Of a stretch of 44,387 bases of DNA, positions 1 to 44,387 are shown in pieces (positions within the stretch are counted from its first letter, which is position 1; the number at the start of each line of letters is the position of its first letter). Origin of the DNA: Akkermansiaceae bacterium. GTDB lineage: Bacteria > Verrucomicrobiota > Verrucomicrobiia > Verrucomicrobiales > Akkermansiaceae. The notes beneath the pieces were generated by a model, which was not told the DNA's origin, searched no databases, and worked only from the letters and a program-made list of their open reading frames with translations. Where the stretch lies: assembly GCA_029866215.1 (NCBI GenBank), contig JARWZU010000076.1:1-44387 (forward strand). The letters are read 5' to 3'. The position numbers were made by a program, and so were the translations under genes.

Positions 1-110
1 TAAAACTAAAACTAAAAGTGGCGGCACGCGCGCGCAGCAAGCGCTTGGAAGAGGAGCGGAAGGCGCTCGTTCAAGACGCGTAAAACTAAAACTAAAACTA
101 AAACTAAAAT
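1..110. repeat. ACTAAA hexamer repeat tracts at left edge
   Basis: Two tracts of the hexamer ACTAAA are present: two units at 1-16 and four units at 85-108, the second ending directly at the ATG at 111. Both begin with the same TAAAACTAAAACTAAAA string and are 80 bases apart. The first tract and the 60 bases after it are open in one frame, ending at TAA 81-83, and would encode a charged C-terminus (residues ...RLEEERKALVQDA). This may be the tail of a gene cut by the window edge, but 26 codons are too few to name it. The second tract replaces the normal ribosome-binding region of the following gene. Confidence 0.6.
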
Positions 111-797
111 ATGAAACTTGTAATAACCAGTTTTTCACTCATTGCATCCGCACTCACATCTAGCGCCGCCCTTTATACCCTAAACAATGGTACTGGTTCC
201 ACTGCTGCTGGTGTCCAAACCTCAGACGGTAAGGTGTTCCGGTCAAGCACTACTGATGGCCAGTCCTTGACTGGAATCAACACTCAAACCTCTGCAGGGC
301 CAGGAGTTGTCGCTTTTGGATTCTTCAGTACGGATAGCCTCTCGAGTGTCTCCTCAGCGTCAAGCCTAGTGGCTTTATTCACCCAGTTCGGTGCAACTAA
401 CACCTTTGGTGGTGCTTCGACTGGTGGTAACCGCAGTGTTTTCTCGACAGCACAAAATCAAACAATTGCATCCACTTACACAGATAAGGCAATTTACTTT
501 TTTGCCGGTAATGCATCGAGTTTCGCTACATCAACTCAGTTCTTGGTCGCAAAGATGGATTCGACAAACTTCTTGGCTGCCGACGACACTGCTAACGCTG
601 TAACTCCCAAGGTTATCACAATCAACCCTGCTAACTCAACCGCATTAATTGGATCAGAAATTTCAAACGTCTGGACGACGAATACAGATGCTACGACCCA
701 TGGTGGTTGGCAGATGGCGACTCTGGTCCCAGAACCATCCACCGCTCTTCTTGGAGCGATCGGAGCTCTTGGTCTTCTTCGCCGCCGCCGGAACTAA
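111..797 (+). CDS. PEP-CTERM sorting domain protein (secreted, unknown role)
   Basis: This is a 228-residue exported protein. The N-terminus (MKLVITSFSLIASALTSSAA) is a typical Sec signal peptide. The body is rich in Ser, Thr, Ala, Asn and Gly, with no recognised catalytic domain. The C-terminus has the full PEP-CTERM signal: VPEPST, a short hydrophobic stretch (LLGAIGALGLL), then RRRRN. In this family the signal is recognised and cleaved by an exosortase, and the protein ends up at the cell surface or in the extracellular matrix. No exosortase lies in this window, which is normal because one enzyme serves many scattered substrates. The start at 111 is set by the signal peptide. The upstream sequence is an A-rich ACTAAA repeat with no Shine-Dalgarno motif. 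It is monocistronic, with an intrinsic terminator about 40 bases downstream. Confidence 0.85.
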   Translation: MKLVITSFSLIASALTSSAALYTLNNGTGSTAAGVQTSDGKVFRSSTTDGQSLTGINTQTSAGPGVVAFGFFSTDSLSSVSSASSLVALFTQFGATNTFGGASTGGNRSVFSTAQNQTIASTYTDKAIYFFAGNASSFATSTQFLVAKMDSTNFLAADDTANAVTPKVITINPANSTALIGSEISNVWTTNTDATTHGGWQMATLVPEPSTALLGAIGALGLLRRRRN

Positions 798-835
798 TTC
801 GGAGCAGTCGTTAAGACTGAAAATTGTTTAAAGAA

Positions 836-862
836 AGAGGCGGACTTAGGTCCGCCTCTTTT
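836..862 (+). terminator. Intrinsic terminator of the PEP-CTERM gene
   Basis: A perfect 10-bp stem (AGAGGCGGAC pairing with GTCCGCCTCT) with a TTAG tetraloop is followed by TTTTATTTT. This is the cleanest Rho-independent terminator in the window. It sits 38 bases after the PEP-CTERM stop codon. Confidence 0.9.
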
Positions 863-937
863 ATTTTCAATTCAAGATCCCAGACAAAAAGTGTAGTTTC
901 CTCTTGCGTTGGGGGTTGGGAGCGATAGGATGGGGGC

Positions 938-2005
938 ATGAGCAGTAAACGGTGGCTGTCGCCCTGGAAGGATTCGCGGGAAAAGCCGGTGATTTACCAT
1001 TGCATCAGCCGAGTGGTGGACAGGCGATTTGTCTTTGGCGACGAGGAACGCGAGTACTTCCGTATGTTCATGCGGATGCAGGAGAATTTCTCGGGCTGCC
1101 GGATTTTGTCTTACTGCATTATGTCCAATCACTTCCACCTCTTACTGGAAGTCCCACCGATCGCTGAGGAAGGCATCTCGGACGCAGAATTGCTGAAACG
1201 CCTTTCTGCCACCAGCACTGAGGCTTCCGTGGCGGTGGTGGCCAAGGAACTTGCACAGGCGCGAGCTGAGGGCCGTGACGAATGGGCCGCCGAGATCCAC
1301 GCCAGATTCACCTACCGGATGCACAACTTGAGCGAGTTCATGAAGACGCTGCTGCAGCGTTTCACGCGGTGGTTTAACCGAACTCACCAGCGCAGCGGCA
1401 CGCTGTGGGAAGAGCGCTACAAGAGCGTGATCGTCGAAAGCGGGGTCGCTGCACGGACAATGGCGGCCTACATCGATCTGAACCCAGTGAGAGCGGGCAT
1501 GGTCGCAGATCCAGCGGATTATCGATGGAGCAGCTACGGCGAAGCCGTGGGCGGTGGACCGAAGGGAAATGGCAAGAAATCGCGTGAAGGCCTAGTTAGA
1601 GCGTGCATGAGTCACCACGGAGCGGGATTTGAGGCGGAAAAATGGAAGGAAGTGTCGCGAATTTATCGGCGGACCTTGGGTTTGGCACTCGAACGCAAGA
1701 ACGGTCGGGCTGAGGTGGAAAAAGGCGTGTTACGACCGCCGATGAATGAAGCGGAGGCATTGGAAGCCGCGGACAACGGCACCGTTTTGCCGGATTTGAA
1801 AATGGCGGTGATGTTGCGGTGTCGGGTGCGGTATTTCACCGATGGCGCGGTGATAGGTAGTAAAAACTTCGTGAACGAAGCATTTACTGCGACGCGCGAG
1901 CGCTTCACGGAGAAGCGAAAAGATGGAGCGCGGCGGATGAAGGGGAACGGCAAGGCAGCGGCAGGAGTGTTGTGGACCGTGAGGGATTTGAGAGTCCGAG
2001 TTTAA
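938..2005 (+). CDS. REP-associated tyrosine transposase (RAYT, Y1/IS200-like)
   Basis: A 355-residue protein of the TnpA_REP/RAYT branch of Y1 HUH transposases. The HUH motif is HFH at residues 65-67 (context YCIMSNHFHLLL). The likely catalytic tyrosine is Y178 in TMAAYIDLNPVRAG, followed by the family's DYRWSSY stretch. RAYTs nick and join single-stranded DNA at short palindromic REP sequences and are usually single-copy, domesticated genes, not active insertion sequences. It is longer than the usual 150-250 residues: the C-terminal ~130 residues after WSSY resemble the extra tail seen in many Verrucomicrobiota and Planctomycetota copies. No flanking terminal inverted repeats were found, and no clear REP palindrome could be assigned to it here. 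The start is the ATG at 938, preceded by a purine-rich stretch (AGGATGGGGG). Confidence 0.85.
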   Translation: MSSKRWLSPWKDSREKPVIYHCISRVVDRRFVFGDEEREYFRMFMRMQENFSGCRILSYCIMSNHFHLLLEVPPIAEEGISDAELLKRLSATSTEASVAVVAKELAQARAEGRDEWAAEIHARFTYRMHNLSEFMKTLLQRFTRWFNRTHQRSGTLWEERYKSVIVESGVAARTMAAYIDLNPVRAGMVADPADYRWSSYGEAVGGGPKGNGKKSREGLVRACMSHHGAGFEAEKWKEVSRIYRRTLGLALERKNGRAEVEKGVLRPPMNEAEALEAADNGTVLPDLKMAVMLRCRVRYFTDGAVIGSKNFVNEAFTATRERFTEKRKDGARRMKGNGKAAAGVLWTVRDLRVRV

Positions 2006-2187
2006 ATATGTTAGATGGTGGCCGGTGAAACAAGGCCTTGGAAATCAAAGAGATTGAAATCGGTTTGAGAGGAGCTGGCAGACGGGATGGATCGGAATTG
2101 CCCAAGTGATTCCGAACTGATGCAAGTGTTGCTGAGTAAGACAAGTTTCCGTTTGATTTTTTAGTGGAAGCTCCGGAAGCTCTCGGC

Positions 2188-2745
2188 ATGGCAAAAGCGA
2201 AGGATGGTGAGCGGGTGGTGGTGAAGGTGTTTATTTATGGAATTCAGCCGCAGATTTGGCGGCGTTTTTCGATTTCCACGCAGGTCACGTTTGTTGAATT
2301 CAGTGATGCGCTGCAGTGCGTGATGGGCTGGGATAATAAGAGCCCCCATGAATTCCGTCACGGCAAGGGCAAGCGGCTTGTGGACGTAATCGGGCCCATC
2401 GGGCTGGAGGATCAAACGGCCGGTGAGTTTCAGGACGAGGCAGTTCTGACCGTTGCCGATTTCCTTGGGCGCCGCCAATTACCGATCCGCATCCTTTACC
2501 GCTACGATTTTGCGGACGAGTGGATTCATGAGATTGTTTTTGAGAAACGGGTAAGCGGCGAAGGGGGGCCGGAGGTGATGGAGGGAGCCCGCGCGTGCCC
2601 GCCGGAGGACTTTGGTGGGACGTTTCAGTACATGCAGGCACTGCATGGGGAAATCGAGTGGGCTCACCCGGGTTATGACCCCGAGGCTTTTGAGGCCGGG
2701 CAGGTAAATTTCGATGGCAAAAAGGCTGTGAAGAAAAAACGCTGA
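2188..2745 (+). CDS. Plasmid pRiA4b ORF-3-like family protein
   Basis: A protein of about 185 residues matching the PRiA4_ORF3 family (PF07929). Family landmarks are the early IQPQIWRRF stretch, HEFRHGKG, the RYDFADEWIHEI block, and the late RACPPEDFGGTFQY followed by YDPEAFE. The family is widespread on plasmids and chromosomes and has no established biochemical activity. A GTG at 2164 would add eight residues, but the ATG at 2188 puts the first family-conserved strand (VVVKVFIYG) at the usual distance, so it is preferred. Neither start has a good ribosome-binding site. The protein ends in a Lys-rich tail (KKAVKKKR). It is followed by the convergent CvfB-like gene, with a weak hairpin between them. 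Confidence 0.8.
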   Translation: MAKAKDGERVVVKVFIYGIQPQIWRRFSISTQVTFVEFSDALQCVMGWDNKSPHEFRHGKGKRLVDVIGPIGLEDQTAGEFQDEAVLTVADFLGRRQLPIRILYRYDFADEWIHEIVFEKRVSGEGGPEVMEGARACPPEDFGGTFQYMQALHGEIEWAHPGYDPEAFEAGQVNFDGKKAVKKKR

Positions 2746-2758
2746 AGTCCTGGAAAAC

Positions 2759-2788
2759 GGGCTTTACGTTTGGTTAGCCCCAATTTTT
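2759..2788 (+). terminator. Weak hairpin with T-tract between convergent genes
   Basis: GGGCT at 2759-2763 can pair with AGCCC at 2776-2780 across a 12-base loop and is followed by CAATTTTT. The stem is only 5 bp, so it is at best a weak terminator for the upstream gene. Its position, 14 bases past the stop codon and ahead of a convergent gene, fits that role. Confidence 0.3.
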
Positions 2789-2815
2789 CCGACCAAGGAC
2801 CTGATTCCAAATGAA

Positions 2816-3655
2816 CTAGGCCTCAGGCTTCAGCCGGATGCCATGCTCCTCGATGGTGATTCTCTGCTGCTTCCAAAGCGCACCAGTGGCTTGTTTGAAG
2901 GTACGCTTGCTTACGCCGAGTTCCTCATGGATTTCCTCGGCAGAGCTGTGGTCGTGGAGAGACCAGAACCCGCCACGGGCCGCGAGTTCAGCGAGGATTT
3001 GAGATTCGAGGTTGTCCACTTTGCGGCGGCCTGCGGGGTGGAGGCTGAGGTCGATCTTGCCATCTGGCCGGATGGCGGCGATGTAGCCTTTGATGGTCTC
3101 GCCGGGCTGGAGATCTTGGAAGACATCGTTGGCAAAAATTAGGCCGCTGTGGGTGTGATTGATGATCGCCTTGTAGCCGAGGTCCGTCTTGCCAAAAATG
3201 ATGAGATCCACTTCCTGGCCGAGGCTGAACGGGGGTGGCGTTCGATCCATGTGCCGGGCGATGCGTGTTGTGGCGATCAAGCGCCCGGTTTGCTCGTCGG
3301 TCATGACGTAGGCGATGTACTGGCGGCCGATTTCCATGCGGACCTTTTGTTCGCGAAACGGGACCATGAGATCCTTCGGGAGGCCCCAGTCGAGAAATGC
3401 TCCGACGGCGGTGACGGCGACACATTTTAGCCGAGCAAACTGGCCAGGCATCGCCTTGGGTGCCTTCAAGGTGGCAACTGGCCGATCCTCGGAGTCGTGG
3501 TAAAGGAAGACATCGACCGCATCGCCGATTTGCCATTTGGTGGGCATTTCGCGGCGTGGAAGAAGGATTTCCCCGAGCTCGCCGCCATCAAGAAAAAGCC
3601 CGAAGGATTTCTCGTGGAGGATGACGAGAGGAGCACGTGATCCGATTTTTTGCAT
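2816..3655 (-). CDS. CvfB-like S1 RNA-binding protein
   Basis: A protein of about 279 residues resembling CvfB/YitL: several S1-type OB folds followed by a C-terminal winged helix. Visible blocks include GLFLDGGELGEILLP, then VGAFLDWGLPKDLMVP, the second S1-like stretch with YKAIINHTHSGLIF, and the terminal helix-turn-helix region (SAEEIHEELGVSKRTFKQATGAL). In Staphylococcus and Bacillus this family binds RNA and affects expression of secreted factors; in Verrucomicrobiota the role is inferred only. The reading frame stays open upstream to 3769, but those residues are rich in Arg/His and look non-coding. The ATG at 3655 (MQKIGSRAPL) gives the family length and leaves a 102-base divergent spacer before the next gene. 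Confidence 0.8.
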   Translation of the reverse strand: MQKIGSRAPLVILHEKSFGLFLDGGELGEILLPRREMPTKWQIGDAVDVFLYHDSEDRPVATLKAPKAMPGQFARLKCVAVTAVGAFLDWGLPKDLMVPFREQKVRMEIGRQYIAYVMTDEQTGRLIATTRIARHMDRTPPPFSLGQEVDLIIFGKTDLGYKAIINHTHSGLIFANDVFQDLQPGETIKGYIAAIRPDGKIDLSLHPAGRRKVDNLESQILAELAARGGFWSLHDHSSAEEIHEELGVSKRTFKQATGALWKQQRITIEEHGIRLKPEA

Positions 3656-3757
3656 GGCTCGACCATGAGCATGTGGCGGCTGGGAGTCGATGCCGATCTC
3701 ATGGCATGAGTGGAATCGCCGCTTGTATCGGGCGCCGTCGCGGAGCAATCTGTGGGC

Positions 3758-4024
3758 ATGGAGAGTCACGAGTGGTTTGAAACGACCGAAGAAGGCAAGG
3801 TCTTTTACCGAGGAAATTATCAGGGAGGGAAGTGGACCGTGATGACCACCACCCAGAAGCGCAATCCGACATGGACCGACCTCAAACCGCCGTCCGAGGC
3901 GGTCTGGCGCGAACTGCGTGACGTTGTTTGGAAAAAGTATCAGCGGAAACGGTGCCCATGGGATCGGGTGGCCGATTTGGATAAGATGCTGGGCGACGAG
4001 CCCCTACCGAAGCCCGGATCCTGA
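3758..4024 (+). CDS. Small conserved-looking hypothetical protein (88 aa)
   Basis: An 88-residue soluble protein with no recognised domain. It begins MESHEWFETTEEGKVFYRGN and is rich in Trp, Lys and Arg; the C-terminal half (WRELRDVVWKKYQRKRCPWD) looks like a basic amphipathic helix. Composition and codon choice are those of a real gene. The ATG at 3758 is preferred over an in-frame upstream ATG at 3710, because the intervening residues would overlap the divergent promoter region of the CvfB-like gene. No signal peptide or membrane segment is present, and its function is unknown. Confidence 0.6.
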   Translation: MESHEWFETTEEGKVFYRGNYQGGKWTVMTTTQKRNPTWTDLKPPSEAVWRELRDVVWKKYQRKRCPWDRVADLDKMLGDEPLPKPGS

Positions 4025-4111
4025 TTGGTCTACGGTGATTTACGCGACCACTTGGAGTGGGTCAGCGTGCATTGAGATTCGGAAAGCTTGAAAATCTAGC
4101 GGTCTGGGCGG

Positions 4112-4852
4112 ATGCTTTGCTGCGTGCCGGATTCGCTCTCACCTAACTGCCCGTCTGGAATTGCGTTGTTCGATCTGGATGGCACCCTGATTGCGTGGGA
4201 CTGCCAGCTGTTGTTTCGGCATTTTGTCGTTCGCCGTGAGCCATGGCGGCGGGTTTTCCTCCTCGTCTTCCTCGCGTTTCTTCCGCTGGCTGGGGTGTTG
4301 GGGGCGGGTGGCATGAAGCGAGTCTTTCACAGCTACTTGTGGAAGGTCGATTCGGTGAAACTCGCGTGTTACGCACGAGAGTTCGCGGCCAGTCTGATGC
4401 CCTCGATTTATCCGGAGCTGCGGGAAAAGTTAGAAAATCACCGCGCGCAAGGGCATTTCCTCATCCTTGCTTCCGCTAGCCCAGAGTTTTATGTGTTAGA
4501 GATCGGCAGGGCTCTTGGGTTTGATCTTGTGCTGGGTACGCCAATCGAATTCGGGGCGTTTTTTCCGGACATGGAAAATCACAAGGGTGCGGCAAAGGTC
4601 GAGCGATTGGAGCGAGTTTTGCCGGCGGAGTATTTTCAGAATGGGAAACTCCAGTGCTGTGTCGGATACACGGACAGTTCCGCTGATCTACCGATGTTAG
4701 AGCTCTGCCAAGCTGCGGTTGTGGTCAATCCATCGCCCAAGCTTGAGGCGGTTGCCGAGCGGCTTGGGTGGGAGATTCTTCGGCCAGAGCGGCCATGGAA
4801 ATCACGGGTTGGCTATGCCATTCGCGCGATTGCCTTGCTGGTGGGATGGTGA
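4112..4852 (+). CDS. HAD superfamily phosphatase, subfamily IB
   Basis: A 246-residue haloacid dehalogenase-type hydrolase. Motif I is FDLDGTL near residues 20-26 (first Asp the nucleophile, second the general acid). Motif II is the Ser of ILASAS, motif III the Lys of ENHKGAAK, and motif IV the acidic pair in TDSSADLPML. The helical cap between motifs I and II contains a hydrophobic stretch (VFLLVFLAFLPLAGVLGA) that could contact the membrane. Subfamily IB includes phosphoserine phosphatase and several lipid-head-group phosphatases, but the substrate cannot be read from the sequence. The first ~15 residues (MLCCVPDSLSPNC) are atypical, so the true start may be slightly downstream. It converges on the Nudix gene. 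Confidence 0.8.
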   Translation: MLCCVPDSLSPNCPSGIALFDLDGTLIAWDCQLLFRHFVVRREPWRRVFLLVFLAFLPLAGVLGAGGMKRVFHSYLWKVDSVKLACYAREFAASLMPSIYPELREKLENHRAQGHFLILASASPEFYVLEIGRALGFDLVLGTPIEFGAFFPDMENHKGAAKVERLERVLPAEYFQNGKLQCCVGYTDSSADLPMLELCQAAVVVNPSPKLEAVAERLGWEILRPERPWKSRVGYAIRAIALLVGW

Positions 4853-4888
4853 ATTCTGTTGGGATTTCACCCACTCTGGATGCAGTGA

Positions 4889-5353
4889 TTAGAGCTCGAT
4901 TTGGAAAAAATCACGCATGACTTCTCGGTAGACGTCGCGTTTGAAGTCCGGCAGCCAATCGAGATCGAACTCCTGAGGAAGAATCCAGCGGTAGGCGCGG
5001 AATTCCTGTTGTTTCTGCTTTACGTTCACCGGCGGAGCATCTGATTTCAGACGGCAGAGAAAGTACGTTTGCTCTTGGCCATGGTTGCCGTGTTTGCGGA
5101 GCTTTTTCCCGCGGACTTGCTCTGGATAGAGGTAGCGGTAGCCCTCGCGGCGACCCATGACCTCGTAGTGTGAAGCGTCTAGGCCGATTTCCTCGCGGAC
5201 CTCGCGGAAGAGTGCTTCCTCAAGGGATTCGCCGGCGTCTACGCCACCCTGTGGAAACTGCCATGCTCCGGGAAGAGTCAGGCGCTCGCAAATGAGGAGA
5301 TTTCCCACAGCGTTCACCACCAGTGCTGCCACGTTTGGACGATAACGGACCAT
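4889..5353 (-). CDS. rppH: RppH-like Nudix hydrolase
   Basis: A 154-residue Nudix protein close to RNA pyrophosphohydrolase (RppH), which removes pyrophosphate from 5'-triphosphate RNA ends, or to the related diadenosine polyphosphate hydrolases. The Nudix box GX5EX7REUXEEXGU is intact (GGVDAGESLEEALFREVREE followed by IGL). The preceding LPGAWQFPQGG and the later QEQTYFLCRL and DFKRDVYREV are typical of this branch. The length fits RppH of bacteria outside the Enterobacteria. The ATG at 5353 gives the expected MVRYRPNVAALVVN start. It stands alone, convergent with the HAD gene and 48 bases from the methyltransferase gene on the same strand. RNA specificity is inferred from family only. Confidence 0.85.
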   Translation of the reverse strand: MVRYRPNVAALVVNAVGNLLICERLTLPGAWQFPQGGVDAGESLEEALFREVREEIGLDASHYEVMGRREGYRYLYPEQVRGKKLRKHGNHGQEQTYFLCRLKSDAPPVNVKQKQQEFRAYRWILPQEFDLDWLPDFKRDVYREVMRDFFQIEL

Positions 5354-5400
5354 GCCAGATAGAATGTCACGATTGGATGGTGTGACAACCCTTTATGTCG

Positions 5401-6396
5401 CTACTTCAGCCATACCGATTTTAGGTAGGGTTCGTCGGTGAAATCGGCGGGCATTTCTGCGTGGCGTGCGCTCATCGTGTGGCGGGTGGCGCTGCGGAAT
5501 TGTTTTTGGAAATCATTCAAGCCGAGGCCTCGGCAGTTTGTTGAGCAGAGCAGCCAACCACCGGGCGCAAGGACGTCTGCGGCAAGTGCGGCGAGTTCGC
5601 CGAAATTTTCTTCGACGCGGAATACGTGGCCTTTTTCGTCACGCGAGAACGTGGGTGGATCGAGCACGATGCCGTCGAAGGTGCGGCCTTGTTTGGCAAA
5701 GCGGCGGAGCCAGTGGAAGGTGTCGCCTTTGCAGAAGTGGTGGGCGGCGGGGTCGAGTGCGTTGTGAGAAAAATTTCGCTTCGCCCAATCAAGATACGGT
5801 TGTGAGAGGTCGAGAGTCGTTGTTTCCGCGCCGGCAAGTGCTCCAGCAACCGAGAAAGCGCCGGTGTAGGCAAACGTGTTGAGTAGCCGCATTCCGGGGG
5901 CCATCCACTGGCGGACCTCTGCGCGATTATCGCGTTGGTCGAGGAAGATTCCTTGTGAATAGCCTGACTGGAATGAGATCTCAGCGGCCATGCCATTTTC
6001 TAACATGAGGAAAGGTGTATCCACCGTTGGGCCAGAGAGGTGGGCAGGGGACTCCTTTTGATGCTGATCGAGCCGCTTCCAATAGCAGGAAATCCCTTGG
6101 TCTCGGATCCATTCTCGGACCTTGGGGTGCAGCGTTTCACCGGTCGTCGAGACCAGCCAGTGGCCGGCGTAACTTTCCAGAATCAAGCCGGGCAAACCAT
6201 CACCGGCACCATCGACGAGGCGCACGGCATTGGTTTCCGCAGTGAGAAGCGTGGCGCGCTTGGCGAGTGCATTTTCGAGAAGATGAACCATGAACGGAGC
6301 CAACCTATGCTGGAAATGGTCGGCCGACGAGGCAGATATTCGGTCATCGATGGGATTGCCATCATCGAGATCTCCTTCTATTCTGCAGCCATTCAT
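5401..6396 (-). CDS. RlmI-like class I SAM-dependent methyltransferase
   Basis: A 331-residue protein related to the RlmI/YccW 23S rRNA cytosine-C5 methyltransferases. The N-terminal half has the RlmI linker landmark (TNAVRLVDGAGDGLPGLILE). The Rossmann methyltransferase domain includes SQGIFLDQRDNR, the SAM-binding LNTFAYTGAFSVAG, the acidic motif TTTLDLSQ, the substrate motif FDGIVLDPPTFSR and the LLCSTNC block. The N-terminal PUA domain of E. coli RlmI is missing, which is common in this branch. The frame is open far upstream, but those residues are Arg/Pro-rich and antisense to the mutase gene. The ATG at 6396 is chosen; it shares the palindrome CATG with the divergent mutase start. Confidence 0.8.
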   Translation of the reverse strand: MNGCRIEGDLDDGNPIDDRISASSADHFQHRLAPFMVHLLENALAKRATLLTAETNAVRLVDGAGDGLPGLILESYAGHWLVSTTGETLHPKVREWIRDQGISCYWKRLDQHQKESPAHLSGPTVDTPFLMLENGMAAEISFQSGYSQGIFLDQRDNRAEVRQWMAPGMRLLNTFAYTGAFSVAGALAGAETTTLDLSQPYLDWAKRNFSHNALDPAAHHFCKGDTFHWLRRFAKQGRTFDGIVLDPPTFSRDEKGHVFRVEENFGELAALAADVLAPGGWLLCSTNCRGLGLNDFQKQFRSATRHTMSARHAEMPADFTDEPYLKSVWLK

Positions 6397-8317
6397 GACT
6401 TCACTTAACGACACCCTTAACGCTGCGGTTGCTGCAGGAAATCTTCTTGAATCTGCGAAATCTAACATTACCACCTTGTTGGCTGGCACGACAAGCGAGA
6501 TCGCGCCACGGGTAATCGATGAGTTGGTGAGTGCTGGAGCATGGGACGAGCTCAACGACCGATTTTTCAAGACCCTCGCGTTTGGAACGGGTGGGTTGCG
6601 CGGGCGGACGATCGGTCGGGTGGTGACGGTGGCAGAGCAGGGGATGGGTGGTCCGAATGGCAGGCCAGAGCATCCCTGCGTGGGCACAGCGACCATGAAT
6701 TTCTACAACCTCAGCCGTGCGGTTCGCGGGTTGATCGCCTACGCCAAGCAATTCGCGGGTCCGACACGGAAGCCGATGCTTGTTTTCGCGCATGACACCC
6801 GGCATTTTTCGCGGGATTTTGCGGAATTCTGCGCCAAGGTCTGTGCTGACCTCGGTACTGACGCCTATCTTTTCGAGGGTGCCCGCTCGACGCCGCAACT
6901 TTCCTTCGCGGTGCGCGAACTTCGCGCTGATGCCGGTGTGGTGCTCACCGCGAGTCACAACCCAGCGCACGATAACGGCTTCAAGGCGTATTTCAACGAT
7001 GGCGCGCAGATCGTCGATGCCCATGCCGATGGCATCATCCGCGAGGTGAACGCGATCTCCGCCGAGCACTACGACTCCGTGCCAGAGGCTGAGCGAGGAG
7101 TGATCACGCTGTTAGGTGCTGAAATGGATGCGCGCTATGTGGCGCTACTCAAGACCCTGTTACTCAAGCCATCGTTGCTAGAAGGCGCTTCGACGCGCAT
7201 TGTTTTCACCAACCTGCACGGCACCGGCGGGCACATCAATGTGCCGATGCTGCGTGAATTTGGTTTCGATGTCCTTACGGTTCCGGAGCAGGACGTGCAA
7301 GACGGTCGGTTTCCCACGGTGGATTCGCCCAACCCAGAAAATGCCCCTGCGCTGAAGATGGGTATCGAGTTGGCTGAGAAGTCCGGTGCGGAGATTGTCA
7401 TCGGCACGGATCCAGATGCTGACCGGATGGGAGTTGCCGTGCGTGATGCGGCAGGGAAAATGGTTCTTCTAACGGGAAATCAGATTGGCTCACTGATGGC
7501 GTGGTATCGCTTGAAGACTTGTTTTGAGCTGGGTTGGTTAACGAATGCGAACCGCAACCGAGCGGTGCTGGTTAAGACTTACGTTACCACCGAGTTGCAG
7601 CGTGCCATCGCCGATGGGTTTGGCGTTGGCATTGTGGATACTCTAACAGGATTCAAATACATCGCCGGCAAGTTGAGAAAATACGAGGAAGCGATTCCTG
7701 CAGACAAGAAGGGTGACTATCGCTCACTCACTCAGGCACAAACCCGTGCGCTGCGCCTCGAGTATTCCCGGTTTTTCGTGTTTGGTGGTGAGGAAAGTTA
7801 CGGCTATCTCGGCTCAGATGCGGTTCGTGACAAAGATGCAAATGGTGCGGCGCTCATGTTTGCCGAGGTGGCGGCCTACGCCAAGTCCGTGGGCAAGACG
7901 CTCCCGGAGTTGATGGACGATGTTTACGCACAATTCGGCTACTACCTTGAAATGGGCAAATCATTGGTCATGGAGGGTGCGGATGGTGCAGCCAAGATCC
8001 AAGCGCTTGCCAACTCGTACGCCGAGAATCCTCCGACTTTTGTCGATGGATCTGCAGTGCTCCGGATCCGCGACTTTGCGAAGCAAGATCTTTTCGATCA
8101 AGAAGGGGATCTTTTGCCGAAAGAAAAAATGCTTTTTGTGGATCTTGAAGATGGACGTTCATTTGCGGTTCGGCCATCGGGCACGGAGCCGAAGATCAAG
8201 TATTACCTCTTTGGCAAGCATGCGCCAGGTGGTGACCTTGCTGTGGCCAAATCCAGCGTAGCGGCGGGGCTCAGCAGCCTTTGGCAATGGATCGAGGCGG
8301 ATGCCGAGCAGCGCTAG
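6395..8317 (+). CDS. Phospho-sugar mutase (phosphoglucomutase/phosphomannomutase)
   Basis: A 640-residue alpha-D-phosphohexomutase. It interconverts hexose 1- and 6-phosphates through a phosphoserine and links glycolysis to glycogen and cell-wall sugar synthesis. The catalytic Ser is in TASHNP (residues 185-190), the Mg-binding loop is DPDADR (339-344), the sugar-specificity loop is GGEESYG, and the phosphate-binding loop near the C-terminus is RPSGTEPKIKYY. Length and the extended N-terminus match the PgcA-like group of long bacterial mutases. The ATG at 6395 (MTSLNDTLNAAV) is chosen; an upstream in-frame ATG at 6290 would run through the divergent methyltransferase gene. Specificity for glucose versus mannose phosphate cannot be settled by eye. 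Confidence 0.9.
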   Translation: MTSLNDTLNAAVAAGNLLESAKSNITTLLAGTTSEIAPRVIDELVSAGAWDELNDRFFKTLAFGTGGLRGRTIGRVVTVAEQGMGGPNGRPEHPCVGTATMNFYNLSRAVRGLIAYAKQFAGPTRKPMLVFAHDTRHFSRDFAEFCAKVCADLGTDAYLFEGARSTPQLSFAVRELRADAGVVLTASHNPAHDNGFKAYFNDGAQIVDAHADGIIREVNAISAEHYDSVPEAERGVITLLGAEMDARYVALLKTLLLKPSLLEGASTRIVFTNLHGTGGHINVPMLREFGFDVLTVPEQDVQDGRFPTVDSPNPENAPALKMGIELAEKSGAEIVIGTDPDADRMGVAVRDAAGKMVLLTGNQIGSLMAWYRLKTCFELGWLTNANRNRAVLVKTYVTTELQRAIADGFGVGIVDTLTGFKYIAGKLRKYEEAIPADKKGDYRSLTQAQTRALRLEYSRFFVFGGEESYGYLGSDAVRDKDANGAALMFAEVAAYAKSVGKTLPELMDDVYAQFGYYLEMGKSLVMEGADGAAKIQALANSYAENPPTFVDGSAVLRIRDFAKQDLFDQEGDLLPKEKMLFVDLEDGRSFAVRPSGTEPKIKYYLFGKHAPGGDLAVAKSSVAAGLSSLWQWIEADAEQR

Positions 8318-8870
8318 AGCATGCGGCTACGGCCGATAATGGAGAAGTGCCGCCAGGGAATCCGCGGCAAGCCCGGACAAACTACCGTTGCTCCGATCAA
8401 GGCCTGGCGGGGTTCGCTTGCCGAACCTCCACGGCCCCTGACAGCCCGAAAAGACAAGCGCAGGAGGACGGGATTCGCAATGAATTTCTTGGGGCTGATG
8501 CGAATCCTGTCAATCTTGTCATGACTGCGCATATAGGTCAGGTCGATTGACTCAAAAGGCTAGCGGGTTCCAATTCAGGTTCACTGACAAACTAAAGCGA
8601 GGCCTTCAATGCCACCCCATACGTTGCTCGCAGTCCATGGTTCTGCAGGTTTTTTTACATTTTGTCTGGGATAATGAATAAATAGGAATAATGACCAAGC
8701 CTGTGTCACTTACTTAAGCGCAATGTGCTACCGAAGTTTTCCAAACGAAACCGGCCAAGAAGGTGAAATTTCGATTCCCGGGTGCTGCTGGCAGCGTATT
8801 TGTAGAATATTTGCGTGGTTTGATTCAAAAACGCGTGCAAGCTGCTGCGGTTCATGGTTTCAACCGATGA
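8318..8870. other. 553-base intergenic region
   Basis: No convincing gene was found here. Short frames on both strands between 8314 and 8532 are Arg/Pro-rich and lack a ribosome-binding site. The left half is GC-rich and holds an inverted repeat at 8467-8511. The right half, from about 8640, is AT-richer and probably carries the promoter of the acyltransferase gene, but no confident -35/-10 pair could be assigned. Confidence 0.5.
8467..8511. repeat. Long inverted repeat (hairpin) in intergenic DNA
   Basis: GACGGGATTCGCA at 8467-8479 can pair with TGCGAATCCTGTC at 8499-8511: 13 pairs including one G-T, around a 19-base loop. There is no T-tract after it, so it is not a standard terminator. 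The arm GAATCCTGTCAATCTTGTC resembles the intergenic 'AATCCTGTCAATC' motif found scattered in many environmental bacteria, so this may be one copy of a dispersed repeat. Confidence 0.55.
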
Positions 8871-9938
8871 GTGAATGGTCGTGCGGTGCAATTGGATGGG
8901 CTCAGGGCAGTCGCGATTCTGGCGATTTGCTGGGACCACTGGTGCCCCTCGGGTTGGCTTCGGTTTTTTCCGTTCGAGGTGTTCTTGTTTTTCTTCCTCG
9001 TGCTGACGGGGTACTTGATCACTGGTTCGTTGCTCCGCGAGAGGGAGCGATTTGAGGCGTTGGGTGGGCCGTGGCGGCTCGAGGCCTTAAAAAACTATCA
9101 GATCCGGCGTGGGTTGCGGATTCTGGCACCCTACTACGCGGCGTTGGCTCTGGCGTGGTTGCTTTGGGCACCGGATGTTCACGCGGCGCTCGGTTGGTAT
9201 GTGCTGCAGCTTTCAAATATCCATATGGCGTGCTTGGGGTATTGGCCAATGGGCACCAATCACTTCTGGTCACTGGCCATGCAGCATCAATTTTACCTGA
9301 TATGGCCCTTTGTCGTTTGGTTTATTCCGAGGAGGGCAATGCTCGCGGCGATCTTGGTGTTCACCGCCGCAGCGCCTTTGTCGCGGATGTTTCAGGATGG
9401 CATGTTGCCAAATGTGCCATGGCGGCATCTGTTGACTTGGGCCTCATTTGATTACTTCGGCGTGGGCGCTTTGTTTGCGCTTGCGGTGCAACGGGGCATG
9501 TCGATGGAGAGTCGTGGGCTCCGCGTGGTGGCCATAATGGCGGCAGCAGGCTACGCGGCCATTTTTGGCGCTCATTCGCTGGGGTGGGCCACTTGGGGGT
9601 TGCGATCCTTCCAGCAAACCCTATTGGCGGTGGGGCTTTGCGGCCTCATTGCAAGTGGATCCGTTGGATTTTCAGGAATATTAAAGAGTGTGCTCGAGCA
9701 TCCAATCCTTCAGCGGATTGGGCAGGTATCCTACGGGATTTACTTGTTCCACAACCTTGCGCCATTGGTAGCAGGAAAGATTTTCTGGTTCTTGTGGGAT
9801 GATTCTTTTGGCAACTGGGTGGGATTGGCTCTGAGGACGGTGGCGTTTGCAGGCGTGACATGGGGGTTGGCTTTGGCGTCGTGGCGCTGGATTGAGCAAC
9901 CCTTGCAGGGAGCTCGCGCTAAACTGGCCGCTCGCTGA
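8871..9938 (+). CDS. Acyltransferase 3 family membrane protein (OafA/YrhL-like)
   Basis: A 355-residue polytopic membrane protein. It opens with the family signature QLDGLRAVAILAICWDHW, in which the conserved Arg is in place and a His occurs a few residues later. About ten hydrophobic segments follow, including FFFLVLTGYLITGSLL and the late VSYGIYLFHNLAPLVAG block, which is characteristic of this family. These enzymes move acetyl or other acyl groups onto exported sugars or lipids such as O-antigen, exopolysaccharide or peptidoglycan. The acceptor here is unknown, and no polysaccharide gene cluster is adjacent. The start is GTG at 8871 (a nearby ATG at 8867 is out of frame). The protein ends with a basic tail. 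Confidence 0.8.
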   Translation: MNGRAVQLDGLRAVAILAICWDHWCPSGWLRFFPFEVFLFFFLVLTGYLITGSLLRERERFEALGGPWRLEALKNYQIRRGLRILAPYYAALALAWLLWAPDVHAALGWYVLQLSNIHMACLGYWPMGTNHFWSLAMQHQFYLIWPFVVWFIPRRAMLAAILVFTAAAPLSRMFQDGMLPNVPWRHLLTWASFDYFGVGALFALAVQRGMSMESRGLRVVAIMAAAGYAAIFGAHSLGWATWGLRSFQQTLLAVGLCGLIASGSVGFSGILKSVLEHPILQRIGQVSYGIYLFHNLAPLVAGKIFWFLWDDSFGNWVGLALRTVAFAGVTWGLALASWRWIEQPLQGARAKLAAR

Positions 9939-9955
9939 ATTCTTCGCTGCTTGCG

Positions 9956-9988
9956 CAGGAGTCTCGACATTTTGGCGGAACTCCTGCA
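9956..9988 (+). repeat. Inverted repeat downstream of acyltransferase
   Basis: GCAGGAGT at 9956-9963 pairs with ACTCCTGC at 9981-9988 around a 17-base loop. It lies 18 bases after the acyltransferase stop. A T-run (TTTTTT) follows only about 16 bases later, so any terminator function is uncertain. Confidence 0.35.
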
Positions 9989-10129
9989 CCATCAACTTCA
10001 GTTTTTTAAAGACGCTTGCTCGGTTATGATCCGATCGAGTCGTCGCAGGCTGGTCAGCAATTCACCGATTCATTTCCTCGCATTTCCTAGAGACCTCCGA
10101 CAATATCGGTTCATCATTCACACGTCACC

Positions 10130-11791
10130 ATGGCCTCATCTTTCCTGCCGACTCCGTTCGCTCATCATTACGAGATCGCACCTGAATATGCGAAAAGCGT
10201 AGTCTATTTCTCCTGTGAGTTTGCCATCGACCAGAGCTTCAAAGTGTATTCGGGAGGGCTAGGATTTCTTGCGGGGTCCCACATGCGTTCAGCAGCGGAT
10301 TTGCGCCAAAATCTTTGTGGGATTGGAATTCTCTGGACGTATGGCTACTACAATCAAGCCCGAGGGGAGGACCGCGAGTTGGCGGTTCAGTTTCGCCGCA
10401 AAGAATACGCGTTCCTCCAAGACACTGGAATTCGTTTCACCGTGCCCGTTCATGGCCATCCGGTTTGGGTGAAGGCCATGTTCCTCGCGGGGGATATCTT
10501 CAACACCGTTCCGATGTTTTTCCTAACCACGGACATCGAGGAAAACGACAGCTTGTCGCGGGCCATTACACACCGACTCTACGATCATGACCATTTGCGG
10601 CGTGTCGCCCAATACATCATTTTGGGAGCCGGGGGCGCTCGTCTGTTAGATGAGCTCGGTGTGGATCCTGAGGTCTGGCATCTCAATGAAGCGCACGGAT
10701 TATCCGCAGCATTTCATCTTTATGAAAAGCACCTCAGTCTTGATGAGGTCAAAAAACGATTGGTTTTTACCACCCACACTCCGGAAGAGGCGGGAAACGA
10801 AAAGCACCCTCTGAGCTTGCTCTCGGATTTCTCGTTCTTCGGCAGCGTCAGTGAGGCGGAGGTTCGCCAGATAACCGGGATCGAAGGCGACGAGTTCAAC
10901 CACTCACTCGCGGCGTTGCGGCTTGCCCGCATCGCGAATGGGGTCTCGAAACTTCACGGTGAGGTGGCCCGTCACATGTGGGAGAGGTTTCCTAACATCT
11001 GCGAAATCACGCACGTAACGAATGCGCAGAACAAGAAATACTGGGTGGATCATGGGCTCGAACATGCGCGGGTGCGAGGAGATGCCGAGGAACTGGTGCA
11101 TCGCAAGCGGGAGTTGAAAGAGCGGCTTTTCCGAGTGGTGGCCGACCAAACGGGCAAGCTTTTCAAGCCCAAGGTGTTGACTATCGTTTGGGCCAGGCGG
11201 TTTGCCGATTACAAGCGTCCCGATTTGATTGCCCGTGATGTCCGCCTATTCCGTGAATTGCTGCAAAACAATGATCACCCAGTTCAGATCATTTGGGCGG
11301 GTAAGCCTTATCCATTTGATTATGCGGCGATCGATACCTTCAATCACTTGATTCGACTCACCAAAGACTACCCGAATGCGACGGTGCTCGTCGGATATGA
11401 ACTCGAGCTTTCCCGGTTGTTGAAGAACGGTTCGGATGTTTGGCTGAATAACCCGGTGGTTACTCGCGAAGCTTCTGGAACATCAGGGATGTCCGCGGCC
11501 ATGAATGCATCGATCAACCTCTCCACCTATGACGGTTGGATTTGTGAGTTCGCCCGTGATGGAGAAAACGCCTTCATTATTCCGCCTGCGGATGCGTCAC
11601 TCACTCCCGGAGATCGGGATCGCCATGATCTACTGGGTTTCTATCAGCTCATGCATAAAAAAATTCTACCAGCCTATTACGATCACCCAGAGGAGTGGAA
11701 TCGGATGGTGTTAGCGGGAATGAATGATGTCGTTCCATACTTCGACGCTGACCGCATGGCGGACGAGTATTACAAGAAAATCTATGCATGA
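10130..11791 (+). CDS. glgP: Alpha-glucan phosphorylase family protein (GT35), PLP lysine replaced
   Basis: A 553-residue member of the short alpha-glucan phosphorylase family (TIGR02094 type), which releases glucose 1-phosphate from glycogen or maltodextrin. Landmarks are VYFSCEFAIDQSFKVYSGGL near the N-terminus, the WHLNEAHG block, TTHTPEEAGNE, VWARRFADYKRPDL, and SDVWLNNPVVTREASGTSGM near the C-terminus. The usual glycogen-phosphorylase segment has Lys after GTGNM or GTSGM, the lysine that binds pyridoxal phosphate; here it is Ser455 (GTSGMSAAMNAS). This could mean altered chemistry or simply a subgroup without that lysine. The gene ends 37 bases before the FAD oxidase start, so the two may be co-transcribed. 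The ATG at 10130 gives a normal family N-terminus. Confidence 0.8.
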   Translation: MASSFLPTPFAHHYEIAPEYAKSVVYFSCEFAIDQSFKVYSGGLGFLAGSHMRSAADLRQNLCGIGILWTYGYYNQARGEDRELAVQFRRKEYAFLQDTGIRFTVPVHGHPVWVKAMFLAGDIFNTVPMFFLTTDIEENDSLSRAITHRLYDHDHLRRVAQYIILGAGGARLLDELGVDPEVWHLNEAHGLSAAFHLYEKHLSLDEVKKRLVFTTHTPEEAGNEKHPLSLLSDFSFFGSVSEAEVRQITGIEGDEFNHSLAALRLARIANGVSKLHGEVARHMWERFPNICEITHVTNAQNKKYWVDHGLEHARVRGDAEELVHRKRELKERLFRVVADQTGKLFKPKVLTIVWARRFADYKRPDLIARDVRLFRELLQNNDHPVQIIWAGKPYPFDYAAIDTFNHLIRLTKDYPNATVLVGYELELSRLLKNGSDVWLNNPVVTREASGTSGMSAAMNASINLSTYDGWICEFARDGENAFIIPPADASLTPGDRDRHDLLGFYQLMHKKILPAYYDHPEEWNRMVLAGMNDVVPYFDADRMADEYYKKIYA

Positions 11792-11828
11792 GTGGTGGCT
11801 CGTCCACAGGATGCCATTTTATCTAAGT

Positions 11829-13214
11829 ATGAATCCAAGTTCTCTATCTGAATCGATTGCTGCCCTCATCGGCAGGGATAAAGTTGCATCATCGGCAGAC
11901 GTGATCGCGGCCCATTCTGTTGACAAGTGGTCGGCCAGTCATCCTCCTGACCTCGTGGTTTTTGCTGAGTCTACGGCTGATGTTTCGGCGGTTCTGCGAT
12001 TTGCCAACGAGCGGAAGATTCCGGTCACTACCCGAGGTGCAGGTTATGGATATGTGGGTGGTTGCGTTCCTGTTGAAGGTGGCATTGTGCTTTCCACAGT
12101 CCGGATGAATAACATCTTGGGCATGCATCCAGAGGATGGCGTGGCGATTGTCCAGCCAGGGGTGATCACCAAGGATTTGCAGGATGCGGCTCATGCGGTG
12201 GGCTGGGAGTATCCTCCAGATCCTGCTTCCTTGAAGGACTGCTCGATCGGCGGGAATGTGGCCACCAATGCGGGTGGTCCCCGGTGCTTGAAGTATGGTG
12301 TGACCCGCAGTTACATTTTAGGGTTAGAGGTCGTTCTTGCCAGTGGCGAAGTGCTTCGTACTGGTGGGCGGCTGCATAAAAACAAAACTGGCTTTGATCT
12401 GTTAGGTCTCTTCACGGGTTCCGAGGGTATGCTTGGGGTGGTGACGGAGATCACCGTCCGCCTCATCCCGAAGCCAGCGAGTCGAGCGATGCTTGCTGCG
12501 ATTTTTCCAGAGTTTGAAATGGCGGCCGCTGCAGTTCAGGCGATTCTCCAAGCGGGGCACTTGCCATCCGCGTTGGAAATCACTGACAGCTTCACTCTAG
12601 CAGCGGCTAGGAAGAAACTTGGGGCGGACGTATTTCCTCCGGGAAATGCTCACTTGATCGTCGAGGTCGATGGCCGTCCTGCAGCGGTTGCGGCGGAGAT
12701 CGGCGAGCTTCAGCGTTTGCTGGGCGAGGTGGGTGCGACCTTCATCGAGTGTGCTCCGGATGAGGCGTCCTGTGAGCGGATTTGGAAGTTGCGGCGCGAG
12801 TTCTCGTTTTCGCTGCGCGATACGGGTCTGACCAAGCTGAATGAGGACATCGTCGTGCCGCGGTCCATGTTGGTTGAGTTGGTTGCTTTTGCCCGTCAGT
12901 TAGAGCAGGAAACGGCTATCCCGATCGCTTGCTTCGGGCATGCTGGAGACGGCAACATTCACACGAACCTGATGGTTCGTGATTATGAAGATCCTGAGGT
13001 GAGAGCTCATGCCGATGCGGCGCTTGATCGGCTTTTTTCGTGGGTTCTCGACCATGGTGGCGCGATCACAGGTGAGCACGGTGTCGGTCTAGCGAAGAGG
13101 CCATGGATCCGCAGGGCGCTTGGCGAAGTTTCCTATGCAAGTCACCAAGCGGTGAAAAGTGCGCTTGATCCGAATGGGATCCTCAACCCAGGGAAGTTCC
13201 TTACCTTTCCCTGA
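11829..13214 (+). CDS. FAD-binding oxidase, GlcD/D-lactate dehydrogenase type
   Basis: A 461-residue flavoprotein of the FAD_binding_4 plus FAD-oxidase C family, which includes glycolate oxidase subunit GlcD and D-lactate dehydrogenases. The FAD-binding half has PVTTRGAGYGYVGGCVPVEGG, the VQPGVI strand, and SIGGNVATNAGGPRCLKYG. The C-terminal cap has the substrate/metal region CFGHAGDGNIHTNL and the closing GAITGEHGVGLAKRPW ... LDPNGILNPGK. It oxidises a 2-hydroxyacid, but glycolate and D-lactate cannot be told apart here. No GlcE or GlcF partner is next to it. The frame is open back to 11724, inside the phosphorylase gene; the ATG at 11829 (MNPSSLSESIAALIG) gives the standard family start. 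Confidence 0.85.
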   Translation: MNPSSLSESIAALIGRDKVASSADVIAAHSVDKWSASHPPDLVVFAESTADVSAVLRFANERKIPVTTRGAGYGYVGGCVPVEGGIVLSTVRMNNILGMHPEDGVAIVQPGVITKDLQDAAHAVGWEYPPDPASLKDCSIGGNVATNAGGPRCLKYGVTRSYILGLEVVLASGEVLRTGGRLHKNKTGFDLLGLFTGSEGMLGVVTEITVRLIPKPASRAMLAAIFPEFEMAAAAVQAILQAGHLPSALEITDSFTLAAARKKLGADVFPPGNAHLIVEVDGRPAAVAAEIGELQRLLGEVGATFIECAPDEASCERIWKLRREFSFSLRDTGLTKLNEDIVVPRSMLVELVAFARQLEQETAIPIACFGHAGDGNIHTNLMVRDYEDPEVRAHADAALDRLFSWVLDHGGAITGEHGVGLAKRPWIRRALGEVSYASHQAVKSALDPNGILNPGKFLTFP

Positions 13215-13234
13215 GTTGGTCGATTGGCAAACGT

Positions 13235-13822
13235 TCAGTCGGCGAGTGTGAGAGCCGCGTACTCGCCATCTTTTCGGCGATAGACGATCGAGAGGGTGCC
13301 ATGGCGGGAATTCTTAAAGAGAACGAATGGTCTCTCTGAAAGCTCGAGTTGCATGATTGCGTCTTCTTTAAACATCGTTTTGATCGGATAGTTTTCTGGG
13401 TGAATCACCAGAGGGGTTGGGTCGAGCGTCGCGTCTTCTGGGTGGTCGAGGGCCTCTTGGCCAAAGATGCGCTCTTCAAGATGACGGATCGACTCGTTGC
13501 GGTGTGGGCGATGTTGTTTCAGCAAGCGCGTTTTGTGTTTGCGCATTCTTCGAGCGATTTTTTCAATGGTTTCATCCAGAGCGGCGTACATGTCCTTGCC
13601 TTCCGTCTGCGCTTCGATGGTGATGTGGTTTGCGCAAAATAGTATGATTTCCGCGATGTGGCGGTGTTTTTGGACATCAAGGATCACTTTCGCCTCAATG
13701 ATTCGCGGGTAGTCGAGGTGCAGTCCCTCAATTTTTTTGACGGCGTGTTCGCGTAGTGAATCGGTCACTTGCTCATGTCGCATCGTAACGGTGATCGGCA
13801 GATTGACGTTGGCGGTTTGCAT
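13235..13822 (-). CDS. hpf: Ribosome hibernation-promoting factor, long form
   Basis: A protein of about 195 residues with an N-terminal S30AE/RaiA domain (ITVTMRHEQVTDSLREHAVKK ... IIEAKVILDVQKHRHIAEII) and a C-terminal dimerisation domain (YPIKTMFKEDAIMQLELSER ... RHGTLSIVYRRKDGEYALT-like ending). Long HPF proteins bind the small subunit and pair 70S ribosomes into inactive 100S dimers in stationary phase. The C-terminal conserved 'KP/KxM..EEA...M.L....F..F.N' pattern is intact. The start is the ATG at 13822 (MQTANVNLPIT); a TTG at 13849 would add nine residues. It converges on the FAD oxidase gene with only 20 bases between the stops. Confidence 0.85.
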   Translation of the reverse strand: MQTANVNLPITVTMRHEQVTDSLREHAVKKIEGLHLDYPRIIEAKVILDVQKHRHIAEIILFCANHITIEAQTEGKDMYAALDETIEKIARRMRKHKTRLLKQHRPHRNESIRHLEERIFGQEALDHPEDATLDPTPLVIHPENYPIKTMFKEDAIMQLELSERPFVLFKNSRHGTLSIVYRRKDGEYAALTLAD

Positions 13823-13986
13823 GGTTTTTTCGAGTTTGAATTGGTTCAACGGAAGTCAGCTGGAAATGCCTTATCCGTCTATTACACTGAACTATAATTG
13901 ATCCGAGCGCCATGCTCTTCTTTGGGAAATTTACGGTTCTCATGGGAAAAGATGAGATTTCCGCCGCAGGGGGTGCGCCGTCCGCC

Positions 13987-15522
13987 TTATTTCGGGCGAG
14001 TGAGTTCCTCGAAAGTCGATCCTTGGGATCCTCCAGGCATCGGCTGGTCGAGTGGTGCGATGACCGCGTCTGAGAATAGATCTTTAAAGTTGTCCTTGGG
14101 CGCGCGAACGGAGCCTCCGAGGGTCACGGTCACCCAGCAATACCCTCCGCGGGCTTGCCCAAACGTCGCCTTAAGCCGCAAGCTTTTTGATTCATCAATC
14201 AAGACTTCAGGGATGCCGATCTGCAAGTCACCAGAAAGTGTTTGATCCTCGGCGATGGAGATGGTGCCGGTGAGTGCCATGCGGCCTTTGCTTTCGAGGT
14301 CGAGCTCACGAAGCGTTACCGAGTTATTTTCACGGAGAAGAACCCCTTGGGCCTTTGCATTGAATTTGGGCTGCTTGAACCAAGTGCCTTTTAGCACAGT
14401 TGATAGGTTTGAGAGGAAGGGTAGGCCTTGAAGGGTGATGGCAGAATCGGCAGAACTTTGAAATGCAACTTCAAGGGTAACTTTTGGAGTGGCGGTCGGC
14501 AGGAATGAGAGCGTGTTGGAAATTGCAGAGGGAAGGGAATCGACCCGCCCGTTGACGAAGGTGGTCAATGAGGGGAATCCAAGGGCGCTGATTTCTAAGG
14601 AACGGAGTTCGACCGCGAGGGTCGACAAATGCTCTGGTTCGTAGGGTGACACAGCTCCAGAAAGGTCGAATGAGCCAGATTTGTCCGCACTTTGGGAGAG
14701 GCGCATTCCAATGATTTGGGCGTTGTCGCCCTGAAGCTCGATGAGGGCGCGTTCCAAGTGAAGCTTCGGGTAGCCGGGGATTGCGAGCTCGCCTTGGTTC
14801 ATGCGCAGCTGGGTGGGAATGCTCGAGCTGCTGGGGTAGAGCGAACACTCGGATTTTGAGAGCCGGAGCATCGGGTTTTGGATGGGACCGATGGTAAGAT
14901 CCAGTTTGGAAATCCGATAGCATTTGAACTGAATGGGGATTTCTGTAGCCGACGATTGGGTGTTTCGGGTGGGCTGGCCAAGGGTGGGGATCTGCAGTGC
15001 AAGGATTCCGGATGGGGAGGTGAGTTCGTCGCCCACCATCGTATCTCCGAAGAAGCTGGATGGAAATACCTCAGCACTTACCCCGTACATTGTGAGGTTT
15101 TTGAGCATATTGCCATCAGGCCAGTCCAGTGAAACTTGCCCTGCATTGGCCGTTTTTGGATTCATGCGGAATTGTCGCAAGTCCACCGAGGCTCCGGTCG
15201 ATGTTGAGATTTTTGTAATGAGGTCCTTGCGGAATGAAGTTCCGTTGACGTAGACCATTGCGATTCCGCCGCCAAGAATCAGCACCAAGATGATCGCCAT
15301 GATGGCTGAAAGTTGGATGATGCGGTTCCGCCGAGTTTTAATGCGTTGCTCTTTCTCAGGTTGTTTCGTCCGGCGTTTGCGTTTGCGGACGCGCAGCGCC
15401 TCGCTACCGTCAATGCGGGTGATCAATTTCCCGTCGTCCGCGCCAGCAGAGGAATGCCGCTTGAGACGATCCATCATCTCATCAAATGAGTAGCTTTCAG
15501 GTTCGCGTTCGGGAGATGGCAT
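13987..15522 (-). CDS. AsmA-like membrane-anchored protein, linked to pilus secretin
   Basis: A 511-residue protein with a charged cytoplasmic N-terminus (rich in Lys/Arg, residues 41-66), one transmembrane helix (about 68-92: IIQLSAIMAIILVLILGGG and on), and a long periplasmic region. The periplasmic part is dominated by short beta-strand repeats with ALELRSLEIS- and LPFLSNLSTVLKGT-type sequence. This is the layout of AsmA/DUF3971-like proteins, but no family motif is certain. It lies 39 bases downstream of the large secretin gene on the same strand, so co-transcription is likely and a role near the type IV pilus or envelope is inferred. The start at 15522 is supported by ATG and spacing. 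Confidence 0.55.
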   Translation of the reverse strand: MPSPEREPESYSFDEMMDRLKRHSSAGADDGKLITRIDGSEALRVRKRKRRTKQPEKEQRIKTRRNRIIQLSAIMAIILVLILGGGIAMVYVNGTSFRKDLITKISTSTGASVDLRQFRMNPKTANAGQVSLDWPDGNMLKNLTMYGVSAEVFPSSFFGDTMVGDELTSPSGILALQIPTLGQPTRNTQSSATEIPIQFKCYRISKLDLTIGPIQNPMLRLSKSECSLYPSSSSIPTQLRMNQGELAIPGYPKLHLERALIELQGDNAQIIGMRLSQSADKSGSFDLSGAVSPYEPEHLSTLAVELRSLEISALGFPSLTTFVNGRVDSLPSAISNTLSFLPTATPKVTLEVAFQSSADSAITLQGLPFLSNLSTVLKGTWFKQPKFNAKAQGVLLRENNSVTLRELDLESKGRMALTGTISIAEDQTLSGDLQIGIPEVLIDESKSLRLKATFGQARGGYCWVTVTLGGSVRAPKDNFKDLFSDAVIAPLDQPMPGGSQGSTFEELTRPK

Positions 15523-15561
15523 CTTGTTGAAAAGGGGGCAGAGGATGTTGGAATTGGTGCC

Positions 15562-17961
15562 TCAGCGGTCGCGGTAGCGATGCCCCGTGGGGTCCATGAG
15601 CTCAACGTTCACAAGGAAAACGATGGCGGTAGTGACGGGCTTACTTGCCTTGGATTGGAAAAGTCGCCCGACAATGGGGATGCCGCCTAGGATTGGGATT
15701 TGATCCTCCACATTTTGAACGCTTTCTTGCATCAGGCCGCCGACCACCACTGTGGCTCCATCGGCGAGATCGACCGAGGACGAGATCGCTTGTTTGCTGA
15801 AGATCGGCATGAGGATGGCATTTTGAGTCAATTCGACCGTTTGCGAGCCAAGTGCGGTTTGTTGGGTCGATCGGATCGGGCTACCATAGTTCACAAAGCC
15901 ATCGAAGTCGCTAAATTTCGGGCTGAGGGTTACTGAAACGAAGTGTTTATCGGCGTCGGCCACGGGCAGGACTTCAAGAGTGATTCCGACATCCTTTTTC
16001 TGGAAAGCGGTTGGGGTGGCAGGGGTGACCGGAATGTTTCCCCCGTCCGAGCCGACGCTGGTGGGGATTTCCGGTGGTTCATACTCCGTTGCATACATGA
16101 ACTCACGAACCATTCCGATCGAGGAAGCTTGGCCACTGCGGGTGACCACCGAAGGCTGTGCCATGATGTCGACGCCCGTTTTCTGATCGAGCCCCCTCAT
16201 GAGCATCTGAAATTTCGCCTTACTTAGGTTTCCGTAGACGCTCAGCACGCCTGGAGCGCGATTGTTGGTCTGGGTGCCAGATTGATTGGTGAGCAGGTTG
16301 TCGATTGAGCCGGTGGAAATGGCATCGTCACCGCTGCGGTTGGCCGCGGTGATTGGGTTTCCCTTAACGCCGCCGGGTGGTGGGACGATATCGCTCAAGT
16401 CTCCTCCGTTGCCTTGAGTTCCTCCTGAGAGGTTCAAGTTCGAGCCGCTCCCGTTAGACCCACCGAAGGTGGCGTTGTCGAGCAGCCAATCAAATCCAAG
16501 TTCTTGTAGCCGAGTTTGTTCGGCTTTGATCATGGTGACGCGGACGGCGATCATCACGGGATCCGCCTTGGTGATCGTCTCGATGACTTGGGAAATGTAA
16601 TCTTGGTTTGTGGACGTGTTCACCACGATCAACGAGTTGGTCGTAGGGCTGTAATTTGCCGAGGCGCCCGTGGGGAAGGTGACGCCTTGGCTTGCAAGGG
16701 CCTCTTGGGCACTGAGGCGTTTTGGTAGGATGCCTTTGGTCGCAGGAGCGGCATCAAAAGGATCAGTCGTAGTCGATGCGCCTGCGCCGCTGCTGAGATT
16801 GCTGAGGAAATCTGGAGGCACTCGATACGTTCGGGTGATTAGTTCGGCAGACGCAGAACCTTGAGGGGAAATGATCACGGAGAAGTCGTCGGTGGTATAG
16901 GTCGTGCGCGTGGTTTCTGTGATGTATTTGAGTGCCTGAGAGAGTGGCACGTTGGTGAGTCTGAGGTCGAAGCGGAGTCGAGAAACTCGGGCAGCGGCTG
17001 GAGAATCAGGCGATCCCAAATTAACCGTGAAATTCACCCCCTTGCGCGCGGGGTCTTGTTCGAAGGTATCATTTTCACTGGCGCGGAGCCGCAAGAAGTC
17101 GAGGGCCTCGCTTAGGGAAACTTGGTCGAGCATGATCTTAGGGATCATGATTCGATCGATCTTATTTTTCACTGACACCATGAAGGTTTCTGGGCTAGCG
17201 CTGCCGGGGTCGGCGAGGGAGGGAACATCTTCGGGCTTAGGCACTGCGAGTTCCCATTGGCGATCAACTTGCCCAAGCATATCGGCCCGGGTATTGTCGT
17301 AGGCAGCTTGGTAATAGCCATTCTTTGCGGCCGAAACTTGCTCCATGCCGCGACGGGCTGCTGTGTTGGTGGGGTCGGTGCGCAGGACTTTTTCGTAGGT
17401 TGCTACTGCTTCATCGAATTTCCCGAGCTGATATGCGCCCTGCGCCGTGTAGAGCAATTGGCGCACTTCATCGACTTGTTTGGCATGTTCCGCCGTTAGT
17501 GCCGGGTTAGTGCGGATTGGGTCGTCAAGTTCGGCAAGGAATGCGAGTGCCCCTGGATTTTTGGGAGCGGCTGAAGTGTTGAGCACCTGACCGATGATGG
17601 CTCTTGCGGCTGCGAGGTCACCCTTGCGAGCGAGCTCGCGAGCTTGTTCGACTGAGGCTTGGGCGTACCGCTCGGTGGCGGCAGCATGCCACGCGGCGTT
17701 GTCGGTGTCGTTAGGGATCAGATCGCGAGCCCCTGCGTAAGCTTCAATGGCATCGGCGTAGCGTCCAGCACGGTAGGCTTCGTCACCCTTTAAAAGGATT
17801 TCGTGAGCTTCGTCCATGGCCCCCTTGATCGAGGTGCTTTTGACTCCTGCAAGGTGGTTATTTCCTTGGTGCTCAGCGCCAGACAGCGGCAAGATCCAGC
17901 AAGTGAGCGCAAGTATTGCAGCGTACCTGCAGAAATGAATAGTGGGTTTCAAGGTCTCCAT
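15562..17961 (-). CDS. TPR-secretin, Amuc_1098-like type IV pilus outer-membrane protein
   Basis: A protein of about 799 residues. A signal peptide (METLKPTIHFCRYAAILALT then CWILPLSGA) is followed by a TPR-like region (GDEAYRAGRYADAIEAYAGA; GAYQLGKFDEAVATYEKVL). Next comes a secretin N0/STN-like segment (MLDQVSLSEALDFLRLRAS), then secretin N domains with Gly/Ser-rich loops. The C-terminal secretin barrel ends with the signature QIPILGGIPIVGRLFQSK and FLVNVELMDP. This architecture matches the Verrucomicrobiales protein known in Akkermansia as Amuc_1098, thought to be the pilus secretin. No other pil gene is in the window. The frame is open to 18021; the ATG at 17961 places the signal peptide correctly, with 17982 as an alternative. 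Confidence 0.8.
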   Translation of the reverse strand: METLKPTIHFCRYAAILALTCWILPLSGAEHQGNNHLAGVKSTSIKGAMDEAHEILLKGDEAYRAGRYADAIEAYAGARDLIPNDTDNAAWHAAATERYAQASVEQARELARKGDLAAARAIIGQVLNTSAAPKNPGALAFLAELDDPIRTNPALTAEHAKQVDEVRQLLYTAQGAYQLGKFDEAVATYEKVLRTDPTNTAARRGMEQVSAAKNGYYQAAYDNTRADMLGQVDRQWELAVPKPEDVPSLADPGSASPETFMVSVKNKIDRIMIPKIMLDQVSLSEALDFLRLRASENDTFEQDPARKGVNFTVNLGSPDSPAAARVSRLRFDLRLTNVPLSQALKYITETTRTTYTTDDFSVIISPQGSASAELITRTYRVPPDFLSNLSSGAGASTTTDPFDAAPATKGILPKRLSAQEALASQGVTFPTGASANYSPTTNSLIVVNTSTNQDYISQVIETITKADPVMIAVRVTMIKAEQTRLQELGFDWLLDNATFGGSNGSGSNLNLSGGTQGNGGDLSDIVPPPGGVKGNPITAANRSGDDAISTGSIDNLLTNQSGTQTNNRAPGVLSVYGNLSKAKFQMLMRGLDQKTGVDIMAQPSVVTRSGQASSIGMVREFMYATEYEPPEIPTSVGSDGGNIPVTPATPTAFQKKDVGITLEVLPVADADKHFVSVTLSPKFSDFDGFVNYGSPIRSTQQTALGSQTVELTQNAILMPIFSKQAISSSVDLADGATVVVGGLMQESVQNVEDQIPILGGIPIVGRLFQSKASKPVTTAIVFLVNVELMDPTGHRYRDR

Positions 17962-18215
17962 GCGAATGTTCCGCCAATTCATAGGGAAACCGAGCGACCA
18001 GCGTAAGCGTAAAATCCACAAAATTCATCTTTTTAGCTGCCAAGGAAACTCTAGCTGAACCTCAAAGTGTCGGCGTCGGCAAGGCTGCGGTCTCAGGTGA
18101 GGCGAAAGTCGGCTTTCGATGAGTTTGCGGATGTGAGTGATAAGCACAGGAATTGTGTTCATGCGATGAGTGTTCGCATGAACTATTCTCAAGTCAAGCG
18201 GATGATTTCATTGGA

Positions 18216-19142
18216 TCATTTGCCCTTGAGAATTTCCCTCGCGGTATTCGTATCCAATTGAATTTGAACGCGTAACGCCTCGATCGATGGGAATTTGGCT
18301 TCGGGCCGCAGGTAGTTGAGAAATTGAATTTCAAGGTTTTTCCCGTAGAGATCACCTTGGAAATCGAGGAGGTGCACTTCCAGCGACCGGGTTGTTCCAC
18401 CGACCGTTGGGCAAACTCCAATGTTAGCAACTCCGCCGACGTGGGAACCGTCAGGGAGTCTTGCGCGTACGACCCACACACCGCTTGGGGGTAGTTGTGC
18501 GTCGACCGTCCGAAGATTTGCGGTGGGGAAGCCGATCGTTCGGCCGAGTTTTTTGCCTTCCACAACATTTCCCGTGACCGTGAAGGGACGCCCCAACATT
18601 TGCTCGGCAGAGACGAGATTACCATCGCGGATCGCTTGGCGGATCCGGGTGCTGCTGATGCGCTCGCCCTCATGCATCACGGGTGGCACGGCTTCGAGTC
18701 GAAACCCATGGATGGCGGATTCATTTTGGAGCATGGTCACGTCTCCGCTGCGATGATGTCCAAACCGCCAGTCTTCTCCGACCGCGATCGTTCGGACGTT
18801 GGCAGTTAGCAGTTTCGCGATAAATTCGGCCGCCTCCATGGCTGCGAGTTCTTGATCGAAATGCAGGGGAATCAAAAGTTGGACACCGAGGTGGTTCATC
18901 ACTTGCGCCTTGTGTTCCAGGGTTTCCAGTAGTGCGGATGGGGCCTTGGCGGGTGCGATCACACGGATCGGATGTGGGTCGAATGTGAGAACTCCAGCAA
19001 GTCCTCCATCGCGGCTTGCCGCGTCCACCGCGCGCGCGATCACCGCTTGGTGGCCAAGGTGGACGCCATCGAAGACGCCCAAGGCGAGGTGCAGTGGGAC
19101 ACCTAGGGCTTGCAGGTCCTCAAGTTTTTTTCGAATCAGCAC
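18216..19142 (-). CDS. ribF: Bifunctional riboflavin kinase/FAD synthetase
   Basis: A 308-residue RibF, which phosphorylates riboflavin to FMN and adenylates FMN to FAD. The N-terminal adenylyltransferase domain shows LALGVFDGVHLGHQAVI, FDPHP, the VGEDWRFGHHRSGD block and ISSTRIRQAIRDG. The C-terminal kinase domain has GKKLGRTIGFPTANL, GVWVVRARL, GGVANIGVCPTVGG, the HLLDFQGDLYG block and FLNYLRPEAKFPSIEAL. Length and motif order match the standard bacterial enzyme. The ATG at 19142 begins MLIRKKLEDLQAL. It is downstream of the feo genes on the same strand with a 66-base gap, so read-through is possible. Confidence 0.93.
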   Translation of the reverse strand: MLIRKKLEDLQALGVPLHLALGVFDGVHLGHQAVIARAVDAASRDGGLAGVLTFDPHPIRVIAPAKAPSALLETLEHKAQVMNHLGVQLLIPLHFDQELAAMEAAEFIAKLLTANVRTIAVGEDWRFGHHRSGDVTMLQNESAIHGFRLEAVPPVMHEGERISSTRIRQAIRDGNLVSAEQMLGRPFTVTGNVVEGKKLGRTIGFPTANLRTVDAQLPPSGVWVVRARLPDGSHVGGVANIGVCPTVGGTTRSLEVHLLDFQGDLYGKNLEIQFLNYLRPEAKFPSIEALRVQIQLDTNTAREILKGK

Positions 19143-19208
19143 GACCTAGAAATAGAGTCGCCGCAGGATATCATCAAGCCAAACGCTCGGATGCCTCGGT
19201 GGTTTTGG

Positions 19209-19340
19209 TTAGGATTTGCCGCAGCCACAGCCTTTGCCGCAACTGGATTTTTTCTTCGGCCGTGAGAGCCAGACGAGAAAGAAGGTGATGGTGAGTGCGA
19301 CGACACCCGCCGCTGCGAGGGTTTGCCAGTGTTCGAGCAT
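19209..19340 (-). CDS. FeoB-associated Cys-rich membrane protein
   Basis: A 43-residue protein: one transmembrane helix (LAAAGVVALTITFFLVWLS), a basic patch (RPKKK), then a Cys-rich tail (SSCGKGCGCGKS). This is the FeoB_associated family (PF12669), small proteins encoded right after feoB in many phyla that probably assist ferrous iron uptake in the inner membrane, similar in position to FeoC. The start is the ATG at 19340, one base after the feoB stop (TAA C ATG), so translation is almost certainly coupled. It is too short for ordinary ORF cut-offs from this start. Confidence 0.85.
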   Translation of the reverse strand: MLEHWQTLAAAGVVALTITFFLVWLSRPKKKSSCGKGCGCGKS

Positions 19341-19341
19341 G

Positions 19342-21234
19342 TTAGTATCCGATGAGTCTGCCAACTTGGAAAATGACGAGTGCGGCGGCATAAGCGAAGC
19401 CCGTCATGAAGAGGAATTGTCCGAGCGCCCATTTCCATGAGCCAGACTCACGCGCGACGACTGCGGTGGTGGGTAGGCATTGCATCGCGTAGATAAAAAA
19501 CACAAGCAATGAAACCAGTGAAAGCGGCGTGAAGATTCGGCGTCCATCCGGCCAACTGGCGCTTGCGAGCCGCTCACGCAGCAGCTTGCGTGTTGCCGCC
19601 GGATCGGGAGTTTCCTCGACCCGATAGAGAATGGCCATGGATGAGACAAACACCTCGCGCGCGGCAAACGAGGTAAGAATGGCCGTGCCGATGCGACCGT
19701 CGAATCCGAGAGGTTTGACGGCGGGTTCGATGATCGCTCCGATGCGTCCCATCGCGCTGTGAGTCAAGGCATCTGCGGCGTCGCCAGTGGTTGACTTGGG
19801 GTAGGTGCTGAGCGCCCAAAGCAAAATTGACAAGCCAAGAATGAGCGTTCCTGCCTTTTTAACGAAGGAAAACGAGCGATCAAACACGTGGCGAAAGATA
19901 TAACTCCACTGAGGTTTGCGATAGGGTGGAAGTTCTAATAGAAAATGCCCTGGGTTCAGATCTTTGCCGAGTCGGCTGCGTAGCAGTTTTGCGACGAAAA
20001 ACGCGGCTGAAGTGCCGAGTGCGTAGATCCCGAAGAGGACGAGAGCCTGTTTCCAAGTGCCCTCATGTTCATGCAGCAGCAGCGGAACGATGAGAAAGTA
20101 CACGGGCAACCGTGCCGAACAGCTCATCCATGGGGCAATGAAAATCGTGACGAGTCGTTCCTTGGCGGAGTCGATCGACCGTGTGGCCATGATGCCAGGA
20201 ATCGCGCAGGCATATGAGCTGAACAGCGGAAGAAATGCTTTGCCGCTGAGGCCGACCTTCGCCATGACGCTATCCATGAGATACGCGGCCCGTGCCATGT
20301 ATCCCGAACTTTCTAACAGGCCGATGAAGAAAAATAGCAGCCCGATTTGTGGCAGGAACATCAGCACCCCGCCTACGCCGCCGATGATTCCATCGACCAA
20401 GAGCGAGCGGAAGTCGCCCTCATTCATCGTGGCATTGATCCACGCGGCGAAGGAACTTTGGCCCGACTCGATCCAGCCCATCGGAATCTGAGCGAACGAA
20501 AAAATTGCCCAGAACAGCGTGAAGAAAATCCCTAATAGAGCGATCCAGCCGTAGATGGGGTGGAGTAAAATCGCATCGACTTGGTCGGAGCGAGTTTGTT
20601 GGTGGGAGTCGGGACGACGTGCTGCTAGATCGCAAAGCTGGGTGATGAATGTGCGTCTTGAGGTCTCTGGATTTTCAGAAGAGTCGATCCATCGATGCTC
20701 CGCAGCGTTGGGAAATGGGAAGCGGAGTGCTTGCTTTAGCTCGATGATGCCGCGCTTGGCATTGGCCTGCATGGGTACGACTGGGATGCCGAGTTCTTCG
20801 GAGAGTTTCGCGGGGTCGAGGCGCAATCCTGTGCGTTCGGCAACGTCCACCATGTTGAGCGCGAGGATGCAGGGGACGCCGAGTTCCAGCACTTGGAGTG
20901 TCAGTTGGAGGTGTCGCTCGAGGTTGGAGGCATCGACCACGCAGACCACGAGATCGGGTTTGGATTCACCGGGAATGGCACCCGTTAGAGCATCGAGAGC
21001 GATCTTTTCATCGGGAGAATTTGCCCGCAGCGAGTAGCAACCAGGGAGATCCCACACGCGGAGTTTGTGGCCGTGTGGTGTGTAGGTTTCGCCGGATTTG
21101 ATGTCTACGGTGACCCCAGCGTAGTTACCAACCCGCTGGTTTGCGCCGGTGAGGGCGTTAAAAAGTGTGGTTTTACCAGCGTTCGGGTTGCCGATCAGGG
21201 CGATCGTCGATGGGGGGGCGGATGCGTGGTTCAT
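19342..21234 (-). CDS. feoB: Ferrous iron transporter FeoB
   Basis: A 630-residue FeoB, the inner-membrane Fe(II) transporter. The N-terminal G domain has the P-loop GNPNAGKT (residues 15-22), the switch region NYAGVTVDIKSGE, G3 DLPGCYSL, and G4 NMVD. A helical spacer and a polytopic membrane region follow, with the gate motifs (ASxxxRLPVYFLI-like SCSARLPVYF; LTSFAAREVFVSSM). It lies between feoA, 19 bases upstream, and the Cys-rich accessory gene, 1 base downstream. It is slightly shorter than E. coli FeoB (773 residues), as is usual for non-enteric forms. The start is the ATG at 21234. Confidence 0.93.
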   Translation of the reverse strand: MNHASAPPSTIALIGNPNAGKTTLFNALTGANQRVGNYAGVTVDIKSGETYTPHGHKLRVWDLPGCYSLRANSPDEKIALDALTGAIPGESKPDLVVCVVDASNLERHLQLTLQVLELGVPCILALNMVDVAERTGLRLDPAKLSEELGIPVVPMQANAKRGIIELKQALRFPFPNAAEHRWIDSSENPETSRRTFITQLCDLAARRPDSHQQTRSDQVDAILLHPIYGWIALLGIFFTLFWAIFSFAQIPMGWIESGQSSFAAWINATMNEGDFRSLLVDGIIGGVGGVLMFLPQIGLLFFFIGLLESSGYMARAAYLMDSVMAKVGLSGKAFLPLFSSYACAIPGIMATRSIDSAKERLVTIFIAPWMSCSARLPVYFLIVPLLLHEHEGTWKQALVLFGIYALGTSAAFFVAKLLRSRLGKDLNPGHFLLELPPYRKPQWSYIFRHVFDRSFSFVKKAGTLILGLSILLWALSTYPKSTTGDAADALTHSAMGRIGAIIEPAVKPLGFDGRIGTAILTSFAAREVFVSSMAILYRVEETPDPAATRKLLRERLASASWPDGRRIFTPLSLVSLLVFFIYAMQCLPTTAVVARESGSWKWALGQFLFMTGFAYAAALVIFQVGRLIGY

Positions 21235-21253
21235 GGCCAGTGCGCGGAAGGCG

Positions 21254-21508
21254 TCAGCCGATCGGGGAAACCAACACCTGCTCCGCCAGTTCGCGGCTGA
21301 TTGCCATGCGGGTTCCGCAGATCGAGCAAATCAAGTTTCTACCGCCGGCCAGTTTGCGGACTTGCAGTTGTTCGCAGAAGCCAAGATCGCGGAGGCGTTC
21401 GCAGCCCGGGCCGCTCAAAACGCGGATTTGCACGTCACAGCCCACCTGGACCTGGTTTAAGGTCATGGCGCTATCGATTTCTAAATCGGTGGCAAGGAAG
21501 TGAGACAT
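21254..21508 (-). CDS. feoA: FeoA family protein
   Basis: An 84-residue SH3-like FeoA, a cytosolic partner of FeoB. Typical features are the early SAMTLNQVQVGCDVQIRVL and RLRDLGFCEQLQVRKLAGG stretches and the C-terminal AISRELAEQVLV. It has an unusual Cys pair (ICSIC), also found in some other FeoA proteins. It is the first gene of the feoA-feoB-accessory operon. A possible Fur-type site lies about 20 bases upstream of the ATG at 21508. Confidence 0.9.
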   Translation of the reverse strand: MSHFLATDLEIDSAMTLNQVQVGCDVQIRVLSGPGCERLRDLGFCEQLQVRKLAGGRNLICSICGTRMAISRELAEQVLVSPIG

Positions 21509-21524
21509 CCGCCGTCAACATCGC

Positions 21525-21544
21525 CAATTGAGACTGATTTGCAA
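21525..21544 (-). promoter_or_regulatory. Possible Fur-like operator upstream of feoA
   Basis: On the minus strand the 20 bases TTGCAAATCAGTCTCAATTG lie 17 bases upstream of the feoA start. They partly match the 7-1-7 pattern of Fur boxes (AATNA/TCTCA halves). feo operons are often Fur-regulated, which is the reason to note it. The match is imperfect. Confidence 0.25.
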
Positions 21545-21575
21545 CAAGAAAAACCGAGCCTTCGGCGCGCGGGAG

Positions 21576-22253
21576 CTATTCGGTGGCTGAGGCTTGGGCG
21601 TCTCTCGTTTTGGGTGCAGATTTCTTGACCCATTCTGCAAAGGATTCTGGGTTGATGCCGTCGTGATAACCGCCCTTGGCGAGACGAGTTCCAGCGGCAT
21701 CGATGAGGAAATAGGAGGGAAACCCTTTGACCCCATACTCTTCGGAGAGTTTCTTGAGCTCGCGGTTTTTGGTTTCACCGCCTGGCTCGAAATCCGCGAT
21801 GAGCAGGACGAGATTTTGATCTGCAAACGTCTTGAAGGCTTTTTCGGAGAAGACCTCTTTTTCCAGTTTGATGCAGTAGGAGCACCATGAGGTTCCGGTA
21901 AAAAGGACGAGGATTGGTAGCCCAGTGGTCTTCGCTTCTTCCTGCGCCTTTTCCATCCGAGTGAGCCATTTTGCTTTGCGGTTGGCAGGCAAGCTGGATT
22001 TCGGCTCTTCTTGCGGCTTGGCGGTGTTGGATTTCGCAAACTCGCGGTCAGCGGGGGACAGCTTCGACACCGCGAAGGTGGTGAGTTTTCCGCTTTGCAA
22101 CCGGAGGGTCACATTGGAGCCCTCCACCTTGACTAATTCTGCCTCGAGGGTGACTCCCTCGGTATTCGACCAGTTGCGATATTCGGCTTGCAGCGGGAGG
22201 CTGAGAAGCGCGAACGCGGAAAGAACGTTAATGAAGGAAGGGGAGTTCATCAT
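21576..22253 (-). CDS. Secreted SHD1-thioredoxin fusion protein
   Basis: A 225-residue exported protein with two parts. After a signal peptide (MMNSPSFINVLSAFALLSLP, cleavage near LQA-EY) comes a small beta-rich SHD1-type module (YRNWSNTEGVTLEAELVKVE ... LRLQSGKLTTFAVSKLSPAD REF). SHD1 modules are common in Planctomycetota and Verrucomicrobiota exported proteins. The second part is a thioredoxin fold of the DUF255/thioredoxin_7 type with the active site WCSYC and the cis-Pro loop VKGFPSYFLID. It probably reduces or isomerises disulfides in the periplasm; the partner is unknown. It is divergent from aroK. The last residues (TRDAQASATE) are hydrophilic and probably unstructured. Confidence 0.8.
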   Translation of the reverse strand: MMNSPSFINVLSAFALLSLPLQAEYRNWSNTEGVTLEAELVKVEGSNVTLRLQSGKLTTFAVSKLSPADREFAKSNTAKPQEEPKSSLPANRKAKWLTRMEKAQEEAKTTGLPILVLFTGTSWCSYCIKLEKEVFSEKAFKTFADQNLVLLIADFEPGGETKNRELKKLSEEYGVKGFPSYFLIDAAGTRLAKGGYHDGINPESFAEWVKKSAPKTRDAQASATE

Positions 22254-22384
22254 TTACAAATCCTTGCTGAGATGAGCTGCGAAGCAAGGAGATTTGTGGC
22301 ACGTCTGCCGCGAGTTGCAATTTCGGGCAAGCAGGTTGATTTTTGCATTTCCCTCTTCTGTTCTTGAAAGCCTAGGATGTCGAC

Positions 22385-22951
22385 ATGAACGAATCACAAC
22401 CACCGCCGAAGAACATTGTTCTGATCGGCTTCATGGGGAGTGGGAAATCGACCGTCGGGCGAGAGCTGCACCAACGGCTGGGCTATTCGCTGGTAGATAT
22501 GGATCAGGTCATCGAGCGACGGGCGGGTAAGCCGATTGCCGCGATTTTTGCAGCGGAGGGTGAAGAGGCCTTCCGTGACATGGAGACAGAATTGCTAGAA
22601 GAGCTGATGTTAGAGGTTCTCAAAGAAGTGGATGCGCCGCGTCGGATCATTTCGACGGGAGGCGGTGTGATTGGCCGCGAGCGAAATCGTAAACTTTTGC
22701 GCCAGCTTGGTTATGTCGTTTGGTTGCACGCGCCTCTCGCGGTGATTCTGGATCGGACGGGCAGAAATCGGGATAGGCCATTGCTTCATACGGAAGATCC
22801 CGTGGCGCGAGTTGAGGCGTTGTTGGCGTTGCGGAAGCCGCTTTACGCAGAGGCTGCGCACTTGCAGGTGGACACTGCGGGCTTGGATGCGGGCGAGTTG
22901 GCAATGGGGATTCTCGAGAGTGCACGGTATTTTTTCAGCGGCCATTGGTGA
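22385..22951 (+). CDS. aroK: Shikimate kinase
   Basis: A 188-residue shikimate kinase, catalysing the fifth step of the chorismate pathway. The P-loop is GFMGSGKS (residues 15-22). The shikimate-binding DMDQVIE and GxEAFRDMET are present, as is the STGGGVIGRERNR loop, and the LID region follows (RTGRNRDRPLLH). It overlaps queG by one base (TGATG), which suggests translational coupling. The start is the ATG at 22385. The closing residues (GILESARYFFSGHW) are typical. Confidence 0.92.
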   Translation: MNESQPPPKNIVLIGFMGSGKSTVGRELHQRLGYSLVDMDQVIERRAGKPIAAIFAAEGEEAFRDMETELLEELMLEVLKEVDAPRRIISTGGGVIGRERNRKLLRQLGYVVWLHAPLAVILDRTGRNRDRPLLHTEDPVARVEALLALRKPLYAEAAHLQVDTAGLDAGELAMGILESARYFFSGHW

Positions 22952-23982
22952 TGAGTTCGGTGGATCAAATCAAGGCGTGGGCGGCGGAACTGGGGTTTGA
23001 CGATTGCAGGATCGCGGCGGCCAAGGAGGCGACGCATGCTGCGCTTTTCCATGACTGGATCGGAGAGGGGAAGCATGGGGAAATGGCATGGATGGAGCGG
23101 AATCCGCAGCGCCGCTGTGACCCACGCGAGGTGTTGCCTGGGTGCCGGTCGGTCATTTGCTTGGCGCTGAACTACTATCCGGGCCGTAGTCCGTTTGCGA
23201 ATGGGCATGAAGGGGGGTATCGGATTGCTCGCTACGCGTGGAATGAAGATTACCATGATCTCATCGAAAAGCGGCTGAAGGGGTTCGATGTGAAGTTACA
23301 GGCGCTGGGTGGCGTGCAACGATTTTACGTCGATACGGGTCCGGTGTTAGAGCGTGACTTTGCAAGTGATGCGGGCCTCGGGTGGAATGGAAAATCTACG
23401 GTTCAGATTCACCGTCGGCTCGGAGCATGGTTTTTCCTCGCCGAGTTGCTCACCACGCTTGATCTATCGCCGGATGCGCCGTCCACGGATCACTGTGGGA
23501 AATGCACCGCCTGCATCACCGCCTGCCCCACGCAGGCGATCACGGCGCCTCGGCGGTTGGATGCGCGGCGCTGCATCTCCTACCTCACGATCGAGCACAA
23601 GGGCCCGATCCCCGAGGAGTTCCGAGTGCCCATGGGCGACAGGATCTATGGTTGCGACGACTGCCTTGATGCTTGCCCGTGGAACCGCTTCGCCCATGAG
23701 TCGCGGGAAATTACCTTTCACGCGCGGGAGTCGGTGTTTGGGCGGAGCCTAACCGATTTTCTCGAGCTCGATGATGATGGCTTCCGTGTATTGTTCGCCA
23801 AGTCACCGATTAAGCGCATCAAGCGCCCGCGTTTTCTGCGCAATGTCTGCGTGGCATTGGGCAACACGGGAACAACGGATGACCTTCCCGCGCTCGAGCG
23901 AGCCGCCGCAGACCCTGATCCATTGATCGCCGAGCACGCCTCCTGGGCGGTGGCTCGGATCCATCAACGTTTATCCGATTGA
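22951..23982 (+). CDS. queG: Epoxyqueuosine reductase
   Basis: A 343-residue QueG, the cobalamin-dependent iron-sulfur enzyme that reduces epoxyqueuosine in tRNA to queuosine. Landmarks are the RYAWNEDYHDLIEKRL region, RFYVDTGPVLERDFA, GWNGKST, two four-cysteine Fe-S motifs (CGKCTACITACP and CDDCLDACPWN), and a short C-terminal HEAT-like tail (ALERAAADPDPLIAEHASWA). The start is the ATG at 22951, overlapping the aroK stop by one base; a TTG two codons earlier is less likely. No tgt or queA gene is near. Confidence 0.92.
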   Translation: MSSVDQIKAWAAELGFDDCRIAAAKEATHAALFHDWIGEGKHGEMAWMERNPQRRCDPREVLPGCRSVICLALNYYPGRSPFANGHEGGYRIARYAWNEDYHDLIEKRLKGFDVKLQALGGVQRFYVDTGPVLERDFASDAGLGWNGKSTVQIHRRLGAWFFLAELLTTLDLSPDAPSTDHCGKCTACITACPTQAITAPRRLDARRCISYLTIEHKGPIPEEFRVPMGDRIYGCDDCLDACPWNRFAHESREITFHARESVFGRSLTDFLELDDDGFRVLFAKSPIKRIKRPRFLRNVCVALGNTGTTDDLPALERAAADPDPLIAEHASWAVARIHQRLSD

Positions 23983-24087
23983 TTAGAGTGCGATTTTCTT
24001 AAACTTTGGCACCACCAGGTTCATGAGAACCCATGCGGTGAGGTAAGCGACAAAGAGGATGAATTGAACGGTGACCGGGCTCAACAA
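23983..24087 (-). CDS. Possible 34-aa single-pass membrane peptide behind MFS gene
   Basis: A short frame in phase with, and 18 bases after, the MFS transporter stop. It encodes a Sec-like helix (VTVQFILFVAYLTAWVLMNL) followed by a basic end (VVPKFKKIAL), a common form for bacterial small membrane proteins. The start would be TTG at 24087 with AAGG 8-10 bases upstream. The stop abuts the queG stop from the other strand. Because it is in the same frame as the transporter, it could also be the remnant of a longer C-terminus after a stop mutation. No homology could be checked. Confidence 0.35.
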   Translation of the reverse strand: MLSPVTVQFILFVAYLTAWVLMNLVVPKFKKIAL

Positions 24088-24105
24088 ATCGCTTTGCCTT
24101 ACAAT

Positions 24106-25437
24106 TTAGTCGGGTAGTTTGACCGTCTCCAGTCGTGGTGAGAGTAACTGCATCACTAGTAGTGCAAGCAGATAGGCGGTGGCCGCGATGGCGAATAGCG
24201 GAACATAGCCGCCGGTGTTGATGATGAATCCGACCTTCGCTGCCAGTAGTGCACCACCGAGTCCCCCCATCAGGCCGCCAATGCCGACAACGCTGCCCAC
24301 GGCGCGGCGCGGGAACTGGTCGGAGACGGTGGTGAAGAGGTTAGCGCTCCAGCCTTGGTGGGCCGCAGTGGCCAGGGCGATGAGGGCGATCGCCAAATTT
24401 ATACTGCTGGTCATGGAGGCAAAGACGATTGGCACGACGCATAGCGCACAAATCAGCATCGTGACCTTGCGGGCTTTGTTCACGCTCCAACCCAGGCCGA
24501 TGAATTTTGTGGCTAGCCAACCGAAAAAGATGCTTCCGCCATCCGAAACGAGATAGATGACGAGAAAGGGAATGCCGATCTGCTTGAGATCGAGCTTTGT
24601 GGAAAACGCCTCGTTGCTGTTGAAGAACGTTGGCAGCCACGTGAGATAGAACCACCAGATAGAGTCGGTCATGAACTTGGGAATCGCAAACGCCCAAGTG
24701 GCGCGGTATTTCACCAGTTCTCGCCATTTCACGACTTTCTCGACCTCTGGCGGGCCGTCCTGTCGAATGAAAGCCAGTTCTTCGGGGGAAAGCTTTGGAT
24801 GCTGTTCGGGCGTGCGATAAACGGCGAGCCACCAGAAAAGCACGAACACGCCGATGGCACCGGTCACGATGAAGCTGGCCCGCCAGCCCAAGTGCGAGAT
24901 AATGAATGGCACACAAAGGGCCGTAATAATGATGCCGACGTTCGCGCCGGCGTTAAAGATACCGGTGGCGAAACTGCGCTCCTTGCGCGGGAACCACTCC
25001 GATACAGTCTTGATCGCGGCGGGGAAATTACCGGCCTCGCCGACTCCGAGCAGTCCTCGTGCCCAGGCCATCCCGGAAACGGAATGAACGAGACCGTGGA
25101 GCACGGCGGCAAGGCTCCACCCGCCGATGCTAACGGTGTATCCGCGGCGCACGCCGATGCGGTCGATCATGTAGCCAGCCAGAAGGAAGCCGAACGCGTA
25201 ACAGTATTTGAAGATCGAATCCAAGAAACTCATCTTCTCCCGAAACATCGCCATGTCCGCGTCGGTCAGTGGCTGACTTAGCGGAATCCCCAGCATCTGG
25301 TGGCGAAAAACCGGGTCAAGCATCGTGAAGGAGAAGACGTTTCGGTCAATATAATTGATGGTGGTAGCAAGGAACAGCACGGCGCAGATGCGCCAGCGGA
25401 AGCGGCCGATGTTTTTATTCACGGGAGAAAAAGACAT
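24106..25437 (-). CDS. MFS transporter, ACS (hexuronate/glucarate-like) family
   Basis: A 443-residue, 12-helix major facilitator of the anion:cation symporter group (ExuT/GudP-like), which takes up organic anions such as hexuronates or aldarates. Signature segments are TINYIDRNVFSF in helix 1, the GYMIDRIGVRRGY loop between helices 2 and 3, GVGEAGNFPAAIKTVSEWFP in helix 4 and ATGIFNAGANVGI, and SGWRASFIVTGA-type helix 5 (LGWRASFIVTGAIG). The substrate is not identifiable, and no uronate catabolic gene lies beside it. The ATG at 25437 is chosen. A possible tiny membrane ORF follows it. Confidence 0.85.
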   Translation of the reverse strand: MSFSPVNKNIGRFRWRICAVLFLATTINYIDRNVFSFTMLDPVFRHQMLGIPLSQPLTDADMAMFREKMSFLDSIFKYCYAFGFLLAGYMIDRIGVRRGYTVSIGGWSLAAVLHGLVHSVSGMAWARGLLGVGEAGNFPAAIKTVSEWFPRKERSFATGIFNAGANVGIIITALCVPFIISHLGWRASFIVTGAIGVFVLFWWLAVYRTPEQHPKLSPEELAFIRQDGPPEVEKVVKWRELVKYRATWAFAIPKFMTDSIWWFYLTWLPTFFNSNEAFSTKLDLKQIGIPFLVIYLVSDGGSIFFGWLATKFIGLGWSVNKARKVTMLICALCVVPIVFASMTSSINLAIALIALATAAHQGWSANLFTTVSDQFPRRAVGSVVGIGGLMGGLGGALLAAKVGFIINTGGYVPLFAIAATAYLLALLVMQLLSPRLETVKLPD

Positions 25438-25571
25438 GATGGTTTGATACTGGGTTTGCTTGATGGACTGTCCACCGAAGCGCTATGAGAAGTAGTAAAG
25501 GCACATCGCCACTGGCAAGAAACAAAATACGGTCTGACACTCCATCCGACACGGGGGAGGAATCCACCGAG

Positions 25572-26168
25572 TCAGCCCTGGAGGGCGCGGAGGGCGCCAC
25601 GCACAAGCGCTTCGGTGGCCGCTGCAGGGTCAGAATCCAGCACTTTTCGCACCGCTTTCCGTGCATCGACCTGCTTGTAGCCCAGCGCGATCAGAGCCAA
25701 TTCGGCATCGGCCACCGCCGCGCTCACCTGGCCGGCGGCTGCGTCTTGCCAAGTTTCCGTGACGCCGACCTTGTCTTTGAGTTCGAGCACGATGCGCTCG
25801 GCGGTCTTTTTGCCTACGCCTTTCAGTTTGGAAAGTCCGGCAACATCTCCGGCCACAACCGCCTGTTTGAAGCGGGTCACGTCCATGCCGCTCAAGACCG
25901 AGATCGCCATCGTCGGACCCACCCCACTGACTCGGTCGATCAGTAGCAGGAAGACGTCGCGTTCCTCTTCGCTGGCGAAGCCGAACAATTTTTGGCCTAA
26001 CTGGCTAAAATGCAGGTGGGTCCGCAGGTCGACCTCCAGCCCCTCGGCGGCGTGAAGGCGGTCGAAGGTCGAGTGCGGGATGAAGACTTCGTAGCCAACA
26101 CCATGCACATCCACCACCAAGCGGTTGGGATAAGCCTCGATCACCTTGCCACGCAGTCTCGCAATCAT
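25572..26168 (-). CDS. ruvA: Holliday junction DNA helicase subunit RuvA
   Basis: A 198-residue RuvA, the junction-binding tetramer that loads RuvB. The N-terminal OB fold shows MIARLRGKVIEAYPNRLVVD and VGYEVFIP. The two helix-hairpin-helix motifs are LIDRVSGVGPTMAISVLSG and LSKLKGVGKKTAERIVLELK. The C-terminal UBA-like RuvB-binding domain holds ALIALGYKQVDARKAVRKVL. The start is the ATG at 26168; a GTG two codons upstream is less likely. ruvB and ruvC are not adjacent. Confidence 0.93.
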   Translation of the reverse strand: MIARLRGKVIEAYPNRLVVDVHGVGYEVFIPHSTFDRLHAAEGLEVDLRTHLHFSQLGQKLFGFASEEERDVFLLLIDRVSGVGPTMAISVLSGMDVTRFKQAVVAGDVAGLSKLKGVGKKTAERIVLELKDKVGVTETWQDAAAGQVSAAVADAELALIALGYKQVDARKAVRKVLDSDPAAATEALVRGALRALQG

Positions 26169-26251
26169 CGCCACTTAGCTTGCCTGCGTGTTCTCCTGCG
26201 TCAATGCCGATCCACCGGAATGTCGGCGGGCAATTCGGCCAACCTTCTCCG

Positions 26252-26836
26252 TCAGCATCTGTCCGAACAACTCGCGATCTGGGTGATGGCGGTTGGATAG
26301 AGTCGATGCTCGACGATTTGAATTCTCGCGTGCAACGATTCCGCCGTGTCATCGGGTAAAATCGGCACGGCTTCCTGCAGGATGATCGGGCCGGTATCCA
26401 TGCCGTCATCGACCAAATGCACCGTGCAGCCGGCCTCTTTGGCACCGGCGTTGAGTGCTTGTTTCCATGACTCTAGGCCCGGGAATGCTGGCAGTAAGGA
26501 TGGGTGGATGTTGAGGATTCGCCCTGGAAAGGCATCCAACAGCGGGCGCTTCACCAAGCGCAGGAATCCCGCGAGGCACACCAACTCGACCCCGGCATCC
26601 TTGAGTTGCCGCGCGGTTTCGGCCTGCGACTCCTCGGGGAATTTGGTTTGAAATCCCCCGCAATCGATCATGCCCGTGGGGATTCCCCGCACCCGAGCCC
26701 GCTCGAGGATGAAGGCCTCTGGGCGATCCGACAGCACCAGTGCGATTCGGGCGTCAAGTGTCCCTGCATCGATCGCATCGAGGATCGCCTGCATGTTTGA
26801 ACCCGACCCAGAACCAAGAACGCCCAACACCATCAT
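26252..26836 (-). CDS. purN: Phosphoribosylglycinamide formyltransferase
   Basis: A 194-residue PurN, which transfers a formyl group to GAR in purine synthesis. Motifs are LGSGSGSNMQAILDAI at the N-terminus, the LAGFLRLV block, and the active site NIHPSLLPAFPG with its Asn and His. The catalytic Asp lies in HLVDDGMDTGPIILQ, and the family ending is VEHRLYPTAI. Length is standard. Two consecutive Met codons start the frame at 26836. It is upstream of ruvA on the same strand with 83 bases between them. Confidence 0.93.
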   Translation of the reverse strand: MMVLGVLGSGSGSNMQAILDAIDAGTLDARIALVLSDRPEAFILERARVRGIPTGMIDCGGFQTKFPEESQAETARQLKDAGVELVCLAGFLRLVKRPLLDAFPGRILNIHPSLLPAFPGLESWKQALNAGAKEAGCTVHLVDDGMDTGPIILQEAVPILPDDTAESLHARIQIVEHRLYPTAITQIASCSDRC

Positions 26837-26962
26837 GCGCTTGGTTTAGGCGACTCACCGGAGCTGCCAAGCCCCAATTTTCAGAAACGCCGAAATCCAC
26901 GAATTCACGGGAATGGGAGTTCGCGCTTGGAAACTCAGGCTCCAACGCTTATCCCCTGATGC

Positions 26963-28063
26963 ATGCACGATTCACGCATCGACGCGCTCGCCCGCCAATT
27001 GGTCCGTTACTCCACCGCTCTGAAGAAAGGTGAGAAAATCCTCATCGACCTCCACGATGTGCCTGATGCGATCGGGGTTGCCCTAATCCGCGAGGTCCGC
27101 GCGAGAGGCGCTTTGCCATTTGTTCGAGTGCATCAGTCGCGCTTGAGCCGTGAAATGATGAAAGGCGCGGAGGACCGGCAATACGAAATTATCGCCAAGC
27201 ACCTTCTCGCCGAGATGAAAGACATGGATGCCTACATTGCCCTCCGCGGGGGCGGTAACATTGCTGAGAATTCCGATGTGCCAGCCGAGCGCATGCGATT
27301 GGCGATGAAGCACATGCGTCCGGTGCTCGATCACCGGGTGAAGAAGACCAAGTGGTGCGTGCTGCGTTGGCCGAGTCCGTCGATGGCCCAGCAAGCGGGC
27401 ATGAGTACTGAAGCGTTTGAGGACTTCTATTTCAAGGTTTGCCTCCTCGATTACAAGGCGTTGATCCCCGCGATGAACGCGCTCAAGAAGCTCATGGACA
27501 AGACCGAGGACGTCCACATCAAGGGCCCTGGCACCGATCTTCGATTTTCGATCAAAGGCATCAACGCAATCGCGTCCGGCGGCAATTACAACGTGCCCGA
27601 TGGTGAGGTTTTCACTTCGCCCGTGCGTGATTCGGTCGAGGGCTACATCACCTACAACGCGCCGACTATTTATCAGGGGATCCCATTTGACGCCATCCGC
27701 CTTGAGTTCTCGAAAGGGAAAATCGTCAAGGCCGAGGCGGGTTCCAAGACCAAGGAGCTTAACAAAATTTTGAATAGCGACGAGGGGGCCCGCTACATCG
27801 GGGAGTTTGCGCTCGGATTCCATCCATTCATTCTTCAGCCGATGCGCGACATCCTGTTCGACGAGAAAATTTGTGGGTCATTCCATTTCACGCCCGGACA
27901 AGCCTACGAAGAGGCGGACAACGGCAACCGCTCGCAAGTGCATTGGGACATGGTCAGCATCCAGCGCAAGGACTGGGGTGGCGGTGAGATTTACTTCGAC
28001 GGCAAGCTGATTCGCAAGAACGGCATTTTCACCTTGAAGGCGCTCGAAAAACTCAACGGCTAA
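26963..28063 (+). CDS. M29-family aminopeptidase
   Basis: A 366-residue protein of the thermophilic metalloprotease/aminopeptidase T family (M29), which uses two metal ions to remove N-terminal residues. Conserved segments are the [14 protein letters not shown] start, [20 protein letters not shown] with the first Glu ligand, the [12 protein letters not shown] block with a second Glu and a His, and a [10 protein letters not shown] segment with the further His and Asp ligands. The ATG at 26963 lies in a divergent spacer facing purN. It is followed by pyrH after 78 bases, but there is no functional reason to group them. Confidence 0.85.
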
Positions 28064-28141
28064 GCGCGTTACGATTTCCATCGGTTTTTGCCTTTCCAAC
28101 CCATCGCATCATCCTCTTTTATTTGTCAGCAACCATCCCGC

Positions 28142-28879
28142 ATGAACCAAAGCCCCAACGATCCACGCCCATTCAAACGCGCCATTCTCAAACTCAGCGG
28201 CGAGGCTCTTCGCGGAGCTGGCTCCCGAGACAACATTTCTCCTGAGATTGTCGACCGCATCGCCCTTGAGATCCGCGAGGCAGTGGAGGGCGGACTCCAA
28301 CTCGGCGTGGTGGTGGGGGGTGGCAATTTTTGGCGTGGCGCGAGCGCTTCAGCCCGCGGGATGGATCGCGCAACGGCAGATTATGTCGGCATGCTTGCCA
28401 CCGTGATGAATGCCTTGGCGCTTGAGGGCGCGCTCGAGCACCACGGCGTTTCCTGCGTCGTCCAGTCGGCCATCGAGATGAAAAACGTCGCGGAGCCCTT
28501 CATCCGGCGGAAGGCGGAGAAGCAGCTCGACGAAGGGAAAGTGGTGATTTTCGCAGCGGGCACGGGCAATCCATTTTTTTCGACCGACACGACCGCCGCG
28601 CTGCGGGCCAGCGAAATGGGGGCCGACGTGATCCTCAAGGCGACTCAAGTCGATGGGGTTTATGACTCGGATCCGCGCCACAATCCGGATGCCACTCGGT
28701 TTGAGACGGTGACCTTCCAGCGCTGCCTTTCCGACCGCCTCAATGTGATGGACGCCACGGCCTTCAGCCTTTGCATGGACAACCACGTGCCGATCATCGT
28801 GTTTGATTTAGCACCTCCCGGAAATCTTTCTCACGCTCTGCGTGGCTTGCCGATCGGCACGCTGGTGCACGGTGAATGA
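28142..28879 (+). CDS. pyrH: UMP kinase
   Basis: A 245-residue UMP kinase of the amino-acid-kinase fold, making UDP from UMP and ATP. It has [13 protein letters not shown] at the N-terminus, [12 protein letters not shown], the nucleobase-contact region [20 protein letters not shown], the [19 protein letters not shown] loop and the phosphate-binding [13 protein letters not shown]. The start ATG at 28142 gives the normal length; an in-frame TTG at 28088 would add an implausible leader. It precedes frr by 35 bases, the common tsf-pyrH-frr order, though tsf is not in the window. Confidence 0.93.
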
Positions 28880-28914
28880 TTCCGCCACTCGAACTCTCAA
28901 CCACCCGATTTCCC

Positions 28915-29481
28915 ATGGATCCCGAAGAAGCAATTTTCGAAGTTGAAGAAGCGATGACCAAGTGCACCGAGTACCTCGTTCACGAGTTCTCCGGCGTGCG
29001 GACGGGCAAGGCAAGTCCGGCGCTCATCGAGAACCTCGACGTGCACGTGCACGCATACGGTGCCATCTCCAAGCTCAAGAGCATTGCGGTCATCAGCTCG
29101 CCTGAGCCACGGATGTTGGTGGTGCAGCCGTTTGATCCATCGACCACGCGCGACATCGAGCGGGCCATTCGCGAGTGCAAGCTCGGGCTAAATCCAGCTG
29201 CTGCCGATCGCTCGATCCGAGTTCCCATTCCCGAGCTTTCCGAGGAACGCCGGAAGGACATGGTCAAGATGATCAAACAACTTGCTGAAGAGGCGAAAGT
29301 CCGGCTCCGCGCGGCTCGCAAGGATGGCATGGACGCTGCCAAAAAAATGAAGGCCGAAAATATCATCACCGAAGACGGACAAAAGGTCTTCGAGAAAGAG
29401 GTCCAAGACTTCACCAATAAGTTTGCCAAAAAAATCGACGATCTCGCCACCGCGAAGGAGGCCGATCTGATGAAGGTGTGA
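28915..29481 (+). CDS. frr: Ribosome recycling factor
   Basis: A 188-residue RRF, which with EF-G splits post-termination ribosomes. Landmarks are EFSGVRTGKASPALIENL, the VISSPEPRMLVVQPFDPST segment, SIRVPIPELSEERRKDMVK and the C-terminal helical pair with VQDFTNKFAKKIDDLATAKE. The start is the ATG at 28915 (MDPEEAIFEVEEAM); an in-frame upstream start at 28876 would overlap pyrH by four bases. Standard length is 185 residues. Confidence 0.93.
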   Translation: MDPEEAIFEVEEAMTKCTEYLVHEFSGVRTGKASPALIENLDVHVHAYGAISKLKSIAVISSPEPRMLVVQPFDPSTTRDIERAIRECKLGLNPAAADRSIRVPIPELSEERRKDMVKMIKQLAEEAKVRLRAARKDGMDAAKKMKAENIITEDGQKVFEKEVQDFTNKFAKKIDDLATAKEADLMKV

Positions 29482-29616
29482 TGCCCGCTCGATGCACTAG
29501 GGAATTTAGGTCTCTTGTGAGTTGCTGAGAGCGCGGAGTAGTTAGCGGGATTTTTGTCGTGCGCATCGAATTTCTGCTTCACGCACGGCATTGCGGAGCG
29601 TAGAAAACTTCCCGAC

Positions 29617-32600
29617 ATGCCTGACTTTCAACGATTCACTGGGAAACTGATGGCCGCCAATCGCGGCGAAATTGCGATTCGCATTTTTCGTGCGGCAAAC
29701 GAGTTGGGCTTAACCACCGTTTCGATCTTCGCAGAAGAAGACCGGTTTTCGATCCACCGGTTCAAGGCGGATGAGGCTTATCAGCTGGATTCATCGAAAG
29801 GCCCCGTCGGAGCCTATCTGGATGTCGAGGGCATTGTCACCTTGGCGAAGCAAAAAGGCGTGACGATGATTCACCCTGGCTATGGATTTCTATCAGAAAA
29901 CGCTGCGTTCGCTCGGGCTTGTGCGCGTGAGGGAATCACTTTCATCGGGCCTTCTCCGGATTTGTTGGAAAACATGGGGGACAAGACGGCGGCCCGAGCG
30001 CTTGCACATCGTTTCAATGTGCCGACGCTTCCCGGAACCGAGGATCCCATCACGGACTCAGATCAGGCTCTCACCGTGGCGCATGACATCGGGTTTCCGC
30101 TGATCATCAAGGCGGCATTCGGTGGGGGTGGGCGAGGCATGCGCGTGGTCGAGAAACCATCGCAGTTGCCGGGTCTGTTAGCCGAGGCTCAAAACGAGGC
30201 GCTCAATGCCTTTGGAAATTCTGCGGTTTTCCTTGAGCGCTATATTTCCCGAGCCAAGCACATCGAGGTTCAGATCCTCGGTGACCAACATGGCAACGTC
30301 GTCCATCTTCACGAACGCGATTGCTCGGTGCAGCGGCGCTATCAAAAGGTCGTCGAGGTGGCACCCGCGATGCATCTTGACCCGAAGATTCGCAAGGAGC
30401 TTTGCGAAGCGGCGGTCGTCTTGGCCAAGGGGATTGGCTACGACAATGCGGGCACGGTTGAGTTCCTCTACGACATGGACAAGTGCGACTGGTTCTTCAT
30501 CGAGATGAACCCACGCATTCAAGTGGAGCACACGGTGACCGAGTGTGTCACGGGCATCGATTTGGTGCGCTCGCAAATTCTAGTGGCTGCGGGACACAAG
30601 CTCTTCGGCGAGGAGTTGGCGATCCCGCCACAAGCAGAGATCCCATGCAATGGCTTCGCCATTCAGTGCCGCGTCACCACCGAGGATCCAGAGAAAAACT
30701 TTTCGCCTGACTACGGCCGCATTCTTAATTACCGCTCGGCGGCGGGCTTCGGCATCCGCCTTGATGCCGCCTCGGGCGATGCGGGATCCGTGGTGACACC
30801 TTACTATGACTCGATGTTGGTAAAGGTCACCGCGATGGGCCGCGACTTCCCGATGGCGTGCCAACGGATGGATCGCGCGCTTCGTGAATTCCGCATCCGT
30901 GGGGTGAAGACCAACATTCCGTTTCTCGAAAATGTGATCGCAGATGAGACGTTCCGCAGTGGACAGGCTCACACCAAGTTGATCGATACCAAACCGGAGT
31001 TGTTCCAATTCAAACGCCGTCGCGACCGTGCCACCCGCACGCTTTCTTACTTGTCCGACATCACGTTGAACGGCAACCCAACCACCAAAGGATGGAAGCC
31101 CGGGGCGGTGATCCCAAAGGCGGTGGTGCCGAATTCCCATGCGATCGAGCACCATGGGAAATTCCCCAAGGGCAGCCGCGACGTGCTCCTTGAGCTGGGA
31201 CCCGAGAAATTTGCCGAGTGGATTGTGGCCGAGAAGCGCCTCTTGGTCACCGACACCACCCTGCGTGATGCTCACCAGTCATTGATCGCCACCCGCATGC
31301 GCAGCTTCGACATGCTCCGCGTGGCGGAGGCGATCTCCCACCGTGTGCCAGAGATCTTCTCGCTTGAAATGTGGGGCGGCGCGACCTTTGACACCGCGAT
31401 GCGCTTCCTCAGCGAGTGCCCATGGGAACGCCTGCGTCGTCTGCGTGAAAAGATCCCTAACATCTGTTTCCAAATGTTATTCCGTGGCTCAAACGCGGTC
31501 GGCTATTCAAACTATCCGGACAACGTCGTCGCAGGCTTCGTCAAACACGCGGCGGACTCCGGCATGGATATTTTCCGGATTTTTGACTCGCTCAACTACC
31601 TGCCGAACATGCAGGTGGCGATGGAGGCGGTGCGCGATCATGGCAAGTCGATTTGCGAAGCGGCCATTTGCTACACTGGAGACATCACCGATTCTAATAG
31701 AGATAAGTATTCGCTGAAATACTATGTAGAAAAAGCCAAGGAGCTCGAGCGCATGGGTGCCCACATGCTGTGCATCAAGGACATGGCGGGCCTTTGCAAA
31801 CCGCATGCGGCCTACAAGCTGGTCACCGCACTGAAAGAGGAAATCGGTATCCCAGTGCACTTTCACACCCATGACACCTCGGGAATCAACGCGGCTTCGG
31901 TGCTCGCTGCATCCAAGGCGGGTGTCGATGTCGTGGACCTCGCGATCGCATCGATGTCGGGCTCGACCTCGCAGCCGAATCTCAATTCAGTCGCCTCCGC
32001 GCTCGCCAATACCGAGCGTGACCCAGGGCTCGATTTCGATTCGCTCAACGAGATTTCCGACTACTGGGAGCAGGTGTTAGAATTCTATCAGCCATTTGAT
32101 TCGGCACCGCGCTCGGGCACGGCGGAAGTTTACGAGCACGAGATGCCCGGCGGCCAGTACACGAACTTGCGCGAGCAGGCAAACTCAATGGGCCTTGGAC
32201 ACCGTTGGCGTGAAATCGCCCGCACGTATGCGGAGGTGAATCAACTCTTCGGCGACATCGTCAAGGTCACCCCATCCTCGAAGGTGGTTGGCGATATGTG
32301 CATGTTTCTCGTGACCCGTGGGATCAAGGCGGCGGACGTGCCAAAAATCAAACCGGGCTCAATCGATTTCCCAGAGAGCGTGATCGACATGCTTGCGGGT
32401 GGGCTTGGTCAACCTGACGGCGGCTGGCCCGTGGATGTGCAGAAGGTGGTTCTCGGGAATCGCAAGGCCACCACCAAGCGCCCTGGCGAGCTTGCCGAGC
32501 CGATCGATCTTGATGCGACGCGCGTCGAGCTTTCCGCGAAACTGGGTCGGCCCGCGAATGAGGACGATCTCTACTCGCACTTGATGTATCCTCAGGTGTT

Positions 32601-33096
32601 TGCTGACTTCATGGCGTTCCGTGCGAAGTACGATGACCTTAGTGGTTTGCCATCACCGGCGTTTTTCTACGGGTTACAAATCGGCGAGGAAATCGAAATT
32701 GAAATCGATACCGGGAAGATCCTCATCATCAAACTCATCTCGATCGGGGAAGCAGACACGGCGGGTCGCCGCGCATTTTTCTACGAGCTCAATGGAATGC
32801 CGCGTGAGTCGGTTGTAATCGATCAGTCGCTCAAATCGACGTCCAAGGCGTCGCGGGTGAAGGGTGAAGCAGGAAATCCAGCGCATGCCTGCGCACCGAT
32901 TCCCGGGATGGTCACGGAGGTGGCGGTTTCACTCGGCCAAGAGGTCAAGGCGGGCGATAAGCTCATGGTCCTCGAGGCCATGAAGATGCTCACCACGGTC
33001 AGTGCCGGTGCGGATGGAGTGGTCGGCGAAATCCTCGTGAAGAAGGGCGAGCAAGTCGACAGCGATGATCTCGTGGTGACCCTCACGCTTGCGTGA
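29617..33096 (+). CDS. pyc: Pyruvate carboxylase
   Basis: A 1159-residue single-chain pyruvate carboxylase, which makes oxaloacetate from pyruvate, bicarbonate and ATP for anaplerosis. Domain order is biotin carboxylase (N-terminal ~460 residues: KLMAANRGEIAIRIFRA, AAFGGGGRGMRVV, the FIEMNPRIQVEHTVTE block), carboxyltransferase (TDTTLRDAHQSLIATRMRS, EMWGGATFDTAMRFL, HFHTHDTSG), and a C-terminal biotinyl domain with VLEAMKM, the biotin Lys near residue 1123. The start at 29617 (MPDFQRFTGK) is preferred; a GTG-type start at 29554 would add an unlikely Cys-rich leader. The stop overlaps a frame leading into the esterase remnant. Confidence 0.95.
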   Translation: MPDFQRFTGKLMAANRGEIAIRIFRAANELGLTTVSIFAEEDRFSIHRFKADEAYQLDSSKGPVGAYLDVEGIVTLAKQKGVTMIHPGYGFLSENAAFARACAREGITFIGPSPDLLENMGDKTAARALAHRFNVPTLPGTEDPITDSDQALTVAHDIGFPLIIKAAFGGGGRGMRVVEKPSQLPGLLAEAQNEALNAFGNSAVFLERYISRAKHIEVQILGDQHGNVVHLHERDCSVQRRYQKVVEVAPAMHLDPKIRKELCEAAVVLAKGIGYDNAGTVEFLYDMDKCDWFFIEMNPRIQVEHTVTECVTGIDLVRSQILVAAGHKLFGEELAIPPQAEIPCNGFAIQCRVTTEDPEKNFSPDYGRILNYRSAAGFGIRLDAASGDAGSVVTPYYDSMLVKVTAMGRDFPMACQRMDRALREFRIRGVKTNIPFLENVIADETFRSGQAHTKLIDTKPELFQFKRRRDRATRTLSYLSDITLNGNPTTKGWKPGAVIPKAVVPNSHAIEHHGKFPKGSRDVLLELGPEKFAEWIVAEKRLLVTDTTLRDAHQSLIATRMRSFDMLRVAEAISHRVPEIFSLEMWGGATFDTAMRFLSECPWERLRRLREKIPNICFQMLFRGSNAVGYSNYPDNVVAGFVKHAADSGMDIFRIFDSLNYLPNMQVAMEAVRDHGKSICEAAICYTGDITDSNRDKYSLKYYVEKAKELERMGAHMLCIKDMAGLCKPHAAYKLVTALKEEIGIPVHFHTHDTSGINAASVLAASKAGVDVVDLAIASMSGSTSQPNLNSVASALANTERDPGLDFDSLNEISDYWEQVLEFYQPFDSAPRSGTAEVYEHEMPGGQYTNLREQANSMGLGHRWREIARTYAEVNQLFGDIVKVTPSSKVVGDMCMFLVTRGIKAADVPKIKPGSIDFPESVIDMLAGGLGQPDGGWPVDVQKVVLGNRKATTKRPGELAEPIDLDATRVELSAKLGRPANEDDLYSHLMYPQVFADFMAFRAKYDDLSGLPSPAFFYGLQIGEEIEIEIDTGKILIIKLISIGEADTAGRRAFFYELNGMPRESVVIDQSLKSTSKASRVKGEAGNPAHACAPIPGMVTEVAVSLGQEVKAGDKLMVLEAMKMLTTVSAGADGVVGEILVKKGEQVDSDDLVVTLTLA

Positions 33097-33125
33097 GTGA
33101 TGCTGCAACTAGACTAGCAGTTAGA

Positions 33126-33534
33126 ATGTTTAGGGGACTCTACGTTTCATCGTGGAGATCACTTTTTCGATGCTTTCTGTTGGGTGGATTTTCGATCAGC
33201 TGGTTTTTTTACGGCGCCGGCAGATTGTTCGCGGCTGAGTTTTCTGGTTTTCCGGACGTGAGCGAATTGCCAGTTCGAGTGGAGATGCCGTCACCCTTGG
33301 TCACTGAGGACGGGCGTCAAATTCAGTCGGTCACCGAATGGTCGGCGCGGCGGGAGGAAATGAAACGCGTCCTCGCGCATTACGCGATCGGCCATCAAGC
33401 TCCCGCGCCCTGTCAATGAACTTCTCGGGGTGCCGGACCATCTCAGCGTGCACTTTCGGCCGGGAAAACACCTGCTTGCTCCCGAGGATTGGCGCGCGGC
33501 CCTCGATTTCGCGGATCAGCAACTGCGGCGCTGA
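33126..33534 (+). pseudogene. Decayed CE15-like (glucuronoyl/xylan esterase type) gene
   Basis: The first ~97 codons encode a leader (MFRGLYVSSWRSLFRCFLLG, hydrophobic to AAEF) and the start of an alpha/beta hydrolase resembling glucuronoyl or acetylxylan esterases (LPVRVEMPSPLVTEDGRQI then QSVTEWSARREEMKRVLAHY). That frame stops at 33417-33419. In the next frame, from about 33394, the sequence encodes a matching C-terminus: HFRPGKHLLAPEDWRAALDF ending ADQQLRR at TGA 33532-33534. The whole catalytic middle is missing, so a large internal deletion has joined the two ends. It is not functional. The start at 33126 is an ATG; a GTG at 33093 overlaps the pyc stop. Confidence 0.65.
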
Positions 33535-33597
33535 ATGCGCCCAGCGCTTCTCCCTTGCCCATTGAGCTAGCACCGCTTAGCCTCCGAGGCTCTGCCG

Positions 33598-35169
33598 ATG
33601 AACTCCAAACCTGTATTTCTCTACGACACAACCTTGCGTGATGGAACGCAGGGCGAAGGATTCCAGCTTTCCGGACTCGATAAACTCCGAATTGCGCAGC
33701 GCTTGGATGAGTTCGGCATCGACTACATCGAAGGGGGTTGGCCAGGCTCAAACCCGAAGGACATCGAGTTTTTCCGCGAGGCGAAAAACCTAAAACTCAA
33801 GCATGCCAAACTCGCGGCATTTGGATCCACTCGCCGCGCGGACACCGCCGTGGGAGACGATCCACAAGTCCGCTTGCTGTTAGAGGCCGAGACGCCGGTC
33901 GTAACGATTTTCGGAAAAAGCTGGGAACTTCAAGTCACCGAAGTGCTCCGAACCACGGTGGAGGAAAACCAAGCGATGATCCGCGATACGGTCGCACACC
34001 TTGTGAGCCATGGCCGCGAGGTGATCTATGATGCGGAACATTTTTTCGACGGCTACAAGGACTCGCCCGCCCACGCGTTGGCGACTCTGCAAGCGGCGGC
34101 CGATGGCGGTGCGGCGTGCTTGGTGCTTTGCGATACGAATGGTGGCACACTCCCATCCGAGATTGTCGAAATCTGCGAGGCGGTGAAGGTCCACCTGCCT
34201 AACTGCTCCGTCGGCATTCACACCCACAACGATTGCGAGCTTGCGGTTGCCAATGCCATCGCAGCGGTTGGCGCGGGGGCAACTCAAATCCAAGGCACGA
34301 TCAATGGTTATGGTGAACGCACGGGAAATTGCAACCTGACGTCGGTCATTCCCATCCTCCAGTTGAAGATGGCGATGCCCGTGGTTCCGCACTTGGAGCA
34401 ATTGCGTGACCTTTCTTATTTCGTGGATGATGTTTCTAATAATCCGCACTTCGCCCGCGCCGCATTCGTCGGACGCACCGCATTTGCTCACAAGGGCGGC
34501 ATGCACGTGAATGCCGTGCAGAAGCTCGCGCGCAGCTATGAACACATCGTTCCCGGCAGTGTTGGAAATAGCCAAAACATTCTCGTCTCGGAACTCAGCG
34601 GTCAGTCGAATATTCTCATCAAGGCCCAAGAGCTCGGGCTTCCGTTAGAAAAAGGCTCGCCTGAGGCCAGTGCAATTCTGCGCCGCGTGAAGGAGCTTGA
34701 GAATGATGGCTACTCATATGAGGCCGCAGGCGGATCGTTAGAAATCCTCATCCGCCGCGAGTTGGGAAGCTACGTGCGACCTTTCGAGATCAAGGAGTAT
34801 CACACCAGTTTCCGCCAATACCGCGACGGTCACCCGCCAGTCTGCGAGGCGACCGTCAAACTCACGGTCGATGAAACGCCCGAACTCACCGTCGCCGAAG
34901 GTCATGGGGTCATCCACTCGCTCGACCTCGCCCTACGCAAGTCCTTGATTCGATTCTATCCGGAAATCGCTGGGGTTTCGCTCGTTGACTACAAGGTGCG
35001 CATTCTCGATGGCCATGATGCCACGGCGGCCAAGACCCGCGTGTTGATCGTTTCGACCGACGGCGAGTCCACATGGGGCACCGTCGGAGTTTCGGAAAAC
35101 ATCATCGAAGCCAGTTGGCTCGCATTGGTCGATGGCATCGACTTGTTCCTCCAGCGCGCGAAGCGGTAG
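33598..35169 (+). CDS. cimA: Citramalate synthase
   Basis: A 523-residue citramalate synthase, which condenses acetyl-CoA and pyruvate to (R)-citramalate as a threonine-independent entry to isoleucine synthesis. The catalytic domain begins YDTTLRDGTQGEGFQLS, followed by EGGWPGSNPKD, the GIHTHNDCELAVANAIAAV metal/His region and NGYGERTGNCNLTSV. The C-terminal LeuA allosteric domain (from VKLTVDETPELTV) is complete. EGGWPGSNPKD and the length distinguish CimA of the TIGR00977 group from isopropylmalate synthase and homocitrate synthase. The start is the ATG at 33598. Confidence 0.92.
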   Translation: MNSKPVFLYDTTLRDGTQGEGFQLSGLDKLRIAQRLDEFGIDYIEGGWPGSNPKDIEFFREAKNLKLKHAKLAAFGSTRRADTAVGDDPQVRLLLEAETPVVTIFGKSWELQVTEVLRTTVEENQAMIRDTVAHLVSHGREVIYDAEHFFDGYKDSPAHALATLQAAADGGAACLVLCDTNGGTLPSEIVEICEAVKVHLPNCSVGIHTHNDCELAVANAIAAVGAGATQIQGTINGYGERTGNCNLTSVIPILQLKMAMPVVPHLEQLRDLSYFVDDVSNNPHFARAAFVGRTAFAHKGGMHVNAVQKLARSYEHIVPGSVGNSQNILVSELSGQSNILIKAQELGLPLEKGSPEASAILRRVKELENDGYSYEAAGGSLEILIRRELGSYVRPFEIKEYHTSFRQYRDGHPPVCEATVKLTVDETPELTVAEGHGVIHSLDLALRKSLIRFYPEIAGVSLVDYKVRILDGHDATAAKTRVLIVSTDGESTWGTVGVSENIIEASWLALVDGIDLFLQRAKR

Positions 35170-35181
35170 TTCAAAGCGGTC

Positions 35182-35232
35182 AGAGAATCTTCGATTGGCT
35201 CTCAAGCGACGAATCGAACGTTAGAATTCTCT
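35182..35232 (+). repeat. Nested inverted repeat after cimA
   Basis: AGAGAAT (35182-35188) can pair with ATTCTCT (35226-35232), and inside it TTCGATT (35190-35196) with AATCGAA (35212-35218), giving a two-part stem. It lies 12 bases after the cimA stop and may protect or end the transcript. No T-tract follows. Confidence 0.4.
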
Positions 35233-35358
35233 CGCCGCGTTGGGGGCGTTGAGAATCCCTGTTCCACCAAGCCTTCGGCGGGAAGCTCCGGTAAACCTAG
35301 CAACCGCGTTGAGATTTTCTGATTTCCTCCACCCGTTCACAACGCTACATTTCCACCC

Positions 35359-35781
35359 ATGAGCAGCTCCGACATCCGCTGGCTCGAGCGCTTCGACAAT
35401 TTCAAGCGGGCGTGCGCCACCCTGCGACGTGCAGTGGACTTGTCCGAGCAGCGCGGACTTTCAGAGTTGGAGCAACAAGGGCTGATCCAAGGGTTCGAGT
35501 TCACTCATGAGCTGGCTTGGAATGTTTTAAAGGACTATCTGGAGGAGCAAGGGTTTGTCGGAATCATCGGATCGAAAAACGCGACGCGGGAAGCATTCAA
35601 AAACAGCCTTCTCACAGACGGTCAGGTGTGGATGGACATGATCAAGGCCCGCAACCAGACATCCCACACCTACAAAACGGAAGTCGCCGAGGAAATTGCC
35701 AAAGATGTTCTCACGCGGTTTTTTTCCGCCTTCGTGGAAATGGAAAATCGTTTCCAGATCCTTAGCCAAGCCTCCGAATGA
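35359..35781 (+). CDS. hepT: HepT-like HEPN toxin (HI0074 family)
   Basis: A 140-residue all-helical HEPN protein of the HI0074 family. The HEPN RNase motif RX4HXY is present as RNQTSHTY, with R98, H103 and Y105. In the HepT/MntA toxin-antitoxin type the HEPN toxin cleaves RNA, and its tyrosine is AMPylated by the nucleotidyltransferase partner. The next gene supplies that partner, overlapping by four bases (ATGA). This order, toxin first, is usual. The start is the ATG at 35359. Older annotations call this a nucleotidyltransferase substrate-binding protein. Confidence 0.85.
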   Translation: MSSSDIRWLERFDNFKRACATLRRAVDLSEQRGLSELEQQGLIQGFEFTHELAWNVLKDYLEEQGFVGIIGSKNATREAFKNSLLTDGQVWMDMIKARNQTSHTYKTEVAEEIAKDVLTRFFSAFVEMENRFQILSQASE

Positions 35782-36125
35782 ATGCCGACCTTTTTGGACT
35801 GCCACCTGCCGCCTTGGAAAAGATCCAGAGTGTGCTGGCCGCGCACCCTGATGTGGAGCAGGCCATCCTTTACGGCTCGCGGGCGAAGGGAAATTACAAG
35901 CTGGGTTCGGATATCGATCTGACGCTGGTAGGAAGCGGATTGGTTTATCGTGATTTGCTCAACATCATGGATGAGCTGGACGATTTGCTCCTGCCCTACA
36001 CGATTGATCTTTCGATCCTCGAAATGATCGATCACGCGGGCTTGCGTGAACACATCGAGCGGGTGGGTCAGGAATTTTACCGCCGGCAGGAGCTGGACAT
36101 GCCCCAAGCGGCCAAGTCGCCATAA
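35778..36125 (+). CDS. mntA: MntA-like nucleotidyltransferase antitoxin
   Basis: A 115-residue minimal nucleotidyltransferase (HI0073/MNT family). The catalytic motif GSX10DXD is seen as GSRAKGNYKLGSDIDL, with G33, S34 and D45/D47; the third acidic residue lies in the TIDLSIL strand. It is expected to AMPylate and silence the HepT partner. The gene overlaps hepT by ATGA at 35778-35781, so the two are translated together. The ending (ELDMPQAAKSP) is not conserved. Confidence 0.85.
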   Translation: MNADLFGLPPAALEKIQSVLAAHPDVEQAILYGSRAKGNYKLGSDIDLTLVGSGLVYRDLLNIMDELDDLLLPYTIDLSILEMIDHAGLREHIERVGQEFYRRQELDMPQAAKSP

Positions 36126-36533
36126 TCCTTTCATCCGCAGTTAGAGGGATGACGAGGAGCGCAAGTACTCATCCTGTCGGCGTTTGAAAACGAAAACCAA
36201 TGCACCACGGGTCCACCCATTGAGTGCAAGAGAGCTGAATTTCAAATTCCTGCCTGCAGGCGGGCGTTTCCACCACCATTCAATTTCCCACACAAAGTGA
36301 GGTGAGTCCCAAGCGGGCTGTTTTCAGGAAAATGGGGTCAGGGCCAGAACGGTTCGGCATGCTGGGTACTGCGGATTGGCGGGATCAATTGTGACGAAAT
36401 CGTTATTCAGTTTCCCACACAACTTGAGGCGTAAATCATTTAGCGTCGCAAACAACACCCCCCTATTTTCAGCTCCCCCTCTCGCCCTCCACACGGACCA
36501 TCACTGATCACTACCCCCCCGGAAACCTCGACC
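36126..36533. other. 408-base intergenic region with a direct repeat pair
   Basis: No gene was found. Two direct copies of ATTCAATTTCCCACACAA-type sequence followed by two variable bases and TGAGG occur at 36278-36302 and 36406-36430, 128 bases apart, differing at about three positions. The sequence between includes ATGGGGTCAGGGCCAG, which resembles the GGGGTCAGG heads sometimes found near RAYT/REP sequences. The end of the region, just before the amidase, is C-rich. Confidence 0.5.
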
Positions 36534-37364
36534 ATGGCATTCGACAACGTTGGCAAAGTTTGGACCCCAGCCTCCCTCGCCGAGGACATCGCAGGTCGTG
36601 CCGTGCCCGACTGGCTGGACAGCATCACGATCCATCACACGGCCGCCCCAGCCCTCTCGCAGCGCCCCAGAGGATTCACCATCCAGCACATCCGCAACAT
36701 CCAGAATTTTTACAGCAGCCCGAAATCCGCAGGCGGCAAGGGCTGGTCCACCGGCCCCCATCTCTTCATCGACGAAGACCAGATCTTCGGCATGTGCGAT
36801 TTCCGTTCCAAGGGCATCCATGCCACCAGTTTCAACCATCGCTCGCTCGGAATCGAAGTCCTGGGCGACTATGACATCGAGGACCCCCATACCGGCCGCG
36901 GCAAGGCCTGTTGGCTGAACACCGCAGCCACCGTAGGCGTCCTCCTGAAATGGGCCAGCCTCAAGAAAAACACCTCCACCATCCTCTTTCACCGGGACGA
37001 TCCCAAGACGAGGAAATCCTGCCCTGGTAAACGGATCGACAAGAAATGGTTCCTCGATCTCATCCCGGCGGACATCGACCGGTCGTTGGACACCGTGCCT
37101 TTTGAGAAACCGGATGTCGGCATCCCGTGGGACGCCTGGCATTTCGCCGGCGAACAATGGTGCGTGCCCCTCTACGCCTTCATGACCGCCAAGGGCGTGC
37201 CCGCCGCCGAAGTCCTGGCCAACCTGAAGAGCAAAGGCGGCATCATCTACTACGGCGAGGAACTCATCCACGGAGGCTTCTACGTCCCCAAAGGCAAGAC
37301 CCCCAAGCCCGACGAAACCACCTGGGTCCCTGTCCGCAACCTCATCGAGATCCTCCACGCCTGA
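36534..37364 (+). CDS. N-acetylmuramoyl-L-alanine amidase (Amidase_2)
   Basis: A 276-residue peptidoglycan amidase that cuts between MurNAc and the stem peptide. The Amidase_2/PGRP fold shows the Zn ligands at IHHTAAP (first His), LFHRDDPKT (second His) and KSCPGKRID (Cys ligand), plus TGPHLFIDEDQIFGMCDFRS and HRSLGIEVLGDY. The C-terminal ~90 residues (from about 190: WHFAGEQWCVPLYAFMTAKG and on) are not a recognised binding domain. There is no signal peptide, as in phage-type endolysins, so release by holin, lysis or another exporter would be required; alternatively it is a toxin-like effector. Codons are unusually C-ending compared with neighbours. The start is the ATG at 36534, and a heptamer array begins right after the stop. 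Confidence 0.85.
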   Translation: MAFDNVGKVWTPASLAEDIAGRAVPDWLDSITIHHTAAPALSQRPRGFTIQHIRNIQNFYSSPKSAGGKGWSTGPHLFIDEDQIFGMCDFRSKGIHATSFNHRSLGIEVLGDYDIEDPHTGRGKACWLNTAATVGVLLKWASLKKNTSTILFHRDDPKTRKSCPGKRIDKKWFLDLIPADIDRSLDTVPFEKPDVGIPWDAWHFAGEQWCVPLYAFMTAKGVPAAEVLANLKSKGGIIYYGEELIHGGFYVPKGKTPKPDETTWVPVRNLIEILHA

Positions 37365-37365
37365 G

Positions 37366-37484
37366 GCCTCACGCCTCACGCCTCACGCCTCACGCCTCAC
37401 GCCTCACGCCTCACGCCTCACGCCTCACGCCTCACGCCTCACGCCTCACGCCTCACGCCTCACGCCTCACGCCTCACGCCTCAA
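37366..37484. repeat. Heptamer tandem array GCCTCAC, ~17 units
   Basis: Sixteen perfect copies of GCCTCAC, then a seventeenth ending in A, run without interruption from the base after the amidase stop. Because seven is not a multiple of three, translation would cycle through RLTPHAS in every frame; it is not coding. Confidence 0.95.
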
Positions 37485-37603
37485 TTCTCGCTCTAAAACC
37501 ACCATGACCACTCCTCCCCGGGAGCGCCTAGTCCCAGCTAGGCGCGCTAAGGTGCCCCCAAAGAAGTCGTGCGCTATCAAGCTCCATTTTGAGATTCACC
37601 CCG

Positions 37604-37684
37604 GCAATTCACCCCGGCACAACCGAAGGCGGCGACGGAAAGTGCAGCGGCGACGGATCCTCAATCCAACCCACTTCGCGCCCG
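37604..37684 (+). repeat. Dispersed repeat, copy A (left of MazF module)
   Basis: About 80 bases related to 38319-38399 in the same orientation at roughly 85% identity. The best conserved core is GGCGGCGACGGAAAGTGCAG (copy A) or GGCGGCGGCGGAAAGCGCAG (copy B) followed by CGGCGACGGATC. Together with copy B it brackets the DUF104/MazF pair. Confidence 0.7.
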
Positions 37685-37719
37685 CTCTCCCGTCGATACT
37701 TTAGGCATCTAGATTGGAA

Positions 37720-38037
37720 TCACAGCTCCAGCCACTCCCGTAGCAAGGTATCCAGCGCTGCCCGGTCCTGCGCGGTGATTTGTCCGACGACTTTGCGCAC
37801 CAAGCGCGCCTCCACGGTGGAGATTTGCCCCTTGATTCCGCTTGGGACATTCAACCCGGCCTCCGCCCACTGGCTGAGATGAAAATCGGCATTTAGAAGC
37901 TGCGACGTCACCGGCACTACCAAAAGATCGCCCGGCCAACTGCCGTGGCCCACCACGATCGCGGGTCTCACTTTGGAACTGCTCAGATCCGTGAATGGGA
38001 TCGGCAGCAGAACCACATCATCGCGTGAGCAGGACAT
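37720..38037 (-). CDS. MazF/PemK-family toxin
   Basis: A protein of about 105 residues of the PemK/MazF type, an mRNA-cleaving toxin. Family features are an N-terminal [20 protein letters not shown] (the usual RG/GDV...PF.D..S.K.RP pattern), RPAIVV, DLLVVPVTSQ, IKGQISTVEARLVRKVVGQI and a C-terminal helix. It overlaps the upstream antitoxin gene by 20 bases. The ATG at 38037 gives the family start; a longer frame to 38070 adds [11 protein letters not shown] and would overlap even more of the antitoxin. Confidence 0.85.
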   Translation of the reverse strand: MSCSRDDVVLLPIPFTDLSSSKVRPAIVVGHGSWPGDLLVVPVTSQLLNADFHLSQWAEAGLNVPSGIKGQISTVEARLVRKVVGQITAQDRAALDTLLREWLEL

Positions 38038-38230
38038 TGTAAACGTCGTCGGCTTGGTTGTCCCAGACACCCATCAGCGAGCGTTGTCCCTGATCCAGCC
38101 ACTCACGGCGCTCGGAGTCGTCATTGCCGGTCTCAAGCGAGATTTGGACCACCGAGTTCTCGGCCAACTCCAACGGCTCAAGCGGCCGTAGTCTTCCTCC
38201 CTCGTAGATAGCTCGGATGACAACAGTCAT
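38018..38230 (-). CDS. DUF104/AF2212-like antitoxin
   Basis: A 70-residue protein starting [20 protein letters not shown], which is the DUF104/AF2212 antitoxin pattern (xxIxAVYExGxxRPLEPxxLxEG), followed by a variable C-terminus ([14 protein letters not shown]). It is upstream of, and overlaps, the MazF/PemK toxin gene, as expected for a type II pair where the antitoxin is made first. The start is the ATG at 38230. Confidence 0.8.
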
Positions 38231-38318
38231 GCGCGCAGCATACCCGCCATTGGGTTTCGATCAATTCCTTTCTCCCAACACACCATTCCCCGAAAACAAA
38301 AATCTTCAACTTGTCCCA

Positions 38319-38399
38319 GCAATTGATCCCGGCAAAGCCGAAGGCGGCGGCGGAAAGCGCAGCGGCGACGGATCGTCACTCCACCCTCTTCGCGCCGCC
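38319..38399 (+). repeat. Dispersed repeat, copy B (right of MazF module)
   Basis: Partner of 37604-37684 in the same orientation, 715 bases away. It leads directly into the 21-base tandem array. Confidence 0.7.
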
Positions 38400-38413
38400 C
38401 CCTCTGCGCCGAA

Positions 38414-38791
38414 CAGAACCCGCGCTTGCCACAGCAGAACCCGCACTTGCCACAGCAGAACCCGCGCTTGCCACAGCAGAACCCGCACTTGCCACAGCAG
38501 AACCCGCACTTGCCACAGCAGAACCCGCACTTGCCACAGCAGAACCCGCACTTGCCACAGCAAAACCCGCACTTGCCACAGCAGAACCCGCACTTGCCAC
38601 AGCAGAACCCGCACTTGCCACAGCAAAACCCCCACTGCTCGGAGCAGAACTCCCACCGCCGCCAGCGAGACGCTCTCTGCCTCAAGCGAGAAGCTCTCGT
38701 GTCCCAGCGAGAACTCCTCGTGTCTCAGCGAGAATTCCTCGTGTCTCAGCGAGACGCTCTCGCTGGGAGTCGAGAAGCTCTCGTGTCGGAG
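38414..38791. repeat. 18-unit, 21-base tandem array with graded sequence
   Basis: Eighteen 21-base units run in exact register. Units 1-10 (38414-38623) are nearly identical (CAGAACCCGCACTTGCCACAG, with CGCGC in units 1 and 3 and CAAAA in unit 8). Units 11-12 are transitional. Units 13-18 (38666-38791) follow a different consensus, CGAGAANCTCTCGTGTCNCAG, and several of these contain a short hairpin (CGAGA-NNN-TCTCG). Because the period is a multiple of three, most frames on both strands are open (RTRTCHS, NPHLPQQ, LWQVRVL and others); none has a convincing start. Confidence 0.95.
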
Positions 38792-38852
38792 CGAGAGATT
38801 GATGTTCAACGACTTAGCTAAATTCGGTCCCTTCCAGCCTTTTTCAAGCGAT

Positions 38853-39021
38853 CCGCCACTTTCAGTCCCCCGAACTCACTCACATTCGGAGCATTCAGGT
38901 AAAAAGACCTTTTGACTGCCACCTGCTCTTTTACCTGGAAAGCGATACCCTTCGTATCGAACGCGTCATGCACGGCGCACAGGATCTTCCTAACCGCTTG
39001 CTGGAAGATCCTGAGGGATAG
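38853..39021 (+). pseudogene. 3' fragment of a parE-type toxin gene
   Basis: These bases are a near-exact copy of the last 169 bases of the intact parE at 39604-39933 (offset 912). They encode HFQSPELTHIRSIQVKRPFD to the stop at 39019-39021. The 5' two-thirds of the gene is absent, replaced by non-homologous sequence after the 21-base array. One codon differs (GAQDL against GARDL in the intact copy). Confidence 0.9.
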
Positions 39022-39169
39022 GCAGAAAAGTGGCTGTGGCGTCTGTAGAAAAGAAGGGCGGTTGAGCCCACCGCCCCTAACACACTCGCCCCGGTAATGC
39101 CCGCCCAGCGCATCGTCCTCCGCGAGGAGGGCGGTGATGCTGCGGGTGCGGTGGGCGAAGTGTTCGGCT
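38853..39169 (+). repeat. Duplicated 0.3-kb segment, copy 1
   Basis: About 317 bases repeated at 39765-40080, covering the end of parE plus ~150 bases beyond it. Only scattered substitutions and a one-base indel separate the copies. The minus strand of the part beyond parE reads like a real protein fragment (AEHFAHRTRSITALLAEDDA then LGGHYR). Confidence 0.92.
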
Positions 39170-39209
39170 TCGCCGCTGGTGAGGTGGCGGTCATTCGGAT
39201 CGCTCGAAA

Positions 39210-39374
39210 ATGGACTGTTACAGCGCCAAGCTCCGCAAACTCGGCCTGCGCGAGGAAACCATCGGTTACGGGCCGTCGAAGGAAAAGTGGGAGGAGTGGA
39301 ATCGCGATCGGTCGTGAAAGCATCGCAATCCCGATCTGGACAAAATCTGGGAGCGAACTAGGTTCCTTCCATGA
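39210..39374 (+). pseudogene. Broken gene coupled to parD
   Basis: The frame from ATG 39210 encodes MDCYSAKLRKLGLREETIGY then GPSKEKWEEWNRDRS, stops at TGA 39315-39317, and continues in the same frame with KHRNPDLDKIWERTRFLP to TGA 39372-39374. That final TGA overlaps the parD ATG as ATGA. Composition is that of a real gene with a nonsense mutation (likely Trp to stop). The family is not recognised, and the 5' end is uncertain. Confidence 0.5.
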
Positions 39375-39607
39375 CAATTATCCTTCCGCCCGCGCTGAAT
39401 CAGCTTGTGGATCGTCTTGTCCACACGGGTCGTTACGCCGACGAATGCGATGTGGTCCGCGAGGCCTTGCGCGTTCTTGAACGGCAGGAGTTCGACGAAT
39501 CTCCCGCACTGGAAGCGGCCATCCTCGAAGGCATTCATTCTCCGCACCAGCGTTATGATGCCTCTGTCATGGATCGCATCCGCCAGAACGCCGGCTCCAT
39601 GGCATGA
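39371..39607 (+). CDS. parD: ParD-like antitoxin
   Basis: A 78-residue ribbon-helix-helix antitoxin: MTIILPPALNQLVDRLVHTG, then RYADECDVVREALRVLERQE, the ParD pattern, with an acidic C-terminal tail that binds the toxin (YDASVMDRIRQNAGSMA at the end). It overlaps parE by four bases (ATGA at 39604-39607) and its own start overlaps the stop of the broken upstream frame. It probably represses its own promoter as in other ParD systems. Confidence 0.85.
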   Translation: MTIILPPALNQLVDRLVHTGRYADECDVVREALRVLERQEFDESPALEAAILEGIHSPHQRYDASVMDRIRQNAGSMA

Positions 39608-39933
39608 GCCTGGAAGTATCCATTGCCCTGCGGGCGGAGCAGGACATGACCCTGCAGTACCGTTGGTATCTCGAAAATGCCGACCTCGACGTGGCCGAAC
39701 GCTATCTTTTGGCCGTGCATGAAACGATTCAACGCATTGCCGAGTGGCCGGGCCTGGGGTGCCGCCGCCACTTCCAGTCCCCCGAACTCACTCACATTCG
39801 GAGCATTCAGGTAAAAAGACCTTTTGACTGCCACCTGCTCTTTTACCTGGAAAGCGATACCCTTCGTATCGAACGCGTCATGCACGGCGCACGGGATCTT
39901 CCTAACCGCTTGCTGGAAGATCCTGAGGGATAG
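39604..39933 (+). CDS. parE: ParE/RelE-superfamily toxin
   Basis: A 109-residue RelE/ParE fold protein: SLEVSIALRAEQDMTLQYRW, the DLDVAERYLLAVHETIQRIA helix, WPGLGCRR, and IRSIQVKRPFDCHLLFYLES followed by IERVMHGARDLPNRL. ParE toxins block DNA gyrase, whereas RelE toxins cut mRNA; the ParD partner favours the former. The 3' half of this gene also occurs as a remnant at 38853. The gene appears complete. Confidence 0.88.
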   Translation: MSLEVSIALRAEQDMTLQYRWYLENADLDVAERYLLAVHETIQRIAEWPGLGCRRHFQSPELTHIRSIQVKRPFDCHLLFYLESDTLRIERVMHGARDLPNRLLEDPEG

Positions 39934-40080
39934 GCAGAAGAGTGGCTGTGGCGTCTGTGGAAAAAAAGGGCGGTTGAGCCCACCACCCCTCACATACTCA
40001 CTCGGTAATGCCCGCCCAGCGCATCGTCCTCCGCGAGGAGAGCGCTGATGCTGCGGGTGCGGTGGGCGAAGTGTTCGGCT
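39765..40080 (+). repeat. Duplicated 0.3-kb segment, copy 2
   Basis: Partner of 38853-39169. It starts inside parE and ends just before a short frame (LTVIDLIKSGDIPPYSEYPS then IYRM...) that runs to TAA at about 40171, another likely gene fragment. Confidence 0.92.
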
Positions 40081-40167
40081 CACCGTCATCGACCTGATCA
40101 AATCCGGCGACATCCCACCGTATTCCGAATACCCCTCAATATACCGAATGTGCTATTATTTCACACT

Positions 40168-43100
40168 CTAAACGGCCCTCGACATTTCAAAGAGTTCAGC
40201 AGGCGCATCGAATTCCAAGCGCCAGACCATCGATATCGGGCGATTGCCATCGTATGAAATCAATTCAGCCGCAGGCCCAAGAAAGATAAATGGAGATGTC
40301 TCTTTATCCTCACGCTTCTCAAGTCGGGCGAAGAACAGAATCTTGTATCCTCGGGTTGAAAAATTGATGTAATTCTGGCCCGTCTTACTGTTTTGGGTTG
40401 TTCCAGCCTGACTCTCCCAGTGCAAGACGTCGCGACTGATTAAATAATCCTTGTAGCGTGTTGTTGGCGCGAAATCGCGATCCTCTTTACGGAATGTAAC
40501 GAGGTGAATGTAGATCCTTTGATCCTTCACCGGAATAACGCCAACTCCGGCAGCTCCAGATCTTTCAAGGGTTGCTAAGCCAAAAGCAGCTTTGATCTCC
40601 GCCGTCCCATAAGCAGCGTGCAGCCTCAATGGCCCCGCGATCTTCTTCGTGGGATAACGATGCAGGCTTTTCCGCCATTGTATCACCTCAATCATGTCTT
40701 CCACACTCTTCTTGTTCCGTAGCCATTTTTCAAATGACGCGCGATAACTATCAACGCCAACTACCTCGCCCTTTTGCCCCCAAATCAGATAGTGCAGGGC
40801 CGATGCCTGCTCCGAGGTGAATCCGTAGAATGAAGGTTCTTCAGCAACTCGTGATGCAGACAAAGTCGACATTCTATCCAGCATCTCCGGATCAGTCCGT
40901 AAACAAATTCGTTTCAAGCTCGATCGGGCAGCTTTTAGATCTGGGTCAGGAACTGCTGACGTTCCCGCTGCTTGCGCCTTCCATTCCGACCATGTTCGAT
41001 TGTTCAATACCTCAATCGGAGAAAGCCCGGTCGATTCGATAAAATTCCCAAAGTTGAGCGGCAATTTTGTCTCCGCCTCGAAAGTCCGAATCACTTCAGG
41101 GATGAAGGCATTCAAATTCCCCAAGCTATCCGCGATGTTTTTCAGGATAAACTCGCGGGCTACCCGCTCCAACTGGATGCTGCAGCCCGGTGGCAAATTG
41201 GGGAAATCACGCTCGATCTCACGATCAATCCGTCGACGGGTTGAGCGTAGAAGCGCCCCGAATTTCTGATCAAGCCGATACTTGCGATGGGACTGACCAA
41301 CAAAATCGAGCACCGTCAGGCAGTCCTTCTCCGGTGCATGCCGTAGCCCGCGCCCGAGCTGCTGTAAGAAAACAGTGAGGCTCTCGGTCGGTCGTAGGAA
41401 CATTACCAGATTGATCTCAGGAATATCGATGCCTTCACTGAAGACATCGACGACGAAAAGAAATGTAATGCTCCCTTTGCGGAAGTCCGCCACACGCTGA
41501 TCCCGTGTTTGTCTATCGGTTTCACCCAATACCACCTCGGCCTTAAGTCCCTTTTCCCGGAACTTCCTGGCCATGTAGTTCGCGTGGTCCACTCCCGCAC
41601 AAAACCCCACGGCTTTGGTAGAGCTAATATCCGGCTGATAGCGAGCGAGACTTCCTAAAATCACATCGAGCCTTTGAAGCGCCCGCAAATCATCTCCCGT
41701 GTAAACTTGTGTCAGGGCATTTGCGTCGTATTTTCCATTGCTCCAAAATGCCTCTCCTGAGATATCGACCGGATCGGTCACACCAAAGTAGTGAAAAGGG
41801 CAAAGTAACTTTTCCTCGAGTGCTTCGGGCAAACGAATCTCTGCGGCATAGACATCATCGAAATCCGGCAAGATCGAACTGCCATCCATCCGTTCGGGCG
41901 TCGCCGTTAGCCCTAAGAGGACTTGCGGACGGAGATTCTCAAAAATGGCTCGATAACTTGATGCCCGCCCATGGTGAGCTTCATCGACGATCACGAAATC
42001 AAAATGCTCAGAGCCAAGCGTGCCCCATGGTTGACGAGTCCTCAAACTCTGAACCGAAGCGAAAACAGATTCCCATCGACTCGGCACAGCACCGTCTACC
42101 AAGAGTTCACCAAAGTTCGGATCACGCAATACGGTTCGGAAGCAGTCACGCGCCTGTTGGAGAATTTCTTTTCGGTGAACGACAAACAACAGTTTGGCGT
42201 CGCCTCCTTTCACTCGCTTAAATCTAGCAAAATCGAATGCCGCAATCACGGTTTTTCCTGTTCCTGTGGCCGCCACTACTAGATTGCGTGCAGATCCCGC
42301 TTCGCGAGCAGCTTCCAAGGCCTCAAGAATCCGCTGTTGGTAGGGGTGGGGCTTTATCTCAGCGAAGAAACGCGGCCCGGCGGTATCATCGCTACCTCGC
42401 CCGTATTCAAGAGCCTCCCGGAATCGCAGTGTTTGTGTTTCATTGTAGATCTCAAATTCGTCTTTCGCCCAATAGGTTTCAAATTCAGCGGCAAAACGCT
42501 CAAGCACATGCGGCATATCCTGTGCGGTCACCTTGACCGTCCATTCGACTCCGCTTGTCATCGCCGGGGCCGACATGTTTGCCGACCCGATATAAGCAGT
42601 GGAAAACCCGCTCTTCCGGACAAAATGGTAAGCTTTCGCGTGCAGACGAGTTCGTGCCGTATCATAGGAGACTTGGACCATGAAACCGGGTTGCCGTGCT
42701 AACCACTCGACGGCCTCTGCATCCGAGGCGCCCATGTATGAAGTCGTAATGATCCTAACCGGAACTTTGCGCCGCACCAGATCCTCGAATGCAGGAATCA
42801 GCAACCGAAGCCCAGACCACTTGATAAAAGAAACCAATATGTCGACACGATCCGCCGACATCATTTCAGCACGAATTTCATGTTCGAGTTGAGGATCGTC
42901 GCCCGCCCCCGTGAGCAAACTGCTCACTGACATCGGGGTGCTTGGAACTACCAAAGATTCAGTGTTGAGGTTACTCCTCATTTCTCGGAGTAGGGATTTC
43001 GGTCTCTCCAGCAAATGCTTTCGTTGCGTGTATCTCAACCCATCTTGTGCTGACAAAAGGTCAATCATACGATTAACCAAATTACGCCGATCCTCACTCT

Positions 43101-43284
43101 TTGTGATTCTCAACGCCTGCCGAACCACCTGACCAACGAATTGACTGTAAGCGTGCGGGGAAGCCTCATCGTCAATAACTACGAGGGTTGGAATTAAATC
43201 TGGATTTGAATCGATAAGTGCCTGTAGTTCTTCATCAAGCAGTTTTTCATAGAGCCCAGTAGGCATTCTAATTTTTTCGGGCAT
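40168..43284 (-). CDS. SauUSI-like type IV restriction protein (PLD-helicase-DUF3427)
   Basis: A 1038-residue protein with the order of SauUSI-type, modification-dependent restriction enzymes. An N-terminal ~100-residue helical part precedes a phospholipase D-type nuclease (VDILVSFIKWSGLRLL; HAK at 215-217 in RTRLHAKAYHF; GSANMS at 233-238). The SF2 helicase follows: Walker A ATGTGKT (339-345), DEAH (434-437), LGLTATPERMDG, FSEGIDIPEINLVMFLRP and QQLGRGLRH (641-649). The C-terminal ~350 residues match DUF3427, thought to read modified DNA. Such enzymes cut DNA carrying methylated cytosine and limit phage and foreign DNA. An HNH remnant lies just upstream on the same strand. The start is the ATG at 43284. 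Target specificity is not known. Confidence 0.8.
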   Translation of the reverse strand: MPEKIRMPTGLYEKLLDEELQALIDSNPDLIPTLVVIDDEASPHAYSQFVGQVVRQALRITKSEDRRNLVNRMIDLLSAQDGLRYTQRKHLLERPKSLLREMRSNLNTESLVVPSTPMSVSSLLTGAGDDPQLEHEIRAEMMSADRVDILVSFIKWSGLRLLIPAFEDLVRRKVPVRIITTSYMGASDAEAVEWLARQPGFMVQVSYDTARTRLHAKAYHFVRKSGFSTAYIGSANMSAPAMTSGVEWTVKVTAQDMPHVLERFAAEFETYWAKDEFEIYNETQTLRFREALEYGRGSDDTAGPRFFAEIKPHPYQQRILEALEAAREAGSARNLVVAATGTGKTVIAAFDFARFKRVKGGDAKLLFVVHRKEILQQARDCFRTVLRDPNFGELLVDGAVPSRWESVFASVQSLRTRQPWGTLGSEHFDFVIVDEAHHGRASSYRAIFENLRPQVLLGLTATPERMDGSSILPDFDDVYAAEIRLPEALEEKLLCPFHYFGVTDPVDISGEAFWSNGKYDANALTQVYTGDDLRALQRLDVILGSLARYQPDISSTKAVGFCAGVDHANYMARKFREKGLKAEVVLGETDRQTRDQRVADFRKGSITFLFVVDVFSEGIDIPEINLVMFLRPTESLTVFLQQLGRGLRHAPEKDCLTVLDFVGQSHRKYRLDQKFGALLRSTRRRIDREIERDFPNLPPGCSIQLERVAREFILKNIADSLGNLNAFIPEVIRTFEAETKLPLNFGNFIESTGLSPIEVLNNRTWSEWKAQAAGTSAVPDPDLKAARSSLKRICLRTDPEMLDRMSTLSASRVAEEPSFYGFTSEQASALHYLIWGQKGEVVGVDSYRASFEKWLRNKKSVEDMIEVIQWRKSLHRYPTKKIAGPLRLHAAYGTAEIKAAFGLATLERSGAAGVGVIPVKDQRIYIHLVTFRKEDRDFAPTTRYKDYLISRDVLHWESQAGTTQNSKTGQNYINFSTRGYKILFFARLEKREDKETSPFIFLGPAAELISYDGNRPISMVWRLEFDAPAELFEMSRAV

Positions 43285-43327
43285 ACTTTTTAGGTCAAAT
43301 AGCTAAACACACATCATCAGATAACTT

Positions 43328-43640
43328 TTATGCAATCAACTGCTCACACCGCCACTTCAGCCCCTCCGCATCGGGGTTGAAAGCTAAGTCTTGAGGGAGC
43401 AACAAGGATTGCCCAGATAGTTCGAGCAATTCTTTTTCCCCATTTGAACGCCGAGGATCGAGGATCTTTGAAACGTGCCAGTGGTGATCCGGGCAAGGAG
43501 CAATCAAATTCCGGTCCATTGCTCAGTGGTGGTTCTTGCAGAGGGCGAGACCGTTGGTGGGGTGGTTGTTGCGGCTTTCGGAAAAGGGAATCAAATGTGT
43601 GGCTGTATTCAAGTGCGTCATCTGCGATGAGAAGAGTGGA
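43328..43640 (-). pseudogene. HNH endonuclease pseudogene (stop codon inside HNH)
   Basis: Read 5' to 3' on the minus strand, the frame gives HLIPFSESRNNHPTNGLALC, KNHH, a TGA at 43525-43523 where the family has Trp, then AMDRNLIAPCPDHHWHVSKI and the rest to LKWRCEQLIA. This is the C-terminal HNH nuclease domain common beside restriction and defence genes (NGLALCKNHHWAFDxNLIxP pattern). The 5' part of the gene is missing or unrecognisable upstream of about 43640. The stop falls within the catalytic motif, so it is inactive unless read through. Confidence 0.7.
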
Positions 43641-43697
43641 TTGATGAATGACGATTGTTAATTTTGGATTTTTGAATGGGTAGAAGATGGAGAAAAA

Positions 43698-44387
43698 TCA
43701 GGGCGCGCCGAGTTCCTTTTCGATTTCCTCGATGGTGGGTAAGTTTCCTTTGAGATTCTTGGGGAGTTTGCGGGTGATTTGGTATTCGGAGACGCCGATG
43801 GCCTTGGTCATGCCGCGCAGGGCATATTCGGCGACGAGGCCTTTCTTGTCCTGGCAAAGGATGAGACCGATGCTGGGTTGGTCATCGGGATGGCGCTTCT
43901 GATCGTCGACCACGTTGAGGTAGAAATTCATTTTGGACGCGTGTTCCGGTTTGAATGCGCCGCGTTTCAAATCAATGACGACGAAGCAGCGGAGCTTCAG
44001 GTGATAGAAGAGTAGGTCCAGATAGAAATCGTCATCACCGAGTTCGAGGTGGACCTGACGACCAACGAAGGCGAAGCCGGTGCCGAGCTCGACGAGGAAT
44101 TTGCTCAGGTGCTCGATCAGTCCGAGCTCCAAGTCGCGTTCCCGCGCCCGGAGGCCGAGGGTGAGGAAGCCGAAATGGTAGGGATCCTTGACGATCTGTT
44201 GCGCGAGATCGGACTGCGGATCGGGCAGGGTGTGTTTGAAGTTGGTGATGGCCTTGCCGTGGCGCTTGTGGGCTGCGGATTTGATCTGGAGGGTGAGAAT
44301 GCTGCGCGACCAGCCGTTTTCGAGGGTCTTCACCGCATACCAGAGGCGGGTGGCGGGGTCCTTGACCTTCTGGATTAGGATGACGTT
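43698..44387 (-). CDS. DUF1016/PDDEXK nuclease family protein (5' end cut)
   Basis: The last 229 codons of a YhcG/DUF1016 family protein, running off the right edge. The frame is open to 44387, so the start at 44333 is internal. Characteristic PDDEXK-domain sequence: GTGFAFVGRQVHLELGDDDF, YLDLLFYHLKLRCFVVIDLK with the D...xDLK active site, FKPEHASKMNFYLNVVDDQK, PSIGLILCQDKKGLVAEYAL and GVSEYQITRKLPKNL. The N-terminal winged-helix half is outside the window. These proteins are common in defence islands, with an unproven nuclease role. Confidence 0.85.
   Translation of the reverse strand, partial: NVILIQKVKDPATRLWYAVKTLENGWSRSILTLQIKSAAHKRHGKAITNFKHTLPDPQSDLAQQIVKDPYHFGFLTLGLRARERDLELGLIEHLSKFLVELGTGFAFVGRQVHLELGDDDFYLDLLFYHLKLRCFVVIDLKRGAFKPEHASKMNFYLNVVDDQKRHPDDQPSIGLILCQDKKGLVAEYALRGMTKAIGVSEYQITRKLPKNLKGNLPTIEEIEKELGAP

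What the first reader, a model, noticed from the sequence alone, without database searches (positions are those of the whole stretch)
38853..40080. Tandem 0.3-kb duplication that cuts a parE gene and carries extra coding-like DNA
Bases 38853-39169 and 39765-40080 are near-identical; the first copy begins inside the parE coding sequence. Between them sits a broken gene plus intact parD and the 5' part of intact parE. The likeliest history is a tandem duplication of a multi-gene TA unit followed by deletion. The shared part past parE reads as a plausible protein on the minus strand, so the duplicated unit contained more than the TA pair.
Basis: seen in the sequence. Interest (0 to 1): 0.5.

Follow-up and report, generated by a model that had tools for sequence, protein, structure and literature searches.

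The report
Scrambled leftovers in a defence-gene island
An apparently working toxin-antitoxin gene pair in a bacterium related to Akkermansiaceae sits between two near-identical 0.3-kb scraps, most likely left by a small DNA duplication and later deletions in a decaying island of anti-virus genes; it is real and instructive but looks like ordinary genome erosion.

Summary
The repeat is real: 38853-39169 and 39765-40080 align at 95.9% over 317 columns with one 1-bp indel. It holds the last 56 codons of parE plus the 3' end of a convergent gene. The 'broken gene' between the copies is the last ~42 codons of a phosphorothioation-associated methyltransferase, TIGR04096. In relative G004 the intact gene lies directly upstream of parD. 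parD and parE are intact and show purifying selection.

Likeliest history: a ~0.91-kb tandem duplication of [methyltransferase 3' end - parD - parE - ISP 3' end], new junction at 39190/39191, then deletions that trimmed both ends. No relative with the undamaged parE/ISP arrangement was found, so this is inferred. A third parE scrap lies on another contig behind the same left flank. The same scraps, reordered, occur in another species' genome, which makes an assembly artefact unlikely for the flank and points to repeated illegitimate recombination in a defence island. Interest is modest.

The parts
38403..38800 (.). array of degenerate 21-bp repeats (GCAGAACCCGCACTTGCCACA and GAGACGCTCTCG types) left of copy 1; limits approximate
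   Evidence: the repeat finder families D1 and D4; similar array, one unit shorter in the aligned part, at G000:C65; pieces of it in L093
38771..38853 (-). left flank shared with G000:C65 and L093; its right end reads as a remnant of a RhuM-family gene (DRLKKAG)
   Evidence: blastn L093:72-154 at 90.5%, contiguous there with a RhuM fragment; PF13310 77 bits on the C65 reading frame
38853..39021 (+). copy 1, first part: 3' end of parE (codons ~54-109), truncated at its 5' side
39054..39078 (-). terminator-like hairpin downstream of the ISP gene tail (copy 1); weaker equivalent at 39969-39984 in copy 2
   Evidence: 3 terminator-like sites found, 1.5 expected from shuffles, so weak
39085..39190 (-). 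copy 1, second part: C-terminal coding end of a Type ISP restriction-modification gene (HLTSGEAEHFAHRTRSITALLAEDDALGGHYR), frameshifted at its end
   Evidence: DNA 77% to G004:C1:3002768-3002878; in G044 the same segment follows PF18135 matches over the cut-off, in G004 a match below it
39191..39317 (+). 3'-terminal ~42 codons of a TIGR04096 DNA phosphorothioation-associated methyltransferase gene, truncated at its 5' side; 39190/39191 is the proposed duplication junction
39320..39370 (+). upstream region that travels with parDE; TGGACA (39337-39342), 16 nt, TAGGTT (39359-39364), ATG 6 nt later; possible promoter of a leaderless parD message (inferred)
   Evidence: alignment of 9 loci; blastn homology to L074 and L087 starts at 39321 and 39320; the consensus promoter scan found none here
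39371..39607 (+). parD, intact antitoxin gene (78 aa)
   Evidence: PF03693, TIGR02606 52.6 bits, cut-off 46.2; dN/dS 0.08-0.22 in 7 of 7 comparisons
39604..39933 (+). parE, intact toxin gene (109 aa)
   Evidence: PF05016; dN/dS 0.06-0.09 in the 7 of 9 comparisons where dS could be computed
39765..40080 (+). copy 2 of the repeat: parE 3' end plus ISP gene 3' end
39990..40080 (-). Type ISP C-terminal fragment in copy 2, with a stop codon after ALGGHYRVSM, cut off at 40080
40168..43284 (-). intact Type IV methyl-directed restriction enzyme gene (PLD nuclease, SF2 helicase, DUF3427)
   Evidence: PF04851, PF11907, PF13091; PADLOC mREase_IV 653.6 bits over residues 111-1036
43698..44333 (-). match to PADLOC candidate defence protein PDC-S02
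   Evidence: 319.7 bits
37720..38230 (-). neighbouring PemK/MazF-like toxin gene 37720-38070 and AF2212-like gene 38018-38230 (antitoxin role recalled, not from a call)
   Evidence: PF02452 and PF01954

Best explanation
This is a decaying defence island that carries one intact parDE toxin-antitoxin module. Ancestrally the order was methyltransferase (TIGR04096) - parD - parE, converging with the 3' end of a Type ISP restriction-modification gene. A ~0.91-kb tandem duplication joined the ISP tail to the methyltransferase tail (39190/39191) by illegitimate recombination. Later deletions removed the front of the first unit (fusing the tail of parE to a RhuM remnant and 21-bp repeats at 38853) and the rest of the ISP gene at 40080. 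The complete second parDE unit has stayed under purifying selection; copy 1 and the fragments are relics. SHOWN: the repeat, the identity of the named fragments, intact and constrained parDE, methyltransferase-parD adjacency in G004, a parE scrap behind the same flank elsewhere in this genome, and the same scraps in another species' genome. INFERRED: the order of events, that parE once adjoined an intact ISP gene, and that ParE and ParD act as toxin and antitoxin. Functional consequence (inferred): recombination between the two direct repeats would delete the 912-bp unit with both parD and parE, so post-segregational killing by ParE would counter-select its loss.
For: Repeat and spacing. Methyltransferase homology runs from 39191 through its stop and into the parD upstream region as in G004, and G004 has an intact methyltransferase directly before parDE. 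ISP homology runs through copy 1 up to 39191. G000 has no PF18135 match and only this one methyltransferase match, so both genes survive only as scraps. Of 29 methyltransferase matches in 61 genus genomes, 7 are full length, 1 covers 613 of 662 residues near a contig end and 21 are shorter, 17 of those 21 keeping one gene end, as expected of erosion by deletion. parE: 13 matches in 8 of 61 genomes, 6 full length or nearly so, 7 partial. parE dN 0.03-0.14 against dS 0.45-2.29 in 7 comparisons. Defence genes adjoin.
Against: No sequence examined shows the predicted intact parE/ISP convergence (0 of the 38 sequences mapped gave an ISP match at E 1e-4; that threshold would show a long ISP gene but missed even the short ISP tails in the window). 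The 911-912 bp offset is compatible with one unit but is no independent test, since the second unit's right edge is gone. The parE part of the two copies differs at 2 of 169 bases but the rest at 10 substitutions plus an indel in 148 columns, more uneven than one duplication date alone suggests; gene conversion or selection would have to be added. The left flank plus parE 3' end exists also at G000:C65, so copy 1 could be a recombinant with that locus.
Confidence: 0.64

Rival explanations
1. Dispersed copying: copy 1 did not arise in place but came by recombination between this locus and the C65-type locus (21-bp repeats - RhuM - parE 3'), using the shared parE sequence, or by insertion of a fragment.
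For: C65 has the same left flank at 6 mismatches in 193 aligned bases plus one 21-bp length difference and the same parE scrap at 98%; copy 2 and C65 share a C at 39774 where copy 1 and 4 of 5 relatives have T, a single site.
Against: C65 lacks the ISP tail next to its parE scrap, so the ISP tail in copy 1 still needs a duplication of the local parE-ISP junction; breakpoints in parE differ by 8 bp between C43 and C65.
Confidence: 0.27
2. Integron cassette array: parDE and fragments are cassettes moved by an integron integrase; the end of copy 2 at GTTCGGCT would be an attC end.
For: The genome has two TIGR02249 integrases over the cut-off (C86, C84) and attC-like hairpins in C86 (called attC-like by inspection and recall). 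GTTCGGC stands at the end of copy 2 and is over-represented in the window (18 matches, 9.4 expected, 1 of 100 shuffles as many). Copy 1 folds well as single-stranded DNA on the plus strand (z -2.48; minus strand -1.58). Window 43631-43700 matches two places in a G004 integrase region (71-76%), and a stretch near the C65 scraps matches C84 beside its integrase (69.5% over 128 columns).
Against: GTTCGGC here lies within ISP coding sequence, since homology to G004 and G044 runs through it in copy 1. No RYYYAAC/GTTRRRY pairs in the window, though this scan also missed the C86 sites and so is insensitive. No blastn match between window 36001-44387 and the C86 or C84 regions. Copy 2 does not fold unusually (z -0.95 and -0.53).
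Confidence: 0.03
3. Assembly artefact: strain variants or repeats chimerically joined in this draft genome.
For: Genome is a draft of 88 contigs; no reads available.
Against: Copies differ at 12 sites plus an indel and have different flanks; the 21-bp repeat/RhuM flank and parE and methyltransferase scraps recur in L093, the genome of another species. L093 does not show the 0.3-kb duplication itself.
Confidence: 0.05

Closest known systems
ParDE type II toxin-antitoxin module (PF03693/PF05016, TIGR02606)
   Same: Intact overlapping parD-parE, both families matched above Pfam cut-offs, strong purifying selection
   Different: A 3' scrap of parE lies 0.9 kb upstream; the upstream promoter-like sequence would give a leaderless message (inferred)
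Type ISP restriction-modification enzymes (LlaGI/LlaBIII type; PF18135 C-terminal domain; PMC4666363 and PMC4872093 seen only as search listings with abstract starts)
   Same: The shared tail is homologous to the extreme C-terminus of such genes in relatives
   Different: Only ~30 residues remain, twice; no PF18135 match in this genome
TIGR04096 DNA phosphorothioation-associated putative methyltransferase
   Same: 39191-39317 is 73-85% identical to the end of the G004 protein, which scores 573.7 bits, cut-off 150
   Different: The 5' part is gone; it is a relic
Defence islands with passenger toxin-antitoxin genes (concept recalled; no paper read here)
   Same: parDE, a MazF-like gene, Type IV restriction enzyme, PDC-S02, and RM and RhuM relics side by side
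   Different: A fine-grained mosaic of about 50-200 bp gene scraps, partly shared in other order with another species

Membership tests
ParDE toxin-antitoxin module | adjacent antitoxin of ParD family and toxin of ParE family above curated cut-offs | tested here: met
   PF03693 28.9 bits (cut-off 21), PF05016 37.1 bits (cut-off 23); TIGR02606 52.6 (46.2); no NCBIfam match for ParE itself
ParDE toxin-antitoxin module | toxicity of ParE and neutralisation by ParD | not testable with these tools
   needs an expression experiment
ParDE toxin-antitoxin module | maintained by selection | tested here: met
   dN well below dS in 7 of 9 parE comparisons (2 not computable) and 7 of 7 parD comparisons
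Type ISP restriction-modification enzyme | C-terminal specificity domain PF18135 | tested here: not met
   0 matches in G000; the fragment itself has no Pfam match at E 0.1; only homology of the last ~30 residues to ISP genes of G004 and G044, so it is a relic, not a member
TIGR04096 methyltransferase | full-length domain above 150 bits | tested here: not met
   only ~42 C-terminal codons found in G000; the G004 homologue meets it
Integron gene cassette | attC sites bounding the genes | tested here: inconclusive
   none found by a pattern scan that also missed the C86 sites nor by blastn against C86/C84; no covariance model was run
Tandem duplication | two direct copies with a single new junction and spacing equal to the unit length | tested here: inconclusive
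   direct copies and a candidate junction at 39190/39191 are there, but the right edge of the second unit is deleted, so unit length cannot be measured independently, and no two complete units were found

The most novel reading that the evidence does not exclude
The recurring scraps (21-bp repeat array, RhuM, methyltransferase tail, parE tail, in two loci of this genome and reordered in another species) are not passive debris but products of a recurrent shuffling process at a preferred site, in which truncated copies could serve as donors for gene conversion into the intact toxin gene or as a substrate for reversible amplification of the TA unit.
Probability: 0.06. Interest if true: 0.55.

Novelty: new member of a known kind. 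Interest (0 to 1): 0.24.

Why it matters
It is a readable fossil record of how defence islands turn over: most scraps can be assigned to a known defence or toxin-antitoxin gene, the one complete TA pair is the part that selection has kept, and comparison between species shows small blocks being reordered. It offers a natural construct for asking whether TA addiction protects a segment flanked by direct repeats from deletion. It does not change what is known about ParDE, Type ISP or phosphorothioation systems.

Tried and rejected
Integron cassettes: considered because the copy-2 boundary falls at GTTCGGC and the genome has integron-type integrases; set aside because that motif lies in ISP coding sequence. 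My attC pattern was too strict (it missed the C86 sites), so this is not a full test, and two weak blastn links to integrase regions were seen. Structured RNA: none in 36000-44387 at E up to 1. Phage origin of the ISP peptide: no tblastn match in the phage collection at E up to 1. Pfam on the ISP peptide alone: no match at E 0.1; the identification rests on relatives. Element with inverted ends: TTTTCAAGCGATCCG (38841-38855) and its near-complement at 39196-39210 bound copy 1 (14 of 15 bases; reached by 3 of 20000 shuffles and 0 of 5000 random window pairs), but each arm is explained as native sequence of a different gene (RhuM, methyltransferase), so no element is claimed; the test was made after seeing the match. 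Clustering of parE breakpoints at codons 54-70: detection limits and shared descent make it uninformative. Literature: four searches, only listings and starts of abstracts seen, no paper opened; none of the listed titles described this locus, which is no proof of absence.

Full report
OBSERVATION. The two segments are as described: 38853-39169 and 39765-40080, 95.9% identity over 317 columns, 12 substitutions and one 1-bp indel, spacing 912 then 911 bp. The same query found one further place in the 3.03-Mb, 88-contig genome: C65:52418-52583, covering only the parE part (167 bp at 98%).

WHAT THE PIECES ARE. From left to right. (a) A 21-bp repeat array. (b) A short remnant of a RhuM-family gene on the minus strand; in C65 and in L093 the same flank continues into a longer RhuM fragment (PF13310 77 bits on the C65 reading frame; L093:72-287 is 93.5% identical to C65 over 217 columns). 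(c) parE codons ~54-109. (d) On the minus strand, the end of a Type ISP restriction-modification gene. The segment alone matches no Pfam family, but in genus relative G044 it follows PF18135 matches over the cut-off (38.5 and 36.7 bits) and in G004 a match below the cut-off (19.7 bits). The G044 end reads NRPLTADEAQQFTHHVRRITALLAENAALDAHYK, against HLTSGEAEHFAHRTRSITALLAEDDALGGHYR here; DNA homology to G004 spans 39081-39191 at 77%. (e) 39191-39317, the tail of a gene whose intact form in G004 scores 573.7 bits to TIGR04096. (f) parD and parE, complete. (g) The second parE/ISP tail, cut at 40080. (h) A complete Type IV restriction enzyme gene (PADLOC mREase_IV, 653.6 bits) and, near the contig end, a PDC-S02 candidate defence gene. 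A PemK/MazF-like gene with an AF2212-like partner lies to the left. The setting is a defence island.

RELATIVES. In G004, methyltransferase - parD - parE are contiguous, and an extra 3' piece of the methyltransferase lies 0.75 kb upstream. In G011 and G023 parDE is followed by an HNH gene and a homologue of the window's Type IV enzyme, in G023 with a Vsr gene between; the window has no Vsr or HNH match. In L087 parD with a truncated parE (residues 1-71) lies just after a tRNA-Ser gene. Homology to L074 and L087 begins at 39321 and 39320, so the module appears to travel with about 50 bp of upstream DNA. In that stretch TGGACA, 16 nt and a TANNNT hexamer ending 6 nt before ATG are aligned in the closer loci (columns invariant in 9 of 9 include GACA, TA and T). 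I read this as a promoter giving a leaderless parD message; the consensus scan of this region found no promoter, and the G000 hexamer (TAGGTT) is poor, so this is inference.

HISTORY. A tandem duplication leaves one new junction, where the right end of a unit meets its left end. At 39190/39191 the ISP homology stops (39191 against G004; a gapped G044 alignment runs to 39204) and the methyltransferase homology starts (39191 against G004 and G001), with an overlap of one or two bases at most. From there the second unit is complete up to 40080. The offset of 911-912 bp is compatible with one unit but is not an independent test, because the unit's right edge is deleted. Two deletions then explain the outer edges: at 38853 (one shared base between the RhuM and parE parents, by inspection) and at 40080. 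The inference is economical, but no undamaged ancestor was found: none of the 38 sequences mapped gave an ISP match at E 1e-4. That threshold would show a long ISP gene but not short tails (it missed those in the window), and the loci reach at most 6 kb beyond parE.

WHAT COMPLICATES IT. C65 carries the same left flank (6 mismatches in 193 aligned bases and a 21-bp length difference) followed by RhuM and then the parE scrap. L093, from a record titled Akkermansiaceae bacterium MAG16 (the same contig as G062:C19 judged by matching coordinates), has 21-bp repeats - RhuM - methyltransferase tail - unassigned sequence - parE tail, the last continuous with sequence that also follows the parE scrap in C65 (94% over 172 columns). 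The flank was found in 1 of 6 further genomes searched, G062 itself. The RhuM/methyltransferase junction in L093 shares GGAAACC with both parents (by inspection). So scraps were made and moved more than once, and before these species separated or with exchange between them. Copying of copy 1 from a C65-type locus is therefore a serious rival, although it does not by itself supply the ISP tail.

SELECTION. For parE, dN is 0.03-0.14 and dS 0.45-2.29 in the 7 of 9 comparisons where dS was computable; for parD, dN 0.04-0.17 and dS 0.26-2.07 in 7 of 7. At the sites where the three copies differ, judged against five relatives, the C65 scrap has three private changes and copy 1 has one, all four at codon positions 1 or 2, as expected of unconstrained relics. 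The numbers are small.

EROSION IS COMMON IN THE GENUS. In 61 genomes drawn from the genus the methyltransferase gave 29 matches in 22 genomes: 7 full length, 1 of 613 of 662 residues near a contig end, and 21 shorter, of which 17 keep a gene end (10 the 3' end, 7 the 5' end). Some short ones may be cut by contig ends or divergence; I did not check each. parE gave 13 matches in 8 of 61 genomes, 6 of them full length or nearly so; two of the 7 partial ones are pieces of one locus. Type ISP matches: 16 of 61 genomes, 15 over the cut-off, none in G000.

FUNCTION. The likeliest working part is the intact parDE pair, an addiction or stress module inside the island; the repeat itself is most likely inert. 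Its one predicted effect is instability: recombination between the copies would remove parD and parE together, and the stable toxin would then act against the deletion. This is inference from the known logic of type II modules and was not tested.

VERDICT. Observation confirmed; interpretation partly supported and made specific; ordinary in kind, new only as an instance. Interest 0.24.

Noticed in passing
G000:C86:11959-12897 (L107, L112) and C84:2151-3083: Two integron-type integrases over the TIGR02249 cut-off (396 and 331 bits; the 14 control genomes also match, 0 over the cut-off) and, in C86, three repeats near 14130, 17837 and 18356 that look attC-like by inspection; 14 of 24 genomes searched have an integrase over the cut-off.
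   Followed up: partly
38841-38855 and 39196-39210: Near-perfect inverted match (14 of 15 bases) at both edges of copy 1, although each arm looks native to a different gene; rarely reached by shuffles. Unexplained.
   Followed up: partly
38403-38800; G000:C65 and C48:29751-30060; L093:1-154; G062:C240:13795-13952: Degenerate 21-bp repeat arrays or their flank recur at several loci and in another species; readable as a heptad peptide (SLRHESF type) on the minus strand.
   Followed up: partly
43332-43566: Intergenic stretch upstream of the Type IV enzyme occurs twice in L093 (3772-4007, 5397-5584; 89-93%): a dispersed repeat that could seed recombination.
   Followed up: no
43628-43700: Short stretch that recurs in relatives L031, L036 and L092 and in a G004 integrase region (L115).
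   Followed up: no
L035:13939-14024 (tRNA-Tyr), L097:5563-5635 (tRNA-Arg), L087:5514-5602 (tRNA-Ser): Scrap mosaics or parD with a truncated parE lie close to tRNA genes in three loci, as at typical island insertion sites.
   Followed up: no
L042 (G044:C82): Two Type ISP 3' ends lie 1.1 kb apart with a reading frame between them, a second example of duplicated defence-gene tails.
   Followed up: no
37352-37483: Seven-base tandem array (CACGCCT)n after the amidase gene.
   Followed up: no
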